A DNA stretch of 64,000 nt from Paracoccaceae bacterium (GTDB lineage Bacteria > Pseudomonadota > Alphaproteobacteria > Rhodobacterales > Rhodobacteraceae), in contig JANSYL010000002.1 of the NCBI GenBank assembly GCA_024742455.1, positions 372,001-436,000 on the forward strand. Direction: 5' to 3'. Both the position numbers and the translations under genes were made by a program. The notes beneath the pieces are model-generated. The model saw only the letters and a program-made list of their open reading frames with translations, was not told the DNA's origin and made no database searches. Positions 1 through 64,000 of the stretch are shown in pieces. Numbering within the stretch: position 1 is the stretch's first letter; the number at the start of each line of letters is the position of its first letter.

Positions 1-44
1 CAACGGGGCGGATCATCGGGCACTCCTGAAGGGTTGCGATGAGG

Positions 45-1319
45 CTAGCCGTTTTCCTTCAGGATGTCGCCCGCAAGGTAAAGCGATCCGCAGATCAGGA
101 TGCGCGCGGCGGGGGCCTTCCCGGTGATGCGCTGCACGGCATCCATCGCGTCTTCGGCGAAATCTGCGCTCAGCCCGGCACGGGTCGCGGCCTCCGCCGT
201 GTCCGCGGCGGTCAGCGTGGCGATCTGGCCGGGGATGTCGATGGCGTAAATCCGGTGGGCGATATCGGCGAAAGGCGACAGGAAGCCCACCGGGTCCTTG
301 GTGTTCAGCATCCCGCAGACCAGATAGGTGGGCCGGTCGGCCATGCCCGACATCGCCCGCGCCAGCGCGCGGCCCGCATGGGGGTTGTGCCCGCCATCGA
401 GCCAGAATTCCGCCTGTGGGGCCGCATCGACAAGGGGGCCGTGACGCAGGCGCTGCATCCGGGCGGGCCATTCGGCACGGGTGACGGCGGCCTCGCAGGC
501 CGCGTCATCCTTGCCGAGCGCGCGCAGCGCCGCCAGCGCGGTGCCCGCGTTCTGCACCTGGTGTGCGCCGATCAGGTTCGGCAGCGGCAGGTCGAGAAGC
601 CCGGTTTCGTCCTGAAAGATCAGTCGCCCCCGTTCCTCGGTCACGTGCCAGTGCTGGCCATGGGCGAGGATCGGCGCGCCGATCCGCGCGGCGCGATCCT
701 CGATCACCTCCATCGCGGGTTCGGCCTGCGGGCCGACGATGCAGGGCACGGCGCGCTTGATGATCCCGGCCTTTTCGGCAGCGATCGCGCCCAGCGTGTC
801 GCCGAGAAACTGCTGGTGGTCCATGTCGACGGGTGTGATCACGGTGACGGCGGGGGTGTCGATGACATTGGTGGCATCGAGCCGCCCGCCCAGCCCCACC
901 TCGAGCAGGCAGTAATCGGCGGGCGTTTCCGCGAAGGCCAGAAGGGCCGCGGCGGTGGTGATCTCGAAATAGGTGATCGGGTCGGGGCCGTTGGCGGCGA
1001 GGCAGCGGTCGAGCAGGTCGGACAGGGTGTCCTCGGCGATCAGGTCGCCTGCCAGCCGGATGCGTTCATGGAAGCGCACCAGATGGGGGGAGGTATAGGC
1101 GTGGGTGACATGCCCCGCGCCCTCGAGCCCCGCGCGGATCATGGCCAGTGTCGATCCCTTGCCATTGGTGCCCGCGATATGGATGACCGGGGGCAGGCGG
1201 CGTTCGGGGTGACCGAGCGCGCCGAGGATGCGCCACATCCGGTCGAGCGTAAGGTCGATGATCTTGGGATGCAGCGACATCATCCGGTCAAGGAGGATGT
1301 CGGAGGAGGGCACGCTCAC
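45..1319 (-). CDS. folC: Bifunctional folylpolyglutamate synthase/dihydrofolate synthase
   Basis: FolC adds L-glutamate to dihydropteroate and then to folates in the cytosol, completing dihydrofolate synthesis and retaining folates in the cell. The 424-residue product has the Mur-ligase-type P-loop GTNGKGST near residue 50, the central LLEVGLGGRLDATN segment, and the C-terminal-domain motif DGGHNPHA, all typical of FolC at normal length. Translation starts at a GTG inside the stop of accD (GTGA overlap, 1316-1319), so the two are transcribed together as accD-folC, an order common in alphaproteobacteria. The long plus-strand frame across the gene is a high-GC shadow. Identification is firm. 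Confidence 0.96.
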   Translation of the reverse strand: MSVPSSDILLDRMMSLHPKIIDLTLDRMWRILGALGHPERRLPPVIHIAGTNGKGSTLAMIRAGLEGAGHVTHAYTSPHLVRFHERIRLAGDLIAEDTLSDLLDRCLAANGPDPITYFEITTAAALLAFAETPADYCLLEVGLGGRLDATNVIDTPAVTVITPVDMDHQQFLGDTLGAIAAEKAGIIKRAVPCIVGPQAEPAMEVIEDRAARIGAPILAHGQHWHVTEERGRLIFQDETGLLDLPLPNLIGAHQVQNAGTALAALRALGKDDAACEAAVTRAEWPARMQRLRHGPLVDAAPQAEFWLDGGHNPHAGRALARAMSGMADRPTYLVCGMLNTKDPVGFLSPFADIAHRIYAIDIPGQIATLTAADTAEAATRAGLSADFAEDAMDAVQRITGKAPAARILICGSLYLAGDILKENG

Positions 1320-2260
1320 GTTTCGGACGGGGCCTTGGGTGTTTCCGTCTCCGGCGTCGGGGCCTCGACGGCCGGGGGGGCAGGTTTGGGAAGATCCCCC
1401 GCCACGGGCGGGGCCAGCCCCATCAGCATCCGGGTGATCGAGATCAGTTCATCGCGCAGCTGTCCGCGCGGTGTCACCCGGTCGAGCATGCCGTGATCCA
1501 AAAGATATTCGGCGCGCTGGAACCCTTCGGGCAGGGTTTCGCGGATCGTCTGTTCGATGACGCGGGGGCCTGCGAAACAGATCAGCGCATTGGGTTCGGC
1601 GATCTGGACGTCACCCAGCATCGCGTAGGAGGCCGTCACGCCGCCCGTCGTCGGGTGCGTCAGGACCACGATATAGGGCAGGTTCGCCTCGCGCAGCATC
1701 TGCACGGCCACGGTGGTACGCGGCATCTGCATCAGGCTGAGGATGCCTTCCTGCATCCGGGCGCCGCCGGCGGCGGAGAACAGGATGAAGGGGCGTTTGG
1801 TGGCCACGGCGCGTTCGCAGCCCGCGATGATCGCGTTGCCCACATACATGCCCATCGACCCGCCCATGAAGCCGAAATCCTGTGCGGCGGCAACGATTGG
1901 GGTGCGCCCGATCTCGCCCTCGGCGACCAGCATCGCCTCGTCTTCGGCGGCCTGTTTCTGGGCCGCGCGGAGCCTGTCCGGGTAACGTTTCTGGTCGCGG
2001 AATTTCAGCGGGTCTTCGATGGGTTTGGGAACCGGCACCTCGGTGAAGACGCCGTTGTCGAAAAGCGCGGTGAACCGGTCGCGCGGCGATATCCCCATGT
2101 GATGCCCGCAATTGGTGCAGACATTCAGCGCATCGGACAGTTCGCGATGAAACAGCATCGTGCCGCAGCTGTCGCATTTCGACCAGAGGTTCTCGGGCAT
2201 TTCGCGGCGCGAGAAGATCGAATTGATGCGCGGGCGGACGTAGTTGGTGATCCAGTTCAT
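1316..2260 (-). CDS. accD: Acetyl-CoA carboxylase carboxyltransferase subunit beta
   Basis: AccD is the beta half of the carboxyltransferase that moves CO2 from biotin to acetyl-CoA, giving malonyl-CoA for fatty-acid synthesis; it works with AccA, which is not in the window. The 314-residue product begins MNWITNYVRPRINS and carries a four-Cys zinc ribbon (CDSC near residue 27, CTNC near residue 46), then the crotonase-like core with GGARMQEG and TTGGVTASYA. The frame stays open upstream to 2902, but the ATG at 2260 matches the family N-terminus and puts the zinc ribbon in its usual place. The C-terminal tail is Pro/Thr/Glu-rich and of low complexity. It overlaps folC by 3 bp. Confidence 0.97.
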   Translation of the reverse strand: MNWITNYVRPRINSIFSRREMPENLWSKCDSCGTMLFHRELSDALNVCTNCGHHMGISPRDRFTALFDNGVFTEVPVPKPIEDPLKFRDQKRYPDRLRAAQKQAAEDEAMLVAEGEIGRTPIVAAAQDFGFMGGSMGMYVGNAIIAGCERAVATKRPFILFSAAGGARMQEGILSLMQMPRTTVAVQMLREANLPYIVVLTHPTTGGVTASYAMLGDVQIAEPNALICFAGPRVIEQTIRETLPEGFQRAEYLLDHGMLDRVTPRGQLRDELISITRMLMGLAPPVAGDLPKPAPPAVEAPTPETETPKAPSET

Positions 2261-2337
2261 CGGCGGCTCATTGGCGGCGGCGTCCGGGCTGAGATATTCG
2301 TGGTGAGGCTGAAATGCAACGCCGGAAGCCCCACGCC

Positions 2338-3231
2338 TCAGCGCCGCATCAGGCGGGGAAGGGTCAGGCGGATCAGCCCCCAGGTGATCAGCATCATCAC
2401 GAAATTCACGTAAAGCAGCGGCCGCATCTCGGCGGTGTCCATGGGCGCGAAGGGCACGGTGTAAAGCGACAGGCCCGCCAGCGGGCCGTCCATCGCCACG
2501 AACAGGATCGCGACCGAGTTGTTGGCGAAGTGGAAGCCCCAGGCGGCGCCTATGCTGCCGGTCCTGGCGGTCAGGTCGGCGGCGAGGATGCCGAAGAAGG
2601 CGGCCGCGGCGACGATGATCCAGGCATTGTCGCCCATGATATCGGGTTGGTAGTGGCCCATCGCGAAGAGGACCGAGGGCAGGATCATCCAGATCAGGGG
2701 CGATGCGAAACGGGCGGCCAGCTGCTGCTGGATGTAGCCACGGAACAGAACCTCCTCGGCGCCGGTCTGGATCAGCACGCCCAGCACGGCGACGGGCAGA
2801 AGCACCACCCAGGCCTCGATGGACAGGTTCGGCGCCGGCCGGACATCGGAGGGGATCAGCGCCACGAGGCCGTAGAGCCCCGCGCAGATCACCACCGACC
2901 ACAGGAACGCCGTCCAGAACCCCCGCGCCTCGCCGAACAGGCTGAGCATCGGGCGTTTGTGCAGCCAGCGCGCCGCGAGGAACGGGCCGATGGCCATGCC
3001 GATGAAGGTCGACAGCAGAAGCAGCGTGCCGATCGGCGTGGCCTCGGTTCCGTCGATCCAGTCGCGCGCGTCCTGCCCGCCGAGAACCAGCGTGGCGATC
3101 ATGAAGACCAGCACCGACACCGCCGCATAAAGCGCCGCGCAGAGCGCGATGCCCAGGCCGAGGCGCCAGAGTTGCGGCCTGAACCGGGCGGGGGCCACGA
3201 ACGCCCCATGGGCCGGATAGAGATATGACAC
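2338..3231 (-). CDS. CPBP-family intramembrane metalloprotease (CAAX protease-like)
   Basis: The 297-residue protein has about eight hydrophobic segments and the CPBP (Abi/CaaX protease) signature: EEVLFRGY near residue 160, a FAMGH segment about 30 residues later, and HFANN near residue 237. These supply the glutamates, arginine and histidines of the intramembrane glutamyl-protease site. Bacterial members are linked to bacteriocin immunity, protein processing or envelope roles; the substrate cannot be inferred here. It lies 77 bp upstream of accD on the same strand and diverges from ilvD, so its promoter lies in 3232-3375. Confidence 0.88.
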   Translation of the reverse strand: MSYLYPAHGAFVAPARFRPQLWRLGLGIALCAALYAAVSVLVFMIATLVLGGQDARDWIDGTEATPIGTLLLLSTFIGMAIGPFLAARWLHKRPMLSLFGEARGFWTAFLWSVVICAGLYGLVALIPSDVRPAPNLSIEAWVVLLPVAVLGVLIQTGAEEVLFRGYIQQQLAARFASPLIWMILPSVLFAMGHYQPDIMGDNAWIIVAAAAFFGILAADLTARTGSIGAAWGFHFANNSVAILFVAMDGPLAGLSLYTVPFAPMDTAEMRPLLYVNFVMMLITWGLIRLTLPRLMRR

Positions 3232-3375
3232 GCGCCTGATGCCTCCCTGGCTGCTCGCGCTCCGTGACTATCCCGCGGCTGGCCTGCGGGCAATCGCGCT
3301 TGTTCGGGCGGGGGCTAGGGTTTATCCCCGATGGAAATGACCGGGTTCCATGTATCGAGATAAGGGAGGTGCGCG

Positions 3376-5109
3376 ATGCTTAAAGGCCGCGTGGACAAAT
3401 CGAAACTACCCAGCCGCCACGTCACCGAAGGCCCGGCGCGCGCCCCGCACCGGTCGTATTTCTACGCAATGGGGCTGAGCGATGAGGAGATTCACCAGCC
3501 TTTCGTCGGCGTCGCCACCTGCTGGAACGAGGCCGCGCCCTGCAACATCGCGCTGGGCCGCCAGGCGCAATCGGTGAAGCTGGGCGTCAAGCATGCCAAT
3601 GGCACCCCGCGCGAGTTCACCACGATCACCGTGACCGACGGCATCGCCATGGGGCATGAGGGGATGCGGTCCTCGCTCGCCTCGCGCGACGCCATCGCCG
3701 ACACCGTCGAGCTGACGATGCGCGGCCATTGCTATGACGCGCTGGTCGGTCTTGCAGGTTGCGACAAGTCGCTGCCGGGGATGATGATGGCGATGGTGCG
3801 GCTGAACGTGCCGTCGGTCTTCATCTATGGCGGGTCGATCCTGCCGGGCCGTCTGGAAGGCCGCGACATCACCGTTCAGGACGTGTTCGAGGCCGTGGGC
3901 CAGCACCAGGCCGGCAACCTTTCGGACGAGGCACTGGCCGTGATCGAGCGTGTCGCCTGCCCCAGCGCGGGCGCCTGCGGCGGCCAGTTCACCGCCAACA
4001 CCATGGCCTGCGTGTCCGAGGCGATCGGCCTTGCGCTGCCCAATTCCTCGGGCGCGCCCGCACCCTATGAATCCCGCGACGCCTATGGCGTGGCCTCGGG
4101 CGAGGCGGTCATGGCGCTGCTGGAGAAAGGCATCCGCGCGCGGGATATCGTGACGCGGAAATCGCTGGAAAACGCGGCCCGCGTCGTGGCCTGCACCGGC
4201 GGGTCGACCAATGCGGGCCTGCACCTGCCCGCCATCGCCCATGAGGCGGGGATCGAATTCGACCTGTTCGATGTCTGCGACATCTTCCACGACACGCCTT
4301 ACTTCGTCGACATGAAGCCCGGCGGCCAATATGTCGCCAAGGACCTGTACGAGGCAGGCGGCGTGCCGGTCGTGCTGAAGGAATTGCGCAAGATCGGCCT
4401 TGTGCATGAGGAATGCATGACCGCCACCGGGCGCACGATGGGCGAGGAACTTGACCTGATCACCCGCGAGGCCGATGGCAAGGTGATCTATCCCGCCGCA
4501 TCGCCGATCACGGAAACAGGCGGTGTCGTGGGTCTGAAGGGCAACCTGGCCCCCGAAGGCGCCATCGTGAAGGTGGCCGGGATCGCGCCTGAAAACCAGG
4601 TCTTCACCGGGCCTGCACGGGTTTTCGAATGCGAGGAAGACGCGTTCGAGGCGGTGCGCAGCCGCGCCTATGAGGAAGGCGAGGTGATCGTCATCCGCAA
4701 TGAAGGGCCCAAGGGCGGGCCCGGCATGCGCGAGATGCTGGCCACCACCTCGGCCCTGTCGGGCCAGGGGATGGGCAAGAAGGTGGCGCTGATCACCGAT
4801 GGCCGGTTCTCGGGCGCGACGCGCGGCTTCTGCGTGGGCCATGTCGGCCCCGAAGCGGCGGTCGGCGGCCCCATCGGGTTGCTGAAGGATGGCGACATGA
4901 TCACCATCGACGCGATCAAGGGCGAGCTGTCGGTCGACCTGTCCGAGGCGGAGCTGGCGGAGCGGGCAAAATCCTGGTCCGGCCCGCGCGAGACGATCTA
5001 TGCCTCGGGTGCCCTGTGGAAATACGCGCAGCTTGTCGGCCCGGCGGTGAAGGGGGCGATCACTCATCCCGGCGCCGAGGGCGAAAAGCATGTCTACGCC
5101 GACATCTAA
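3376..5109 (+). CDS. ilvD: Dihydroxy-acid dehydratase
   Basis: IlvD dehydrates 2,3-dihydroxy-isovalerate and 2,3-dihydroxy-3-methylvalerate to the 2-keto acids of valine and isoleucine synthesis, using an Fe-S cluster. The 577-residue protein shows the cluster-region motifs GCDKSLPGM near residue 130 and [16 protein letters not shown] near residue 195, and the C-terminal TDGRFSG. The ATG follows a GGGAGG ribosome site at about 6 nt. ilvA (9190) and ilvE (30525), also in the window, act in the same pathway but in other operons. The 3' end overlaps the following lipoprotein gene by 20 bp. Confidence 0.97.
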
Positions 5110-5842
5110 GGCGGGACTTCTGGCGCTGGTTCTGGCGCTGTCGGGGTGTATCGGCGGCGCCGGGGGCACGGGCGGTGGCGGCGTGTTTTCCGGTGGCGCG
5201 GCACGCGATGTCACCGTCACCTCGGACCGGATCGTCGTGGCGGGCCCCGAAGGGTTTTGCGTCGATCCGACAGCGACACGGCAAAGCGGCGATACCGGGT
5301 TCGTGCTGCTGGGCAATTGCGCGGCGATTTCCAATTCCCGCCGTGACGCGCAGCCCGCCGTGCCGGCGGTTCTGACGGCGGCGATTTCGGGGCCCGGCCA
5401 GACCGACAGGATCGCCGACAACCTCGGCGGGATGGAGGCGTTTTTCCGGTCCGCCGAGGGGCGCGAATTGCTGAGCCGCAGCGGTCGCGCCGATGCGGTG
5501 ACGGTGCTCGACACCGGAATTTCGGGCGATGCCTTTCTGCTGCATGCCGAGGATCGCAGCGCCGGGGCCATCGACGGTGTGCAAAGCGATTACTGGCGCG
5601 CCTATCTGGATGTGGGCAACAGGATCGCCACCCTGTCGGTGCTGGGGCTGGAGGGGCAGGCCCTGTCGCCCGCGCAAAGCCAGAACACGCTGAATGCCTT
5701 CATCGCCGCCGTCGAACGCGCCAACAGCGCGCCGATGGCCGACCGGCCGCCGCCCGCGCCCGCCGAACCGCCCCGCGCCGCGCCTTCGGGTGGCGGGGGA
5801 CAGCTCTGGAACATCGGGTTGTTCCGTCGCATACTCGGCTGA
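5090..5842 (+). CDS. Predicted lipoprotein, conserved hypothetical
   Basis: The 250-residue protein has a lipoprotein signal peptide: a hydrophobic stretch and lipobox LSGC with the acceptor Cys at residue 20, followed by a Gly-rich linker. The mature part has no domain I recognise; the middle (residues 40-190) looks like a compact alpha/beta region and the C-terminus has a Pro/Ala-rich patch. The start codon lies within the 3' end of ilvD (20 bp overlap), so it is translationally coupled to ilvD. Location is inferred to be a membrane anchored on the periplasmic side. Function unknown. Confidence 0.8.
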
Positions 5843-5909
5843 CCGTCACGAAAGGTCCGTTCCTGCGGATCGCGCCGACGGCACCCGCGATTCCGGCAGA
5901 AGGCGCGAC

Positions 5910-6683
5910 ATGGGCCAGGACCGACATCTTTTCCGCCATTGGAAGGCCCTGGCCGGTCCCGCGCGGCGATGGACCCGGGCGCTGCAATCGCCCGAGGACG
6001 CCGGCGACGGCACCCTGCGCGACACGCTGACCGACATCACCAATGCCCGGGCCGAGCTGGATCGCGCCGCCGCGCGGCTGAAGGCCGAGCTTTTGAACCG
6101 GGGCGCGGGCGGCGATGCGGTGGCGCGGCCCGAACAATGCGACTGGGCCGACCGCCCGGCCCCCTGGCGTGCGCCGATCCATCCGCGCGGGCGGATCAAC
6201 CTGCCATCTCCCACGGTGGTGGGGGCCGGCGTCACGCTGTTTCATGATGCGGTTCATGCCGATCTGAGCGTGCGCCAGGACCCGGTTCCGCCCGGGGTGA
6301 CGGGCGCGCAGTTCGGGCTGGTCTTCGAGTTCTACCGCTTTGACGGGTCGTTCCTGTCGATCGTGCAGGACCTGCCCGAGGCCGCGCTGCGGGGGCTGAC
6401 GCGCGATCATTTCATCTCTCTGCGGCTGGTGGCCGACCGGGAGCACCAGAGCGAGATCTATGCCCGGCTGAACGTCCAGCACGGGCCCAACACCGATCAG
6501 CTGGTGCGCCAGGTCGCGATGAAGGGCCAGCACGGGCTGGCCGAGTTCGACCTCGCCTATTCCGACGTGAACGAGAAGCGGCTGGAAAAGGCCTGGATCG
6601 ACCTGATTTTCGAAGGTCCCGAGATGAACCGGATCGCGGTCTGGGACATGGTTCTGACGCGCGCGCCGCGCGCCGATCTGTAA
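5910..6683 (+). CDS. Conserved Rhodobacterales protein (DUF6478-like)
   Basis: The 257-residue protein starts MGQDRHLFRHWKALAG. The open frame extends upstream to 5694, but that part overlaps the lipoprotein gene and reads as Arg/Pro-rich shadow sequence, so the ATG at 5910 is preferred. A short helical region (residues 40-70) precedes a probable beta-rich domain. It resembles, from memory, the Rhodobacteraceae family DUF6478; I could not check this. There is no signal peptide and no catalytic motif. It is followed after 12 bp by another small conserved protein, so the two probably form a unit. Confidence 0.72.
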   Translation: MGQDRHLFRHWKALAGPARRWTRALQSPEDAGDGTLRDTLTDITNARAELDRAAARLKAELLNRGAGGDAVARPEQCDWADRPAPWRAPIHPRGRINLPSPTVVGAGVTLFHDAVHADLSVRQDPVPPGVTGAQFGLVFEFYRFDGSFLSIVQDLPEAALRGLTRDHFISLRLVADREHQSEIYARLNVQHGPNTDQLVRQVAMKGQHGLAEFDLAYSDVNEKRLEKAWIDLIFEGPEMNRIAVWDMVLTRAPRADL

Positions 6684-6695
6684 AGGGCGGACCCT

Positions 6696-7061
6696 ATGAC
6701 CACCGAAATCCTGACCCCGATCCGCCTGCGCGCCGGCCGCTATGAAGGCCGTCTGAGCGCGCAAGGCTGCGACGGGATCGAGGCGGTGCATCTGGGCCGC
6801 GTCGTCGCTGCCGCCCATGTCGACCCTGACCCCGCCGCGCCCGGCGAGTTCCGTGTCGCGGTGGATATCCCCGCCTCGATCCTGGCCGACGGGGTGCAGG
6901 TGATCGCGCTGAAATCGGTGAGCACCGGGCAGGTGCTGGACCGGATCACCGTTCTGGCCGGCGCGCCGCTGGATGAAGACATCAGGGCCGAGCTGGCGCT
7001 GTTGCGCGACGAGGTCGAGATGCTGAAAACGGCCTTCCGCCGCCACGCCTCGGGCGCGTGA
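6696..7061 (+). CDS. Conserved hypothetical protein, small
   Basis: The 121-residue soluble protein has a beta-rich N-terminal two-thirds and a C-terminal helix with coiled-coil character (LDEDIRAELALLRDEVEMLK). No family is recognised. It lies 12 bp after the DUF6478-like gene in the same orientation, and its TGA abuts the convergent argG stop with no gap. The paired arrangement suggests related roles, perhaps as partners through the C-terminal helix, but that is inference. Confidence 0.7.
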   Translation: MTTEILTPIRLRAGRYEGRLSAQGCDGIEAVHLGRVVAAAHVDPDPAAPGEFRVAVDIPASILADGVQVIALKSVSTGQVLDRITVLAGAPLDEDIRAELALLRDEVEMLKTAFRRHASGA

Positions 7062-8294
7062 TCAGCCCCCGTTGCGGCGCGCGCGGGCGGCCAGGAGTTT
7101 CAGCCTGAGCGCGTTGAGCTGAATGAAGCCCTGTGCGTCCGACTGGTCATAGGCGCCCATGTCTTCCTCGAAGGTCACATGCGCCTCGGAATAGAGCGTG
7201 TGATCCGACCAGCGGCCGATGCAGCTGACCGAGCCCTTGTAGAGCTTCAGCCGCACGGTGCCGGTGACATGTTCCTGGCTCTTGTCGATGGCGGCCTGCA
7301 GCATCTCGCGTTCGGGGGAGAACCAGAAGCCGTTATAGATCAGTTCCGCGTAGCGCGGCATCAGGCTGTCCTTGAGGTGGCCCGAGCCGCTGTCCAGCGT
7401 GATCTGTTCGATGCCGCGATGCGCCTCGAGCAGGATGGTGCCGCCGGGGGTTTCGTAGATGCCCCGGGATTTCATGCCGACGAAGCGGTTTTCGACAAAA
7501 TCGAGCCGCCCGATGCCGTGCCTGCCGCCGTATTCGTTGAGCCTGGTCAGGATCGTGGCGGGCGACATCGCCTCGCCATTGATGGCGACCGCATCCCCCC
7601 GTTCAAAACTGACCTCGATGATCTCGGGTGTGTCGGGGGCGTCTTCGGGCGCGACGGTGCGCTGGAACACGTATTCCTCGGCGGCGATCGCGGGGTCTTC
7701 CAGCGCCTTGCCCTCGGAGGAGGTGTGCAGAAGGTTCGCGTCGACCGAGAACGGCGCCTCGTTCCGCTTGTCCCTGGCGATGGGGATCTGGTGCTGTTCG
7801 GCAAACTCGATCAGCCGGGTCCGGCTGCCCAGGTCCCAGGTCCGCCAGGGGGCGATCACCTTGATCTCGGGGTTCAGGGCATAAGCGCTGAGTTCGAAAC
7901 GGACCTGATCGTTGCCCTTGCCTGTGGCGCCGTGGCTGATCGCGTCGGCGCCGGTTTCGGCGGCGATCTCGACCAGACGTTTGGAGATCAGGGGCCGCGC
8001 GATCGAGGTTCCCAGAAGGTATTGTCCTTCATAAAGCGCGTTGGCGCGGAACATCGGAAAGACGAAATCGCGCACGAATTCCTCGCGCAGGTCCTCGATG
8101 TAGATGTCCCTGACGCCCAGCATCTCGGCCTTCTTGCGCGCGGGCTCGAGTTCCTCGCCCTGGCCCAGATCGGCGGTGAAGGTGACGACCTCGCAGCCGT
8201 ATTCGACCTGCAGCCATTTCAGGATGATCGAGGTGTCGAGCCCCCCGGAATAGGCAAGCACGACCTTTTTCGGGGTGGGGGAAACCGCACTCAT
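7062..8294 (-). CDS. argG: Argininosuccinate synthase
   Basis: ArgG condenses citrulline and aspartate with ATP to give argininosuccinate in arginine synthesis. The 410-residue product shows the N-type ATP pyrophosphatase loop AYSGGLDTS at residues 14-22, [15 protein letters not shown] and [12 protein letters not shown], all at usual family positions. The frame extends upstream to 8375, but the ATG at 8294 is chosen because GGAG sits 6 nt before it, while the ATG at 8300 would directly abut the GGAG. It is convergent with the small hypothetical gene at 6696. Confidence 0.97.
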
Positions 8295-8392
8295 CCTCAT
8301 CTCCAGCAGTATTGGGCGTTGACCGCGCGGGCGATAGCGGGTTTTCAAAGGCACGACAAGACAGGGCCCAAGCAACCACCGGGACGGCGATC

Positions 8393-9190
8393 ATGGATTA
8401 TGGCTATCAGCTACTGCGGCACGCGGTGCAGCAGGTTTTCGGAAACATCCGCCCGGCCGCGCGGCTGACGCTGGCGCTGTTCCTGACCCCGGTCATCCTG
8501 TTCCTGCTGCTGACCGGCGGCACGGGATTTGCCAGCGTCGCCTCGGCCGAGGCCGTGGGCGGCGGGCTGGTTCTGGCGCTTCTGGTCACCGTCGTGGTCG
8601 CAGTTCTGGCCTATTGCTGGGCCGCCGTGGGCTGGCACCGCTATGTCTTGCTGGAGGAAATCGGGCCCGGGGTTTTCCCGCAATGGCGCCCCGGCGAGGT
8701 CATGGCCTATCTCGGGCGGGCCATCATCGTGATCCTCGTGGTGATCGCGGGCGGGATCGCGGCGGGGATCGCCGTGGGCCTCGTGGTGGGGATCACGCAA
8801 AGCGAAGGCATCGCCATCTTCATGGGGATCGGTCTTGTCTTCGGCCTGACCTGGCTGGCGACCCGGATCGGGCTGGTGCTGCCCGCCGCCGCGCTGGGCA
8901 CCCGGATGACCATCGGTGAAAGCTGGCGCGCCACCGCGCCGGTTTCGGGGCAGATCCTGCTGCCGCTGATCGTGATCGCCGCCGTCTTCGGCCTGATCGG
9001 GCAGGTCGTGCTGATGATTTTCGGCCAGACGGTTCCCGTCGAAAGCTTCGGGGTGGTGCAGGACCAGGTCGTGCTCAGCCTGCCCGGCAATCTGGTCAAC
9101 GCGGTGCTGTCCTGGCTGCAGATCCTGATCAACCTGGCCCTGATGACCACGCTTTACGGCAATCTCATCGAAGGTCGGCAACTGAACTGA
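8393..9190 (+). CDS. Polytopic membrane protein, conserved hypothetical
   Basis: The 265-residue protein has about six hydrophobic segments (near residues 27-42, 55-80, 107-135, 143-165, 190-215 and 235-255) and short loops. The start at 8393 (MDYGYQLLRHAVQQVF) is preferred over the upstream frame because it begins with an amphipathic helix of the kind common in such proteins. It is loosely like YciC/DUF4013-type membrane proteins, but no diagnostic motif was found. The stop overlaps the ilvA start as TGATG, so the genes are coupled. Confidence 0.75.
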   Translation: MDYGYQLLRHAVQQVFGNIRPAARLTLALFLTPVILFLLLTGGTGFASVASAEAVGGGLVLALLVTVVVAVLAYCWAAVGWHRYVLLEEIGPGVFPQWRPGEVMAYLGRAIIVILVVIAGGIAAGIAVGLVVGITQSEGIAIFMGIGLVFGLTWLATRIGLVLPAAALGTRMTIGESWRATAPVSGQILLPLIVIAAVFGLIGQVVLMIFGQTVPVESFGVVQDQVVLSLPGNLVNAVLSWLQILINLALMTTLYGNLIEGRQLN

Positions 9191-10476
9191 TGCTGGACAA
9201 ATCCGCACCCACCGGGCAAGCGGCGCCGATGACCGATTTCGCCGATGCCGCCCGTGCCGCCGCGCAAGCCGTGCGCGACCTGTTCGAACCGACGCCGTTG
9301 CAGTTGAACGCGCATCTGTCGGACCGGTTCGGGGCCGAGATATGGCTGAAACGCGAAGACCTCGCCCCGGTCAGGTCCTACAAGATCCGCGGCGCCTTCA
9401 ACGCGATGCGCAAGCGTTTGGCGGCGGAGCCGGGCAAGACCCGCTTTGTCTGTGCCAGCGCGGGCAACCATGCGCAGGGCGTGGCCTATGCCTGTGCGCA
9501 TTTCGGATGCCAGGGCACGATCTTCATGCCGGTGACGACGCCGGACCAGAAGATCACCAAGACCAGGATCTTCGGCGGGGACTCGGTGGAGATCCGGCTG
9601 GTGGGCGATTTCTTCGACCAAACGCTGGCCGCCGCGCAGAGCTTTTGTGCCGAACAGGGGGCGCATTTCCTGTCGCCCTTCGATGATGCCCATGTGATCG
9701 AGGGACAGGCCTCGGTGGCGGTGGAAATGGTGCAGCAACTCGGCCGCGCCCCCGATCACCTGGTGCTGCCGGTGGGCGGCGGCGGCCTGTCGGCGGGGAT
9801 GATCAGCTATCTCAAGGCGATCGGCGGGCTGAACCGGGTGACGCTTGTCGAACCGGCGGGCGGCCCGTCGCTGACGGCGGCACTGGCAGCGGGCGAACCG
9901 GTGGAAGTGCCGATCACCGATAATTTCGTCGATGGCGCGGCCGTCGCGAAGACCGGCGAACGCACCTTTGCCGCGCTCAGGGATATCGACCCCAAGGATG
10001 TTCTGCTTGCCCCGGAAAACCGCATCTGCGTGACCATTCAGGAGATGCTGAACGTCGAAGGCATCGTGCTGGAACCCGCGGGCGCGCTGGCTGTCGACGT
10101 GCTGGGCGACATCGCCGACCAGATCAGGGGCAAGACCGTGGTCTGCGTCACCTCGGGCGGCAATTTCGATTTCGAGCGGCTGCCCGAGGTCAAGGAACGC
10201 GCCCAGAACTGGCAGGGTCTGAAGAAGTATTTCATCCTGCGCCTGCCGCAGCGCCCCGGGGCCTTGCGCGATTTCCTCGACCTGCTCGGCCCGGACGACA
10301 ACATCACCCGTTTCGAATACCTGAAGAAGAATTCCCGGAATTTCGGGTCGGTCCTGATCGGGATCGAGACGGAAGCCGCCGAAAACTTCGACCCGATGAT
10401 CGAACGGGTCATGGCCCGCGGCTTCGGGTTCCGCGACATCACCAATGACGAAGTGCTGGCCGATTTCCTGATCTGA
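9190..10476 (+). CDS. ilvA: Threonine ammonia-lyase (threonine dehydratase)
   Basis: IlvA deaminates threonine to 2-ketobutyrate, the first committed step to isoleucine, using PLP. The 428-residue protein has the PLP lysine in SYKIRGAFN (Lys65), the phosphate loop VGGGGLSAGM and, after residue 330, a single ACT-like regulatory domain (FILRLPQRPGALRDFL). This is the shorter one-ACT form rather than the two-ACT E. coli form. The start overlaps the preceding membrane-protein stop (TGATG); a second in-frame ATG at 9229 is an alternative. Confidence 0.94.
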   Translation: MLDKSAPTGQAAPMTDFADAARAAAQAVRDLFEPTPLQLNAHLSDRFGAEIWLKREDLAPVRSYKIRGAFNAMRKRLAAEPGKTRFVCASAGNHAQGVAYACAHFGCQGTIFMPVTTPDQKITKTRIFGGDSVEIRLVGDFFDQTLAAAQSFCAEQGAHFLSPFDDAHVIEGQASVAVEMVQQLGRAPDHLVLPVGGGGLSAGMISYLKAIGGLNRVTLVEPAGGPSLTAALAAGEPVEVPITDNFVDGAAVAKTGERTFAALRDIDPKDVLLAPENRICVTIQEMLNVEGIVLEPAGALAVDVLGDIADQIRGKTVVCVTSGGNFDFERLPEVKERAQNWQGLKKYFILRLPQRPGALRDFLDLLGPDDNITRFEYLKKNSRNFGSVLIGIETEAAENFDPMIERVMARGFGFRDITNDEVLADFLI

Positions 10477-10488
10477 CGCACGCGCGTC

Positions 10489-10812
10489 TCAGGCCGCGTC
10501 CGGTTTGGGCAGGTCCGAGGCGATCACCGCGACCGAGGCATGGAAGACCTGCGCGATCGCGGCGATATCGGGCGTGGCGCCCGTTTTGCAGGCCTCTTCG
10601 GCGGTGCTGCAGAGCTGGGACAGCGCCTCGAACCCCAGATTGGCCGCACTGCCGCGCAGGAAATGGAAATCGGCGGGCGTGGCCCGGTCCGGAGCATCGG
10701 CCAGCCGGGTCAGCGTGGCGTCGATCTCGGACACGAAAAGCTGTGCCACATCGGCGAAATCCACGGCGCCGATATCGGCCTTCAGCGCATTGAGGCGGGT
10801 CCAGTCGATCAT
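10489..10812 (-). CDS. Hpt domain phosphotransfer protein
   Basis: The 107-residue protein is essentially one histidine phosphotransfer domain. The phospho-acceptor His lies in FHFLRGSAANLGF near residue 50, followed by the conserved helix ALSQLCSTAEEACKTG. Hpt proteins relay phosphate between a hybrid kinase and response regulators. No kinase is nearby. It is divergently transcribed from the REC-PP2C gene 156 bp away, which makes that receiver a plausible partner. ATG at 10812 is preferred to GTG at 10815 because GGAAGGG then has a spacing of 6 nt. Confidence 0.88.
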   Translation of the reverse strand: MIDWTRLNALKADIGAVDFADVAQLFVSEIDATLTRLADAPDRATPADFHFLRGSAANLGFEALSQLCSTAEEACKTGATPDIAAIAQVFHASVAVIASDLPKPDAA

Positions 10813-10967
10813 CACTATCCCTTCCGACAGGCTGCAAACGCGATGAGCCTAGGGGGCAATCCCTGAACGAAGGGTTTCCGGACAGAGACGGAATCGGTGC
10901 GATTTTACCTTTCACCCGCCGTTAACGCCGCGCCTGCCATAGGGGGCGCGACGACAAGGGGGCGGCC

Positions 10968-12320
10968 ATGTTGCAACGCGTCTTCGACAACCTCGACGGG
11001 GTGCAGCGGGCCCGACCGCCCGGGTCCGTGCCTGACCCCGTGCCCGAGGCCGTTCTGGTGCTGGACGACAGCCACGCGCAGCGCGCCCTGCTGCAATCGC
11101 TGCTGTCGAGATGGGGCCACGAGGTCATCGTCAGCGGTGACCCGGTGGAGGCGCTGGCCCTGGCCCGCGACCCGCGCGTCGGGCTGATCATCTCGGACTG
11201 GATGATGCCCGGCATGACCGGCCCCGAATTCTGCCGCGCCGTGCGTGCCCATCCGCGGGACGGATATGCCTATATCCTGCTGCTGACCTCGAATTCCGAT
11301 GGCGATGCGCTGGCCCGGGGGCTGGAGGCCGGGGCGGATGATTTCCTGAGCAAACCCTTCCGCGCGCCCGAACTGCGCGCGCGGCTGACTGCGGGCGCCC
11401 GCGTGGTGGCGATGCAGCGCGAGGTGGTCGAGAAGAACCGGCTTCTGACCAGCGCGCTGGGGGAAATCCGCAGCCTGTATTCCGCGCTCGATCATGACCT
11501 GGAAGAGGCGCGCAGGCTGCAGCAATCGCTGCTGCAGGACCGGTTCCGCCGCTTCGGCAATGTCGATGTGTCGGTCTGGCTGCAGGCCTCGGGCCATGTC
11601 GGTGGTGACATGGTCGGGTTCTTCCCGGTGTCGTCAAAGGTGCTGGGCATCTTCAGCCTGGACGTGTCGGGCCACGGTGTCGCCTCGGCGATGATCGCGG
11701 CGCGGGTGGCGGGCATCCTCAGTGTGGCCTCGCCCGACCAGAACATCGCGCTGATGCGGCGTGAGGATGGCAGCCTGGCCGCGCTGCCGCCTGACATGGC
11801 GGCGTGGCGGCTGAACGCGATGATCCTGAAGGAATTGCAGTCGGACCGGTATTTCACCATGTGCCTTGGGTTTCTGAACCGGATGACCGGCATCCTCAGG
11901 CTGGTTCAGGCAGGCCACCCGAACCCCGTGGTGATGCGCGCCGATGGCCGGATCGAACAGATCGGAACCGGCGGCCTGCCCATCGGCCTGATCCCCGAGG
12001 CGACCTACACCACGACCGAGGTGCGGCTTTGGCCCGGGGACCGGGTGCTGATGTATTCCGACGGGCTGACCGAATTGCCGGGCAGCGACGGACGCGCGCT
12101 GGATGATGCGGGGCTTGCGGACCTGCTGGTCAGGAACGCCGCGCGGAAGGGGCCGTCTTTCCTGGGGGCGCTGGCGCGGGACCTGACCGAATTTGCCGGT
12201 GGCGAAAATTTCCCCGACGATGCCTCGGCCCTTCTGCTCGAATACCGCGACCCGTCGGCGGCGGGCGGCGATATCCCCGATCCTAGCGACGCAGACGCTG
12301 CGCCATCACCTGACGGATGA
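10968..12320 (+). CDS. Response regulator fused to PP2C/SpoIIE-type phosphatase
   Basis: The 450-residue protein has a receiver domain (residues about 22-145: LVLDDS acidic pocket, phospho-Asp in LIISDWMMPG, Thr in LLLTSN, Lys in LSKPF), a helical linker (150-180, EIRSLYSALDHDLEEARRLQ) and a PP2C/RsbU-type Ser/Thr phosphatase (200-435) with GGDMVG, DVSGHG, YSDGLTE and DDASALLL metal-binding segments. Such proteins dephosphorylate anti-anti-sigma-type STAS proteins when activated; no STAS or anti-sigma gene is visible here. The divergent Hpt protein may feed the receiver. Its 3' end overlaps the convergent NUDIX gene by 38 bp. Confidence 0.93.
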   Translation: MLQRVFDNLDGVQRARPPGSVPDPVPEAVLVLDDSHAQRALLQSLLSRWGHEVIVSGDPVEALALARDPRVGLIISDWMMPGMTGPEFCRAVRAHPRDGYAYILLLTSNSDGDALARGLEAGADDFLSKPFRAPELRARLTAGARVVAMQREVVEKNRLLTSALGEIRSLYSALDHDLEEARRLQQSLLQDRFRRFGNVDVSVWLQASGHVGGDMVGFFPVSSKVLGIFSLDVSGHGVASAMIAARVAGILSVASPDQNIALMRREDGSLAALPPDMAAWRLNAMILKELQSDRYFTMCLGFLNRMTGILRLVQAGHPNPVVMRADGRIEQIGTGGLPIGLIPEATYTTTEVRLWPGDRVLMYSDGLTELPGSDGRALDDAGLADLLVRNAARKGPSFLGALARDLTEFAGGENFPDDASALLLEYRDPSAAGGDIPDPSDADAAPSPDG

Positions 12321-12741
12321 AATGCCGGTCACCCGACACTGCGACCCGTTCGGCGGCCACCTCCCAGGGCAGGAACACCGCGTCATGGCCTGGCTCGGTC
12401 GGCGGGCCGTGCCGGGGACCCAGACGCGCCAGATAGATGTGGCACAGTTTCTGGGCGTACAGGTCGTATTCGGGCATGTAGGTGAAGCGGTGGAACATGC
12501 CGAGGCGGCGGGGCCGGTGGACGCGATAGCCGGTTTCCTCCATCACCTCGCGCATCAGTGCGGGCAGCGGCGCCTCGCCGGGGTCGATCCCGCCGCCGGG
12601 CAGTTGCAGTTCTGGAGACGGGTCGGCCTGGAAGGTCGCGAGGATGCCGTCGCCGGCATCGATGATCGCATAGACGCCGGGACGCGCCGTATAGGTCCTG
12701 CCCGGCTCGGGCCAGCGTCCGAAACGTCGGTTCATTGCCAT
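12283..12741 (-). CDS. NUDIX hydrolase
   Basis: The 152-residue protein has a full Nudix box, GGGIDPGEAPLPALMREVMEETGY (G-x5-E-x7-RE-x2-EE-x-G pattern; residues about 60-83), so it should hydrolyse a nucleoside-diphosphate-linked substrate with Mg2+. The substrate cannot be told. The start MAMNRRFGRWPEPG could also be the internal ATG two codons in. Its last 38 bp are antisense to the end of the REC-PP2C gene, so there is no room for a terminator between them. Confidence 0.88.
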   Translation of the reverse strand: MAMNRRFGRWPEPGRTYTARPGVYAIIDAGDGILATFQADPSPELQLPGGGIDPGEAPLPALMREVMEETGYRVHRPRRLGMFHRFTYMPEYDLYAQKLCHIYLARLGPRHGPPTEPGHDAVFLPWEVAAERVAVSGDRHFIRQVMAQRLRR

Positions 12742-12801
12742 CCCCTTTCACGGCCCGCACGGCCCCTCGCCAAGCCTTACGCCCTGGGGTAAGGGACCGC
12801 C

Positions 12802-13767
12802 ATGACCGATGAACAGAAAGCCGCGATCCGGGCCACCGCGCAACGGGTGCTGCAGATCGAAGGGGAAGCCGTCTCTGCGATGGCCGATGATCTGCCCGCC
12901 GATTTCGAGGCGGTGGTGGAGGCGGTGCTGGCCACCCGCGGCCGGGTGATCCTGTCGGGCATCGGCAAGTCCGGCCATATCGCGCGCAAGATCAGTTCAA
13001 CCTTCGCATCGACCGGCACCCCCTCGGCCTTCGTCCACCCCGCCGAGGCCAGCCATGGCGATCTGGGCATGGTGATGCCCGGTGACCTTGCGATCCTGAT
13101 CTCGAATTCCGGCGAAACCGCGGAGCTGCGCGACCTGGTGGCCCATGTCGCGCGGTTCCAGATCCCGATGGTGGGTGTATCGGGCAACCCGGACAGCACG
13201 CTGATGCAGGCCGCCGACTACCGCCTGACCCTGCCCGCCGCGCCCGAGGCCTGTGCCATCGGCATGGCGCCCACGACGTCCACCACGCTGACGCTGGCGC
13301 TGGGCGACGCGCTGGCGGTGGCGGTGATGGAACGGCGCGGGTTCCAGCCCGACCAGTTCCGCACCTTTCATCCCGGCGGCAAGCTGGGCGCGCGGCTGTC
13401 GACGGTGGCGCAGCTGATGCACGGAGCCGAGGAACTGCCGCTGGTCCCCCCCGGCACCCCGATGCCGGACACGCTGATCACGATGAGCGAGAAAAGCTTC
13501 GGTATCGTGGGCGTGGTCGAAGAGGGCCGGCTGGTCGGCGTGATTTCGGACGGTGACCTCAGGCGCAACATGGACCGCATGATGACCAGCACGGCAGGTC
13601 AGGTCGCCACCCCGTCCCCCCGCGTCATCTCGCCCGGGGATCTTGCGGCCGAGGCGCTGGCGCAGATGTCGGAAAACCGCATCACCGCGCTGTTCGTGAT
13701 CGATGCGGAGGGGCGGCCCATCGGCCTGTTGCACCTGCATGACTGCCTGCGCGCCGGGCTGACCTGA
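12802..13767 (+). CDS. kdsD: KdsD/KpsF-family arabinose-5-phosphate isomerase
   Basis: The enzyme interconverts ribulose-5-phosphate and arabinose-5-phosphate, the first step to Kdo for lipopolysaccharide or capsule. The 321-residue protein has an N-terminal SIS domain (residues 30-180; SGIGKSGHIARKISSTFASTG and EASHGDLGMV) and two C-terminal CBS domains (about 205-320; ISDGDLRR and LLHLHDCLRAG), the standard API layout. It lies next to three sugar genes (UDP-glucuronate epimerase, galE, glycosyltransferase) on the opposite strand, which supports a surface-polysaccharide role. KpsF-type and KdsD-type cannot be separated by sequence here. Confidence 0.92.
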   Translation: MTDEQKAAIRATAQRVLQIEGEAVSAMADDLPADFEAVVEAVLATRGRVILSGIGKSGHIARKISSTFASTGTPSAFVHPAEASHGDLGMVMPGDLAILISNSGETAELRDLVAHVARFQIPMVGVSGNPDSTLMQAADYRLTLPAAPEACAIGMAPTTSTTLTLALGDALAVAVMERRGFQPDQFRTFHPGGKLGARLSTVAQLMHGAEELPLVPPGTPMPDTLITMSEKSFGIVGVVEEGRLVGVISDGDLRRNMDRMMTSTAGQVATPSPRVISPGDLAAEALAQMSENRITALFVIDAEGRPIGLLHLHDCLRAGLT

Positions 13768-13786
13768 GCGCAGGTCAGGTCCCCTC

Positions 13787-14797
13787 TCAGACCCGGTAAT
13801 AGTCCCGGTACCACGCGACGAATTCGGCGACACCCTCGGCCACCGGGGTCTGCGGGCGGTAGCCGGTCAGCGCCTGCAGCAGGCTTGCATCGGCCCAGGT
13901 CGCGGGCACGTCGCCGGGCTGCATGTCCATGAAATTCTTTTCCGCGCGCTGCCCGGTCGCGGCCTCGATCGCCTCGATGAAACCCATCAGGCTGACCGAG
14001 TCGGAATTGCCGATATTGACCACCCGGAACGGCGCCACCGGGCTGAGGCTGTCGCCCGGTTCAGGCGCACCATCGGGCCGTTCGGGCGCCACCGGGATCA
14101 GCCGCGCGATGCCGTCGACCAGGTCGGTGACATAGGTGAAATCGCGCCGCATGTCGCCGTGATTGTAGACGTCGATGGGCCGCCCTTCGAGGATCGCCTT
14201 GGTGAACTTGAACAGCGCCATGTCGGGCCGCCCCCAGGGCCCGTAGACCGTGAAGAAGCGGAACATCGTCACCGGCAGGTCGTAGAGATGGGCGTAGGAA
14301 TGGGCCATCGCCTCATTGGCCTTCTTGGTGGCCGCGTAGAAGGAAAGCTGCGTATCGGCCTTCTGGGTCTCGGCATAGGGCATGTCGGTGTTGGCGCCGT
14401 AGACCGACGAGGTCGAGGCCAGCAGGGCATGGCGCGGCGGGGTCGCGCGGATCGCCTCGAGCAGGCGGAAGGTGCCCACCAGGTTGGCCTCGACATAGCT
14501 TTCGGGCGCATCGATCGAATACCGCACCCCGGCCTGCGCGGCGAGGTGGATGACGGCGTCGGGCTTCAGGTCGGCCATCAGGTCCTGTAACACCCCCGGC
14601 GTTTCGATCCGTTCGGTCACGGCGCGGAAGCCCGGGGATTGCAGCAGCATCGCCTGCCTGCGTTCCTTGAGCCGGACATCGTAGTAATCGGTCAGCGCGT
14701 CGAGCCCCACCACCGTCCAGCCATCTGCCAGCAGCCGCTGGCACAGGTGGTATCCGATGAACCCGGCCGAACCGGTCACAAGCGCGGTGCCTGCCAT
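13787..14797 (-). CDS. NAD-dependent epimerase, UDP-glucuronate 4-epimerase type
   Basis: The 336-residue extended short-chain dehydrogenase has the NAD loop TGSAGFIGYHLC near residue 8, catalytic Tyr/Lys in SFYAATKKANE near residue 155, and TMFRFFTVYGPWGRPDM, a signature of UDP-GlcA C4-epimerases (LspL/CapI type) that give UDP-galacturonate. The start lies 3 bp after the galE stop, so it follows galE in an operon with the glycosyltransferase gene further upstream. UDP-GalA is used in LPS core and capsule. UDP-glucose-type activity is less likely because galE is adjacent. Confidence 0.9.
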   Translation of the reverse strand: MAGTALVTGSAGFIGYHLCQRLLADGWTVVGLDALTDYYDVRLKERRQAMLLQSPGFRAVTERIETPGVLQDLMADLKPDAVIHLAAQAGVRYSIDAPESYVEANLVGTFRLLEAIRATPPRHALLASTSSVYGANTDMPYAETQKADTQLSFYAATKKANEAMAHSYAHLYDLPVTMFRFFTVYGPWGRPDMALFKFTKAILEGRPIDVYNHGDMRRDFTYVTDLVDGIARLIPVAPERPDGAPEPGDSLSPVAPFRVVNIGNSDSVSLMGFIEAIEAATGQRAEKNFMDMQPGDVPATWADASLLQALTGYRPQTPVAEGVAEFVAWYRDYYRV

Positions 14798-14800
14798 ATC

Positions 14801-15820
14801 CTAATCCTCCCGCCGTGCGGCGTCGCTGGTGATCCAGGCCCAGGAACTGGAACACATGTCTTCAAGCGTTTTCTCGGTCGTGAACCCCAGAACCTGGGCC
14901 GCCTTGTCGGCGCGCGCGACATAGACCGGCACGTCGCCGGGCCGCCGGTCGGTGATCGTATAGGGCAGGTCGCGGTTCGAGGCGCGTTTGTAGGCCTCGA
15001 TCATCTCCAGCACGGAATGGCCGCGCCCGGTGCCAAGGTTCACGACATGGCTGTCGCCCGCATCCAGAAGCCGGTCGAGCGACAGAACATGCCCGCGCGC
15101 CAGATCCTCGACATGGATGTAGTCGCGCACCCCGGTTCCGTCGGGGGTGTCGTAATCGTCGCCGAAGACCGAGATCCGGTCCAGTTCGCCCAGCGCCACC
15201 CGCGCAATGTAAGGCATCAGGTTGTTCGGGATGTCCCTGGGGTCTTCGCCGATAAGGGCCGATCGATGCGCGCCCGCAGGATTGAAATACCGCAGGATGC
15301 CCGCGGCCCAGTCCGGGTTGGCCGCCGTCAGCGCGGTCAGCACCTGTTCGCCCACGATCTTGGTCTGACCATAGGGGTTCATGGCGCGGTATTCGGCGGT
15401 CTCGGGCGTGGGTGTTTCATCGGGAATGCCGTAGACGCAGGCCGAGGATGAAAACACCAGCCGCCGGCAGCCCGCGGCATCCATCGCCTTGAGCAGGGTC
15501 GTCAGCCCGCCCAGGTTGACGTCGAAATAGTCGAGCGGCCGTTCAACGCTTTCGCCCACGGCCTTCAGCGCCGCGAAATGCACCACCGCATCAAAGGACC
15601 GGTCCCCGAACACCTGGTCCAGCGCCTGCCGCGACCGCACATCGCCCTCGATCACGGTCACGGGCTTGCCCGTCACCTGCGCCAGCCGGTCGGGCACGTC
15701 GCGGCGCGCATTGGCAAAACTGTCGAAGATGACGACATCATACCCGGCCTCGACCAGCGCCAGATAGGTATGCGACCCGATATAGCCGGCACCGCCGGTC
15801 AGCAGGATGCGCTTTGCCAT
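14801..15820 (-). CDS. galE: UDP-glucose 4-epimerase
   Basis: GalE interconverts UDP-glucose and UDP-galactose. The 339-residue protein begins MAKRILLTGGAGYIGSHTYLA (NAD loop), has SSSACVYG and the Tyr-x3-Lys pair in YGQTKIVGEQ near residue 148, and YFNPAGAHRSALIGEDP, all diagnostic of GalE. The frame is open to 16186, but that upstream part is antisense-frame to the glycosyltransferase gene; the ATG at 15820 fits the family N-terminus. It is followed 3 bp later by the UDP-GlcA epimerase gene. Confidence 0.95.
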   Translation of the reverse strand: MAKRILLTGGAGYIGSHTYLALVEAGYDVVIFDSFANARRDVPDRLAQVTGKPVTVIEGDVRSRQALDQVFGDRSFDAVVHFAALKAVGESVERPLDYFDVNLGGLTTLLKAMDAAGCRRLVFSSSACVYGIPDETPTPETAEYRAMNPYGQTKIVGEQVLTALTAANPDWAAGILRYFNPAGAHRSALIGEDPRDIPNNLMPYIARVALGELDRISVFGDDYDTPDGTGVRDYIHVEDLARGHVLSLDRLLDAGDSHVVNLGTGRGHSVLEMIEAYKRASNRDLPYTITDRRPGDVPVYVARADKAAQVLGFTTEKTLEDMCSSSWAWITSDAARRED

Positions 15821-15968
15821 TGGATGTCTTTCCTCGCGCGGACCGGGATCACCCCCTGCAACGGCCGCAACCTCATTGCCGCGCGCCGCCCGGGCGCCCT
15901 CTTTGACCGACAGGCCCCGGTGTGCAAGTCGCAAAACCGCATCCGGGCCGGGTATGCAAGGCCCGGGT

Positions 15969-17216
15969 CTATGCGATCCCGATGGCCTTGGCGCGCGGCA
16001 CCAGCGCGTTGATGCGGGCGACATGTTCGGGCAGGCACCGGGTGCGGAAATCATAATGGCGCAGCATATGGGCGCGCGCGGCATGGCCCAGATGCGCGAA
16101 ATCGCCCGGGCGTTCCAGCACCTCGACCACCTGCCGGGCCAGACCGGACGGGTCGAAGAAATCGACGAGCAGGCCGTTTTCGCCATGGGTGATCACCTCG
16201 CGCACGGGCGGGGTGCCCGAGGCGACGATGGTCGCGCCCATCGACATCGATTCCAGAAGGGACCAGGACAGCACGAAAGGGACCGTCAGGTAGATATGGC
16301 ACCGGCTGATCTGGATGATCTTCTGGTAATCGGCATAGGGCACCTTGCCCAGGAAATGCACCCTGTCCCAATCGACGCGGTCGCCGACCTCGGCCTCCAT
16401 CTCGGCGCGGTAGCCGCCCTTGGCCCCGCTCGACCGGCCATAGGATGTCTCGGACCCGCCGATGATCAGAACCCGTGCCTCGGGCCGGGCGGCGAGGATA
16501 TCGGGCAGCGCGCGCATGAAGACGTGGAAGCCGCGCGTCGGTTCCATGTTGCGCGCCATGTAGGTGAAGATCTCGTCCTCGACGGTCACCGACCGGTTCA
16601 GCCGCCCCAGCATGACCGATGCATCGGCATTGGGGCGCAGGATGTCGGTGCGGATGCCGTCATGCCTGACGTAGATGCTGGAGTGAAAGCTTTCGGGAAA
16701 GGTGTCGCGCTGCCAGGCGGTGGGCGACTGGCCCAGGTCGACGGTCTGGATATTGGCGAAGTTCACCGCGTTGCGTGCATGCATGATGAAGGGCGCGTGG
16801 TCCGAAGCGGGGAATTCCGGGTCGAACCCCACCGAGCCGCCGCGCGCCAGGAAATAGTATTCGAAATATCCGATGATCGGCGTGTCGGGCCAGACCTCTT
16901 TCAGGAAGGTCAGCTCGCCCCAGCCGACATGGCCGAGGATGATATCGGGGGTGAACCCGGCCTCGCGCAGTTTCACCGCCGCCAGCGCCGCGCCCAGCCC
17001 GTTGCCGCAGGTTTCCTCCCAGTATTTTGACAGGGCATAGGCATCTTCGGCGGTTTTGTGATGGCTGCGGTATTGCACCACCCGCGCGCCGCGCACCGGC
17101 TGCGTCACCGCGCGCTGGGTCAGGAACACGATCTCGTGCCCGCCCTGCGCCACCAGCCAGGCAAACAGTTCGCGATACTGGCCGGGAAAGTTCTGGTGGA
17201 CGAAAAGGATGTTCAT
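15969..17216 (-). CDS. Glycosyltransferase family 4 protein
   Basis: The 415-residue protein begins MNILFVHQNFPGQYRELFAWL, the N-terminal Rossmann domain seen in many family-4 glycosyltransferases, and has a C-terminal GT-B domain with PFVLSWSLLESMSMGATIVASGT near residue 330 (the donor-binding E-x7-E-like region). The upstream open frame to 17372 is noncoding. It heads a probable operon with galE and the UDP-GlcA epimerase; 148 bp separate it from galE, with no gene there. Acceptor and donor are unknown; lipopolysaccharide or exopolysaccharide assembly is inferred from the neighbours. Confidence 0.9.
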   Translation of the reverse strand: MNILFVHQNFPGQYRELFAWLVAQGGHEIVFLTQRAVTQPVRGARVVQYRSHHKTAEDAYALSKYWEETCGNGLGAALAAVKLREAGFTPDIILGHVGWGELTFLKEVWPDTPIIGYFEYYFLARGGSVGFDPEFPASDHAPFIMHARNAVNFANIQTVDLGQSPTAWQRDTFPESFHSSIYVRHDGIRTDILRPNADASVMLGRLNRSVTVEDEIFTYMARNMEPTRGFHVFMRALPDILAARPEARVLIIGGSETSYGRSSGAKGGYRAEMEAEVGDRVDWDRVHFLGKVPYADYQKIIQISRCHIYLTVPFVLSWSLLESMSMGATIVASGTPPVREVITHGENGLLVDFFDPSGLARQVVEVLERPGDFAHLGHAARAHMLRHYDFRTRCLPEHVARINALVPRAKAIGIA

Positions 17217-17385
17217 CGGGCTGCCCGGCCTTGGCTTTTGCCCGAGTCTTCCCCATCGCGCTGGGTGAGGCAAGCGCGGCGCGGTCCGGGGGCGGTCTGG
17301 CCGCGATTCTGGTCCGATCTGGGCCCGATTTGGGATTGTCACCGGGCTGCCTATATGGAACCCCGACCCCATTCAGGACCGCCCG

Positions 17386-18390
17386 ATGACGCTGACCACC
17401 AAAATCGCCTGGGACGACACCGTTCTGCCGTTCCAACTTGATCGTTCCGACATCCGCGGCCGGGTCGCCCGGCTGGACCAGACGCTTGGGCGCATCCTTG
17501 ACCAGCACCGATACCCCGCCGAGGTCGAGGCGATGATCACCGAGGCGGTGCTGCTGACCGCGCTGATCGGGCAGACCATCGACCTGCGCTGGAAACTGTC
17601 GCTGCAGGTGCGGGGCGACGGGCCGCTGCGCCTGATCGCCACGGATTTCTACGCCCCGCGTGAGCCGGGCGCGCCTGGGCGCATCCGCGCCTATGCCAGT
17701 TTCGACGCCACCCGGCTGGAACCCGGGGTCGATCCGTTCCGCCAGATCGGCAAGGGGTATTTCGCGATCCTGATCGATCAGGGTGGCGGGACCAAGCCCT
17801 ACCAGGGGATCACGCCGCTGGCGGGCGGGGCGCTGAAATCCTGTGCCGAGGCCTATTTCGCCCAGTCCGAACAGCTGCCCACGCGGTTCGAGCTGAGCTA
17901 TGGCCGGAGCCAGACCCCCGGTGAAGCGGCGGAATGGCGGGCGGGCGGCGTGATGCTGCAGCACATGCCGAAAGCCTCGCCGCTGATGCAGGGCGGCGGA
18001 TCGGGCGAAGAGGGTCTGTTGGCCGCCACCGACCTGATGGATGAGGACGAGGGCGAGAACTGGACCCGCGCCAATATCCTGCTCGACACGGTCGAACATC
18101 TGGAAATGATCGGGCCGCGCGTCGCACCCACCGACCTGCTGCTGCGCCTGTTTCACGAGGAACAGCCCCGCGTCTACGACCCGCAACCGGTTGAGTTCGG
18201 CTGTACCTGTTCGGCGGATCGCGTGCGCCAGAGCCTGTCGATCTATTCGGCCCGCGATATCGGCCACATGACGACCGAGGAAGGCATCGTCACCGCCGAT
18301 TGCCAGTTCTGCGGCGCCCATTACGAATTCGACCCGAAAACGCTGGGCTTCGAAGCGGAGGTGCCGGCCGATGACGCGTCCAGGGATTGA
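17386..18390 (+). CDS. hslO: Hsp33 redox-regulated chaperone
   Basis: Hsp33 is a cytosolic holdase switched on by oxidative unfolding. The 334-residue protein has the Hsp33 core (ALIGQTIDLRWKLSLQ; GDGPLRLIATD) and a C-terminal zinc switch with the four Cys in CTC and CQFC, spaced by about 30 residues (residues about 270-305). The 3' end overlaps the NUDIX gene by 20 bp, and that overlaps cca by 4 bp, so hslO-NUDIX-cca is an operon. Confidence 0.95.
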   Translation: MTLTTKIAWDDTVLPFQLDRSDIRGRVARLDQTLGRILDQHRYPAEVEAMITEAVLLTALIGQTIDLRWKLSLQVRGDGPLRLIATDFYAPREPGAPGRIRAYASFDATRLEPGVDPFRQIGKGYFAILIDQGGGTKPYQGITPLAGGALKSCAEAYFAQSEQLPTRFELSYGRSQTPGEAAEWRAGGVMLQHMPKASPLMQGGGSGEEGLLAATDLMDEDEGENWTRANILLDTVEHLEMIGPRVAPTDLLLRLFHEEQPRVYDPQPVEFGCTCSADRVRQSLSIYSARDIGHMTTEEGIVTADCQFCGAHYEFDPKTLGFEAEVPADDASRD

Positions 18391-18967
18391 TCTGTCGGCG
18401 CTGGCGGCGGGCCTGACGGCGGCCCCGCCCCGGCCCTCGTCCGACTACGACCTCAACCGCGATGTCGTCCTGCCCGAGGGGCGCAAGCTGCGCCCAGCGG
18501 CGGTGCTGATCGGGGTGCAGGCGGGGCAGGTTGTGCTGACGAAACGCGCCTCGCATCTGACCCATCACCCCGGCCAGATCGCCTTTCCCGGCGGCAAGCA
18601 GGACCCGTCCGACGCCGATGCCCGTGCTGCCGCGCTGCGCGAGGCGCGTGAGGAAATCGGCCTCGATCCCGGCGCGGCGCGGATCGAAGCGCATCTGCCG
18701 CCCCATGAAACCGTCACCGGGTTCCGGGTCACACCGGTCCTGGCCGAGATCGACCCGGGGTTCGTGGCGCGTGCCGACCCGGCCGAGGTGGACGAGGTGT
18801 TCCGGGTGCCGCTCGATTTCCTGATGCAGCCCGGGAATTACGCCATCGAACGGCGCCGCTGGCGCGGCCAATGGCGGCGCTATTACGTGGTGCCCTTCGG
18901 CCCATATTACATCTGGGGGGCGACGGCGCGCATGCTGAAGGCGCTGGCCGACGTCGCGGCGCGATGA
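18371..18967 (+). CDS. CoA pyrophosphatase-type NUDIX hydrolase
   Basis: The 198-residue protein has the segment LTKRASHLTHHPGQIAFPGG directly before the Nudix box (DADARAAALREAREEIGL), the UPF0035 signature of CoA-diphosphatases such as NudL, predicted to cleave CoA to phosphopantetheine and 3',5'-ADP. It starts within hslO (20 bp overlap) and its stop overlaps the cca start as ATGA. An expected downstream NUDIX_4-type loop is present as FGPYYIWGATARML. Confidence 0.92.
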   Translation: MTRPGIDLSALAAGLTAAPPRPSSDYDLNRDVVLPEGRKLRPAAVLIGVQAGQVVLTKRASHLTHHPGQIAFPGGKQDPSDADARAAALREAREEIGLDPGAARIEAHLPPHETVTGFRVTPVLAEIDPGFVARADPAEVDEVFRVPLDFLMQPGNYAIERRRWRGQWRRYYVVPFGPYYIWGATARMLKALADVAAR

Positions 18968-20109
18968 AGCTTGATCTGCCATGGATGGATCACCCCGGCA
19001 CCCGCGCCGTGACCGCCGCGCTGGGCAAGGCGCATCAGGTCTATTTCGTCGGTGGCTGCGTGCGCAACGGCCTGTTGGGCCGGCCGGTCGATGACATCGA
19101 CATCGCCACCGATGCCACGCCCGACCAGGTGACGGCGCTGGCCGAAGGGGCCGGGCTGAAACCCGTGCCCACGGGGGCCGATCATGGCACCGTCACCGTG
19201 GTGGCCGGGGGCCGGGCGCATGAGGTGACGACCTTCCGCAGGGACATCGCCACCGATGGCCGCCGTGCCGAGGTGCGGTTCGCCACCGACATGGCCGAGG
19301 ATGCCGCGCGGCGCGATTTCACGATCAACGCGCTTTATGCCGATCCCGAAGGCAGGGTGCATGACCCGAACGGGCAGGGGCTGGAGGACCTGGCCGCGCG
19401 CCGGGTGCGCTTCATCGGGGACGCGAATGCCCGCGTGACCGAGGATTACCTGCGCATCCTGCGATTTTTCCGGTTCCATGCATGGTATGCCGACCCGGAG
19501 GGCGGGCTGGATGCCGAGGGGCTGGCCGCCGCCGCGCGTCATGCCGATGGCCTGGCGCGGATTTCGCGCGAACGCATCGGGGCCGAGATGAAGAAACTGC
19601 TGGTCGCACCTGACCCGGCGCCAGCGGTCGCGGCGATGGCGGCCTCGGGCGTGCTGGCGCAGGTGTTGCCGGGGGCGGATCCGGGACTGTTGCCGGTTCT
19701 GACCCATCTTGATGCGGACCATCCCGCCGACCCGATCCGGCGGCTGGCGGCAATCGGCGGGCAGGACGTGGCACGGGCCCTGCGCCTGAGCGGGGCCGAG
19801 GCCAAGCGGCGCGACCTGCTGATCGCGGGCTGGTCCGGACCCGCAGGCCCCGCCGAACTGGGCTATCGCCAAGGGGCGGAGGCGGGGCGCGATATCGTGC
19901 TCTTGCGTGCGACGCAGGCGCCGGCCGATCTGCAAGCCGCGCTGTCGGATGTCGCGCGGGGGGCTGAGGCTCGGTTTCCCGTCACCGCCGCCGACCTGAT
20001 GCCCCGGCTTGCCGGGGCCGCGCTGGGCCGGCGGCTGAAGACGCTCGAAGACCGCTGGATCGCGTCGGATTTCACCCTCGACAAGGCCGCCTTGCTCGAC
20101 ACGCCCTGA
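18964..20109 (+). CDS. cca: CCA tRNA nucleotidyltransferase
   Basis: This class II nucleotidyltransferase adds or repairs the CCA end of tRNAs. The 381-residue protein has the GG motif VGGCVRNGLLG and catalytic DIDIATDA near residue 40, followed by RRDFTINALY and EDYLRILRFFRFHAWY, in the order of the Pol-beta-superfamily head and tRNA-binding domains. The start at 18964 (MKLDLPWMDHPGTRAV) overlaps the NUDIX stop by 4 bp. The C-terminal third (residues 240-381) is divergent, as is usual for alphaproteobacterial members. Confidence 0.94.
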   Translation: MKLDLPWMDHPGTRAVTAALGKAHQVYFVGGCVRNGLLGRPVDDIDIATDATPDQVTALAEGAGLKPVPTGADHGTVTVVAGGRAHEVTTFRRDIATDGRRAEVRFATDMAEDAARRDFTINALYADPEGRVHDPNGQGLEDLAARRVRFIGDANARVTEDYLRILRFFRFHAWYADPEGGLDAEGLAAAARHADGLARISRERIGAEMKKLLVAPDPAPAVAAMAASGVLAQVLPGADPGLLPVLTHLDADHPADPIRRLAAIGGQDVARALRLSGAEAKRRDLLIAGWSGPAGPAELGYRQGAEAGRDIVLLRATQAPADLQAALSDVARGAEARFPVTAADLMPRLAGAALGRRLKTLEDRWIASDFTLDKAALLDTP

Positions 20110-20177
20110 CCGCGGCGCATGGCTTTTGCCGCGCACCGGGCCTATATGCGGGCCAACCCCAAGCGACGGCGCGCCCG

Positions 20178-22034
20178 ATGTTCCGGTTCTTCGAAAACCT
20201 GGTCGATCCCTACGTGGCCTATCCTGAAACGGATGCGCCGCCGCGCAAGCTATGGGCGTTCCTTTGGGATTACGCGCAGCCCTTCCGGGGCGTTTTCGCC
20301 ATCACGGCGGCGATGTCGGTGGTGGTCGCGACGGTCGAGATCGGGCTGATCTGGTATATGGGGCGGCTGGTGGACCTGTTGTCCGAAACGTCCCCGGCGC
20401 AGGTCTTCGCCGATCACGGGGTCGAATTCATCCTCGCCGCGATCTTCGTTCTGGCCCTTCGCCCGCTGATCCAGACCTTCGATGTTCTGCTGCTGAACAA
20501 CGCGATCCTGCCGAATTTCGGCGCACTGATCCGGTGGCGGGCGCACCGGCAGGTGCTGCGCCAGTCGGTGGGATTTTTCGAGAACGATTTCGCGGGGCGC
20601 ATCGCCAACCGCATCATGCAGACACCGACCAGCGCGGGCGACGCGATTTTCCAGGTCTTTGACGCGATCACCTTCGCGCTGGCCTATCTGGTGGGGGCCG
20701 CGATCCTGCTGGCCGATGCGGACCCGAGGCTGGCGGTGCCGCTTCTGATCTGGTTCGCGCTTTACGGGCTGCTGGTGCGCTGGACGATGCGGCGGGTCGG
20801 GCCTGCGTCGAAGGCCGCCGCCGATGCACGGTCGATGACCACGGGCCGCGTCGTGGACAGCTACACCAATATCCATTCGGTCAAGCTGTTCGCCCATCAC
20901 GACCGCGAGGTGGATTACGCGAAAGAAGCGATCGAACACACCCGCCGCACCTTCGGGCGCGAGATGCGCATCTACACGCTGATGGATGTGATGCTGGTGG
21001 CGCTGAACGGGTTTCTGATCGTCGCGGTGGTGGGCTGGGCGCTGTGGCTGTGGAGCGCGGGATCGGCCAGCGTCGGCATCGTCGCCGCCGCCACCGCGCT
21101 GACCCTGCGGCTGAACGCGATGACCGGATGGATCATGTGGGCCGTTTCCACCTTCTTCCGGTCCCTCGGTGTCGTGGCCGAAGGGATGGAGACGATCACC
21201 GAACCCGTCACCCTGACCGATGCGCCGGACGCGAAACCGCTGGCCTTCGGTGCCGGTGAGGTGCGGTTCGACGCGGTCAGCCACCATTACGGGCGCGGCC
21301 GAGGCGGGCTGGACCGGGTGTCTCTGACCATAAGCCCGGGTGAAAAGGTGGGTTTGGTGGGCCGGTCGGGGGCGGGCAAGTCCACGCTCGTGAAACTCCT
21401 CCTGCGGTTCTACGATGCGGAAGGCGGCCGTATCCTGATCGACGATCAGGACATCGCCCGCGTCACCCAGGACAGCCTGCGCCAGCAGATCGGCATGGTG
21501 CAGCAGGACAGCAGCCTGCTGCACCGGTCGGTGCGCGACAACATCCTTTACGGTCGCCCCGATGCGACCGAGGCCGAGATGATCGCTGCCGCGAAACGGG
21601 CCGAGGCGCATGATTTCATCCTCGATCTCGAAGATCCGCAGGGGCGGCGCGGCTATGACGCCCATGTCGGCGAACGCGGCGTGAAACTGTCGGGCGGGCA
21701 ACGCCAGCGCGTGGCGCTGGCCCGGGTGATCCTGAAGGATGCCCCGATCCTGGTGCTGGACGAGGCGACAAGCGCGCTCGACAGCGAGGTCGAGGCCGCG
21801 ATCCAGGATACGCTTTACGGCGTGATGGAGGGCAAGACCGTGATCGCCATCGCGCACCGGCTGTCGACCATCGCCCATATGGACCGGATCGTGGTGATCG
21901 AGGATGGCCGCATCGCCGAGGATGGCCGCCATGACGCGCTTCTGGCGCAAGGCGGGCTATATGCCCGGTTCTGGGCGCGCCAGTCGGGCGGGTTCATCGG
22001 AACGGATGCGGCGGAACTGGGGGCGGCGGAATGA
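20178..22034 (+). CDS. ABC exporter half-transporter (permease-ATPase)
   Basis: The 618-residue protein has an N-terminal six-helix exporter domain (residues about 30-340) and a C-terminal ATPase with Walker A GRSGAGKST near residue 394, signature LSGGQRQR near residue 500, Walker B ILVLDEATSALD and the His switch AIAHRLS. Overall layout is of the MsbA/multidrug/lipid type. It overlaps the next gene by 4 bp, and that gene encodes a second half-transporter, so a heterodimer is likely. The substrate is unknown. Both catalytic sites look intact in this subunit. Confidence 0.93.
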   Translation: MFRFFENLVDPYVAYPETDAPPRKLWAFLWDYAQPFRGVFAITAAMSVVVATVEIGLIWYMGRLVDLLSETSPAQVFADHGVEFILAAIFVLALRPLIQTFDVLLLNNAILPNFGALIRWRAHRQVLRQSVGFFENDFAGRIANRIMQTPTSAGDAIFQVFDAITFALAYLVGAAILLADADPRLAVPLLIWFALYGLLVRWTMRRVGPASKAAADARSMTTGRVVDSYTNIHSVKLFAHHDREVDYAKEAIEHTRRTFGREMRIYTLMDVMLVALNGFLIVAVVGWALWLWSAGSASVGIVAAATALTLRLNAMTGWIMWAVSTFFRSLGVVAEGMETITEPVTLTDAPDAKPLAFGAGEVRFDAVSHHYGRGRGGLDRVSLTISPGEKVGLVGRSGAGKSTLVKLLLRFYDAEGGRILIDDQDIARVTQDSLRQQIGMVQQDSSLLHRSVRDNILYGRPDATEAEMIAAAKRAEAHDFILDLEDPQGRRGYDAHVGERGVKLSGGQRQRVALARVILKDAPILVLDEATSALDSEVEAAIQDTLYGVMEGKTVIAIAHRLSTIAHMDRIVVIEDGRIAEDGRHDALLAQGGLYARFWARQSGGFIGTDAAELGAAE

Positions 22035-23890
22035 CGACGATCATGGGTATCCTGCGATGGCTGGGCAATCTGATCGACGGCTTCCAGCCCGCCGACGGCC
22101 CGCCGCCGCGCACGCTTGCCGCCTTCGTGCGCTGGTGTCTGGCCGGGGCCTGGCCGATTATCCTGCTGGCCGGTCTCGTCTCGGGTCTGGCCGGCATGCT
22201 GGAGGTCGGCGCGGCCTACCTGCTGGGTGTCGTCATCGACAGCGCGGTCAGCACCGCCGACCCCGCCGCCTATTTCGACGATCACCTGTGGCTGATCCTG
22301 GGCTATATCGCCTTTTACCTGATCGCCCGTCCGCTGTTTTTCGGCGTCTCTGCCGCGTTCAACGGCATCGTCTTGCCCCCGAACCTCGCGCCCATGGTGC
22401 AAAGCCGGTTGCACCGCTGGTCGCTGGGCCAGGACGTGACCTTTTTCGACAATGATTTCGCCGGCCGCATCGCGCAGAAACAGGCGCAGACCGCGACCGC
22501 GCTGGTCAATGTCGTGACCGAGGTGATCAATGCCGTCACCTTCGCGATGGCCACCCTGATCGGGGCGGTCGCGATGCTGGCGGTGATCGACTGGCGCATC
22601 GCGGGGGCGCTGGTGGTCTGGCTCGCGCTCTATTTCCTGATGATGTCCTGGTATCTGCCGCGCATCCGCGCCCGGTCTAAAGACCGCGCCGCCGCCCGTG
22701 CCAATGTCACGGGCCAGATCGTGGATACCATCACCAATGTCAAAACCGTCAAGCTGTTCGGCCATACCGAATACGAGGATGAGGCCGCGCTCGATGCCCT
22801 GCGCGGGTTCCGGGAAAAGGCGCTGGCCTTCGGCTACCTGTCCACCGGGTTCCGCTTTGCGCTGATGACGGCGGCCGGGGTCCTGCCTGTGTTCCTCGTG
22901 GTCGGGTCGATCCTTTTGTGGCGCACGGGGTCCGTCACGCCCGGCGAGATCGCCGCGACCGGTGCCATCGCCATGCGCATCGCGCAGATGACCGGCTGGG
23001 TCAGTTTCACCCTGATGGCGATTTTCTCGAATGTGGGCGAGGTCGAGGACGGGATGCGCACACTGACCCCGCCGCACCAGCTGACCGACAAACCCGATGC
23101 GGCCCGCATCGACCGCGCCAGGGGCGAGATCGTCTTCGACAAGGTAAGCTTCGCCTATGGCCGCCAGATCGGCGGGGTCGAGGATGTGTCTCTGCACGTC
23201 GCGCCGGGCGAGAAACTGGGCATCGTGGGGGCCTCGGGTGCGGGGAAATCCACCCTCGTCTCGCTGCTTCTGCGGCTTTACGACACCGAGGCCGGGCGCA
23301 TCACGCTGGACGGGATCGACCTGCGCGATCTGGCCCAGGATAGCCTGCGACAGCAGATTGCAATGGTCACGCAGGAAACCGCGATGTTCAATCGCTCGGC
23401 CTATGCCAACATCCTTTATGGCCGCCCGGACGCGACCGAAGAAGAGGTGATCGCGGCAGCGAAACGCGCGGAGGCGCATGAGTTCATCACCGGCCTGAAG
23501 GATCATCGCGGGCGCGAAGGCTACGAGGCTTTCCTGGGGGAGCGCGGCGTGAAACTGTCCGGCGGCCAGCGGCAGCGCATCGCGCTGGCGCGCGCGTTCC
23601 TGAAAGATGCCCCGGTGCTGGTGCTGGACGAGGCCACAAGCGCATTGGACAGCGAGGTCGAGGCCGCGATCCAGGATACGCTGGCCGACGTGATGGAGGG
23701 CAAGACCGTGATCGCCATCGCGCACCGCCTGTCCACCCTGTCCTCGCTCGACCGGATCGTGGTGCTGAACGATGGCCGGATCGTCGAGGATGGCACCCAT
23801 GCGGACCTTCTGGCCGAGGGCGGGCTTTATGCCCGATACTGGTCGCGGCAATCGGGCGGGTTCATCGGTGTGCAGGAAGCCGCCGAATGA
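22031..23890 (+). CDS. ABC exporter half-transporter, second subunit
   Basis: The 619-residue protein repeats the architecture of its neighbour: transmembrane domain (residues about 35-345) and ATPase with Walker A GASGAGKST, LSGGQRQR, LVLDEATSALD and AIAHRLST. The two proteins are paralogous, with near-identical stretches such as NILYGRPDAT and EAAIQDTL, pointing to an old tandem duplication. The start codon overlaps the upstream stop by 4 bp. A homodimer of each is possible, but coupled translation favours a heterodimer. Confidence 0.93.
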   Translation: MTTIMGILRWLGNLIDGFQPADGPPPRTLAAFVRWCLAGAWPIILLAGLVSGLAGMLEVGAAYLLGVVIDSAVSTADPAAYFDDHLWLILGYIAFYLIARPLFFGVSAAFNGIVLPPNLAPMVQSRLHRWSLGQDVTFFDNDFAGRIAQKQAQTATALVNVVTEVINAVTFAMATLIGAVAMLAVIDWRIAGALVVWLALYFLMMSWYLPRIRARSKDRAAARANVTGQIVDTITNVKTVKLFGHTEYEDEAALDALRGFREKALAFGYLSTGFRFALMTAAGVLPVFLVVGSILLWRTGSVTPGEIAATGAIAMRIAQMTGWVSFTLMAIFSNVGEVEDGMRTLTPPHQLTDKPDAARIDRARGEIVFDKVSFAYGRQIGGVEDVSLHVAPGEKLGIVGASGAGKSTLVSLLLRLYDTEAGRITLDGIDLRDLAQDSLRQQIAMVTQETAMFNRSAYANILYGRPDATEEEVIAAAKRAEAHEFITGLKDHRGREGYEAFLGERGVKLSGGQRQRIALARAFLKDAPVLVLDEATSALDSEVEAAIQDTLADVMEGKTVIAIAHRLSTLSSLDRIVVLNDGRIVEDGTHADLLAEGGLYARYWSRQSGGFIGVQEAAE

Positions 23891-23959
23891 CCGGGGTTGC
23901 GACCATCTTGCGCGACGGCGGGCTTTGGCCCATCTGAGGGAAAACCGCCGGGGATCCCG

Positions 23960-24748
23960 ATGACCGATACCGCGCCCACCGATCGTTCCTTCCGCACCCG
24001 TCTCGGCGACTGGATCGAAAGCGCGCCGGTGCGCAACACGATCATCGGCATCATCATGTTCAACGCGGTCATCCTGGGGCTGGAAACCTCGCCCAGCGTG
24101 ATGGAGGCGGCCGGGCCGCTGGTTCTGGCGCTCGACCGGGCGTGCCTGACCATCTTCGTGATCGAGATCGCGCTGAAACTGATCGCGTTCGGCCCGCGCT
24201 TTTTCCGGTCGGGCTGGAACCTTTTCGATTTCATCATCGTGGGCATCGCGCTTCTGCCCGCCACGCAGGGGTTGTCGGTGCTGCGCGCGCTGCGGATTCT
24301 GCGGGTGCTCAGGATCGTGTCGGCGGTGCCCAGCCTGCGCCGCGTGGTTGAGGGGCTGTTCAACGCCCTGCCCGGCATGGGGTCGGTGTTCCTGCTGATG
24401 TCGGTGCTGTTCTATATCGGCGCGGTGATGGCCACGAAACTGTTCGCGGCCAGCTTCCCCGACTGGTTCGGCACCATCGGCGCGTCGCTTTACACCCTGT
24501 TCCAGATCATGACGCTGGAAAGCTGGTCGATGGGCATCGTGCGCCCGGTGCTGGACGTCTATCCCTATGCCTGGCTGTTTTTCGTGCCCTTCATCATGGT
24601 GACGACCTTCGCGGTGGTGAACCTGATCGTGGGCCTCGTGGTGAACTCGATGCAGGACGCCCATTCCGCCGAATCGAACGCCGCGACGGATGCCTATCGC
24701 GACGAGGTGCTGGAACGGCTGAGGAAGATCGAGGAAAAGCTGAAATAG
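23960..24748 (+). CDS. Bacterial voltage-gated sodium channel (NaChBac/Nav family)
   Basis: The 262-residue inner-membrane protein is a one-domain six-helix channel. S4 carries four arginines at every third position (R109, R112, R115, R118 in RALRILRVLRIV). The pore loop has FQIMTLESWSMG (filter TLESWS at residues 185-190), the sodium-selective signature of the NaChBac family rather than potassium TVGYG. S6 is VNLIVGLVVNSMQ, and a C-terminal coiled coil (YRDEVLERLRKIEEKLK) fits the tetramerisation helix. The start at 23960 is preferred over the upstream frame. Four subunits should form the channel. A role in Na+ signalling, pH response or motility is known or proposed for relatives and is inference here. 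Confidence 0.92.
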   Translation: MTDTAPTDRSFRTRLGDWIESAPVRNTIIGIIMFNAVILGLETSPSVMEAAGPLVLALDRACLTIFVIEIALKLIAFGPRFFRSGWNLFDFIIVGIALLPATQGLSVLRALRILRVLRIVSAVPSLRRVVEGLFNALPGMGSVFLLMSVLFYIGAVMATKLFAASFPDWFGTIGASLYTLFQIMTLESWSMGIVRPVLDVYPYAWLFFVPFIMVTTFAVVNLIVGLVVNSMQDAHSAESNAATDAYRDEVLERLRKIEEKLK

Positions 24749-24873
24749 GCCGGGTGTTCAGCCCGTGCCGCTATCAGGCGGCGAACCCATGCGGTTCTGA
24801 CTTGCGGCAGATCAAGGACATCCGCGCCCGGCCCCGGCAGACTGCCCGTGTTCATCATGAGTAGGATTGCCCC

Positions 24874-25068
24874 ATGACCATCACACGCAACCTTGCCCAA
24901 TGGGACCGCGCGGCACGTTTCGCCCTTGGCCTTCTGCTGATCGTTCTTGCCTATGCCGGCATTGTCGGCCCGTGGGGATATGTCGGCGCGATCTTCCTGG
25001 CCACTGCGGTCATGAATTTCTGCCCGCTTTACCGCGTACTGGGTTTCAAGACCTGCACGGACTGCTGA
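24874..25068 (+). CDS. DUF2892 small membrane protein
   Basis: The 64-residue protein has two hydrophobic helices (residues about 15-30 and 35-52) and the conserved NFCPLYRVLGFKTC segment ending in a Cys pair (CTDC). This matches DUF2892, the membrane domain found alone or fused to rhodanese in YgaP. The Cys residues may take part in thiol or sulfur chemistry; there is no rhodanese neighbour. It stands alone, convergent with dxs 32 bp downstream. Confidence 0.85.
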   Translation: MTITRNLAQWDRAARFALGLLLIVLAYAGIVGPWGYVGAIFLATAVMNFCPLYRVLGFKTCTDC

Positions 25069-25100
25069 GGCGCCCGGAAGATCTGCAGATAAACGCCCCC

Positions 25101-27026
25101 TCAGGCGCGTTGTGAAATCTGCGCGACCCCCAGGGTGCTGAGCACCTTCGCCTCGATATCCGCCGCGTTCATCCCGGCCACGGCATACATGTCTGTCGCG
25201 CTCGCCTGATCGATGAAGATATCGGGCAGGACCATCGACCGGAATTTCAGCCCTGTGTCGAAAACGCCTTCCTCGGCCAGAAGCTGCGCGACATGGCTGC
25301 CGAAGCCGCCGATGGCGCCTTCCTCCAGCGTGATCAGCGCCTCATGGTGGCGGGCAAGCTGCAGGATCAGGTCGCGGTCGAGCGGCTTGGCGAACCGGGC
25401 ATCAGCCACCGTGGGGGTGATGCCCCGCGCGCCGAGGTTTTCCGCCGCCTCGCCCACCTCTTTCAGGCGGGTGCCGAAATTCAGGATCGCCACCCGGTTG
25501 CCTTCGGCGATGATGCGGCCGCGGCCGATCTCGAGCACCTCGCCGCGTTCGGGCATGGTCACGCCCACGCCTTCGCCGCGCGGAAAGCGGAAGGCCGATG
25601 GCCGGTCGTCGATGGCAATGGCGGTGCGCACCATGTGCACCAGCTCGGCTTCGTCCGCCGCGGCCATCACCACGAAGCCCGGCAGGTTCGCGAGGTAGGC
25701 GATGTCGAAACTGCCGGCATGGGTCGCGCCATCGGCGCCCACCAGCCCGGCCCTGTCGATGGCGAAGCGCACCGGCAGCCGCTGGATCGCCACGTCATGG
25801 ACCACCTGGTCATAGCCGCGCTGCAGGAAGGTGGAATACAGGGCGCAGACCGGTTTCAGCCCGCCCGCCGCCATCCCGGCGGCAAAGGTCACCGCGTGCT
25901 GTTCGGCGATGCCGACATCGAAACAGCGGTCCGGAAAGCGTTCAGCGAACAGGTTCAATCCCGTCCCATCCGGCATCGCGGCGGTGACGGCGGTGATCTG
26001 GCGGTCGTCTTCGGCCTCGCGGATGAGGCTTTCGGCGAAGACCCGGGTGTAGGAGGGGGCATTCGACGGCGGTTTCGACTGTTTGCCGGTGGCGATGTCG
26101 AATTTCGCGGTCGCATGCCCGCCATCGGGCTTGCCCTCGGCATGGATGTATCCCTTGCCCTTCTTGGTGATCGCATGGATCAGCATCGGGCCATCCGCCC
26201 GCGCCTTGACCGTGCGCAGAACGGCCAGAAGCTGTTCCATGTCATGCCCGTCGATGGGTCCGAGATAGGAAAAGCCCAGCTCCTCGAACAGCGTGCCGCC
26301 CACGGTCGCGGATTTCAGCAGTTCCTTGGCCCGGCGCGCGCCTTCCTGAAACGGCTCGGGCAGCAGCTTGACCGCGCCCTTGGCCGCAGCCTTCAGTTCT
26401 TGGAACGGTGCGCCCGCGTAAAGCCGCGACAGGTAGGACGACATCGCCCCGGTCGGCGGCGCGATGGACATCTCGTTGTCGTTCAGGATCACGATCAGCC
26501 GCTTGCCCATATGGCCCGCGTTGTTCATCGCCTCATAGGCCATGCCCGCGCTCATCGCGCCATCGCCGATCACCGCGATCACGTCGCCATGGCCGGTGTC
26601 GCAATCCCCGCCCAGATCGCGCGCCACGGCAAAGCCCAGCCCAGCCGAGATACTGGTCGAAGAATGCGCCGCCCCGAACGGGTCATAGGGGCTTTCGGAA
26701 CGCTTGGTGAAGCCGGACAACCCGTCCTTCTGCCGGATCGTCAGCATCCGGTCGCGGCGGCCTGTCAGGATCTTGTGAGGGTAGCACTGATGGCTGACAT
26801 CCCAGATCAGCTTGTCGCGCGGCGTGTCGAACACGGCGTGCAGCGCCACCGTCATCTCCACCACGCCCAGCCCGGCCCCGAAATGGCCGCCAGTCTGGCT
26901 GACCGACCAGATCATGTCCGACCGCACCTCGCGGGCCAGCGCCTGCAATTCCGCATCGCTGAGGCGCTTGAGGTCCGCGGGCATCGCGACGCGGTCGAGG
27001 ATCGGGGTCTGGGGGCGGTCGGGCAT
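25101..27026 (-). CDS. dxs: 1-deoxy-D-xylulose-5-phosphate synthase
   Basis: DXS joins pyruvate and glyceraldehyde-3-phosphate using thiamine diphosphate, the first and flux-limiting step of the MEP isoprenoid pathway. The 641-residue protein has the ThDP motif [15 protein letters not shown] near residue 155, the transketolase central domain ([10 protein letters not shown]) and the C-terminal transketolase-like domain. Full length for the family. It lies 18 bp downstream of the polyprenyl synthase gene on the same strand, giving an xseB-polyprenyl synthase-dxs operon that feeds quinone, undecaprenol and carotenoid supply. Confidence 0.97.
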
Positions 27027-27044
27027 CTGTCAGGTCACGTCAAT

Positions 27045-27911
27045 CTATCGGTCACGGGCAATAATGTAATCGGCCAGGCCGCGCAGAACCTGCGCCTTTT
27101 CGCCATAGGGGGCGAGGGCATCCTTGGCCTCAATGACGAGGACGGCGGCGCGCGCCTTCGCCCCGTCCACGCCCAGATGCGACACGAAGGTGGCCTTGCC
27201 CGCCTCGGCATCCTTGCGCAGGGCCTTGCCCGCCGTTTCGGCATCGCCTTCGACATCCAGAAGATCATCGGCGATCTGGAAGGCCAGCCCGATGGCGCGG
27301 GCATAGGCGGTCAGCGGCGCGGCGTCGGCCCGGCCCAGGATCGCGCCCGCCTCGGCCGGCCATTCGATCAGCCGCCCGGTCTTGTTGCGCTGCAGCGCGG
27401 TGATCTCGTCGAGGCTCAGGGCGCGGCCCGCGCTTTCGGCGGCGATATCCTGCGCCTGACCCAGCACCATGCCCGCCGCGCCCGAGGCCCGGGCAAGGCT
27501 GCGCATCAGCGCCACGCGCTGCGCATCGTCCCCGGCATCGGGATGGCCGAGCAATTCGAAGGCCAGCGTCTGCAACGCGTCCCCGGCCAGCACCGCCGTC
27601 GCCTCGTCCCATCTGACATGCACCGTGGGCTGCCCGCGCCTGAGACCATCGTCGTCCATGCAGGGCAGGTCGTCATGGACAAGGCTGTAGGCATGCACGC
27701 ATTCCACGGCGCTGGCCGAAAAAAGGGCCTGCGCCTGCGCCACGTCGAAAAGCCTTGCCGTCTCCAGCACCAGGAACCCCCGCAGCCGCTTGCCGCCATC
27801 CGTGGCATAGCGCATGCCCTGCGCGACCCGGTCATCGCCGAAGGCGGCCAGTTGCGCCGAAAGATGCGCGCCGATGGCGGTCTGGGCCGCCGCAAGCGCC
27901 TGCACGAACAT
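27045..27911 (-). CDS. ispA: Polyprenyl synthetase (farnesyl/geranylgeranyl diphosphate synthase)
   Basis: The 288-residue enzyme condenses IPP with allylic diphosphates. Both Asp-rich motifs are present: LVHDDLPCMDDD (FARM, near residue 82) and FQIADDLLDVEGD (SARM, near residue 222), plus GGKRLRG near residue 40. Chain length is not set by sequence alone; C15 is the usual product for this operon position, so ispA is given with some caution. It lies 5 bp after xseB and 18 bp before dxs. Confidence 0.92.
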   Translation of the reverse strand: MFVQALAAAQTAIGAHLSAQLAAFGDDRVAQGMRYATDGGKRLRGFLVLETARLFDVAQAQALFSASAVECVHAYSLVHDDLPCMDDDGLRRGQPTVHVRWDEATAVLAGDALQTLAFELLGHPDAGDDAQRVALMRSLARASGAAGMVLGQAQDIAAESAGRALSLDEITALQRNKTGRLIEWPAEAGAILGRADAAPLTAYARAIGLAFQIADDLLDVEGDAETAGKALRKDAEAGKATFVSHLGVDGAKARAAVLVIEAKDALAPYGEKAQVLRGLADYIIARDR

Positions 27912-27916
27912 CGGCG

Positions 27917-28158
27917 TCAGAGACCTTCGACAGGTGTCGTGCCGGTGGGCTGCCCCTCGGCGTTGAGGGTGATCTGGGCGACCTTTTCCTCGGCCTCTTT
28001 CAGCTTGGCCTCGCAGCGCGCCTTCAGCTTGGCCCCCCGTTCGTAGAGCTTGATCGACTCCTCCAGCGCCACCTCGCTGCCGTCCAGCCGTGCCACGACA
28101 TCCTCGAGGGCGCGGATCGCCTCTTCGAAGCTCATCTTCTCGATGGGTTTGTCATCGC

Positions 28159-28162
<4 letters not shown>
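27917..28162 (-). CDS. xseB: Exodeoxyribonuclease VII small subunit
   Basis: The 81-residue protein is the small subunit of ExoVII, which degrades single-stranded DNA together with XseA (not in the window). The family helix pair is visible as SFEEAIRALEDVVARLDGSEVALEESIKLYERGAKL (ending in CEAKLKEAEEKV), the full XseB domain. Its start overlaps the stop of the histone-deacetylase gene by 4 bp. Placement before ispA and dxs is a common bacterial operon. Confidence 0.95.
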
Positions 28163-29094
<932 letters not shown>

Positions 29095-29108
29095 CGGGGG
29101 TCCGTCTG

Positions 29109-29822
29109 TCAGTCGGGGGCCAGCATGTAGCCCGCGCCCCGCACCGTCTGCAGGTAACGCGGCTGTTTCGGGTTGATCTCGATCTTGCGCCGCAGGCGGG
29201 TGATCTGCACGTCGACTGCGCGTTCCTGCACCGTTTCGCCCAGCCCGCCCTTGTCGCGGTTCAGCATGCCGACCAGGTCGCTCCTGCTGATCGCCGCGCC
29301 CGGCTGGGCGGAAAAGATGCGCATCAGCGCGGCCTCGGTCGCGGTCAGGCGGATCGGGTCATTGCCCTGCCGCAGTTCGCCGCGTTCGAGGTCATAGCGG
29401 ATCGGGCCCAGATGCAGGACCTGCGGGGTGTCATGGGCATCGGTCGCGGCGGGCATCCGGCGCAGGATGGCGTTGATCCGCAGCAGCAGTTCCTTGGGTT
29501 CGAAGGGTTTGGCGAGGTAATCGTCGGCCCCCGCTTCCAGCCCGGAAATCCGGTCCTCGGCCTCGCCCTTGGCGGTCAGAAGCAGGATCGGCGTCGTGTG
29601 GGTCCGCCGCAGGTCGCGGCACAGGTCCAGCCCGCTTTCGCCGGGCATCATCACGTCGAGCACCACCATGTCGAAGGCCAGCCCCTCCATCAGGCGGCGG
29701 GCATGGGCGGCGTCGCGCGCGACAGAGGTCATGAATCCGTTGCGGATCAGGAATTTCTGCAACAGCCCGCGAATGCGTTCGTCATCGTCGACGATCAGCA
29801 GATGCGCGCCAATATCCATCAT
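29109..29822 (-). CDS. petR: OmpR-family response regulator (PetR-like)
   Basis: The 237-residue regulator has a receiver domain (acidic pocket IVDDDERIRG, phospho-Asp in VVLDVMMPGESG near residue 55, Lys in LAKPFEPKELL) and an OmpR/PhoB winged helix (residues about 135-235, ending QTVRGAGYML). It is overlapped by 4 bp with a MarR-type gene just upstream. That pair is the arrangement of petP-petR in Rhodobacter, where they are tied to cytochrome bc1 expression; the identification rests on family and order, not on alignment. No histidine kinase is adjacent. Confidence 0.85.
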   Translation of the reverse strand: MMDIGAHLLIVDDDERIRGLLQKFLIRNGFMTSVARDAAHARRLMEGLAFDMVVLDVMMPGESGLDLCRDLRRTHTTPILLLTAKGEAEDRISGLEAGADDYLAKPFEPKELLLRINAILRRMPAATDAHDTPQVLHLGPIRYDLERGELRQGNDPIRLTATEAALMRIFSAQPGAAISRSDLVGMLNRDKGGLGETVQERAVDVQITRLRRKIEINPKQPRYLQTVRGAGYMLAPD

Positions 29823-30334
29823 TTCCCCCCGTCGGCGTCGTCAAGATAGTGCCGCTTCATCTCGGGGTCCATCATCTGCTCCAGCACGGCGCGGAACCCG
29901 GCCACGGCGTCCGGACCGGCGGCGCGGAATGCATCGCGCATCCGGCTGCGCTGTGCCTCGCTCAGCTTGCGTTCCAGCGCCGCGCCCGCCTCGGTCAGGT
30001 AGAGATGGCGCTCGCGCTTGTCGCGGTCGCCCACCCGGCTGTCGACCAGCCCGTCCTCGACCACGGTCCGGAGCACCCGGTTCAGCGACTGTTTGGTGAC
30101 GCCGAGGATCGACAGCAGGTTGTTCACCGTGGTGCCGGGGCTGCGGTTGATGAAATGGATCGCCCGGTGATGGGCCCGGCCATAGCCGTATTCCTGTAGG
30201 ATGCGGTCGGGATCGGCGGTGAAGCCGCGATAGGCGAAGAACATCGCCTCGATGCCGCGCCTGAGCTGGTCGTCGGTCAGAAACAGCAGGCTTTCGCCAC
30301 GCGACAGGGGGGCGAGGTTGGGGCGGTCCGACAT
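29819..30334 (-). CDS. petP: MarR-family transcriptional regulator (PetP-like)
   Basis: The 171-residue protein has a MarR winged helix-turn-helix (residues about 60-140; TVNNLLSILGVTKQSLNRVLRTVVEDGLV) and the wing RVGDRDKRERHLYLTEAG. It is translationally coupled to the PetR-like gene (ATGA-type overlap), so the pair is a unit. In Rhodobacter such a MarR protein (PetP) is needed with PetR for growth; transfer of that role is inference. An inverted repeat 49 bp upstream of the start could be its own operator. Confidence 0.82.
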   Translation of the reverse strand: MSDRPNLAPLSRGESLLFLTDDQLRRGIEAMFFAYRGFTADPDRILQEYGYGRAHHRAIHFINRSPGTTVNNLLSILGVTKQSLNRVLRTVVEDGLVDSRVGDRDKRERHLYLTEAGAALERKLSEAQRSRMRDAFRAAGPDAVAGFRAVLEQMMDPEMKRHYLDDADGGK

Positions 30335-30382
30335 GATCTGTCCCTTCCGGCGGCGCTTCCGGCAGCTCTTGCGACCGATTTT

Positions 30383-30401
30383 AAGTCAGCCTTGTTGACT
30401 T
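30383..30401. promoter_or_regulatory. Inverted repeat in the petP-ilvE divergent region
   Basis: AAGTCA-GCCTTGT-TGACTT is a perfect 6-bp inverted repeat with a 7-bp spacer, lying in the 190-bp divergent region between petP (minus) and ilvE (plus). The right arm contains TTGACT, which could also be a -35 hexamer. MarR regulators usually bind inverted repeats close to their own promoter, so a PetP-type operator is plausible. Six-bp arms are modest and the site is unproven. Confidence 0.4.
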
Positions 30402-30524
30402 TCCAAGAATCAATTGGTAGCGATCAGCGGGTTTTGCGCAACAATGTGTCCGAAGTGGCCATAATTCGCGCAACATTCATAAATCGCCGAGGGAGACCGG
30501 CGTCAGAAGCAAAGGAACGGGTCA

Positions 30525-31394
30525 ATGGCGGGTGCCTATGATGATCGCGACGGCGCGATCTGGATGGATGGTCAGCTGAAGCCGTGGCGGGACGCCAATG
30601 TGCATATCCTGACCCATGCGATGCATTACGCCTCGGCCGTGTTCGAGGGGGAGCGCGCCTATAACGGCAAGATCTTCGAAAGCCGGAAGCATTCCGAACG
30701 GCTGCTGGCCTCGGGGCGGATGATCGATGTCGACATCCCTTGGACCGTCGACGAGATCGAGGCCGCGAAATACGAGGTGATGAAGGCCAACGGTCTGACC
30801 GATGCCTATGTGCGCGCGGTGGCCTGGCGCGGGTCGGGCGAGGATATGGGCGTCGCGTCCGCCAAGAACCCGGTCCGTCTGGCCATCGCGGCCTGGGAAT
30901 GGGGCGCCTATTACGGCGACGCCAAGATGAAGGGGGCCAAGCTGGATATTTCCCAGTGGAAACGCCCCGCGCCCGACACCATCCCCTGCCATGCCAAGGC
31001 GGCGGGCCTTTACATGATCTGCACCATGTCCAAACACGCCGCCGAGGCGAAGGGATGTTCCGACGCGATGATGTTCGATTATCGCGGCTACGTGGCCGAG
31101 GCGACGGGCGCCAACATCTTCTTCGTGAAGGATGGCGAGGTCCACACACCCAAGCCCGACTGTTTCCTGAACGGCATCACGCGGCAGACCGTGATCGGGA
31201 TGCTGGAGGAACGCCAGGTCAAGGTCCATGAACGCCATATCGAACCGGGCGAACTGGAAGGCTTCGAGCAATGCTGGCTGACCGGCACGGCGGCCGAAGT
31301 CACCCCGGTGGGCCAGATCGGCGACTACAATTTCGAGGTCGGCGCCCTGACCCGCGACATGGCCCAGGCATACGAGGAGAAGGTGCGGGCTTAA
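30525..31394 (+). CDS. ilvE: Branched-chain amino acid aminotransferase
   Basis: IlvE transfers the amino group from glutamate to the branched-chain 2-keto acids, the last step of Val, Leu and Ile synthesis. The 289-residue fold-type IV PLP enzyme has the PLP lysine near residue 160 (PCHAKAAGLY), the HAMHYASAVFEGERAY segment near residue 40, and EATGANIFFVKDGE. It starts after AGGAA at 7 nt. It stands alone, convergent with the HEPN-type gene only 8 bp downstream. Confidence 0.95.
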   Translation: MAGAYDDRDGAIWMDGQLKPWRDANVHILTHAMHYASAVFEGERAYNGKIFESRKHSERLLASGRMIDVDIPWTVDEIEAAKYEVMKANGLTDAYVRAVAWRGSGEDMGVASAKNPVRLAIAAWEWGAYYGDAKMKGAKLDISQWKRPAPDTIPCHAKAAGLYMICTMSKHAAEAKGCSDAMMFDYRGYVAEATGANIFFVKDGEVHTPKPDCFLNGITRQTVIGMLEERQVKVHERHIEPGELEGFEQCWLTGTAAEVTPVGQIGDYNFEVGALTRDMAQAYEEKVRA

Positions 31395-31402
31395 GCTGCG
31401 GC

Positions 31403-31876
31403 TTAGTTCCGCGTCTTCATCGTCGCCCACGCTGCGAAGGCTCGGCGATCCTTGACCGAAGTCTTCCGAAAGGCACGAATGGCGTCTTCAGCAGCATCAA
31501 TCGCGCCTTCCACGTCACTTAGCGTGAAGATCGCCGAAGGATCGTAATCAGCCCGGTGGCGGTCGTCCTGAAGATCGACGAACAGGTTCCCGAAGTCTTC
31601 TATGTCCTTCGGGAACTTGGCCATGACGCTGCGACTACGGCACTGGCCCTTCGCGAAGCCGTGATCGACTGACCGATAGGCCTGCCGCCAGGCGGGAAGG
31701 CTGCGGTCGGACCCCGATGTTCCGATCATCAAGTCCGCCACTGTGCGGCAGATTTCCTGAAACACAGCATAGTATGCCGTGCTTACGGCGCGTTTCAGAT
31801 CGGCCTGCCGCGGGCGGCGCGATGAACGCGCCCGGGTCAACCGACGTGCAGTTGCGATCAGATCAAGCGGCTGCAG
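31403..31876 (-). CDS. HEPN-fold protein, probable CTG start
   Basis: From CTG at 31876 the product is 157 residues. The helix LKRAVSTAYYAVFQEIC (about residues 28-45) is typical of HEPN proteins, and LQDDRHRADYDPS near residue 110 sits where HEPN nucleases have R-x4-6-H. No histidine is at that place here (RHRADYD), so RNase activity is uncertain. CTG is chosen over TTG at 31840 because GAGG lies 6 nt before it and the added residues QPLDLIATARRL continue the family's first helix. The start overlaps the end of the upstream small gene by 14 bp, a coupled pair. G+C is about 55% in a hand-counted 60-base sample, below its neighbours. Confidence 0.78.
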   Translation of the reverse strand: MQPLDLIATARRLTRARSSRRPRQADLKRAVSTAYYAVFQEICRTVADLMIGTSGSDRSLPAWRQAYRSVDHGFAKGQCRSRSVMAKFPKDIEDFGNLFVDLQDDRHRADYDPSAIFTLSDVEGAIDAAEDAIRAFRKTSVKDRRAFAAWATMKTRN

Positions 31877-32153
31877 CGCGATCCTCTTTCACTGTTGCAA
31901 AACTGAACACGGGGAAATCGTCGACGGCAATGCGTTCGAGCGGCTCTCTCAGATGGCGTGCAAGCCCTCGTACCGCTTTCGGATCAAGCCGGTCACCGTC
32001 GATCTCGAACACGATACGGACACGCAAAAGCGGATCGCCATCGTGGTCCAGATCATATGCCACATCTACGCGATCCACACGCGCAGGCGCCAGCTGAGCC
32101 TCCACGACCTTCCTGATCGTCTCGATGATGTTGGCGTCGGATATACGTTCCAT
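31863..32153 (-). CDS. Small protein paired with the HEPN gene, unknown family
   Basis: The 96-residue protein (from ATG at 32153, MERISDANIIETIRK) has an N-terminal helix, a beta-rich middle with DRVDVAYDLDHDGDP and VRIVFEIDGDRLDP, and a C-terminal FPVFSFAT. The frame is open to 32204, but that part has no start supported by a ribosome site. No family is recognised: it lacks the GSxxxG-DxD motif of MNT antitoxins. It is translationally coupled to the HEPN gene and is a candidate antitoxin or regulator. There is no clear SD; TATACT lies 7 nt before the ATG, so a leaderless mRNA is possible. Confidence 0.72.
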   Translation of the reverse strand: MERISDANIIETIRKVVEAQLAPARVDRVDVAYDLDHDGDPLLRVRIVFEIDGDRLDPKAVRGLARHLREPLERIAVDDFPVFSFATVKEDRAAAA

Positions 32154-32159
32154 AATACA

Positions 32160-32165
32160 AGTATA
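32160..32165 (-). promoter_or_regulatory. Possible -10 element of the HEPN pair
   Basis: On the minus strand TATACT (within TATATACT) lies 6 nt before the ATG at 32153. That distance would put the transcription start on or next to the A of the start codon, giving a leaderless message, in line with the absence of a Shine-Dalgarno sequence. The matching -35 region (CACAGA at 17 nt) is poor, so an activator or a weak promoter is implied. Confidence 0.4.
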
Positions 32166-32205
32166 TAAAGCTTCGTTGCGTTTCTGTGAATCCCCGTCGA
32201 TCACA

Positions 32206-32225
32206 GCGTCAAGAAAACTTGACGC
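32206..32225. promoter_or_regulatory. Perfect 8-bp inverted repeat between HEPN pair and DUF2794 gene
   Basis: GCGTCAAG-AAAA-CTTGACGC has 8-bp arms and a 4-base spacer. Each strand reads TTGACG, a good -35 hexamer. On plus, 17 nt later is CACCAT and then the DUF2794 ATG at 32254 (no SD; leaderless possible). It lies in the divergent region and could be an operator for one or both sides. The symmetric placement of two outward TTGACG hexamers is seen directly; function is inference. Confidence 0.45.
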
Positions 32226-32253
32226 CTCCGCCCATCCCGCCCACCATCGCCCG

Positions 32254-32592
32254 ATGACGTTTCAAAGCCCCGCCTTCGGCGCCGCCAAAGCCCATCCCGT
32301 AGCCTTCGACCGGCACGAACTCAGCGTGATCCTCACGCTGTACGGGCGGATGGTGGCGGCGGGGGAATGGCGGGATTACGGCATCTCGCATCTGAGCGAC
32401 GTGGCGGTGTTCTCGGTGTTCCGCCGCACGGCTGAAAACCCGATCTACCGGGTCGAGAAACGGCCAAAGTTGCGCGACCGGCAGGGGCAATATGCTGTGA
32501 TCGGCATGGACGGCCGCATCCTGAAACGCGGCCATGACCTGCGGACCGTGCTCAGGGTGCTCGAACGCAAGCTGATCCGCGCCGTCGAGTGA
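32254..32592 (+). CDS. DUF2794 family protein
   Basis: The 112-residue soluble protein has the DUF2794 pattern in full: FDRHELSVILTLYGRMVAAG, EWRDYGISHLSDVAVFSVFRR, YRVEKRPKLRDRQGQYAVIG and GRILKRGHDLRTVLRVLERK. The family is alphaproteobacterial and of unknown role. ATG at 32254 has no ribosome site; a promoter with TTGACG at 32219 would give a nearly leaderless mRNA. It is convergent with the NlpC/P60 gene, separated by 0 bp. Confidence 0.88.
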   Translation: MTFQSPAFGAAKAHPVAFDRHELSVILTLYGRMVAAGEWRDYGISHLSDVAVFSVFRRTAENPIYRVEKRPKLRDRQGQYAVIGMDGRILKRGHDLRTVLRVLERKLIRAVE

Positions 32593-33435
32593 TCAGCGCC
32601 CGATCTGCACCCGTTTGCGCGCGGTGATCGGCCCGAATTCCCGGTCGGCGATCCGCGCCCGCGCCTCGGCCAGCGGTTCATTGGCCACCGCCATGTGATG
32701 GGCATTGGCATGCAGCAGCATGGTCTCGTTCGCCATCATCCCGACATGGCCTTCCCAGAACACCAGATCATTGCGCTGCAGCACGTCCTCCGGCCCCAGA
32801 AATTCGCCCAGGCTGTCCTCCTGCTGGTCGCTGTCGCGGGGGCAGTCCACGCCGCAGGCCAGAAACGCCATCTGCACCAGTCCCGAACAATCCAGCCCCC
32901 AGCGGCTGCTGCCCCCCCACAGATAGGGCGTGCCGAGGAACAGGTCGGCCACCCCCAGCGGGTCGGCGAAGGTCGCGCGGACGGGCATTGCATGCTGCGC
33001 GGGGATGAAATGCCCGGTGGAAATGCGGTGATACCCGTTGCGTTCCTCCCCCGTGACCGTGACGCGCGCGCCGAAGAACAAAGACACGTCGGGCGGCGCC
33101 TTGAAATCGGGCCGGGGATAGAGATGGGTGGCCGGGGCGGTGATCCAGTGGGTGGCCACCTCGGCCGGCGCCAGCGCGCCCGCGGCCAGATACCCCACAT
33201 AGCCGTCCTTTTCGCATTGGCCGAAGACCAGCCCGTCTTCCTCGTCCAGCACCAGGAACCGTTCTCCGAACAAAAGCTGCGTGGTCCGGTTGCCGCGCGG
33301 CGTGTCGGTCAGGTTCACGATGGGTTGCTGCACCGACATCCAGCGGCCTTCGACGAAGCGCTCGGCCTCGGCCACCCCCTCGAGCGAGACATGGGCCACC
33401 CGGCCATTGTTGGGCGTGACACGCGGATCGGTCAT
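32593..33435 (-). CDS. NlpC/P60-family peptidase with SH3 domain
   Basis: The 280-residue protein has bacterial SH3-type repeats (residues about 25-140) and a C-terminal NlpC/P60 (C40) domain with catalytic Cys in YLWGGSSRWGLDCSGLVQMAF near residue 178 and His in DLVFWEGHVGMM. Such enzymes cut gamma-D-glutamyl-diaminopimelate bonds in muropeptides. There is no signal peptide, which suggests cytosolic muropeptide recycling, and it overlaps the aminopeptidase gene upstream by 4 bp, consistent with joint peptide breakdown. Confidence 0.93.
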   Translation of the reverse strand: MTDPRVTPNNGRVAHVSLEGVAEAERFVEGRWMSVQQPIVNLTDTPRGNRTTQLLFGERFLVLDEEDGLVFGQCEKDGYVGYLAAGALAPAEVATHWITAPATHLYPRPDFKAPPDVSLFFGARVTVTGEERNGYHRISTGHFIPAQHAMPVRATFADPLGVADLFLGTPYLWGGSSRWGLDCSGLVQMAFLACGVDCPRDSDQQEDSLGEFLGPEDVLQRNDLVFWEGHVGMMANETMLLHANAHHMAVANEPLAEARARIADREFGPITARKRVQIGR

Positions 33436-34820
33436 GGTGTCGGACCATCCGCCAGCATCTGCAGGATCGCCCGCGCGCCCTGCCCGACACCGCCCTTGGG
33501 CCGGGCGGGGGCTGCGGCGGGTTGCCAGCCATAGATATCGAAATGCAGGTAGGCGGGGCAGTCGGACACGAAGCGGCGCAGGAACAGCGCGGCGGTGATC
33601 GCCCCGGCGAACCCGCCTTTGGGCGCATTGTCCAGATCGGCGATGCCCGGGTCGATCATCGACTCGTAGGGGGCATGGAAGGGCAGGGGCCAGACCGGGT
33701 CGGCCACCTCCGTCGCCGCCCGGGCCAGCCTCGCCGCGAGGGCGTCGTCATCGGTGAAGAAGGGCGCGATATCGGGGCCGACGGCGACCCGCGCGGCCCC
33801 GGTCAGCGTCGCCATCGACACCGTCAGGTCGGCAGGGGTTTCGTTGGCCAGGCACAGGGCATCGGCCAGAACCAGCCGCCCCTCGGCATCGGTGTTGTTG
33901 ATCTCGACGGTCTTGCCGTCGCGTGCGCGCAGGACGTCGCCGGGCCGCATCGCCGCCCCCGATACCGCGTTCTCGACCGCCGGGATTAGCACCCTGAGCC
34001 GCAATTCCAGCTTCAGCGCCATGATCATCCGCGCCAGCCCCAGCACCGTGGCCGCCCCGCCCATGTCCTTTTTCATCAGCGCCATCGACGCGCCGGGCTT
34101 GAGGTTCAGACCCCCGGTGTCGAAACACACGCCCTTGCCCACCAGCGTCAGTGTCGGGCCGCTGTCGCCCCAGGTCATCTCGATCAGGCGTGGCGCGCGC
34201 GCGGCGGCGCGGCCCACGGCATGGATCATTGGAAAGCCTTGCGTGATCAGATCCTCGCCAACGACCATGGTGCAGGTCGCCCCGAAATCGCGCGCCAGCG
34301 CTTCGGCGGCGGCGGCCAGGTCTGCCGGGCCCATGTCTTCGGCGGGGGTGTTGATCAGGTCGCGGGTCAGGCATTCTCCCGCCGCGATGGCCTCAAGCCG
34401 GGGCGCATCCACGCCCTCGGGCGCGATCAGCTGCCCCGTCGCGGGCGGCTGATCGCGATAGCGGTCGAACCGGTAGCCCGCCAGAAGTGCGGCAAGCCCG
34501 ATCTCGTTCCGCGCGGCCAGGTCCAGCCCGGCGGCCTCCAGCCGATAGGTCCCTTCGGGCAAGGCGGCGATCGCGGCACCGGTGGCGAACCGTGTACGGG
34601 CCCGGTCCTCGGCGTTGCCGAGGCCGATCAGAACCTGCGCGATCCGGCCGTCCGGCCCGGGCAGGCAACAGGTTTCGGCCAGGGCTGCCGCGAATCCCAT
34701 GGCTGCGGTCCAGCCGGACTGGGCGGCGCTCAGGCCGGCGCGCGTCTTCTCCAGCGTGGCGGCGTCGACCGGTGTGACGGGGATGGCCCCGGCGATATCT
34801 GTGGCGAAACGTGGCGTCAT
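33432..34820 (-). CDS. Leucyl aminopeptidase-family protein (M17)
   Basis: The 462-residue cytosolic metallopeptidase has the M17 metal site: VGKGVCFDTGGLNLKPG near residue 228 (Lys and Asp ligands), DMGGAATVLG, and NTDAEGRLVLADAL near residue 306 (Asp and Glu ligands, bicarbonate-binding Arg). It is a PepA/PepB-type aminopeptidase; the N-terminal domain is short and divergent. It overlaps the NlpC/P60 gene by 4 bp, so the two probably process cell-wall or other peptides together. Confidence 0.94.
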   Translation of the reverse strand: MTPRFATDIAGAIPVTPVDAATLEKTRAGLSAAQSGWTAAMGFAAALAETCCLPGPDGRIAQVLIGLGNAEDRARTRFATGAAIAALPEGTYRLEAAGLDLAARNEIGLAALLAGYRFDRYRDQPPATGQLIAPEGVDAPRLEAIAAGECLTRDLINTPAEDMGPADLAAAAEALARDFGATCTMVVGEDLITQGFPMIHAVGRAAARAPRLIEMTWGDSGPTLTLVGKGVCFDTGGLNLKPGASMALMKKDMGGAATVLGLARMIMALKLELRLRVLIPAVENAVSGAAMRPGDVLRARDGKTVEINNTDAEGRLVLADALCLANETPADLTVSMATLTGAARVAVGPDIAPFFTDDDALAARLARAATEVADPVWPLPFHAPYESMIDPGIADLDNAPKGGFAGAITAALFLRRFVSDCPAYLHFDIYGWQPAAAPARPKGGVGQGARAILQMLADGPTP

Positions 34821-34885
34821 GGAATGCGACCGGTGGATCAGGACCGGGCCACCCTAGCGGCGGCCCCACCCACTGCAAGCACAGA

Positions 34886-35269
34886 TCAGCAGGGCACATC
34901 CTCGAAGTCCCAGATCGCATGGACCGACCGGTCGCCGACCCGGTCGAGCCGGGCCAGCGTGGCGGCGGCGCCGACCCTGTCGCCGGTATCGAGGCAGCTC
35001 AGCACGTCGCCCGCGACCCGCGCAAGGCTGGCCATGCCGATCAACTGGGCGTCGCGCGCGATCTGGGCGACAAGCGGGCGCAGCCCGGGGGCGAACACGG
35101 GACATCCCTGCGCGCCGAGCCGTCCCAGCGCGGCAGTGATCCGGTCGAGGGCTGCGGCCACTTCCGCCTCGGCCCCGATTTCGCCGATCCTTTCACACAA
35201 CAGTTCCAGTTGGCCGGGGTTGAACCGTGCAGGTTCATCCAGCGGCAGGGCCGTTACGACCGCTGTCAT
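34886..35269 (-). CDS. Conserved hypothetical helical protein (possible degenerate Hpt)
   Basis: The 127-residue protein is mostly helical. Its second half (VAQIARDAQLIGMASLARVAGDVLSCLDTGDRVGAAATLARL) has the length and helix pattern of an Hpt four-helix bundle, but at the phospho-His position it lacks a histidine. It may be a scaffold or an unrelated helical bundle. It lies 65 bp upstream of the aminopeptidase gene on the same strand. ATG at 35269 is chosen over the upstream start at 35284, as the extra five residues (MVERK) look unrelated. No family is recognised. Confidence 0.65.
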   Translation of the reverse strand: MTAVVTALPLDEPARFNPGQLELLCERIGEIGAEAEVAAALDRITAALGRLGAQGCPVFAPGLRPLVAQIARDAQLIGMASLARVAGDVLSCLDTGDRVGAAATLARLDRVGDRSVHAIWDFEDVPC

Positions 35270-35418
35270 CTTTCGCTCCACCATTTGGCCCCACCACAGG
35301 CGCCCGCATCTTTCCCGATGCGCTTGAACAAAGCCTTGCGCCGGCGGTGAAATGCATCTGCAATTCGCCGCGAATGCGCGGTATCCTGCGCGTCTCGGCG
35401 GCAGGGGAGGGCCAGAAC

Positions 35419-36069
35419 ATGCATCGCGTCAAATCGTTGCCCGAGGATCTTCTGCTGCGCTATCGCGACTGGAAGGAACACCGGTTTCCCTCGGATCGCG
35501 ACCTGTTCCGCAAACTGGCCATCGAGGGCCAGAATCCCGACACCATGGTGATCGCCTGCTGCGACAGCCGGGTCGGCGTTAACGCGATCTTCGGGCAGCG
35601 TGCGGGCGAATTATTCGTGCATCGCAACATCGCCAATCTGGTGCCGCCCTATGTTCAGGACGGGCGGTACCAGGCGACGGCGGCGGCGATCGAATTCGCG
35701 GTGCTGCATCTGCAGGTCGCGCATCTGGTGGTGATGGGCCATTCGGGTTGTGGCGGCGTGCGCGGCTGCCTGGAAATGTGCCAGGGCAGCGGCGATGTCT
35801 TCACCCGCCCCGACAGTTTCATGGGCCCGTGGCTGGAACTGCTGCGTCCGGCCCATGACCGGATCGTGGGGCTGACCGACCCCGCCGTCCTGCCCACCGC
35901 AATGGAGAAGGAGGCCGTGCAGCTGAGCCTTGAAAACCTGATGGGCTATCCTTTCGTCGCCGAGGCGGTGGATGCCGACCGGCTGACGCTGCACGGGCTC
36001 TGGGTGGACCTGGCTGAGATGGAAATGGAGGCCTTCGACGGGCGCATCCGGCATTTCGTGCCGTCCTGA
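35419..36069 (+). CDS. Beta-class carbonic anhydrase
   Basis: The 216-residue cytosolic zinc enzyme interconverts CO2 and bicarbonate. Zinc ligands are in CCDSR (Cys47, Asp49) and HSGCGG (His108, Cys111), with the catalytic Asp-Arg pair of DSR. The ATG at 35419 has a GGGGAGG site about 8 nt upstream, so the longer frame to 35227 is not used. It is convergent with the DUF4139 gene 6 bp downstream. It likely supplies bicarbonate for carboxylation reactions, such as that of acetyl-CoA carboxylase. Confidence 0.95.
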   Translation: MHRVKSLPEDLLLRYRDWKEHRFPSDRDLFRKLAIEGQNPDTMVIACCDSRVGVNAIFGQRAGELFVHRNIANLVPPYVQDGRYQATAAAIEFAVLHLQVAHLVVMGHSGCGGVRGCLEMCQGSGDVFTRPDSFMGPWLELLRPAHDRIVGLTDPAVLPTAMEKEAVQLSLENLMGYPFVAEAVDADRLTLHGLWVDLAEMEMEAFDGRIRHFVPS

Positions 36070-36075
36070 TGCCGC

Positions 36076-37692
36076 TCAGGGCCACCAGACGAGGTCCGAC
36101 CCTTCGGGCCAGGACAGGTCCACCACCATCTCGATGCGCTGTTCCTCGCCGGGCTGAAGCTCCAGGTCCCAGGCAAGAACACCCCGGTCGCCGTCCAGAT
36201 CGGTCACATCGGCGGCACGCGACAGGTCCACATCGACCGTAAGGTCCTCCTGCTCGCTGAAGGGCGTGGCATAGACCAGCCGCACCGTCTCGGCCTCGGA
36301 TGAGGTGTTCTGCACCGAAAAGGCGATCACCCGGCGTTCCTCGTTCGAGGTGACGAAAACGCCCCGGTCCCCGGTGTCGCGCGACAGGTCCTGCCAGTCG
36401 AGCGCCAGGTGATCGACCGGCCCGAAGGCGAATTCCATCTCGGCTCCGGCGGCGATCAGGTCGAGCCACGTCCCGGCCACCACATCGCCGTCACGATACA
36501 GCACCGCCTCGCCCGGCAGGATCGGTTCGCCCGACATGTTCCGCCCCGCGGCCAGCAGATAGGCGGTGGCATCGCTGCGGGGGACGGCCCGGTTTTCCAG
36601 CGTCATGTCGAACCGCAACATGTCGAAGGGCAGCGTGGCCGGCTGGCCGGTCTGCAGGGTGACGGGCGGCTGATAGGAATAGCTCAGCGAAAGGCCCGAA
36701 ACCTGCATCTCGACAACCGGTTCGGGCATCACGACCGGGGCCATGCCCATATCGGCCGTTTCCGCGCGCACCATCGGGGACGGCGGTGTGGGCTCCGCCA
36801 GCCGCACCGGGGCGGGCCCCACATGCGATGGCGCGGCCCGCCGCCTCGGATCGGCGGTGGAAAACACCATTGCCACGTCGCGCCAGGCTGCGGGCCCGTC
36901 ATAGGTGACGCTGATCCGGCGCTCGATGCCAAGGCTGCCGGTTTCGCTGTCGAGAAACAGCGCATAATCCGGCTGCCAGCTCAGATCGGGGCTGAGATAG
37001 GCGATATCCACCGTGACGGTCTGCGCCACCTCCGAGGTGACCATGACCTCGATCCCCGGCATGTCCGTGTCCAGCGGGCGGAGCGCGGCCAGATCGGCCA
37101 GCGCCCCGCGCAGGTCGGTCGCGGCGGCCTCCAGCCGGTCCGCGAAGGCCCGGCGCGCGATGCGTTCCTGTTGCAGCGCGGTGGCGACGCGGGTCGTCTC
37201 CGACCCCAGCCCCGCCAGAACCTGCGCCAGCGCGGCCGGATCCCCGGGCATCGCCGCGCCGTCCGGGCCGCCCTGCGACAGGGCGCGCAGATAGGCCAGC
37301 TGGCTCTCCAGCCCGGCGATGCGTGCATCCAGCACCGCCTGTTCGTCCTGGATCGCCTGCAGTGCCGCCTCGGCCCCGGACACCCGCGCCCGCGCGGCGG
37401 CCTCGTCGGGGGTGTCGAGCCCGCCTTCGGCCAGCGTGATGGTCTCGACCGGGCGCGGCGGGCCAAGGGTGACATCGCCCTCCGAGGTGAGCGTCATCCG
37501 CTCGGCCCAGGCCGCGTCGCGCATCGGGATCAACAGGCGGCTGGTCCCGGCGGGCAGGTCCACCGTGACCCGGCGCGTCACCTCGCCCCCTGCCGCATAG
37601 GCGGTGGCCGCCGCGATATCGGCACGGGCCAACAGGTCATCGGCCTGGGCGGGCAGCGGCAGCAGGACAAGCAGAAGAAGGGCACGGCGCAT
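36076..37692 (-). CDS. DUF4139 domain protein, secreted
   Basis: The 538-residue protein has a signal peptide (MRRALLLLVLLPLPAQA, cut near residue 17), an N-terminal DUF4140-type segment followed by a coiled coil (residues about 95-215), and a C-terminal DUF4139 beta-rich domain (residues about 220-538; DLSWQPDYALFLDSETG, WRDVAMVFSTADP). The family ("mucoidy inhibitor A" relatives) is exported and of unknown biochemical role. The start at 37692 fits the signal peptide better than the upstream ATG at 37722. Confidence 0.88.
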   Translation of the reverse strand: MRRALLLLVLLPLPAQADDLLARADIAAATAYAAGGEVTRRVTVDLPAGTSRLLIPMRDAAWAERMTLTSEGDVTLGPPRPVETITLAEGGLDTPDEAAARARVSGAEAALQAIQDEQAVLDARIAGLESQLAYLRALSQGGPDGAAMPGDPAALAQVLAGLGSETTRVATALQQERIARRAFADRLEAAATDLRGALADLAALRPLDTDMPGIEVMVTSEVAQTVTVDIAYLSPDLSWQPDYALFLDSETGSLGIERRISVTYDGPAAWRDVAMVFSTADPRRRAAPSHVGPAPVRLAEPTPPSPMVRAETADMGMAPVVMPEPVVEMQVSGLSLSYSYQPPVTLQTGQPATLPFDMLRFDMTLENRAVPRSDATAYLLAAGRNMSGEPILPGEAVLYRDGDVVAGTWLDLIAAGAEMEFAFGPVDHLALDWQDLSRDTGDRGVFVTSNEERRVIAFSVQNTSSEAETVRLVYATPFSEQEDLTVDVDLSRAADVTDLDGDRGVLAWDLELQPGEEQRIEMVVDLSWPEGSDLVWWP

Positions 37693-37764
37693 GGGACACC
37701 TCGTTGGGTCAGGAATACCCATGATGTCCGATGCGCCGCGCCGCTATGCAATAACGCAGTCGGA

Positions 37765-38787
37765 TCAGCCCTTTTTCAGCATCCGCTTGCCGAGCGTTTC
37801 GGCGATCTGCACCGCGTTCAGTGCCGCGCCCTTGCGCAGGTTGTCGCTGACGCACCACAGGTTCAGACCGTTGTCGATGGTGCTGTCCTGCCGGATGCGG
37901 CTGATGAAGGTGGCGTAATCGCCGACACATTCGACCGGCGTGACGTATCCCCCGTCCTCGCGCTTGTCGACAACCATGATCCCGGGGGCCTCGCGCAGGA
38001 TATCGCGGGCCTCGTCTTCATCGAGGAATTCCTCGAACTCGATATTGATCGCCTCGGAATGGCCGACGAAAACCGGCACGCGCACGCAGGTCGCGGTCAC
38101 CTTGATTTTCGGATCGACGATCTTCTTCGTCTCGGCGACCATCTTCCATTCTTCCTTGGTCGACCCGTCCTCCATGAACTTGTCGATATGGGGAATGACG
38201 TTGAAGGCGATCTGCTTCTGGAACTTGGCGGGCTCCTTCTCCTGACCCGGGACATACATGCCCTTGGTCTGGTCCCACAGCTCGTCCATGCCATCCTTGC
38301 CCGCGCCCGAGACGGATTGATAGGTCGACACCACCACCCGCTTGATCGTTGCGCGGTCATGCAGCGGCTTCAGCGCCACAACCATCTGCGCGGTCGAACA
38401 GTTGGGGTTGGCGATGATGTTCTTCTTGGCATAGCCGTCGACGGCTTCGGGGTTCACCTCGGGCACGACCAGCGGAATGTCGGGGTCATAGCGGTAAAGC
38501 GACGAATTATCGATCACCACGCAGCCCGCCTTGGCGGCACGGGGCGCGTATTTCTCGGTCGCCTCCGATCCGATGGCGAACAGTGCGATATCCCAGCCGG
38601 TGAAATCGAAGGTGTCGAGGTCCTTGGTCGTCAGGGTCTTGTCGCCGAAGCTGCATTCCGTGCCCAGCGACTTGCGCGACGCCAGTGCGGCGATCTCGTC
38701 AACGGGGAACTGGCGCTCGGCCAGAATGTTCAGCATTTCGCGGCCCACATTGCCGGTGGCACCTGCGACGACGACTCGGTAGCCCAT
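37765..38787 (-). CDS. asd: Aspartate-semialdehyde dehydrogenase
   Basis: Asd reduces aspartyl phosphate to aspartate semialdehyde, the branch point to lysine/diaminopimelate, threonine and methionine. The 340-residue protein starts MGYRVVVAGATGNVGREML (NADP loop) and has the catalytic Cys in NPNCSTAQMV near residue 133 and the His in GHSEAINIEFEEF. It stands alone. Its upstream region is shared with the divergent DEAD-box helicase. Confidence 0.97.
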   Translation of the reverse strand: MGYRVVVAGATGNVGREMLNILAERQFPVDEIAALASRKSLGTECSFGDKTLTTKDLDTFDFTGWDIALFAIGSEATEKYAPRAAKAGCVVIDNSSLYRYDPDIPLVVPEVNPEAVDGYAKKNIIANPNCSTAQMVVALKPLHDRATIKRVVVSTYQSVSGAGKDGMDELWDQTKGMYVPGQEKEPAKFQKQIAFNVIPHIDKFMEDGSTKEEWKMVAETKKIVDPKIKVTATCVRVPVFVGHSEAINIEFEEFLDEDEARDILREAPGIMVVDKREDGGYVTPVECVGDYATFISRIRQDSTIDNGLNLWCVSDNLRKGAALNAVQIAETLGKRMLKKG

Positions 38788-39116
38788 GATCCTTGTCCTT
38801 CGGCCCTAAAGATGCGCGGCACATAAAGGATGGAACGGGCAAGGGAAAGGACCGCTGCGCTTGACTTGTGTGCCCATCAGGCGCATGTGCATCCCACAGC
38901 ATTGCCGCGCTGCCGCGTGAGCAGTCGGAGGGCGGGACGCCAGCTTACGAAGTCCCGCAAGCCTGACGGCGATGCGCTTCATTCCCCAGGGTCCATTCAC
39001 GCAGGGTTCTGACGATCCGACCGATACGTGGTCCGGGTCGCCCCTCGTTCGCCGCGCGACATGCGTGGCCTTGTTCCATGGCGCGCAGGCCTGTCCGCCG
39101 CCCGAAAGGTATTCCA
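38788..39116. other. 329-bp divergent intergenic region with a stem-loop
   Basis: No gene is seen between asd (minus) and the helicase (plus); overlapping frames of up to about 100 codons are Arg/Pro-rich with no recognisable family. TTGACT at 38861-38866 is a possible -35 hexamer for a rightward transcript with a poor -10 (CATGTG). GCGGGAC at 38932-38938 and GTCCCGC at 38952-38958 form a perfect 7-bp stem with a 13-base loop. If transcription starts near 38895, the helicase mRNA would have a leader of about 220 nt, as is common for cold-regulated DEAD-box genes. Confidence 0.5.
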
Positions 39117-40385
39117 TTGTCCGACTTCGACACGCTCGGCCTAAAGCCGATCCTTACCAAGACCCTTGCCGCGCAAGGGTTCGACACGCCCACCCCGATT
39201 CAGGCGCAGGCGATCCCGCTGGCCACCGAGGGCCATGACATCCTGGGCCTCGCGCAGACCGGCACCGGCAAGACGCTGGCCTTCGGTCTGCCGCTGGTGC
39301 AGGCGCTTCTGACGGCGGAGGGCGGCAAACCCGAACCCAAAACCGCCAAGGCGCTGATCCTTGCGCCGACGCGCGAACTGGTGGGCCAGATCGCCGACAG
39401 TCTGCGGGTCTTCACCGGGCCCACGCCGCTCAAGATCGCCACGGTGGTCGGCGGCCAGTCGATCAGCAAACAGATCGCCGTTCTGGCGCGCGGCACCGAT
39501 ATCCTCGTGGCCACGCCGGGCCGGCTGATCGACCTGATGGACCGCCGCGCCGTCGATCTGGGCCGCGTCGCGCATCTGGTGCTGGATGAGGCCGACCAGA
39601 TGCTCGACCTCGGCTTCATCCACGCGCTCCGCCGGATCGCGCCTGCGCTGGGCACCCCGCGCCAGACCATGCTGTTTTCGGCCACCATGCCGAAACAGAT
39701 GGAGGAATTGTCCCGCGCCTACCTGACCGACCCGCAGCGGGTGCAGGTCTCGCCCCCGGGCAAGGCCGCCGACAAGATCACCCAATCGGTGGTGTTCCTT
39801 GAAAAGGCGGACAAGCCCGCGAAGCTGCGCGCGATCCTCGACCGCGACCCCGACGCCCTGACGCTGGTCTTCGGGCGCACCAAGCATGGTTGCGAGAAGC
39901 TGATGAAGGGGCTGGTGGCCGATGGCTATGACGCCGCCTCGATCCACGGCAACAAGTCCCAGGGCCAGCGCGACCGCGCGATCAAGGCGTTCCGGGCGGG
40001 CACCATCAAGGTGCTGGTCGCCACCGATGTCGCCGCGCGCGGTATCGACATTCCGGGCGTGGGCTATGTGATCAATTACGAGCTGCCCGACACCCCCGAC
40101 AATTATGTCCACCGCATCGGGCGCACCGCACGCGCCGGGCGCGAGGGCGAGGCGGTGACGCTGTGCAGTCCCGAGGAAACCGGATTGCTGGCCGATGTGG
40201 AAAAGGTCATGCGGCTGGAAATTCCCGTGGCCGAAGGCACCCGCCCGGCCCGGCAGGACATCGCCAAACCCGCCGGGCGCCGCGGCGGCGGCGGTGGGGG
40301 TGCCCCCAGGCCGCAAGCCCGCAAGACCGGCCCCGCGCCCGCCACCAAACGCCGGCGCCCCCGCCGCGCGCGCAAGGCGGCCTGA
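39117..40385 (+). CDS. DEAD-box RNA helicase
   Basis: The 422-residue protein is an ATP-dependent RNA helicase of the RhlE/DeaD type: Q motif FDTPTPIQAQAIP, Walker A AQTGTGKT, DEAD box as DEAD in LVLDEADQMLDLGF, SAT in FSATMP, and C-terminal HRIGRTARAG. The tail is Arg/Gly/Ala/Pro-rich and basic, as in many helicases for RNA binding. TTG at 39117 is preferred (family start SDFDTLGL; AAAGG at about 8 nt); ATG at 39078 would add 13 residues and has no ribosome site. Confidence 0.93.
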   Translation: MSDFDTLGLKPILTKTLAAQGFDTPTPIQAQAIPLATEGHDILGLAQTGTGKTLAFGLPLVQALLTAEGGKPEPKTAKALILAPTRELVGQIADSLRVFTGPTPLKIATVVGGQSISKQIAVLARGTDILVATPGRLIDLMDRRAVDLGRVAHLVLDEADQMLDLGFIHALRRIAPALGTPRQTMLFSATMPKQMEELSRAYLTDPQRVQVSPPGKAADKITQSVVFLEKADKPAKLRAILDRDPDALTLVFGRTKHGCEKLMKGLVADGYDAASIHGNKSQGQRDRAIKAFRAGTIKVLVATDVAARGIDIPGVGYVINYELPDTPDNYVHRIGRTARAGREGEAVTLCSPEETGLLADVEKVMRLEIPVAEGTRPARQDIAKPAGRRGGGGGGAPRPQARKTGPAPATKRRRPRRARKAA

Positions 40386-40394
40386 ACCCGAGGG

Positions 40395-41570
40395 TCAGTC
40401 CGGGGCCTCGCGGGCGAACAGATACACCACGAGGCCCAGCAGGATCACGAAGGCGAAGACGGCAAACAGCACGCCATAGGCCGCCTCGCTGCCCATCCGG
40501 CCCGCCAGCCCCGCATAGGCGGGGCCCGAGGCGAATTGCATCACCCCTGCGCCGCCCATCCCGAACAGGTTCAAAAGCGTCACCCCCCGCCCCGTCAGAT
40601 GCGCGGGCAGGAAGGCGCGGCCATGGGAGATCACGATGGGGTAGGACGCCCCCAGCAGCCCCAGCGCCGCGAACATCCAGATCGCGGGCCACAGCCCGCC
40701 GGGCGGGGCCAGCCAGAACCCGATCAGCACCAGGGCCACGCCCAGATTGCCGATCAGGATCGGCCATTTGCGTGACCTGGTCAGCCGGTCAATGGGGCCG
40801 TAAAGGAAATTCCCAGCCACCATCGCCAGCCCCATCACCAGCGTCGCGGTCCCGATCTGGCCCAGGCTCGCGCCGTAGCCATCGGCGATATAGGGGCTGA
40901 TCCAAAGCCCCCTGACCCCCGCCGCGGGCGCATAGCAGACGAACATCATCACCAGGATCGGCCAGAGCGCGGGCATGGCCAGCAGGTCCAGCAGGCTGCC
41001 CTTCGCCTCGCCCTCGGGCTTCACTGGGTCGCGCACCAGGGCCAGGATGCCCAGCCCGACCAGCGTGGTGAAAACGGCAAAGCCCCACACCGTTTCGCGC
41101 CAGCCGAAGGCTTCGACCGCCGCCGCCAGCGGGGCCGCCGATGCAATATTTCCCAGCGACGACACCCCCACCGTCACCCCCGCCAGCGTCCCGAAAATCG
41201 CCGCCGAAAACTGCCGGGCAAAGATGAAATAGGTCGACATCAGCACCGGCGCGCAGCCGATCCCGATCATCATCATGGCAAGTGTCAGCGCCCCCGGTCC
41301 TTGCGCCGTGGCGAACACCACCGCACCCCCTGCCGCCCCCGCCAGAAACAACACCCCCGCCGTCCGGCGCGGGCCGAGATGGTCCAGCGCCCAGCCCACC
41401 GGCAATTGCATCAGCGCGAATGCCGCGAACCACAGGCCCGAGGCGCGCGCCAGGTCGCCCGTCGTTGCCCCAAGGTCCGCCTCCAGCGCCGGCGCAAGCA
41501 CCGCCAGAAAGGCGCGATAGAACTGGCTGAGCGTGTAACCCACGATCAGCAGGGCCAGACCTGCGCGCAT
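40395..41570 (-). CDS. MFS transporter
   Basis: The 391-residue inner-membrane protein has twelve hydrophobic segments in two sets of six, with the MFS loop motif after TM2 (GWALDHLGPRRTAG). No substrate is indicated. The start at 41570 (MRAGLALLIVGYTLSQFYRAFLAVL) has GGGAGGGG about 7 nt upstream; the longer frame to 41645 is unlikely. It diverges from the iron-binding-protein gene and is convergent with the helicase (9 bp). Confidence 0.9.
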   Translation of the reverse strand: MRAGLALLIVGYTLSQFYRAFLAVLAPALEADLGATTGDLARASGLWFAAFALMQLPVGWALDHLGPRRTAGVLFLAGAAGGAVVFATAQGPGALTLAMMMIGIGCAPVLMSTYFIFARQFSAAIFGTLAGVTVGVSSLGNIASAAPLAAAVEAFGWRETVWGFAVFTTLVGLGILALVRDPVKPEGEAKGSLLDLLAMPALWPILVMMFVCYAPAAGVRGLWISPYIADGYGASLGQIGTATLVMGLAMVAGNFLYGPIDRLTRSRKWPILIGNLGVALVLIGFWLAPPGGLWPAIWMFAALGLLGASYPIVISHGRAFLPAHLTGRGVTLLNLFGMGGAGVMQFASGPAYAGLAGRMGSEAAYGVLFAVFAFVILLGLVVYLFAREAPD

Positions 41571-41660
41571 GATTTTCCCCTCCCGTCTTCGGCGCGACGG
41601 TGCCGCCAACGCGCCGCCACCGCAACGCAAGAAAAACCCGACCATTTCAGTCAGAGACCA

Positions 41661-41689
41661 TTGACATCGCGCCCCCGCTGCGGTGAAAG
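41661..41689 (+). promoter_or_regulatory. Possible promoter of the iron-binding-protein gene
   Basis: TTGACA (41661-41666) is followed after 17 bp by TGAAAG (41684-41689). The -35 is consensus; the -10 is weak. Transcription from it would start near 41696, which places the RirA-like box at 41703-41717 just downstream, where a repressor would block it. Confidence 0.45.
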
Positions 41690-41702
41690 ACCCTCACCCA
41701 AC

Positions 41703-41717
41703 TGAGTAAAACAGTCA
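41703..41717. promoter_or_regulatory. RirA-type iron-responsive operator
   Basis: TGAGTAAAACAGTCA has the TGA-N9-TCA form of the iron-responsive operator bound by RirA in Rhizobiales and Rhodobacterales. It lies 36 bp before the start of an iron-type periplasmic binding-protein gene, the expected kind of target. The match is exact for the outer bases; the N9 is AT-rich as in known sites. Repression under iron-replete conditions is inferred. Confidence 0.62.
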
Positions 41718-41752
41718 GGCATTCCGTTTTACAAAGGACCAGGGAGATCCCG

Positions 41753-42772
41753 ATGACCCGCACGCTTGCTGCCCTTCTGGGCACCGCCATTGCCGCGTCC
41801 ACGCTGACCGCCGCACAGGCGCAGGAGCTGAACCTTTATTCCTCGCGCCATTACGACACCGACGAACGGCTCTATTCCGATTTCACCGAACTGACCGGCA
41901 TCACCATCAACCGCATCGAAGGCAATGCCGACGAACTGATCGCGCGGATGGAGGCCGAGGGCGAAAACAGCCCCGCCGACGTGTTCCTGACCGTCGACAC
42001 CGTGCGCCTCGCGCGCGCCGCCAGCCTCGGCCTGCTGCAGTCCGTCGAAAGCGCGGTGCTGGAGGCGCGCATCCCCGCCTATCTGCAGGATGACGACAAC
42101 CAGTGGTTCGCCTTCTCGCAGCGGGCGCGCATCCTGTTCTATGACAAGACCGACGTGGAAAACCCGCCGCTGACCTACCAGGACCTGGCCAGCCCCGAGT
42201 ATGCGGGCCAGATCTGCATCCGGTCCTCCACCAATGTCTATACCCAGAACATCACCGCAGCCCTGATCGCCCATCTGGGTGCCGATGCCGTGGCCGACTG
42301 GGCCGAGGCCGTGGTGGGCAATTTCGCCCGCGCCCCGCAGGGTGGTGACACCGACCAGCTGCGCGGCATCGCGTCCGGCGAATGCGACATCGCCATGTCG
42401 AACACCTATTACTACGCCCGCGCCTTCCGCCGCGGCGATGACCAGATGACGCCGGAACAACTGGAAAACATCGGCTGGGTGTTCCCGAACCAGAACGATA
42501 TCGGCGCCCATATGAACATCTCGGGCGGCGGTGTGGCGACCCATGCGCCGAACCGCGACAACGCCATCGCCTTTTTGGAATACCTCGCCTCTGACCAGGC
42601 GCAGGAATATTTCTCGGCCGGCAATGACGAATATCCGGCGGTTCCGGGTGTCGCCCTGTCGCCTTCGGTCGCGCATCTGGGCATCTTCCGCCCCGACACG
42701 ATCGACCTGAGCGATATCGCCGAAAATGTCGACGCGGCTGTCGAGGTGCTGAACGGCGCCGGGTGGGAATGA
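41753..42772 (+). CDS. Fe(3+) ABC transporter substrate-binding protein
   Basis: The 339-residue periplasmic protein has a signal peptide (cut after AQAQ near residue 23) and the FbpA/FutA-type fold: LYSSRHYDTDERLYSDFTE near residue 30, SQRARILFYDK, SSTNVYTQN and the Tyr-rich iron site MSNTYYYARA near residue 222. It is preceded by a RirA-like box and followed by a strong terminator, so it forms a single-gene unit. A permease gene of the matching type lies 1 kb away in the opposite orientation; no ATPase is near. Confidence 0.92.
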   Translation: MTRTLAALLGTAIAASTLTAAQAQELNLYSSRHYDTDERLYSDFTELTGITINRIEGNADELIARMEAEGENSPADVFLTVDTVRLARAASLGLLQSVESAVLEARIPAYLQDDDNQWFAFSQRARILFYDKTDVENPPLTYQDLASPEYAGQICIRSSTNVYTQNITAALIAHLGADAVADWAEAVVGNFARAPQGGDTDQLRGIASGECDIAMSNTYYYARAFRRGDDQMTPEQLENIGWVFPNQNDIGAHMNISGGGVATHAPNRDNAIAFLEYLASDQAQEYFSAGNDEYPAVPGVALSPSVAHLGIFRPDTIDLSDIAENVDAAVEVLNGAGWE

Positions 42773-42803
42773 CCCCGGTCTGAGCCGGGCGAACCGGCCC
42801 CGG

Positions 42804-42832
42804 AAGGCGCCCCCTCACCGGGGCGCCTTTTT
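42804..42832 (+). terminator. Rho-independent terminator after the iron-binding-protein gene
   Basis: AAGGCGCCCC (42804-42813) and GGGGCGCCTT (42820-42829) pair perfectly over 10 bp with a 6-base loop CTCACC, and the right arm runs into TTTTT (42828-42832). This is the clearest intrinsic terminator in the window. Confidence 0.9.
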
Positions 42833-42920
42833 GCGTAACCGGGCAAAGCCCCGCCATCCCGAAACAGGCTGCTTTCGCCGGTCCCGGCCCGCCGCGACAG
42901 GGGTGGTTATCGCTAGGTTA

Positions 42921-43253
42921 TCACTGTTGTTGCTGTTGCGGTGGCTGATTTTGCGTAGAGGCGCCACCATCGAAGATCGCCTGCAGCGACAGGTTCTCCT
43001 GAGGGTCATCTCGGCGGTGCCGATCGGTCAGCGACCCCTGCGAGCCACCGAAATAGATACGGAACCCTGCCGAGGCCGCGACGTATTCGTCGCTGCCGAA
43101 ACTGACATCGGCAAACAGCGTCACCCCTTCAAACCCGCCCGTCTGCGGCTCGCATTCGAGCCCGAACCCGAACATCTCGTCAACATACGGGTTCGTCGCC
43201 GCTTCCAGCGTCAGTTGCAGGTCGGGCGTGGCGTAATAGCCGAGGCCGGGTCA
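42921..43253 (-). pseudogene. 5'-truncated remnant of an outer-membrane-type protein
   Basis: The minus-strand frame from about 43253 to the stop at 42921 reads as the C-terminal part of a beta-rich protein: GLGYYATPDLQLTLEAA, then LFADVSFGSDEYVAASAGFRIYFGG, and a tail ending QPPQQQQQ. The alternating pattern and the final YFGG resemble C-termini of Rhodobacteraceae outer-membrane proteins. An in-frame stop (TGA) lies just upstream and there is no start or signal peptide, so the 5' part is gone. The only internal ATG (43175) would give 84 residues without export signal. It lies in lower-GC DNA between two iron-transport genes. Confidence 0.6.
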
Positions 43254-43290
43254 GGGCCCCGGGCGGACGCCCGCCGCAGCAACAGATGAT

Positions 43291-43617
43291 CTACTGCGGG
43301 CAGACACGAACCGCGTCGGGATCGCGCTTCTCCATCGGAATGGCTGAGGCGGCGCAACGGGCTCCAGACCCGCTCCCGCGGATCGCCGCGTTGTGGGCGT
43401 CGATGTATTCGGGGGTCGCCACGAAACCACCATCTGCCATCGGCGTGTTGCCCGGATCGGTGCGCGCCGGCTCGAAGCTCACGCTGCCTTGCCTGTAGAT
43501 CCCCGTAAGCTGGCCGCCACTATATTGGTAGACATCACAGTCACTCCCGCAGTAGTCGTCGCAGCCCGACAAGAGCAGCGCACAGGGTCCTAGAAGCAAA
43601 AGAACGATCCGTTTCAC
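43291..43617 (-). CDS. Small Cys-rich lipoprotein, unknown
   Basis: From GTG at 43617 the 108-residue protein has a lipoprotein signal (MKRIVLLLLGPCALLLSGC, acceptor Cys19) followed by a cluster CDDYCGSDCD, then a polar mature part with further Cys near the C-terminus (GARCAAS, VRVCPQ). Cys pairs suggest disulfides or metal binding. Another frame start (TTG at 43653) is possible, but GTG gives a proper signal peptide. No family is recognised. A 60-base hand count near 43561 gives 55% G+C, lower than most of the window. Confidence 0.68.
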   Translation of the reverse strand: MKRIVLLLLGPCALLLSGCDDYCGSDCDVYQYSGGQLTGIYRQGSVSFEPARTDPGNTPMADGGFVATPEYIDAHNAAIRGSGSGARCAASAIPMEKRDPDAVRVCPQ

Positions 43618-43800
43618 TTGGCTGTCTACCTTCTTCGTCAACGGCCCAAACAAGACCTGATCCGGTCCGATGGGTCAACCTCGGGGCTGATGCACTAGGC
43701 GTTGCCGGAATTGCGTTGCAGCAAAGTCGCTAAGGCCAAAACCCCTTGCCAGACCGCAAACAAAGCGCTGAAATCCATTTCATAACAGCGGCTTAAACGT

Positions 43801-43820
43801 GGTGTTCAATCCTGAACACC
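43801..43820 (-). terminator. Stem-loop downstream of the permease gene
   Basis: GGTGTTCA-ATCC-TGAACACC forms a perfect 8-bp stem with a 4-base loop, 14 bp after the stop of the minus-strand permease gene. Read on minus it is followed by ACGTTT, so there is only a weak U-run. It may be a terminator or an mRNA-stabilising hairpin. Confidence 0.55.
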
Positions 43821-43833
43821 CCCCGGCCCCCGC

Positions 43834-45528
43834 TCAGGCCGTCCGCTGCCCCTCGGGGCCTGCACCCTCCTGCTGACCGCCCGGGCGCGGGCGGCTCTCG
43901 CGGCCCAGGCTCCAGCACAGGAGCGCCACCGGCAGCAGGCCGACCGCCCCGATCATCAGGCTGGGCACCGCCGCCTCGGCCAGCCGTTCATCGGCGGCCA
44001 GACGGTGCGCCTGCACCGCCAGCGTGTCGAAGTTGAAGGGGCGCAGGATCAGCGTCGCGGGCAGTTCCTTCATCACGTCCACGAACACGATCAGCAGCGC
44101 GGTCAGCAGGCTGGGCCGCAGGATCGGCAGGTGCACCCGCCGCATCATCGGCGCGGGCCCGTGCCCCAGCGTCCGGGCCACCGCATCCACGTTCGGGTTC
44201 ACCGTCGCCAGCCCGGAATCATAGGCGTTCAGCGCGATGGCCATGAACCGGACCATGTAGGCGATCACCATCAGCCAGATCGACCCGGTGATCAGCAGCC
44301 CGGTATCGATGCCGAACCGTGCCTCCATGAAGGCGTCCAGCGCGTTGTCGAAAGCGGCGAAGGGAAACAGCAGGCCGATGGCGATCACCCCGCCCGGCAC
44401 GGCATAGCCCACGCCGGCCAGCCTCACCGCTGCCTGTGACCGGGACGACCGGAAGAACCGGTTGTTCGACCCCAGCGCCACCGCCGCCCCCACCGTCAGC
44501 ACCGCCGCGATCCCCGCCAGCGTGACAGAGTTCTGCAGGAACTGCCCGTAGCGCGGCCCCATCAAGAGCCGATCCGCGCCCGAGGCGAGATCGACCAGCA
44601 CCAGTGTCGGGATCAGAAAGCCGAACAGCACCGGCAGGAAACAGAAGGCAAACGCCCCCCAGGCGCGCCGCCCCGTCAGCCGGACCGGGGCGATCCGTTC
44701 GAACCGCCGCCCCGCGTCGTGATGGCGGATATGGCGGCGCTGGCGTTGTTCCAGAACCGCCAGCGTCAGTGCCAGCACCAGAAGGCACAGTGCCAGTTGC
44801 GCCGCCGCCCCCCGGTCGAAGAAGGACACGTAGCTTTGGTAGATGCCGGTGGCGAAGGTGCGGACGCCGAAATAGGCGACGGTGCCGTAATCGGCCAGCG
44901 TCTCCATCAGCGCCAGCAGCACGCCCCCCGCGATCGCCGGGCGCGCCACCGGCACGGACACGCGGAAGAATGCCTGCCACGGGCCCTGGCCCAGCGTGCG
45001 GGCGGCCAGGTAGGCGGTGGCCGACTGACGCAGAAAGGCCGCGCGGGCAAGCAGGTAGACGTAAGGATAAAGCACGAAGGTCAGCATCGCCGCCGCCCCG
45101 CCGAGCGACCGGATTTCGGGGAACCAGTAATCGCGCGGCCCCCACCCGGTCAGGTCCCGCAGGGTGGATTGCACAAGGCCCGGATGGTCCAGAAGATCGG
45201 TATAGGCATAGGCCAGCACATAGGCGGGGTAGGTCAGCGGCAGCGCCAGCGCGATCTCCAGCACCCTGTGCCCCGGAAACCGGGTGGCGGTGACCAGCCA
45301 GGCCGCCCCGGTGCCGATGACCGCCGTGCCGGTCCCGACGATGACGACCAGCCAGGCCGTGTTCACCGTGAAGCCGAGCAATACCGTGTCGGCGAGGCTG
45401 CGCACCGTATCGAGCCCGCCGGACAGGGCCGCCACGGCCACGGCCAGCATCGGCAAGGTGCAGATCGCGGCGGCCAGCCAGGCGATGCTGGCCAGAAGGC
45501 TGGGTCTTGCGGAGGGTGGGGGCGCCAT
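43834..45528 (-). CDS. Iron-type ABC transporter permease (FbpB-like, fused)
   Basis: The 564-residue inner-membrane protein has two binding-protein-dependent permease halves in one chain, about twelve hydrophobic segments, with EAA-loop-like segments AARTLGQGPWQAFFRVSVP near residue 190 and ARTLGHGPAPMMRRVHLP near residue 445. This fused form is typical of Fe3+ (FbpB/SfuB/HitB) permeases. The 3' end is far from the binding-protein gene, and no ATPase is seen. ATG at 45528 is preferred; the frame continues to a TTG at 45588. Confidence 0.9.
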   Translation of the reverse strand: MAPPPSARPSLLASIAWLAAAICTLPMLAVAVAALSGGLDTVRSLADTVLLGFTVNTAWLVVIVGTGTAVIGTGAAWLVTATRFPGHRVLEIALALPLTYPAYVLAYAYTDLLDHPGLVQSTLRDLTGWGPRDYWFPEIRSLGGAAAMLTFVLYPYVYLLARAAFLRQSATAYLAARTLGQGPWQAFFRVSVPVARPAIAGGVLLALMETLADYGTVAYFGVRTFATGIYQSYVSFFDRGAAAQLALCLLVLALTLAVLEQRQRRHIRHHDAGRRFERIAPVRLTGRRAWGAFAFCFLPVLFGFLIPTLVLVDLASGADRLLMGPRYGQFLQNSVTLAGIAAVLTVGAAVALGSNNRFFRSSRSQAAVRLAGVGYAVPGGVIAIGLLFPFAAFDNALDAFMEARFGIDTGLLITGSIWLMVIAYMVRFMAIALNAYDSGLATVNPNVDAVARTLGHGPAPMMRRVHLPILRPSLLTALLIVFVDVMKELPATLILRPFNFDTLAVQAHRLAADERLAEAAVPSLMIGAVGLLPVALLCWSLGRESRPRPGGQQEGAGPEGQRTA

Positions 45529-45628
45529 GCGGGTCCGGGTGCTGCGTGAATACCCGACAGATTTGCACGGCTTTTCCGGCGAAGGCAATCACGCCAGCCC
45601 GGTCAAATCGCCTCTTGTCACGCTTCGT

Positions 45629-45648
45629 ATTTCGTATATCCACGAAAT
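45629..45648. promoter_or_regulatory. Candidate ArsR operator upstream of the arsenic operon
   Basis: ATTTCGT-ATATCC-ACGAAAT is a perfect 7-bp inverted repeat with 6-bp spacer, ending at the base before the arsR-arsC ATG (45649). ArsR-type repressors bind such repeats over the promoter. TTGTCA at 45615-45620 may be the -35. No ribosome site fits the ATG, so the message may be leaderless with the operator over the start. Confidence 0.6.
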
Positions 45649-46485
45649 ATGGAAATAGCTCTCACATCCCAGTTCGCGGCGATCAGCCACCCCATCCGGT
45701 ATCAGGTGCTCCGGCTTCTGCTGCGACGCTATCCCGATGATGTTCCGGCGGGTGAGATCGCCGAGGCCCTCGCCATCAGGCCCAACACCCTGTCGGCCTA
45801 TCTGTCCCATCTGCTGCGCGCCCGCCTGATCCGCCAGAGCCGGAACGGCACGCAGCGGCTCTATGGCGCCGACATGCAGGGCCTGCACAGCATGAACGCG
45901 CGCCTTTTCGAAGAATGCTGCCGAGGCCGTCCCGATATCTGCCCCCCGCTGCCCGCCCCCGTCCCCGGAGGAGACATGACCATGACCAAGACCCCCTACC
46001 GCGTTCTATTCATCTGTTCGGGCAATTCCGCCCGGTCGATTTTCGCGGAATCGATCCTGCGCCATGAGGCCGGGGACCGGTTCGAAGCCCATTCCGCCGG
46101 GACCCGCCCGACCTCGGAGCTGAACCCGATGGCGGTGGCGATGCTGCAGGACAAGGGCCACGATATCGCCGGGCTGCGATCCAAGAACGTCATGGAATAC
46201 CAGGGCGCCGATGCCCTCGATTTCGACTTCGTCTTCACCGTCTGCGATGCGGCCGCGAACGAGGAATGCCCGACATGGCATGGACAGCCCCTGACCGCCC
46301 ATTGGGGCACGCCCGACCCGGTCAAGGCCGAAGGGACCGAGGCCGAGCGGATGCTGGCCTTTCAGCACGCCTATGGTGCCCTGCGCCGCCGCATCACCGC
46401 CTTCACCGCGCTGCCTTTCGACACGCTGGACCGGCTGTCGCTGCAAGCCGCGCTCGATGACATTTCCCGGACGGAGAAGGCGTGA
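45649..46485 (+). CDS. ArsR regulator-arsenate reductase (ArsC) fusion
   Basis: The 278-residue protein joins two domains. Residues 1-95 are an ArsR winged helix ([34 protein letters not shown]). Right after it are Cys90, Cys91 and Cys98 in [11 protein letters not shown], close to the As(III)-binding Cys trio of the Acidithiobacillus-type ArsR. Residues 117-270 are a low-molecular-weight-phosphatase-type ArsC with [10 protein letters not shown] (Cys123, Arg129) and the redox Cys pair [10 protein letters not shown] (Cys199, Cys207). It should reduce arsenate and repress its own operon. Its TGA overlaps the next start codon. No arsB or acr3 efflux gene is in the window. Confidence 0.9.
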
Positions 46486-47483
46486 TGACCACCTATGCCC
46501 TGAACGGCCTTGGCCGGATCGGCAAGCTTGCCCTGAAACCGCTGCTGGAGCGGGGGGCGAAGGTCGCCTGGCTGAACGACGCCGTGGGCGACCCGGCGAT
46601 GCACGCGCATCTGCTGGAATTCGACAGCGTGCACGGGCGTTGGGACGCGGCGTTTTCCGCCGATGCGGACAGCCTGAGCATCGACGGCACACGCCTGCCG
46701 GTTTTCGCCGAACGCGATCCGGCCAACCTGCCGCTCGAGGGGGTGGATGTGGTGATCGACTGCACCGGCGCCTTCAAGACGGAGGCAAAGCTGCAGCCCT
46801 ATTTCGACGCGGGCGTGAAGCGGGTTGTGGTGTCGGCCCCGGTCAAGGACGGGCCGACCGCCAATATCGTCTATGGCGTGAACGAGGGGGTCTATGACCG
46901 GGACGCGCACCGGATCGTTACCGCCGCCTCCTGCACCACCAATTGCCTGGCTCCGGTGGTCAAGGTGATCCATGACGCCATCGGCATCCGGCACGGCTCC
47001 ATCACCACGATCCATGATGTCACCAACACCCAGACCATCGTGGATCGCCCGGCCAAGGACCTGCGCCGCGCACGTTCGGCGCTGACCAACCTGATCCCCA
47101 CCACCACGGGCAGCGCCACGGCGATCACGCTGATCTACCCGGAACTCACCGGCAAGCTGAACGGCCATGCCGTGCGCGTCCCGCTGTTGAACGCGTCCCT
47201 GACGGATTGCGTGTTCGAGGTCGCGAGGGGGACGACCGCCGAAGAGGTCAACGCCCTGTTCCGCGCCGCCGCCGAAGGGCCGATGCAGGGGATCCTGGGC
47301 TACGAGGAACGCCCGCTGGTCAGTTCCGACTACACCAATGACACGCGGTCGAGCATCGTCGATGCCCTGTCTACGATGGTGGTGAACGGCACCCAGGTGA
47401 AGGTCTACGCCTGGTATGACAATGAAATGGGCTATGCGCACCGGCTGGTCGATGTCGCCCTGATGGTGGGTGCGAACCCGTGA
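46485..47483 (+). CDS. ArsJ-associated glyceraldehyde-3-phosphate dehydrogenase
   Basis: The 332-residue enzyme has NAD loop NGLGRIGKL, the catalytic Cys in [13 protein letters not shown] near residue 147 and the VPTTTG-type segment as IPTTTGSA. In ArsJ systems this dehydrogenase uses arsenate in place of phosphate and makes 1-arseno-3-phosphoglycerate. The gene overlaps the ArsR-ArsC stop (TGATG) with GGAG about 8 nt before the ATG; GTG at 46482 is a possible alternative. The 3' end overlaps arsJ by 4 bp. Confidence 0.92.
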
Positions 47484-48733
47484 GCACCCGACCCGAGGGC
47501 TTTGCCGCCTATATCGCCGTCACGGCAGCCTATTGGGCCTTCATGCTGACCGATGGCGCGCTCAGGATGCTGGTGCTGCTGCATTTCAACACGCTGGGCT
47601 TTTCGCCCGTGCAGCTGGCGTATCTGTTCATCCTCTACGAAGTGGCGGGGATCGTGACGAACCTGTCCGCCGGGTGGATCGCGGCGCGGTTCGGGCTGAC
47701 CTCGACGCTCTACGCGGGGCTGGCGCTGCAGATCGTGGCGTTGATCGCTCTGGCGCAGCTCGACCCGACATGGGGCATCGCGGTTTCGGTCGTCTTCGTG
47801 ATGCTGGTGCAGGGCCTGTCGGGCGTCGCCAAGGACCTGGCGAAGATGTCGTCGAAATCGGCGGTGAAGCTTCTGGCGCCCAAGGGCGACGGGTCTTTGT
47901 TCCGCTGGGTGGCGGTGCTGACGGGGTCGAAGAACGCGGTTAAGGGCCTGGGCTTTCTGCTGGGCGCGGGGGCGCTGGCGCTGTTCGGGTTCATCCCCGC
48001 GATCCTCGGCATGGCGGCGGTCCTGACGTTGGTTTTCCTGGCCGTCCTCGTCTTCATGCCGGCGGGCCTGCCCCGGGGCCGCAAGGGCGCGAAATTCCGC
48101 GAGGTGTTTTCCGACAGTGCCAATGTGAACTGGCTGAGTGCTGCGCGCGTGTTCCTGTTCGGCGCACGCGATGTCTGGTTCGTCGTCGGCATCCCGATCT
48201 ATTTCTACGCCGTGCTGTCGGACGGGACGCCCGAGGGAAACCGCGCGGCCTTTTTCATGATCGGCAGTTTCATGGCGATCTGGATCATCCTTTACGGCGC
48301 CGTTCAGGCCAGCGCCCCCAGGCTTTTGCGCGCCGCCACCCGCCCCGAAGCCGCGCTGATCGCCGCCGCCAGGGGCTGGGCAGGATGGCTGGCGCTGGTG
48401 CCTGCAGCCCTGGCCGCGATGGTTTTCCTGGCGGGCAGCCCGGCACCATGGCTGACCGCCATGGTGGTCGCCGGTCTGCTGGGTTTCGGCGCGGGGTTCG
48501 CGGTCAATTCCGCGCTCCATTCCTATCTCATCCTCACCTTCACGCGGGATGAACGGGTCACGATGGACGTGGGGTTCTACTACATGGCCAACGCCGCCGG
48601 ACGCCTGATCGGCACCCTGATGTCGGGCCTTGCCTACCAGGTCGGGGGCGTGGCGCTGTGCCTGGCGGTGGCGGCGGTGTTTCTGGGTCTGGCATCGCTC
48701 TTCGCGGCCCGGCTGAGGCCCGAGGCGGCATAA
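47480..48733 (+). CDS. arsJ: Organoarsenical efflux MFS transporter ArsJ
   Basis: The 417-residue inner-membrane protein has twelve hydrophobic segments in MFS layout. The assignment comes from family features (ITAAYW-type start seen as [21 protein letters not shown]) and from being coupled by 4 bp to an arsenic-operon GAPDH. ArsJ exports 1-arseno-3-phosphoglycerate, which breaks down outside, so arsenate is removed without a reduction step. The GTG start overlaps the preceding TGA. Confidence 0.9.
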
Positions 48734-48760
48734 GCAGCAGTCCACGCCGCCCGCCGGGCG

Positions 48761-48776
48761 TTAAGGCGATGTTGAC
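48761..48776. promoter_or_regulatory. CtrA-like box upstream of motB
   Basis: TTAA-GGCGATG-TTGAC fits the TTAA-N7-TTAAC CtrA consensus with one mismatch. It lies 42 bp before motB, in the gap after arsJ. Similar motifs precede flgE and fliL in this window, which supports the call. CtrA control of flagellar genes is known in Rhodobacteraceae. Confidence 0.5.
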
Positions 48777-48817
48777 GCCTCGGCGCCTAGCCTCACCCCA
48801 TGCCCGGGGAGACGGCG

Positions 48818-49669
48818 ATGAAGGACACAGGCAGCACGGCCCGCCCGCTTGTCATCAAGCGCAAGAAAGTGGTCCAGGGCGCCGCCCATCACGGCGGCGC
48901 GTGGAAGGTGGCCTATGCCGATTTCGTCACCGCGATGATGGCGTTCTTCATGCTGATGTGGCTGCTGAATGCGACCACCGAACAGCAGCGCAAGGGGATC
49001 GCCGATTACTTCAGCCCGACGATCCCGATCACGCGGATCTCGGGCGGTGGCGACGGGGCGTTCGGCGGGGAAACCGTGTTCTCGGAAACCGTGATCGCCC
49101 AGGACGGCACCGGCGCCACCAATCGCCGCCCGACCGAGGGGCGCCAGAGCCTTGGCACCAGCGGCACCGACCACCGCGCCGAGGCGGAACGCCTCGCCGC
49201 GACCGAGCGCCTTGCCGCCATCGAGGCGGCCCTGACCGGGGCTGGTGGCGACGCGGTCAGCAGCGAATTGCCGCTGAGCCATATCCAGACGCGGCTGACC
49301 GATGAGGGGCTGGTGATCGAGGTGTTCTCGCGCCCCGGTGCGCCGCTCTTCGACCCCGACACCGGGGCGCCCGCGCCCTGGCCCGGGGACCTGGCGGCAA
49401 CGATGGTGTCGCTGTTCGTGACAGTGACCAACCCCGTAGCGCTCGAGGGGCATGTCGCGGCGCCGCCCGTTGTGATGGTCAACGCGGCGCGCTGGGACAT
49501 CTCGACCGCACGGGCGCAGGCGATGCGCGTCTTGCTGGAAGAGGCGGGGTTGTCGGGATCGCGGATCGCGCGTGTCACCGGCCATGCCGACCGCGACCCG
49601 GCGGTGCCCGACCCGATGGCGGTGCGCAACGACCGGCTGGAGGTGATCCTGCTGCGCACACGACGGTAG
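48818..49669 (+). CDS. motB: Flagellar motor stator protein MotB
   Basis: MotB is the peptidoglycan-bound half of the proton- or sodium-driven stator. The 283-residue protein has one N-terminal membrane helix (about residues 36-52) with the ion-carrying Asp35 in YADFVTAMMAFFMLMWLLN, a variable linker, and a C-terminal OmpA-type peptidoglycan-binding domain (residues about 170-283; VTGHADRDP, NDRLEVILL). ATG at 48818 is used because GGGGAG is 6 nt upstream. Its partner motA is 11.4 kb downstream, past the hook and ring genes. Confidence 0.93.
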   Translation: MKDTGSTARPLVIKRKKVVQGAAHHGGAWKVAYADFVTAMMAFFMLMWLLNATTEQQRKGIADYFSPTIPITRISGGGDGAFGGETVFSETVIAQDGTGATNRRPTEGRQSLGTSGTDHRAEAERLAATERLAAIEAALTGAGGDAVSSELPLSHIQTRLTDEGLVIEVFSRPGAPLFDPDTGAPAPWPGDLAATMVSLFVTVTNPVALEGHVAAPPVVMVNAARWDISTARAQAMRVLLEEAGLSGSRIARVTGHADRDPAVPDPMAVRNDRLEVILLRTRR

Positions 49670-49676
49670 GGCGCAA

Positions 49677-49692
49677 AAAAACGTAAGTTTTT
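49677..49692. other. AT-rich stem-loop between motB and flgE
   Basis: AAAAAC-GTAA-GTTTTT is an inverted repeat just after motB and before the CtrA-like site. It is too AT-rich to be a strong terminator by stem energy, yet the right arm is a T run. It may end motB transcription or act as an upstream promoter element for flgE. Confidence 0.35.
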
Positions 49693-49697
49693 AGGCG

Positions 49698-49712
49698 TTA
49701 GCCCGCGGTTAA
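49698..49712. promoter_or_regulatory. CtrA-like box upstream of flgE
   Basis: TTAG-CCCGCGG-TTAA is a one-mismatch match to TTAA-N7-TTAA, located 55 bp before the flgE ATG. It fits the position of a CtrA-activated promoter for flgE-flgK-flgL-flgI. Confidence 0.55.
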
Positions 49713-49766
49713 GGGAGGGCGGTCAGACTGGCCCCAGATCGAGACGCAGCAGAAAGGCTGACTGGG

Positions 49767-51065
49767 ATGACGATTTCCTCCTCGCTCAATTCGGGCGTTT
49801 CCGGGTTGATGGTGAATGCCAACCGGCTGGCTACGATCTCGGACAACATCGCCAATTCCGGCACCTATGGCTACAAGCGCGTGGTCGCCGATTTTCATTC
49901 CATGGTCGTGCAGCAGGGCGGCGGCGGGTATTCGGCGGGCGGTGTCCGGTCGACCACGCAGCGCTTCATCGACCAGCGCGGCACCCTGATTTCCACCAAC
50001 AACCCCACCGACCTTGCCATCGGCGGGCGCGGCTTGCTGCCGGTGACCACGGGGTTCGGCGCGACCGGCGGGGGCAACATGCCGATCATGCTGACGACGA
50101 CCGGGTCCTTCCGCCCCGATACCGAAGGGGTGCTGCGCACCCAGACCGGTGAGGTTCTGCTGGGCTGGCCCGCCGATCCCGACGGCACGGTCCCGTCCTT
50201 TCCACGCGACACGTTCGACGGGCTGGAACCGGTTGCGATCAACACCAACCAGTTCGTCTCGAATCCCACCACCCGGATGGACCTGAGCGTGAACCTGCCC
50301 GCCACCGCCACCGATGCGGGTGCCGACGGGCAGGGCCAGGTGATGCTGGTGGAATATTTCGACAACATGGGCACGTCCCAGTCGCTCGAACTTACCTATA
50401 CACCGACCGTTCCGGCCGCGGGCCGGTCCAACGAATGGACGGTCGATATCCGCGATTCCGGCAGCGCCGATGCCGTCGTCGCCTCCTATACGCTGACCTT
50501 CGATGACACCGGCGCCGACAGCGGCACCCTGGCCGGTGTCACGGTCAACTCCGGCGGCGCCTATGACGGCACGGCGGGCACGCTGGCGGTGGCCGTGGCC
50601 GGGGGACAGATCGACATCCGGATCGGCAGCCCCGGCAGCGGCAGCCTGGTGACGCAGCTTTCCGACAATTTCGCCCGTGCGCCGGTGGTCAAGAACGGCT
50701 CGCCCATCGGTAATCTCGACCGTGTCGAAATCGACGAGGCCGGGATGGTGCACGCGATCTACGACACCGGCACCACGCGCGTGATCTACCAGATACCGGT
50801 TGTCGACGTGGCCAATATCAACGGGCTGACGGCGGGCGACAACCAGACCTACACCATGTCCGCAGAAAGCGGCGCGATGTATCTCTGGGATGCCGGTGAC
50901 GGACCGACCGGCGAGATGGTGGGCTATGCCCGCGAGGAATCGGCCACCGATGTGGCCGCCGAACTCACCCAGCTGATCCAAACGCAGAGGGCCTATTCGT
51001 CGAACGCCAAGATCATTCAGACGGTCGACGAGATGCTGCAGGAAACCACCAACATCAAACGCTGA
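49767..51065 (+). CDS. flgE: Flagellar hook protein
   Basis: FlgE polymerises into the hook joining basal body and filament. The 432-residue protein has the N-terminal rod/hook motif SSLNSGVSGLMVNANRLATISDNIANSGTYGYK and the C-terminal LIQTQRAYSSNAKIIQTVDEML, with a variable centre (residues about 130-320) that includes the FlgE D2-like domain. It heads an operon with flgK, flgL and flgI. Export is by the flagellar type III system. Confidence 0.94.
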   Translation: MTISSSLNSGVSGLMVNANRLATISDNIANSGTYGYKRVVADFHSMVVQQGGGGYSAGGVRSTTQRFIDQRGTLISTNNPTDLAIGGRGLLPVTTGFGATGGGNMPIMLTTTGSFRPDTEGVLRTQTGEVLLGWPADPDGTVPSFPRDTFDGLEPVAINTNQFVSNPTTRMDLSVNLPATATDAGADGQGQVMLVEYFDNMGTSQSLELTYTPTVPAAGRSNEWTVDIRDSGSADAVVASYTLTFDDTGADSGTLAGVTVNSGGAYDGTAGTLAVAVAGGQIDIRIGSPGSGSLVTQLSDNFARAPVVKNGSPIGNLDRVEIDEAGMVHAIYDTGTTRVIYQIPVVDVANINGLTAGDNQTYTMSAESGAMYLWDAGDGPTGEMVGYAREESATDVAAELTQLIQTQRAYSSNAKIIQTVDEMLQETTNIKR

Positions 51066-51089
51066 TCCGGCGATCCGGGGGTCTGACCG

Positions 51090-52550
51090 ATGACCATGTC
51101 CAGCGCGCTGTCGAACGCCATTTCCGGCCTGAACGTGGCGTCACGCGCCGCGGGCGTCGTGTCGTCCAACATCGCCAATGCAATGACCGACGGCTACGGG
51201 CTGCGCGAAGCGCAGATCGTTTCGCGGGTGACGGGCACCACCGGTGCCGGGGCCCGGGTCGCGGGCATCCTGCGCCACGAGGACGCCGCCCTGTCGGGGG
51301 CGCGCCGGGTGGCCGAGGCCGACCGGTCGGGCAGGCAGGTGGAAACCGGCTTTCTGTCCCGGATCGAGACCGTGATCGGCACCCCGGACCAGCCCGGCAG
51401 CCTTGCAGCCCGCCTCGCCACCTTCGAGGCCAGGCTGGTCGATGCCGCGAATGCCCCGGCGACGGGGGCCCATCACGCGGCGGCGGTGGATGCCGCTGTC
51501 GCACTTGCCGCCCATCTGAATGACGCGCAGCACCGCGTGCAGGACGCGCGCCTCGCCGCCGATGGCGATATCGCGGAGGCCGTCACCACCCTCAACGACA
51601 CGCTTCAGGCGCTGTCCGATCTGAACATCCGCATCCGCAAGGGGGCCGGCGGCGGGCGCGATATCTCGGCCCTTCAGGACGGCCAGGCGCAACTGCTCGA
51701 CCGTATATCGGGCCTCGTGCCCGTCCATACCCGGCGCGACGATCTCGGCGCCCTGCAGGTGTTCACCGATGACGGTCTGGCCCTTCTCGACGGCGTTCCG
51801 GCGCAGTTCGCGTTCACCCCAGTGCATGTCATGACCCCGGACCTCGCGCCCGGCACCGGCCTGTCCGGCCTGTCCGTCAACGGGCGCGCCACCCAAACCG
51901 AGGGCCCCGCCGCGACAGTCTCGGGCGGTCGGCTGGCGGCGCTGTTTGCGCTGCGCGACGACCGGGCCCCGTCCATCCAGAACGATCTCGACACCGTCGC
52001 CGCCGATCTGGCCCTGCGCCTTCAGGACACGGCGGTCGATCCGACACTGGCCCCCGGCGATGCCGGGCTGTTCACCGATGGCGGTTCCGCCGTCGACGCT
52101 GCGGCGATCACCGGCCTGGCCGGGCGCCTGCAGGTCAATGCCGCCCTCCGACCGGAGGAAGGTGGCGGCGCCTGGCGCCTGCGCGACGGGATCGGGGCGA
52201 CCGCCCCGGGCCCTGAGGGCCGGTCCGACCTGCTGCGCGCGGGCCTTGATGCCCTTGCCGCGCCGCGACCGGTGACCACCGGATCGGCGGCGGGCCAGGT
52301 CCTGACGGCGGCGGGCCTCGTGGCTGCGCAGATCAGCACGATCGGCCGCGCCCGCGCCGCCGCCGAGATGGACCTTGGCCATATCGCCGCGCAGCACGGC
52401 GCGCTGGTGGCCGAGGAGAAGGCGCAAGGTGTCGATACCGACGCGCAGATGCAGCGCCTGCTGCAGATCGAACAAAGCTATGCCGCCAATGCCCAGGTGA
52501 TCGCGGCAGTGCAGGACATGATGGATATCCTGATGGGGATCGGACGATGA
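51090..52550 (+). CDS. flgK: Flagellar hook-associated protein 1
   Basis: FlgK joins hook and filament. The 486-residue protein has the N-terminal helix SSALSNAISGLNVASRAAGVVSSNIANAMTDGYGLREAQIV and a C-terminal helix LLQIEQSYAANAQVIAAVQDMMD. The middle is highly variable, as usual. It starts 24 bp after flgE; ATG at 51096 is an in-frame alternative. The stop overlaps flgL by 4 bp. Confidence 0.92.
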   Translation: MTMSSALSNAISGLNVASRAAGVVSSNIANAMTDGYGLREAQIVSRVTGTTGAGARVAGILRHEDAALSGARRVAEADRSGRQVETGFLSRIETVIGTPDQPGSLAARLATFEARLVDAANAPATGAHHAAAVDAAVALAAHLNDAQHRVQDARLAADGDIAEAVTTLNDTLQALSDLNIRIRKGAGGGRDISALQDGQAQLLDRISGLVPVHTRRDDLGALQVFTDDGLALLDGVPAQFAFTPVHVMTPDLAPGTGLSGLSVNGRATQTEGPAATVSGGRLAALFALRDDRAPSIQNDLDTVAADLALRLQDTAVDPTLAPGDAGLFTDGGSAVDAAAITGLAGRLQVNAALRPEEGGGAWRLRDGIGATAPGPEGRSDLLRAGLDALAAPRPVTTGSAAGQVLTAAGLVAAQISTIGRARAAAEMDLGHIAAQHGALVAEEKAQGVDTDAQMQRLLQIEQSYAANAQVIAAVQDMMDILMGIGR

Positions 52551-53557
52551 GCTTGACGACTTTCGGCGATGCCGCGCGCCTGCACGGCCTCGGGGCCTCC
52601 GGCGCCCGGCTGCGCGCCGATCTGGCGCGCCTGTCCCAGGACCTGTCCACCGGCACCCGCGCCGATCCGGGGGCCGCGACCGGTGGAGATTTCGGCGCGC
52701 TGTCCGCCAACCGCCGGGCGATGGACCTGACCGAAAGCTATGGCCGCGCCATCGACGCCGCGCTCGGCCGGGCTGAGGCGACGCAGGCGATCCTCGGTCT
52801 TGTCGGCGACGAGATCGACGGCATCGCCCCGCGCCTGCTCGAGTTTTCCCTGAACGGGGATTACCACGACCTGATGCTGACCAATGCCAGCGCCCAAGAC
52901 CGGCTGGAGGCCGTTGTCGGCGCCCTGAACACGCGGATCGGCGGATCGGCGGTTCTGGCCGGGGATGCGCCTTCCGCCCGTTCCCTGATCGACGCTGGCG
53001 CGATGCTGGATGCGCTGCGCCCGCTCGTGGCCGCTGCGCCCGATGCCGATGCGGCCATCGCCGCCGTGGCTGACTGGATGCAGGCCCCCGGGGGCGGGTT
53101 CGATACCCATGCCTGGCAGGGGGGCGATGGCCCGCCGCCCGCCGTGCTGGTGGCCGAGGGTCGGAACATCGACGCGGCGGTGACTGCCCGTGATCCCGCC
53201 CTGCGCAGCGTGCTGACGGGCCTCGCCCTTGCGGCGCTCGCCGCCGAAGATGCAGGGCCGCCCGGCCCCGAAACCGGCCGCGTCATGCTGGAAGCCGCTG
53301 CCGGGTATCTGCAATCGGGCGAGGCGCAGCTGACCGGGTTGCGCGCAACACTGGGCGCCGACGAACACCGCCTGGTCCAGGCCCGCGCCACCGCCGAGGC
53401 GACGCGGGCGGGTCTCGAGCTCGACTATGCGGCCCTGGTCGGCGTCGATCCCTACGAAACCGCCACGGCGCTGCAGGAAACCCAGTTCCGCCTCGAAAGC
53501 CTTTACGTGGTGACCGCCCGGCTCGCCAATTTCAGCCTGACAGGATATCTCAGATGA
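52547..53557 (+). CDS. flgL: Flagellar hook-associated protein 3 (FlgL-like)
   Basis: The 336-residue flagellin-fold protein has a helical N-terminus (RLSQDLSTGTRADPGAATGGDFGALSANRR) and a C-terminal helix (ETATALQETQFRLESLYVVTARLANFSLTGYLR). These are the flagellin-type ends of FlgL; the centre is short and divergent. It lies between flgK and flgI with 4-bp overlaps on both sides, the standard place for the hook-filament junction protein. Confidence 0.88.
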   Translation: MSLTTFGDAARLHGLGASGARLRADLARLSQDLSTGTRADPGAATGGDFGALSANRRAMDLTESYGRAIDAALGRAEATQAILGLVGDEIDGIAPRLLEFSLNGDYHDLMLTNASAQDRLEAVVGALNTRIGGSAVLAGDAPSARSLIDAGAMLDALRPLVAAAPDADAAIAAVADWMQAPGGGFDTHAWQGGDGPPPAVLVAEGRNIDAAVTARDPALRSVLTGLALAALAAEDAGPPGPETGRVMLEAAAGYLQSGEAQLTGLRATLGADEHRLVQARATAEATRAGLELDYAALVGVDPYETATALQETQFRLESLYVVTARLANFSLTGYLR

Positions 53558-54666
53558 TCGGTTTCCGGCGCCTTGTCGCGCTCATCCTCGGGATTGCGCT
53601 GGCCACAGCCCCCGCGCTCGCCACCCCGATCCGCATCAAGGATCTCGTTGAATTCGACGGGGTGCGTGGAAACGACCTTGTGGGCTATGGCCTCGTGGTT
53701 GGCCTGAACGGGACCGGCGACGGGTTGCGCAACGCGCCTTTCACCGAGGAGATCATGGTCAACATCCTCGAACGGCTCGGGGTGAACGTCACCGGCGAAC
53801 AGTTCCGCCCGCAGAACGTAGCCGCGGTGATCGTGACCGGGGTTCTGCCCCCTTTTGCCCGCCAGGGCAGCCAGATCGACATTACCGTCTCGGCGATCGG
53901 TGATGCCGACAGTCTGCTGGGCGGAACCCTCGTGATGACGCCCCTGACCGCAGCCGATGGGGAGATCTATGCCGTGGCGCAGGGGTCGGTCATCGCCGGG
54001 GGCGCCGCCGCCGCCGGTGACGCGGCCGAGGTGGTGCAGGGTGTGCCGACGGGGGGCGTCATCCCCACCGGCGCAAGGGTCGAGCGCGAGGTCGATTTCG
54101 ACCTTGGCGACATGGACGGTATACGGCTTGCCCTGCGCACCCCCGATTTCACCACCGCGCTGCGGATCGAGGCCGCCATCAATGCCGATTTCGGTCGCCG
54201 AGTGGCGCTGATGCTGGACGCCGGAACCGTGGCGCTGGACATCCCGGCCGCCCGGATGCGGTCGCCCGCCCATGCGCTCAGCCGGATCGAGAACCTCCTC
54301 GTGGAACCCGAACGGCGCGCGCGGGTCGTGGTCGACCAGCGCTCCGGCACCATCGTCATGGGCGAGGATGTGCGGATATCGCGCGTGGCCGTGGCGCAGG
54401 GCAACCTGACCCTGCGGATCGAGGAACGTCCTGTCGCCGTGCAGCCCAGCCCCTTTGGCGCCGGGGAGACCGTGATCGTGCCGCGGACCCGGGCCGAGAT
54501 CGAGGCCGGAGAGGGCACGCAACTGGCCGAGATTCCCGCAGGCACGTCGCTGAGCGACGTGGTCGCGGCATTGAACGCGCTGGGCGTGGCGCCACGCGAC
54601 ATGATCGATATCCTCAGCAGCATTCAGGCAGCCGGCGCGCTGCATGCGGAGTTCATCATCCGGTGA
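53554..54666 (+). CDS. flgI: Flagellar P-ring protein
   Basis: FlgI forms the P ring in the peptidoglycan layer around the rod. The 370-residue protein has a signal peptide (cut near residue 24, ATAPALA) and the family segments RIKDLVEFDGVRGNDLVGYGLVVGLNGTGDG, MVNILERLGVN and RARVVVDQRSGTIVMGEDVRIS. Full length. It ends the flgE operon and is convergent with a minus-strand flagellar unit 21 bp away. Confidence 0.96.
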   Translation: MIGFRRLVALILGIALATAPALATPIRIKDLVEFDGVRGNDLVGYGLVVGLNGTGDGLRNAPFTEEIMVNILERLGVNVTGEQFRPQNVAAVIVTGVLPPFARQGSQIDITVSAIGDADSLLGGTLVMTPLTAADGEIYAVAQGSVIAGGAAAAGDAAEVVQGVPTGGVIPTGARVEREVDFDLGDMDGIRLALRTPDFTTALRIEAAINADFGRRVALMLDAGTVALDIPAARMRSPAHALSRIENLLVEPERRARVVVDQRSGTIVMGEDVRISRVAVAQGNLTLRIEERPVAVQPSPFGAGETVIVPRTRAEIEAGEGTQLAEIPAGTSLSDVVAALNALGVAPRDMIDILSSIQAAGALHAEFIIR

Positions 54667-54687
54667 CGGGCCCGGGGTCCGGACCCT

Positions 54688-55251
54688 TCACCGGGGCGCG
54701 CGCAGCCTTTGCATGACGTCGCGTGCCAGCGAGCCCGGCAAGTGTCGCAAGACCGTGACGCGGGTCGGCTGATCCGCCTCGGACAAGAGGCGCGCCAAGA
54801 TCGCGGGATGCTCATGCACCAGCATGCCCGGCGCGCCCGCCCGGGACAGGACGCCGACAAGCGGGGCGGGTGCCGTGGGTGACGCGGGGCCGGATGCCCT
54901 GACCCGGGAAGCCGTGGGTTTGGTGATCATGGATCCGGGCATTCCGGACCGGGGTGCCATGCGCCCGGTGGCCCCCGTCCCCTCCTCCGCCGGGTCGCTG
55001 ATCCGGTCCTGCTGTGCCGCGCCCCCCATCGCGCCGCTGTGGCGCAGATGCTCGATCAGGCGGTTTTTCTGCCATTCCAGCCGCTGGTCATCGCGCGACC
55101 CGGGCCGGTCCTGCGCTGCTGCGGCCCCGGTCGGCCCCGGGGCGACGCGGGCGGCGATCCTCGTGCCGAACAGGTCCGAGATCACCTGCAGTTTCTCGGC
55201 CGCGCTGTCGCTGCGGGCGCCAGGTGCAGATGGAGGCGAGGGGATTGGCAT
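54688..55251 (-). CDS. Unknown protein at the end of the fliF-fliP operon
   Basis: The 187-residue protein has no signal peptide or membrane helix. Residues 20-45 and 60-75 look helical (SAAEKLQVISDLFGTRIAARV; QRLEWQKNRLIEHLRHSG), the middle is Pro/Ala/Gly-rich, and the end (LARLLSEADQPTRVTVLRHLPGSLARDVMQRLR) is helical and loosely like the repeats of FliG/MgtE-N type proteins. It starts 9 bp after fliP on the same strand, so a flagellar role is likely. No family is recognised. Confidence 0.68.
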   Translation of the reverse strand: MPIPSPPSAPGARSDSAAEKLQVISDLFGTRIAARVAPGPTGAAAAQDRPGSRDDQRLEWQKNRLIEHLRHSGAMGGAAQQDRISDPAEEGTGATGRMAPRSGMPGSMITKPTASRVRASGPASPTAPAPLVGVLSRAGAPGMLVHEHPAILARLLSEADQPTRVTVLRHLPGSLARDVMQRLRAPR

Positions 55252-55260
55252 GCTCGGTCC

Positions 55261-55983
55261 TCAGAAATAGCTGCGCACGAGCGCGCCGGTGATCAGGGCC
55301 CAGCCATCGGCGACGACGAAGAAGGCCAGTTTGAACGGCAGCGAGACGAGCACCGGCGGCACCATCATCATCCCCATCGACATCAGGATCGCGGCGACCA
55401 CCAGGTCGATGATCAGGAAGGGAAGGAACACCAGGAACCCGATCTGGAACGCGCGCTCGACCTCGCTCAGCATGAAGGCGGGGATCAGCACCGACGCGTC
55501 ACCCGGCTGGTCGGGGCCAAGCCCGCGCAGCTCGCGCAGGCCGGCCAGCGTCTCGGGGTCGACCCGGGCGCGCATGAAGGTTTCGAACGGGGCAAAGGCC
55601 GCGCCGATCGCCTCCTCGGGCGCCATCTGTCCCTCCAGCAGCGGCGCGATCCCGGCCGCGTAGGCCTCCTGAAAGACCGGGGCCATGACGAAATAGGTCA
55701 GGAACAGCGCGAGGCTCACGATCAGCATGTTCGGCGGTGATTGCTGCAACCCGATGGCCTGGCGCAGGATCGCCAGCACCGTGACAATGAAGGGGAAACA
55801 GGTGATCATGATCGCCAGGCCGGGCGCGAGGCTGAGCACGGTGATCAGCGCGATCAGTTGCAGCGCCCGGACGGTCAGCGACCCCTCGTCGCCGAAATCA
55901 ACCAGCACTTCCTGCGCCAGCGCGGCCCCGGGCGCGAGGACGGCCAGAGCAAAAGCGAGGAGAAGCCACCTATGCCGGATCAT
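55261..55983 (-). CDS. fliP: Flagellar type III export protein FliP
   Basis: FliP is a core gate subunit of the flagellar export apparatus. The 240-residue protein has a signal peptide (MIRHRWLLLAFALAVLAPGAALA), then four hydrophobic segments and the signature FPFIVTVLAILRQAIGLQQSPPNMLIVSLALFLTYFVM near residue 65, with LPFLIIDLVVAAILMSMGMMMVPP toward the end. It overlaps fliN by 14 bp. Confidence 0.96.
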   Translation of the reverse strand: MIRHRWLLLAFALAVLAPGAALAQEVLVDFGDEGSLTVRALQLIALITVLSLAPGLAIMITCFPFIVTVLAILRQAIGLQQSPPNMLIVSLALFLTYFVMAPVFQEAYAAGIAPLLEGQMAPEEAIGAAFAPFETFMRARVDPETLAGLRELRGLGPDQPGDASVLIPAFMLSEVERAFQIGFLVFLPFLIIDLVVAAILMSMGMMMVPPVLVSLPFKLAFFVVADGWALITGALVRSYF

Positions 55984-56245
55984 CGCCTTGCCCGGCCAGG
56001 CGCGTGAGCCGCACCCCCAAGTGTCCAGATCCCGAAGGTCCGGCCTCGATCAGCTCGCCCTCGCCGATCAGCCGGTCGCCGACGTAAAGGGCGACCGGGT
56101 CGTCGATCTGGCGGTCGAGCGGCAGAACCGTCTCCGGCCCCATCGAAAGCATCTCGCCCAGGCGCGGGCGCGCTGTGCCGACGCAGACGCGCAACTCGAT
56201 GGGCACGGCGTCGAGCGCGGGATTGCGGGTCGCGTTATCGGTCAT
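55970..56245 (-). CDS. fliN: Flagellar motor switch protein FliN (short)
   Basis: The 91-residue protein is a SpoA (surface-presentation-of-antigen) domain alone: VPIELRVCVGTARPRLGEMLSMGPETVLPLDRQIDDPVALYVGDRLIGEGELIEAG. It is the C-terminal core of FliN, the C-ring subunit, without the N-terminal extension of longer FliN proteins. It overlaps fliH by 11 bp and fliP by 14 bp, all in one operon. Confidence 0.93.
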   Translation of the reverse strand: MTDNATRNPALDAVPIELRVCVGTARPRLGEMLSMGPETVLPLDRQIDDPVALYVGDRLIGEGELIEAGPSGSGHLGVRLTRLAGQGDDPA

Positions 56246-56867
56246 TGGCCTGTCTCCTCGGGGCCTCGGGCATCCTGTCGCCCTCGCCGGCCAGGGTCAT
56301 GAAATCACGCAGGGCCGCCGCGATCCGGTCGGCGGCGGCAGCCAGGTCTATATCGCGCCGCTCGCTGGCCGAGCGGATCGAGACCTGCGCGGGGGCGAAC
56401 GCGGGTTCCGCCGTGACCCGCACCTCGAAATCGAGGCTGTCCTCGACCAGCCGCTGGAGCACCGGCAGCGCATCGGGCGCGACCAACAGCGTCAGCCCCG
56501 GCGCGACGGCGGCTTCGGCGGCCTCGCGCAACTCGGCGATGATGGTGGGGGCCACCGCGTCCGCGGCCAGACGCGGCAGCAGCGTGCGTGCAACCTCCTC
56601 GAACAGGGGGCCGAGGGCCGACAGGACCTCGGCGCGCGCGGCGGCGTGGGTCAGGGAGATGTCGCCGAGGGCCGCGGCCAGGTCGCTGCCGATGCGGCGA
56701 TGCACCTCCTGCTCGGCGGCGATGCAATCGTCCCAGCCGCTCTTGTAGCCCGCTTCATAGGCGTCGAGCTGCGCCTCTTCGGGCGACGTGGGCCCGGCCT
56801 GGACCTGTGTCGCGGCGCCTCCGGGCCGTTCGGTCGCGAAATCCTCGAGCAGGAGGGGCCGGGTCAT
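56235..56867 (-). CDS. fliH: FliH-like flagellar assembly protein
   Basis: The 210-residue cytosolic protein has an N-terminal segment with DAYEAGYKSGWDDCIAAE (near residue 35) and a helix, then a C-terminal domain similar to the vacuolar-ATPase E subunit-like region of FliH (LTLLVAPDALPVLQRLVEDSLDFEVRVTAEPAFAPAQVSI). FliH docks the FliI ATPase at the export gate. Sequence is divergent and the call rests on position between fliF and fliN plus these features. Overlaps fliF by 4 bp and fliN by 11 bp. Confidence 0.82.
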   Translation of the reverse strand: MTRPLLLEDFATERPGGAATQVQAGPTSPEEAQLDAYEAGYKSGWDDCIAAEQEVHRRIGSDLAAALGDISLTHAAARAEVLSALGPLFEEVARTLLPRLAADAVAPTIIAELREAAEAAVAPGLTLLVAPDALPVLQRLVEDSLDFEVRVTAEPAFAPAQVSIRSASERRDIDLAAAADRIAAALRDFMTLAGEGDRMPEAPRRQANDR

Positions 56868-58477
56868 GGCCGGGCCTCCTCGTCGGCGTCCATCCAGCCG
56901 CGCAGGATTTCGACGGTTTCCTCCTCCCGGTCCTCGATCAGGCGGCGCAGCCGTTCAACCGGGTCGAGCGGCGCACCCCCTGCCTCGGCCCCAGCCCCTG
57001 CCAGCGTCCGCATGTCGCCGGTCGCGCCGTCACCTTCGGCCGCGTCGGCGGGCACCGGGAGCGGGTCCGCGTCAACCTCCGGCCCGGTTGCGTCGGGACC
57101 GGCAATGGAGGGGGCGTCGCGGGGGGGCGGGGCAGGGGGGCGGGTCAGCATCGGGCGCAACAGTCCGAAGGTGATGAAAAGCGCAGCCGCCGCAAGAACG
57201 AGGCTTTGCAGAACCCGCCCCAGGTCGAACGACATCCGGTCGGTCAGGCTGGCCGGGCGCAGGTCGGCGGTGGCGGTTTCGTCGAACACCATCGATTGCA
57301 CTCTGACCGCGTCGCCGCGCGCGGCGTCGAAGCCAACGGCCCGTTCGACCAGCTCGCGCAACGCCTCGATCTCGGCCGGGTCGCGCGGGACGGTTTCGGC
57401 GATCCCGTCCTCGCCCACCTGCTGGACCCCGTTCAACAGCACTGCCACCGAGATGCGGCGGATATCGCCGGGGCCCTGTTCGATCTCACGCTGGGTTTCG
57501 GAGATGTCATAGGTGATGCGCTCGCGTGTCTCGCTTTCCTGGCTGGAGGATGTGCCGCCGCCCGCCGCGGCATCGCCATCGGGCAGGTTCGAGGCCACGG
57601 TGACGCCATCGGCCCTGCTGTCGCGGGTGCTGTCGGCGCGTTCCTCGGTATCGGTCTGGACGACGACACGGCTGTCGGGGTCGATCCGGCGTTCCAGGAT
57701 CGTCTCGCGCGCCGTATTCATCTCGATACTGACCTGCACCACGGCATTGCCCGGCCCGACCCGCGCAGCCAGCAGGCGTTCGATATTGCGCCTGAGGCTT
57801 TCGGCCCGGCCCATCGCATCCGCCCCCGGATCGGTCAGGTCCGCCCCGCCCAGCACCTGGCCGCTATCGGCATCGATCACGGTGACATTCTCGGGCGCCA
57901 GACCCGGCACGGAGGACGCCACCAGGTATCGCAGCGCCTGCGCATGGCCCGGTGCAAGTCCGCCCGCCGCCGGGCGCAGCGCCACCGAGGCGGTCACGGT
58001 CTGGGCGGGCTGAAACGGATCGGATCCGGGATTGGCGATATGAACACGGGCGGCGCGGATCCGCGGGCTGCCGGTTATGGTGCGCGCAAGCTCCCCTTCC
58101 TTGGCCCGCCAATAAGCGGCATCGAACATCTGCGACGTGGTGCCGAACCCGGTCAGCGTATCAAGCAGTTCATAGCCCGCCGTGCCATTCGCCGGCAGCC
58201 CGTCGCCCGCAAGGCTGAGCCGCAGAGCGTCGCGGTCGGAGCCGCGCACATAGATCGCGTCGCCCTGCACCCGGTGCGGGATGCCGCGCGTTTCGATTGC
58301 GGCGATCACCTCGCCCGCGGCGGCGGGTTCGAGACCGGAATAAAGCAGGTCATAGCTGGGCTGGCTGGCCAGCCGCACCAGGATCGCCAGCACCACCACC
58401 AGGGCCGCACCGCCCCCCAGTGCCACGGCGCTCTGGCGCCGGTCCGTCCCGTTCCACATCTCGAGCAGCGCCTGCAC
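56864..58477 (-). CDS. fliF: Flagellar MS-ring protein
   Basis: FliF is the MS-ring subunit in the inner membrane. The 537-residue protein has an N-terminal membrane helix (about residues 20-38, ALGGGAALVVVLAILVRLASQ), the YscJ/FliF ring-building domain (LYSGLEPAAAGEVIAAIETRGIPHRV) and a second ring domain to about 420, then a C-terminal helix (VLAAAALFITFGLLRPML) and a cytosolic tail that would bind FliG. It heads the minus-strand operon; the divergent fliL lies 126 bp away. Confidence 0.95.
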   Translation of the reverse strand: MQALLEMWNGTDRRQSAVALGGGAALVVVLAILVRLASQPSYDLLYSGLEPAAAGEVIAAIETRGIPHRVQGDAIYVRGSDRDALRLSLAGDGLPANGTAGYELLDTLTGFGTTSQMFDAAYWRAKEGELARTITGSPRIRAARVHIANPGSDPFQPAQTVTASVALRPAAGGLAPGHAQALRYLVASSVPGLAPENVTVIDADSGQVLGGADLTDPGADAMGRAESLRRNIERLLAARVGPGNAVVQVSIEMNTARETILERRIDPDSRVVVQTDTEERADSTRDSRADGVTVASNLPDGDAAAGGGTSSSQESETRERITYDISETQREIEQGPGDIRRISVAVLLNGVQQVGEDGIAETVPRDPAEIEALRELVERAVGFDAARGDAVRVQSMVFDETATADLRPASLTDRMSFDLGRVLQSLVLAAAALFITFGLLRPMLTRPPAPPPRDAPSIAGPDATGPEVDADPLPVPADAAEGDGATGDMRTLAGAGAEAGGAPLDPVERLRRLIEDREEETVEILRGWMDADEEARP

Positions 58478-58541
58478 GTCAACACCCCGTTCTGGCGGAC
58501 CGTCCTGGTCCGGTGACGAGGCCGACCGTGATCGTCCGCGA

Positions 58542-58556
58542 TTAAGATTCGGTTAG
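58542..58556. promoter_or_regulatory. CtrA-like box between fliF and fliL
   Basis: TTAA-GATTCGG-TTAG is a one-mismatch match to TTAA-N7-TTAA. It lies 65 bp before fliF and 47 bp before fliL, and could serve both divergent operons. A third such motif on a flagellar promoter in this window. Confidence 0.55.
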
Positions 58557-58602
58557 TTCCAAGGCGCTATCGAGAGAGAGAACAGAAGGAGATCATCGCG
58601 TC

Positions 58603-59088
58603 ATGGCCGACCCCGACGCCCCTGCCGCCGCCCGTCCGAAACGCGGCCTGATGCTGCCGCTGCTGATCGGCCTTCTGCTGGCTGCCGCCGCAGGCGGTGC
58701 CGGGTTCTGGGCGGTGACGCTTGGCCCCTTCGCGCCCGATCCCGAGGCCGCCGCCGAAACCCCCGACGCCCCGCCCCCGACGCGCGAGGATATCGCCTTT
58801 GTTCCGCTCGAAACCGTCATCATCTCGCTCGGCCCCGAAGAGGCCGGGCGCCACCTGATCTTTACCGCCGAGCTTGAGGTCGAAAGCGAATACGAGGCCG
58901 AGGTGACGCGGATGACGCCCAGGGTCCTCGACGTGCTCAACAGCTATCTGCGGGTGGTCGCTCTGGATGAACTGACCGAGCCCACCAGCCTCGCGCGGCT
59001 GCGGGCGCAGATGCTGCGCCGGGTGCAGGTCGTGACCGGGCCGCACCGGGTGCATGACCTTCTTGTAACGCAATTCGTGGTGAACTGA
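58603..59088 (+). CDS. fliL: Flagellar basal body-associated protein FliL
   Basis: FliL surrounds and stabilises the stator. The 161-residue protein has a short N-terminal cytosolic part, a membrane helix (about residues 15-40, RGLMLPLLIGLLLAAAAGGAGFW) and a periplasmic FliL domain (FVPLETVIISLGPEEAGRHLIFTAELEV). It starts a plus-strand operon with five genes, and the next gene starts right after its stop. Confidence 0.93.
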   Translation: MADPDAPAAARPKRGLMLPLLIGLLLAAAAGGAGFWAVTLGPFAPDPEAAAETPDAPPPTREDIAFVPLETVIISLGPEEAGRHLIFTAELEVESEYEAEVTRMTPRVLDVLNSYLRVVALDELTEPTSLARLRAQMLRRVQVVTGPHRVHDLLVTQFVVN

Positions 59089-59574
59089 ATGCCCGTGTTT
59101 TTCGCCTATCTCGCCGATATCCTGATGCTGCTGGCCAGCCTCGGGGCGGCTGTCTACTGCATGATCCTGTCGCGCCGGCTGTCGCGGCTGACCAGTTTCG
59201 ACCAGGGCATCGGCGGCGCGATCGCGGTGCTGTCGGCGCAGGTCGACGAGATGAAAACCGCCCTTGCCGATGCCAAGGCCGGCTCCGACGGGGCCGGGCG
59301 GCACCTGTCCGATCTCGTGGTCCAGGCCCGTGACATCTCGGGCGAACTGGAACTGATGATCGCCGCCTGCCATGATTTCGCGGAAGAGGCTCTGGAGGTA
59401 CAGAACGGCGGTGCCAGGACCCGCGCGGCCCCCGGGGACATCGCCGGGGATGCCGCGGACGCCGCCCCGCCCGGCGCCGGGGATGCCCCGCCCGTGCCCG
59501 TCTTCGGCAGCCGCCGCGCCGCCGCCGCCGCGCCGGTGTTCCGCCATGGCATGACCGCTGGGGCGGCGGAATGA
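59089..59574 (+). CDS. Small flagellar-operon membrane protein (DUF6468-like)
   Basis: The 161-residue protein has an N-terminal membrane helix (residues about 4-27, FAYLADILMLLASLGAAVYCMILSRRL) and a helical cytosolic part with LSAQVDEMKTALADAK and LVVQARDISGELELMIAAC, then a Pro/Ala-rich tail. In alphaproteobacteria such single-helix proteins lie beside fliL or fliM and are grouped as DUF6468; the match is from memory and tentative. It follows fliL with no gap and overlaps the MotE-like gene by 4 bp. Confidence 0.7.
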   Translation: MPVFFAYLADILMLLASLGAAVYCMILSRRLSRLTSFDQGIGGAIAVLSAQVDEMKTALADAKAGSDGAGRHLSDLVVQARDISGELELMIAACHDFAEEALEVQNGGARTRAAPGDIAGDAADAAPPGAGDAPPVPVFGSRRAAAAAPVFRHGMTAGAAE

Positions 59575-60230
59575 GGCGGCGCGCGCCCCCACCGCCCCTG
59601 CGGCGGCGCTGGCGGCAGAAAAGCCTGCTGACCGCGCTCGGCCTTGTTTTCGCGGTGTCGGCCATCCTGCGGCTGGGCAGCCTCGACGCGGCCTTCGCCG
59701 AGGTCCGGCGTGCCGGGGATGACGGCGCGCCCGGTGCCGCCGATCCGGGACCGGCGCCCGAGCGCGACAGCATGGTCTTCGCCGCCCTGCAGGCCGCCTT
59801 TTCCGATCTTGATGGCTTGCGGGCCGAACTGGCCGCCCGCGAGGCCGAGGTGGAGGACCGGGAACGCGCGGTTGCGACGGGGCAGACCCTGCTTGCGGCG
59901 CAGATCGAGACGCTGACCGCGCTCGAGGCGCGGCTGAGCGCGCTGATCGCGGTGTCCGACGAGGCCGCCGCGGACGATCTGGACCGGCTGACCCGGGTCT
60001 ATGAAACCATGGATGCCGAGGACGCGGCGGCGCTTTTCACCCAGATGGAGCCGCATTTCGCCGCCGGTTTCCTCGCCCGGATGACCCCGGCCTCCGGCGC
60101 CGCGATCCTGGCCGAGATCGACACCGAAACCGCCTATGCGATCTCGGTCGTGATGGCCACGCGCAACGCCTCGGCCCCGACCTTCGCCGCGCCCGGAACC
60201 GACCCGACCGCTCCCCCCGAAACCCAATAG
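59571..60230 (+). CDS. MotE-like chaperone protein
   Basis: The 219-residue protein has a membrane helix (residues about 18-38), a coiled coil (residues about 65-130, with LAAREAEVEDRERAV) and a C-terminal MgtE-N-type domain (YETMDAEDAAALFTQMEPHFAAGFLARMTPASGAAILAEID). This layout is that of MotE, the periplasmic chaperone for MotC in rhizobia, and of related flagellar proteins. It precedes motA by 15 bp. The large protein after motA would be the natural candidate client. Confidence 0.8.
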   Translation: MRRRAPPPPLRRRWRQKSLLTALGLVFAVSAILRLGSLDAAFAEVRRAGDDGAPGAADPGPAPERDSMVFAALQAAFSDLDGLRAELAAREAEVEDRERAVATGQTLLAAQIETLTALEARLSALIAVSDEAAADDLDRLTRVYETMDAEDAAALFTQMEPHFAAGFLARMTPASGAAILAEIDTETAYAISVVMATRNASAPTFAAPGTDPTAPPETQ

Positions 60231-60245
60231 GAGCAGGACCCCCGC

Positions 60246-61115
60246 ATGCTTGGCATCATCGGCATCTTCGTCATCTTCGTCATGGTCTTCGGGGGCTACA
60301 TCGCGGCCGGGGGCAAGATCGGCATCATCATGAAATCCCTGCCCTACGAGATGGCGATGATCGGTGGGGCCGCAGTCGGCGCGTTCCTGATCGCAAATGA
60401 CAGCGCCGTCATCAGGCACACGCTGCAGGACCTGATGCGCGTCTTCAAAGGCCCCAGATGGGCCCGTGCCGACTACCGCGACCTGTTGTGCCTGCTGTTC
60501 GAACTCGTCCGCATCGCCCGGCAGAACCCCGTGGCGCTCGAGACCCATATCGATGCTCCCGAGGCTTCGGATATTTTCGCCCGCTACCCGCAGATCGCTG
60601 GCGACGGTGAGGCGGTCGCGCTGATCTGCGACACCCTGCGGTCGGCGGGCATGAATTACGATGACCCCCACCAGGTCGAAGAGGTGCTGGACAAACGACT
60701 GGAGGCGCGGCTGCACCACGGCCTGCACACCGCCCATGCCCTGCAGGTCGTCGCCGACGGGTTGCCTGCCCTCGGCATCGTCGCGGCGGTGCTCGGGGTG
60801 ATCAAGACCATGGCTTCCATCGACCAGCCGCCGGAAATTCTGGGCGGGCTGATCGGGGGGGCGCTGGTGGGCACCTTTCTCGGCGTGTTCCTGTCCTACG
60901 GGTTCGTCGGCCCCTTCGCCGGCCGGGTGAAGGCGATCATCGAGGCCGATCACCAGTTCTACGGGCTGATCCGCGAGGTGCTTGTCGCCAATCTCTACCA
61001 GCACAGCCCGGCGGTCTGCATCGAAGTGGGCCGCCAGAACACCCCGTCGCATATCCGGCCCAGTTTCCCCGAACTCGAAACCGCGCTCAGGGACCTCAAG
61101 CAGGTGCCCGCATGA
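60246..61115 (+). CDS. motA: Flagellar motor stator protein MotA
   Basis: MotA forms the ion channel of the stator together with MotB. The 289-residue protein has four hydrophobic segments and the conserved Pro/Gly-containing TM3-4 region VVADGLPALGIVAAVLGVIKTM (near residue 180) and GGALVGTFLGVFLSYGFVGPFA. The cytosolic loop (residues about 60-170) carries the charged residues for FliG contact. It overlaps the next gene by 4 bp. MotB lies 11 kb upstream. Confidence 0.95.
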   Translation: MLGIIGIFVIFVMVFGGYIAAGGKIGIIMKSLPYEMAMIGGAAVGAFLIANDSAVIRHTLQDLMRVFKGPRWARADYRDLLCLLFELVRIARQNPVALETHIDAPEASDIFARYPQIAGDGEAVALICDTLRSAGMNYDDPHQVEEVLDKRLEARLHHGLHTAHALQVVADGLPALGIVAAVLGVIKTMASIDQPPEILGGLIGGALVGTFLGVFLSYGFVGPFAGRVKAIIEADHQFYGLIREVLVANLYQHSPAVCIEVGRQNTPSHIRPSFPELETALRDLKQVPA

Positions 61116-63217
61116 CGATCCGGTGCGGCATGACCGGGCGCGTCCTCGGGGGAGCGCTTGCGGTGATGGCCGGGGTCGCCTCGGCCCAGCCCGCCGAGCT
61201 GCGATCGGGAGAGCATGACGGGTTCTCGCGCCTCGTCCTCGACATCGGCGCCGGGCGCGACTGGGTGCTCGAAGGGGGGGAGGATCGCTGGACGGTCGTC
61301 TTCGACCCGGCGCTCGACGGCATCGATGCCTCGGGGGTTTTCGAGCGCATATCGCGGGACCGGATCGCCGAGGTCGGGACCGATACCGGCCTGTCCCTCG
61401 GTTTGTCCTGCGCCTGTTCCGTCACGGCGTTCCGGTTCGACGAAACTCTGCTGGTCATCGATGTCGCCGATCTGCCGCCCGCCCCGGACGGCCCGGACCT
61501 GTCCCGCGATGCACCAGTGCCGTCCGCCGACCAGGGGGCAGGGGCCGCAACCGCCCTCCAGGCCCTGCCCGACTGGCGGCCACCCCTGCCTGTCGTCCCG
61601 CCCGCCTCCGCTCGTACTCCCGGCGATGCGGCTCCGGCGGCCCCGGATATCAGCCTCGATGACGCGGCGCGCATCATGGGCGAGCAATTGGCCCGCGCTG
61701 CCGCCTCGGGCCTGCTCGAGGCCGCCGGGGGTCGCCCGCTTTCCGACGCCGATCCGATCCGCCCCGACCCCCCGCCCGATGCCGCGCGCGACCCCGCCGG
61801 TGACATGGCGGCGCCTGCCCCACCGCTCCGGGCAACAACCGCGCTCGAGGCGGATGCCCGTCCGCCCCTGCGCGCCGCCTTGCCGGGTGCCGCGCCCGAT
61901 CCCTTCGCCTGCGGTCACAGCGATGACCTGCGGCTGGGCTGGAGCGATGCTGCGCGGATCGACGATGGCCTCGGCGCGTTGCGCGCGGCCCTTTTCGATG
62001 ATCGTGATCGCCCCGTTCCCGGTGCCGCGCGCGCGCTGTCCCGGCATTACCTGCAATTCGGCTTCGCAGACGAGGCGATCCACTGGCTCGATACCCTGCC
62101 CGCGCCGTCCCCGCCGCTGCAGGCGCTCGCCCGCGTGATCGCGGGCGAGGAGACCGGGCATTTCCCGCCCATCGACAACTTGTCAGGCTGCCATGATGGC
62201 GAGATCTTCTGGCGCTACCTGGACGGCGCGGTCTCGCTCGCCGATCACCCCCAGGCGGTCGAGGCGATCGAACGCGCCACCGCCGCGCTGCCGCCGGTGC
62301 TGCGCGCCCATATCGGCCCGCGTCTCGCGCGGCGACTGGCTGGTGACGGGGCGCAGGCGGCGGCCCATACCGTGCGCGATCTGCTGGACCTGAGCGGCGT
62401 GATCTCCTCGGCCGCGCTGCTGCATCTCGATCTCGACCTCGGCATCCAGCCGCCCGGCGACGCGGCACGGACCCGGGACCGGCTTGCCGAGGCGGCCGCC
62501 AGCGGCGGGGCCGACCCCGCCCGCGCGATGGCGCAACTGATGCGCTATGACCGGCTGGCGCGCCGCCCGCCCGACCCCGGGCGCCTGACCGCGGCCGAGG
62601 CGCTCCTGCGCGAAACCGGCGGCGCGGCGGCGGTCGGGCTCTGGCACGAGGTGGTGCTGGCCCGCGTGGCCGACGGCGCGATCGACGATGCGCTCATCCA
62701 CCTTTCGGGTTCGATCGACCTTCCGCGCAGCGCCCCTGAATGGCAGGCCACCTTCACCGCCATCATCGCCGACCGGGCCGACGCCTCCGACACCCTCGCG
62801 CTTCTGGTTCTCGCCCGGTTGCACGGCGAAACCTGGACGCAGACCGGGTCGGCGGCAGGCCGGGCGCGGATCGCGGCCATGGCGCATCTGCGCGCCGCCG
62901 GTCTGTCGCCTGCGGCAGACATGCTGCGCGGCGGGCAGCGGCAACTGATCCTGCCTGCCCGCCCCGCCGCCGACCCCTCGCCCGGGGACAGGCTTCGGCA
63001 GGCATGGCTCGCCTCGGACTGGGACAGCCTCGCCGACAGCGCGTCAGACCCGCACCAGGCCGTGGCCCTGCGCATGCAGCGCCCGCCACCGCCGCCCGCC
63101 GCCCCGATCCCCGCCCTGCCCGAGATTGCCGCAGCCATCGCCGACAGCCGCGACCTGCGTGCGACGCTGGACGCCCTTCTGGCCACGCCGGCCCCGCATC
63201 GCGAGGGGGCAGAATGA
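61112..63217 (+). CDS. Large periplasmic protein, stator-linked, unknown
   Basis: The 701-residue protein has a signal peptide (cut near residue 27, VASA). Residues 30-110 look like an AMIN-like beta domain (RSGEHDGFSRLVLDIGAGR; VFDPALDGIDAS) with CAC near residue 93. A Pro/Ala-rich linker (about 115-250) and a long helical region (250-701) with repeated hairpins of TPR/Sel1 character follow. No family is recognised. It lies between motA and the muramidase gene, overlapped by 4 bp at each end; a role in anchoring the stator or basal body to peptidoglycan, as MotC in rhizobia, is inferred. Confidence 0.75.
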   Translation: MTIRCGMTGRVLGGALAVMAGVASAQPAELRSGEHDGFSRLVLDIGAGRDWVLEGGEDRWTVVFDPALDGIDASGVFERISRDRIAEVGTDTGLSLGLSCACSVTAFRFDETLLVIDVADLPPAPDGPDLSRDAPVPSADQGAGAATALQALPDWRPPLPVVPPASARTPGDAAPAAPDISLDDAARIMGEQLARAAASGLLEAAGGRPLSDADPIRPDPPPDAARDPAGDMAAPAPPLRATTALEADARPPLRAALPGAAPDPFACGHSDDLRLGWSDAARIDDGLGALRAALFDDRDRPVPGAARALSRHYLQFGFADEAIHWLDTLPAPSPPLQALARVIAGEETGHFPPIDNLSGCHDGEIFWRYLDGAVSLADHPQAVEAIERATAALPPVLRAHIGPRLARRLAGDGAQAAAHTVRDLLDLSGVISSAALLHLDLDLGIQPPGDAARTRDRLAEAAASGGADPARAMAQLMRYDRLARRPPDPGRLTAAEALLRETGGAAAVGLWHEVVLARVADGAIDDALIHLSGSIDLPRSAPEWQATFTAIIADRADASDTLALLVLARLHGETWTQTGSAAGRARIAAMAHLRAAGLSPAADMLRGGQRQLILPARPAADPSPGDRLRQAWLASDWDSLADSASDPHQAVALRMQRPPPPPAAPIPALPEIAAAIADSRDLRATLDALLATPAPHREGAE

Positions 63218-63909
63218 CCAGTCTGCGCATGGGCATCATGATCGGCATGGCGGCGCTGTGTCTCGCGGCGCCCGCCGCCATCCCCCCGGCCCGCGCCGAT
63301 GCCGCGCTGTGCGACGGGGCCGCCCGTACCGCATCCGCGGCGACGGGAGTTCCGGCCTGGGTGCTGCACACGATCACCCGCGTCGAAACCGGACGCGGCC
63401 CGGTTTCCGATCCGGCCTCGGACCCGGTGACCTGGCCCTGGGCCACCAATATCGACGGGACGGGGGCCTGGCATCCGGACCGCGCAACCGCAGCCGCCGC
63501 CGTTGCTGCCGCGCTCGCCTCGGGTCGGCGCTCGGTCGATATCGGGTGTTTCCAGCTGAACCACCGCTGGCACGGGGCGCATTTTGCCTCGGCGCAGGCG
63601 ATGCTCGACCCCGAAGCCAATGCCGCCCATGCAGCGCGGTTCCTGGCCCGGCTTCACGGCGAATTCGGAAACTGGGACGATGCGGTCGCGGCCTACCATT
63701 CGCGCACGCCCGCCCTGGGTCAGCGATACCTGTCGCGGTTCCGCAGGATCGCCGCCTGCCGGACAGCGGCGGGATGCCATTGGGACCCGCCGCGGCCCGC
63801 CGCGCCCCCCGACCGGGCCCTTGCCACCGCACGCCGCCTGCCCCTGGCCGACCGGGCACGCCCCCTGTTCTGGCAGGGCCATCCCCGCGCCGGTGTGATC
63901 ACGCCATGA
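63214..63909 (+). CDS. Lytic transglycosylase, SltF-like flagellar muramidase
   Basis: The 231-residue protein has a signal peptide (cut near residue 29, ARADA) and an SLT-type lysozyme domain: catalytic Glu58 in HTITRVETGRG, then DIGCFQLNHRWHG, and AAYHSRTP. Such enzymes cut the glycan so that the rod can cross the wall; in Rhodobacter, SltF does this for the flagellum. Overlaps the upstream large gene and flhA by 4 bp each. Confidence 0.88.
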   Translation: MTSLRMGIMIGMAALCLAAPAAIPPARADAALCDGAARTASAATGVPAWVLHTITRVETGRGPVSDPASDPVTWPWATNIDGTGAWHPDRATAAAAVAAALASGRRSVDIGCFQLNHRWHGAHFASAQAMLDPEANAAHAARFLARLHGEFGNWDDAVAAYHSRTPALGQRYLSRFRRIAACRTAAGCHWDPPRPAAPPDRALATARRLPLADRARPLFWQGHPRAGVITP

Positions 63910-64000
63910 CCTGGCGCAGCCTGTTCCAGCCCACGATCCTGTTCGCCATGGCGCTGATGGCGGTCATCGTGATGATGATCCTGCCGGTGCCGTCCTTCAT
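63906..64000 (+). CDS. flhA: Flagellar biosynthesis protein FlhA (5' part)
   Basis: The first 31 residues of a frame that runs off the window read MTWRSLFQPTILFAMALMAV, then VMMILPVPSF. FlhA proteins begin with a short basic stretch, a membrane helix and the MILPLP-type motif, so this is most likely flhA, the large export-gate protein. The start overlaps the muramidase stop by 4 bp. Confidence 0.8.
   Translation, partial: MTWRSLFQPTILFAMALMAVIVMMILPVPSF

Follow-up and report, generated by a model that had tools for sequence, protein, structure and literature searches.

An AF0298-like HEPN protein and an acidic partner of unnamed family form a widely conserved gene pair, putatively of toxin-antitoxin type

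Two genes on the minus strand of a 64,000-nucleotide stretch of DNA from a Paracoccaceae bacterium (the whole of which is referred to here as the window) belong to a widely conserved two-gene module. The second gene encodes a HEPN protein and the first a small acidic partner, whose family is unnamed in the databases that we searched. Judged from sequence comparisons, the pair is probably a two-gene module of the toxin-antitoxin type, made up of a putative HEPN RNase and a putative acidic, KH-like antitoxin. Little is understood of HEPN proteins that lack the standard catalytic His, and the pair provides a small test case for them. The partner carries no nucleotidylation motif, so that a putative His72/Arg106 active site and a putative new form of HEPN RNase restraint are both directly testable. 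Profiles are now at hand for two protein families that are labelled hypothetical in annotated plasmid records, and the HEPN genes include a natural set that seemingly starts at CTG.

Organization of the locus

The features of the locus are collected in Table 1.

Table 1. Features of the HEPN/partner locus, in positions of the window.
Feature	Position	Strand	Remarks
HEPN protein gene (AF0298-like HEPN-T)	31403..31876	minus	157 aa from CTG 31876
Partner gene, candidate antitoxin	31863..32153	minus	Acidic protein of 96 aa; type II KH-like topology predicted
14-nt overlap between the end of the partner gene and the start of HEPN	31863..31876	minus	CTG codon at 31876-31874
ilvE	30525..31394	plus	Convergent with the HEPN gene
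DUF2794 gene	32254..32592	plus	Divergent from the HEPN/partner pair
Promoter-like TTCACA-N17-TATATA	32162..32190	minus	8 nt ahead of the partner ATG; weak

The stop codons of ilvE and of the HEPN gene are separated by 8 nt (31395-31402). The partner frame begins with an ATG at 32153, encodes 96 aa and has a stop that ends at 31863. The HEPN frame has its stop at 31403 and extends back, without interruption, as far as a TGA that lies a short way ahead of the CTG at 31876; the first ATG, GTG or TTG start in this frame is the TTG at 31840, which would give a protein of 145 aa. HEPN homologues start at the same place as CTG 31876 (consensus MxPxDLI), and initiation at TTG 31840 would delete most of predicted helix 1 (residues 3-14, counted from the CTG). 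On the strength of the homologue start position and of this helix, the true HEPN start is more likely to be CTG 31876, giving 157 aa and the 14-nt overlap. Both frames had been recognised in an earlier, sequence-only reading of the window, which saw a later HEPN start. The two motifs reported there, AVSTAYYAVF and RHRADYD, are both present in the HEPN protein.

The G+C content of the pair is 0.594 (59.4%) against 0.675 (67.5%) for the 64-kb window, among the lowest 0.3% of 751-nt stretches in the window (standard deviation 0.031). Its neighbours are also under the window mean, at 0.631 for ilvE and 0.643 for the DUF2794 gene. Hand counts of 33 G+C in 60 nt (31441-31500) and 40 in 60 (33061-33120) had been said to fit acquisition of the pair; both counts are correct, 33 or fewer G+C occurs in 3.8% of 60-nt stretches, and the low G+C content of the pair as a whole fits acquisition.

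Of 81 regions preceding a partner gene, 8 contain the sequence GATTCAC (32186-32192 in the window), which occurs in 0.5% of random stretches. It also lies ahead of the partner at loci L033, L034, L038, L044, L056 and L108, while the copy at L054 is coding sequence. A -10-like hexamer follows GATTCAC by 16-18 nt in 6 of the 81 regions. Because the window's own hexamer, TATATA, misses the -10-like pattern by its last base, and because a promoter and terminator scan that was stricter than the GATTCAC pattern found nothing, we regard the promoter-like element upstream of the partner as a weak candidate. No convincing pair of flanking direct repeats was found, and Rfam gave no match at gathering score.

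The HEPN and partner genes are linked across genomes

An alignment-guided pattern scan of the genome collection returned at least 471 relatives among at least 595 candidate stretches. We fetched 82 loci by HEPN sequence, comprising 80 kept loci and 2 viral contigs; some of the 80 come from genomes that were also part of the search of the family described below (L045 and L007, for example, carry the same gene). A partner homologue was present within 100 nt upstream of the HEPN start in 81 of the 82 loci, L095 being the exception, and the linkage that had been proposed for the window thus holds in other genomes. According to the phylum in the record titles, the 82 loci represent Pseudomonadota (71), Chloroflexota (5), Rhodothermota (2), Cyanobacteriota (1) and Acidobacteriota (1), with 2 unlabelled, although many are metagenome bins and single phylum labels may be wrong.

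Both profiles were built from linked pairs. Since the partner profile was therefore derived from HEPN-linked partners, the reverse search was also carried out. In 289 genomes of the class, the partner profile matched 29 places in 20 genomes. HEPN lies directly downstream at 19 of these places, and 3 more end at contig ends (L130, L133 and L145). The other seven (L121, L123, L137, L138, L140, L143 and L144) have no HEPN directly downstream despite room for it, or show an odd order. The HEPN profile gave matches in 23 of the same 289 genomes. At 26 of the 29 loci L146-L174 the partner is directly upstream of HEPN, with some weak scores (E about 1e-3); L155 starts at a contig end, L173 has no partner and L164 is in odd order. 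By one profile, 16 of 134 HEPN genes were without a partner; in several of these cases another profile did detect the partner, or its place falls off the contig.

The distances among HEPN proteins correlate with those among partners (r 0.54, n=66; the highest value among 2000 permutations was 0.19), a result that any two genes inherited together would give and that does not demonstrate binding.

At L143, the HEPN-less partner (1495-1785) is followed by an ORF of 175 aa (2009-2536) that resembles, by eye, a SocA/DUF4065-type antitoxin.

The HEPN protein is AF0298-like and retains an invariant His outside the usual motif

The window HEPN protein scores 13.8 bits against Pfam PF05168, under the 22-bit gathering cut-off, and 34 of 70 aligned HEPN sequences match this family at E up to 1 (best, 5e-5). 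No convincing match to the window protein was found in NCBIfam, PADLOC or PHROGs except for phrog_5176, a family of unknown function (2.7e-4); PADLOC HEPN_IX matches 10 of the 70 aligned sequences, with a best value of 1.7e-4. The HEPN sequence profile finds PDB entry 2hsb at E 5.3e-6. An AlphaFold2 model built with the 70 aligned sequences (pLDDT 96.3) superimposes on 2hsb with a VIA Z score of 11.5 and an rmsd of 3.4 over 116 residues, and also scores against the sacsin HEPN domain (9.6), MntA-HepT (about 8) and AbiV (6.2). Nine of the best 13 VIA rows are titled HEPN or HEPN-MNT, and two more, 2q00 and 1wwp, are classed as HEPN in a passage of PMC3710099. Foldseek was weak on the same model, its best match again being 2hsb (E 0.1). 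In the predicted structure the HEPN fold is confirmed, and the closest group is the AF0298-like HEPN-T proteins (PF05168, 2hsb). The window protein differs from 2hsb in being about 30 residues longer, with a further C-terminal helix, and from AF0298 HEPN-T in falling below the Pfam cut-off and having a constant partner that is not of the MNT type.

Five residues (S32, R68, H72, R106 and D110) are invariant in all 70 aligned sequences. In the model, R106 is near the end of helix 3 (90-111), D110 occupies the usual place of the His, and H72 is located between helices 2 (24-50) and 3. The canonical Rx4HxY motif occurs in none of 83 HEPN proteins. A passage of PMC3710099 describes AF0298-like HEPN-T and AbiV as being without the His of Rx4-6H, states that Asp may replace the motif His in HEPN-T, and proposes that a second conserved His, contributed by the insert that joins helix 2 to helix 3, may provide an alternative active site. 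The window protein shares two features with AF0298-like HEPN-T, an Asp standing where the motif His would be and the second His between helices 2 and 3. The sequence-only reading had noted that the catalytic His was missing, which is true of the Rx4-6H position, where Asp110 stands, but not of the protein as a whole, which has the invariant H72. It had concluded that any effect may work by another mechanism; this has to be corrected, in that H72 may substitute, as in the AF0298-like HEPN-T and AbiV proteins of that passage. Because H72 is invariant and an alternative active site of this kind has been described, the HEPN protein is still likely, judging from its conserved residues, to be a catalytic RNase despite the missing His.

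AbiV, a phage resistance protein of Lactococcus that the PDB title of 9bj6 describes as an RNase in a two-component antiphage system, likewise has the alternative His and no standard His (as given in the same part of PMC3710099), but its fold match to the window HEPN is weak (Z 6.2, rmsd 4.4).

The partner has a predicted KH-like topology and no recognised family

The window partner had no match in Pfam and no convincing match in NCBIfam, PADLOC or PHROGs, and its relatives also gave no convincing family match, in keeping with the first description of it as a protein of no recognised family. An AlphaFold2 model from 66 aligned sequences (pLDDT 92.9) consists of a helix, two strands, a short helix, another helix, a strand and a last helix, in this order. 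The order alpha-beta-beta-alpha-alpha-beta is that of the type II KH fold. The best VIA rows were ribosomal protein S3 (Z 8.0-8.8) and RbfA (8.5 and 7.6), scores barely above the 7-8 that models lacking any clear match usually reach. There was no Foldseek match under E 0.001, and the Foldseek list was headed by other alpha-beta folds, among them OsmC and acyl-CoA synthetase C-terminal domains. The topology of the partner is thus predicted to be type II KH-like, with scores little over background. GxxG is found within residues 46-75 in 10 of 83 partners and is absent from the window partner; RbfA itself is not known to carry GxxG.

The likeness to RbfA and to the KH type II part of S3 lies in the order of strands and helices and in a structural match that is little over background. 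The partner differs from both in being acidic and in having no profile link to RbfA, with an hhalign probability of 0.4% in a rough test that lacked a positive control. We did not accept homology with RbfA or RimP, for which the sequence matches were weak: RimP matched the window partner at E 0.033 and 2 of 66 members of the family (best, 0.0029), and RBFA matched 2 of 66 members (best, 0.028).

A degenerate MNT protein was also considered for the partner and was unsupported by motif or by rough profile comparison. The GSx10DxD motif occurs in none of 83 partners, and comparison with PF01909 gave an hhalign probability below 1%, in a rough test that used 7 fragments, one of them (L231) wrongly cut, and no positive control. 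The motif result supports the original statement that the partner is not MNT-like. MNT is absent from the VIA list of the partner, an absence that excludes nothing, and the partner may still be a remote relative of MNT.

HEPN toxins preceded by their antitoxin gene have been described (in passages of PMC3710099 and PMC7641770), and our pair shares with the HEPN-MNT pairs (HepT-MntA, type VII toxin-antitoxin) the arrangement of two small genes, the (here putative) antitoxin gene first and HEPN second. Both HEPN-MNT motifs are absent, the HEPN proteins having no Rx4HxY (0/83) and the partners no GSx10DxD (0/83). PF05168-type HEPN proteins with MNT form the Class II set in a passage of PMC7641770, according to which it needs further study whether these pairs are toxin-antitoxin systems. 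Among the matches listed by open-access literature searches, judged by title and the start of the abstract, we found no description of the present HEPN/partner pair.

HEPN start codons within the partner gene

The HEPN frame was in register with the 14-nt overlap in 61 of the 82 loci, and in 49 of these 61 an NTG codon stands at the start of the overlap (CTG 19, ATG 15, TTG 13 and GTG 2). Twelve of the 19 CTG loci are without any upstream ATG, GTG or TTG in the open frame, and 14 are without any such codon in the 36 nt to either side. SD-like words rich in purines stand ahead of 12 of the 19 CTG codons, 7 of the 13 TTG, both of the GTG and 3 of the 15 ATG. The partner starts, as chosen by script, were ATG in 62 cases, GTG in 18 and TTG in 2. 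With a HEPN start located within the last stretch of the partner gene, and with CTG or TTG, both weak codons, frequently in that position, coupled translation would be expected, with less HEPN than partner; a weak start reached by re-initiation would hold HEPN below its partner.

Distribution on chromosomes and plasmids, and search for phage relatives

The pair proved to be patchy and partly plasmid-borne: 22 of 248 genomes of the family carry HEPN, and the module was present in 30 plasmid records, of which 27 are from Rhizobium and 20 are typed conjugative. It is multi-copy in some genomes, with 10 HEPN matches in genome G101 and five partner matches in genome G517. Repeated copies of the module, or of a lone partner, were observed at L070, L105 and L144.

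Four annotated plasmid regions were examined. In two of them, both from Rhizobium, the module is near repC, ParB-type and ProQ/FinO genes, and in one of the two also near a gene for an AbiEi-type antitoxin; in an Acidisoma plasmid region it is near replication and ParA genes, and in another Rhizobium region it lies amid hemN, a transposase and other genes. On a plasmid of Rhizobium ruizarguesonis (L251, 5710-6564), the module has repC and an AbiEi-type antitoxin gene on one side and a ParB-family gene on the other. A plasmid search with the window partner alone gave no match, yet the Rhizobium plasmids do carry a diverged partner, which was located by position and profile. Single-sequence searches therefore miss the partner.

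On chromosomes the nearest neighbours look ordinary: a scan of 78 out of 186 flanking ORFs gave 76 matched families, of which the best 25 were mostly household ones, with one phage terminase. No defence gene stood out among the matches listed for these 78 ORFs. A search for phage origin gave no match at E 0.01 in 50,697 phage records, and IMG/VR held 2 relatives.

A putative toxin-antitoxin type module

The pair has the genomic features of type II toxin-antitoxin systems, being composed of two small, co-directional and touching genes that are linked (81/82) and patchily distributed (22/248). The net charge is positive for HEPN in 81 of 82 cases and negative for the partner in 72 of 82, with median pI values of 9.9 and 5.0, respectively. 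For such a module we infer toxicity, RNase activity, binding, neutralisation, coupling and which of the proteins is the toxin. The acidic KH-like partner would be made first and would bind HEPN. HEPN itself would be an RNase of basic charge that works without metal, belonging to the AF0298-like HEPN-T proteins, with an active site formed by Arg106, at the end of helix 3, and His72, in the insert that joins helix 2 to helix 3. The HEPN protein would be made by translational coupling, in a smaller amount than the partner, and the partner would mask the RNA-binding or active site of HEPN without nucleotidylation.

Damaged loci bear on the assignment of the toxin. Among 134 HEPN genes, those at 6 loci are broken next to an intact partner, and the reverse was found in none. 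At L018, L023, L039, L110 and L120 the HEPN gene is split over two frames, and at L134 it has an internal TGA; at L128 and L131 both genes are damaged. The chance that all six breaks fall in HEPN is about 0.06 given 157 and 95 codons, so this 6-to-0 difference is weak, and some of the breaks may be assembly errors; as evidence for a HEPN toxin the asymmetry is suggestive, not strong.

Most RNA-binding proteins are not acidic, and the median pI of 5.0 thus weighs against the partner acting in an RNA-targeting complex, in which the KH-like protein would bring HEPN to an RNA (for example ribosomal or phage RNA) that HEPN would then cut, as a defence or stress effector. We consider such a complex unlikely. 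It would suit the resemblance of the predicted partner topology to the KH domain of S3 and to RbfA, the co-variation of the two families, and the frequency of HEPN RNases in defence systems (noted in a passage of PMC3710099), but the window partner has no GxxG, partners without HEPN occur, and no defence gene is prominent among the families listed for the 78 flanking ORFs.

A reading in which HEPN binds RNA or acts as a scaffold without being catalytic, as proposed for MtlR in a passage of PMC3710099, and the pair is a non-toxic regulatory or RNA-processing unit, is rather improbable. Such a protein could do without the canonical Rx4HxY (0/83) and would be at home in chromosomal pairs that lie mostly amid ordinary genes, but it leaves R68, H72, R106 and D110, invariant in 70 of 70 sequences, to be accounted for, and the sparse distribution and the plasmid carriage oppose a housekeeping role. 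Reversed roles, with a toxic small partner restrained by HEPN, would agree with the faster divergence of the partner (mean column identity 29%, against 44% for HEPN), but are very improbable indeed, in that HEPN-less partners and intact partners beside interrupted HEPN would leave free toxin, and gene order and charge point the opposite way.

Beyond the toxin-antitoxin reading of the pair itself, we suggest tentatively that the module could represent a widespread, undescribed toxin-antitoxin class, in which a KH-fold protein that is not a nucleotidyltransferase would control an AF0298-type HEPN RNase, with CUG-type re-initiation inside the antitoxin gene and, in one family, a preference for the exact ilvE 3' end.

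The ilvE 3' end as a site

HEPN faces ilvE in 10 loci (the window, L002, L005, L008, L013, L017, L021, L033, L034 and L038), where the stop codons range from a 2-nt overlap to 8 nt apart. In 29 other genomes, whose ilvE loci (L255-L283) were fetched out of 116 genomes with an ilvE match, neither HEPN nor partner was present within about 1.5 kb downstream of ilvE. The 10 ilvE-side proteins do not form a single clade on a tree built from 37 HEPN proteins (p 0.00012 by AU test), so that one spot is shared by HEPN proteins that come from separate parts of the family. Placement at ilvE requires 6 changes on this tree, at least 2 of them forced by well supported branches. Either HEPN arrived at the ilvE spot on at least two occasions, or the spot is an ancient one from which HEPN repeatedly moved away or was lost.

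A housekeeping gene tied to ilvE, which the sequence-only reading had named as the case that would speak against its proposal, was rejected: with HEPN in 22 of 248 family genomes, 7 of the 22 have it at ilvE, and none of the 29 other ilvE loci does. The two further outcomes named there as refuting, a partner of known family and a lack of linkage elsewhere, did not arise either.

At L187, the gap between ilvE and the DUF2794 gene is of near-equal length (860 nt) and holds an unrelated ORF of 220 aa (1963-2625) that appears, by eye, to be rhodanese-like.
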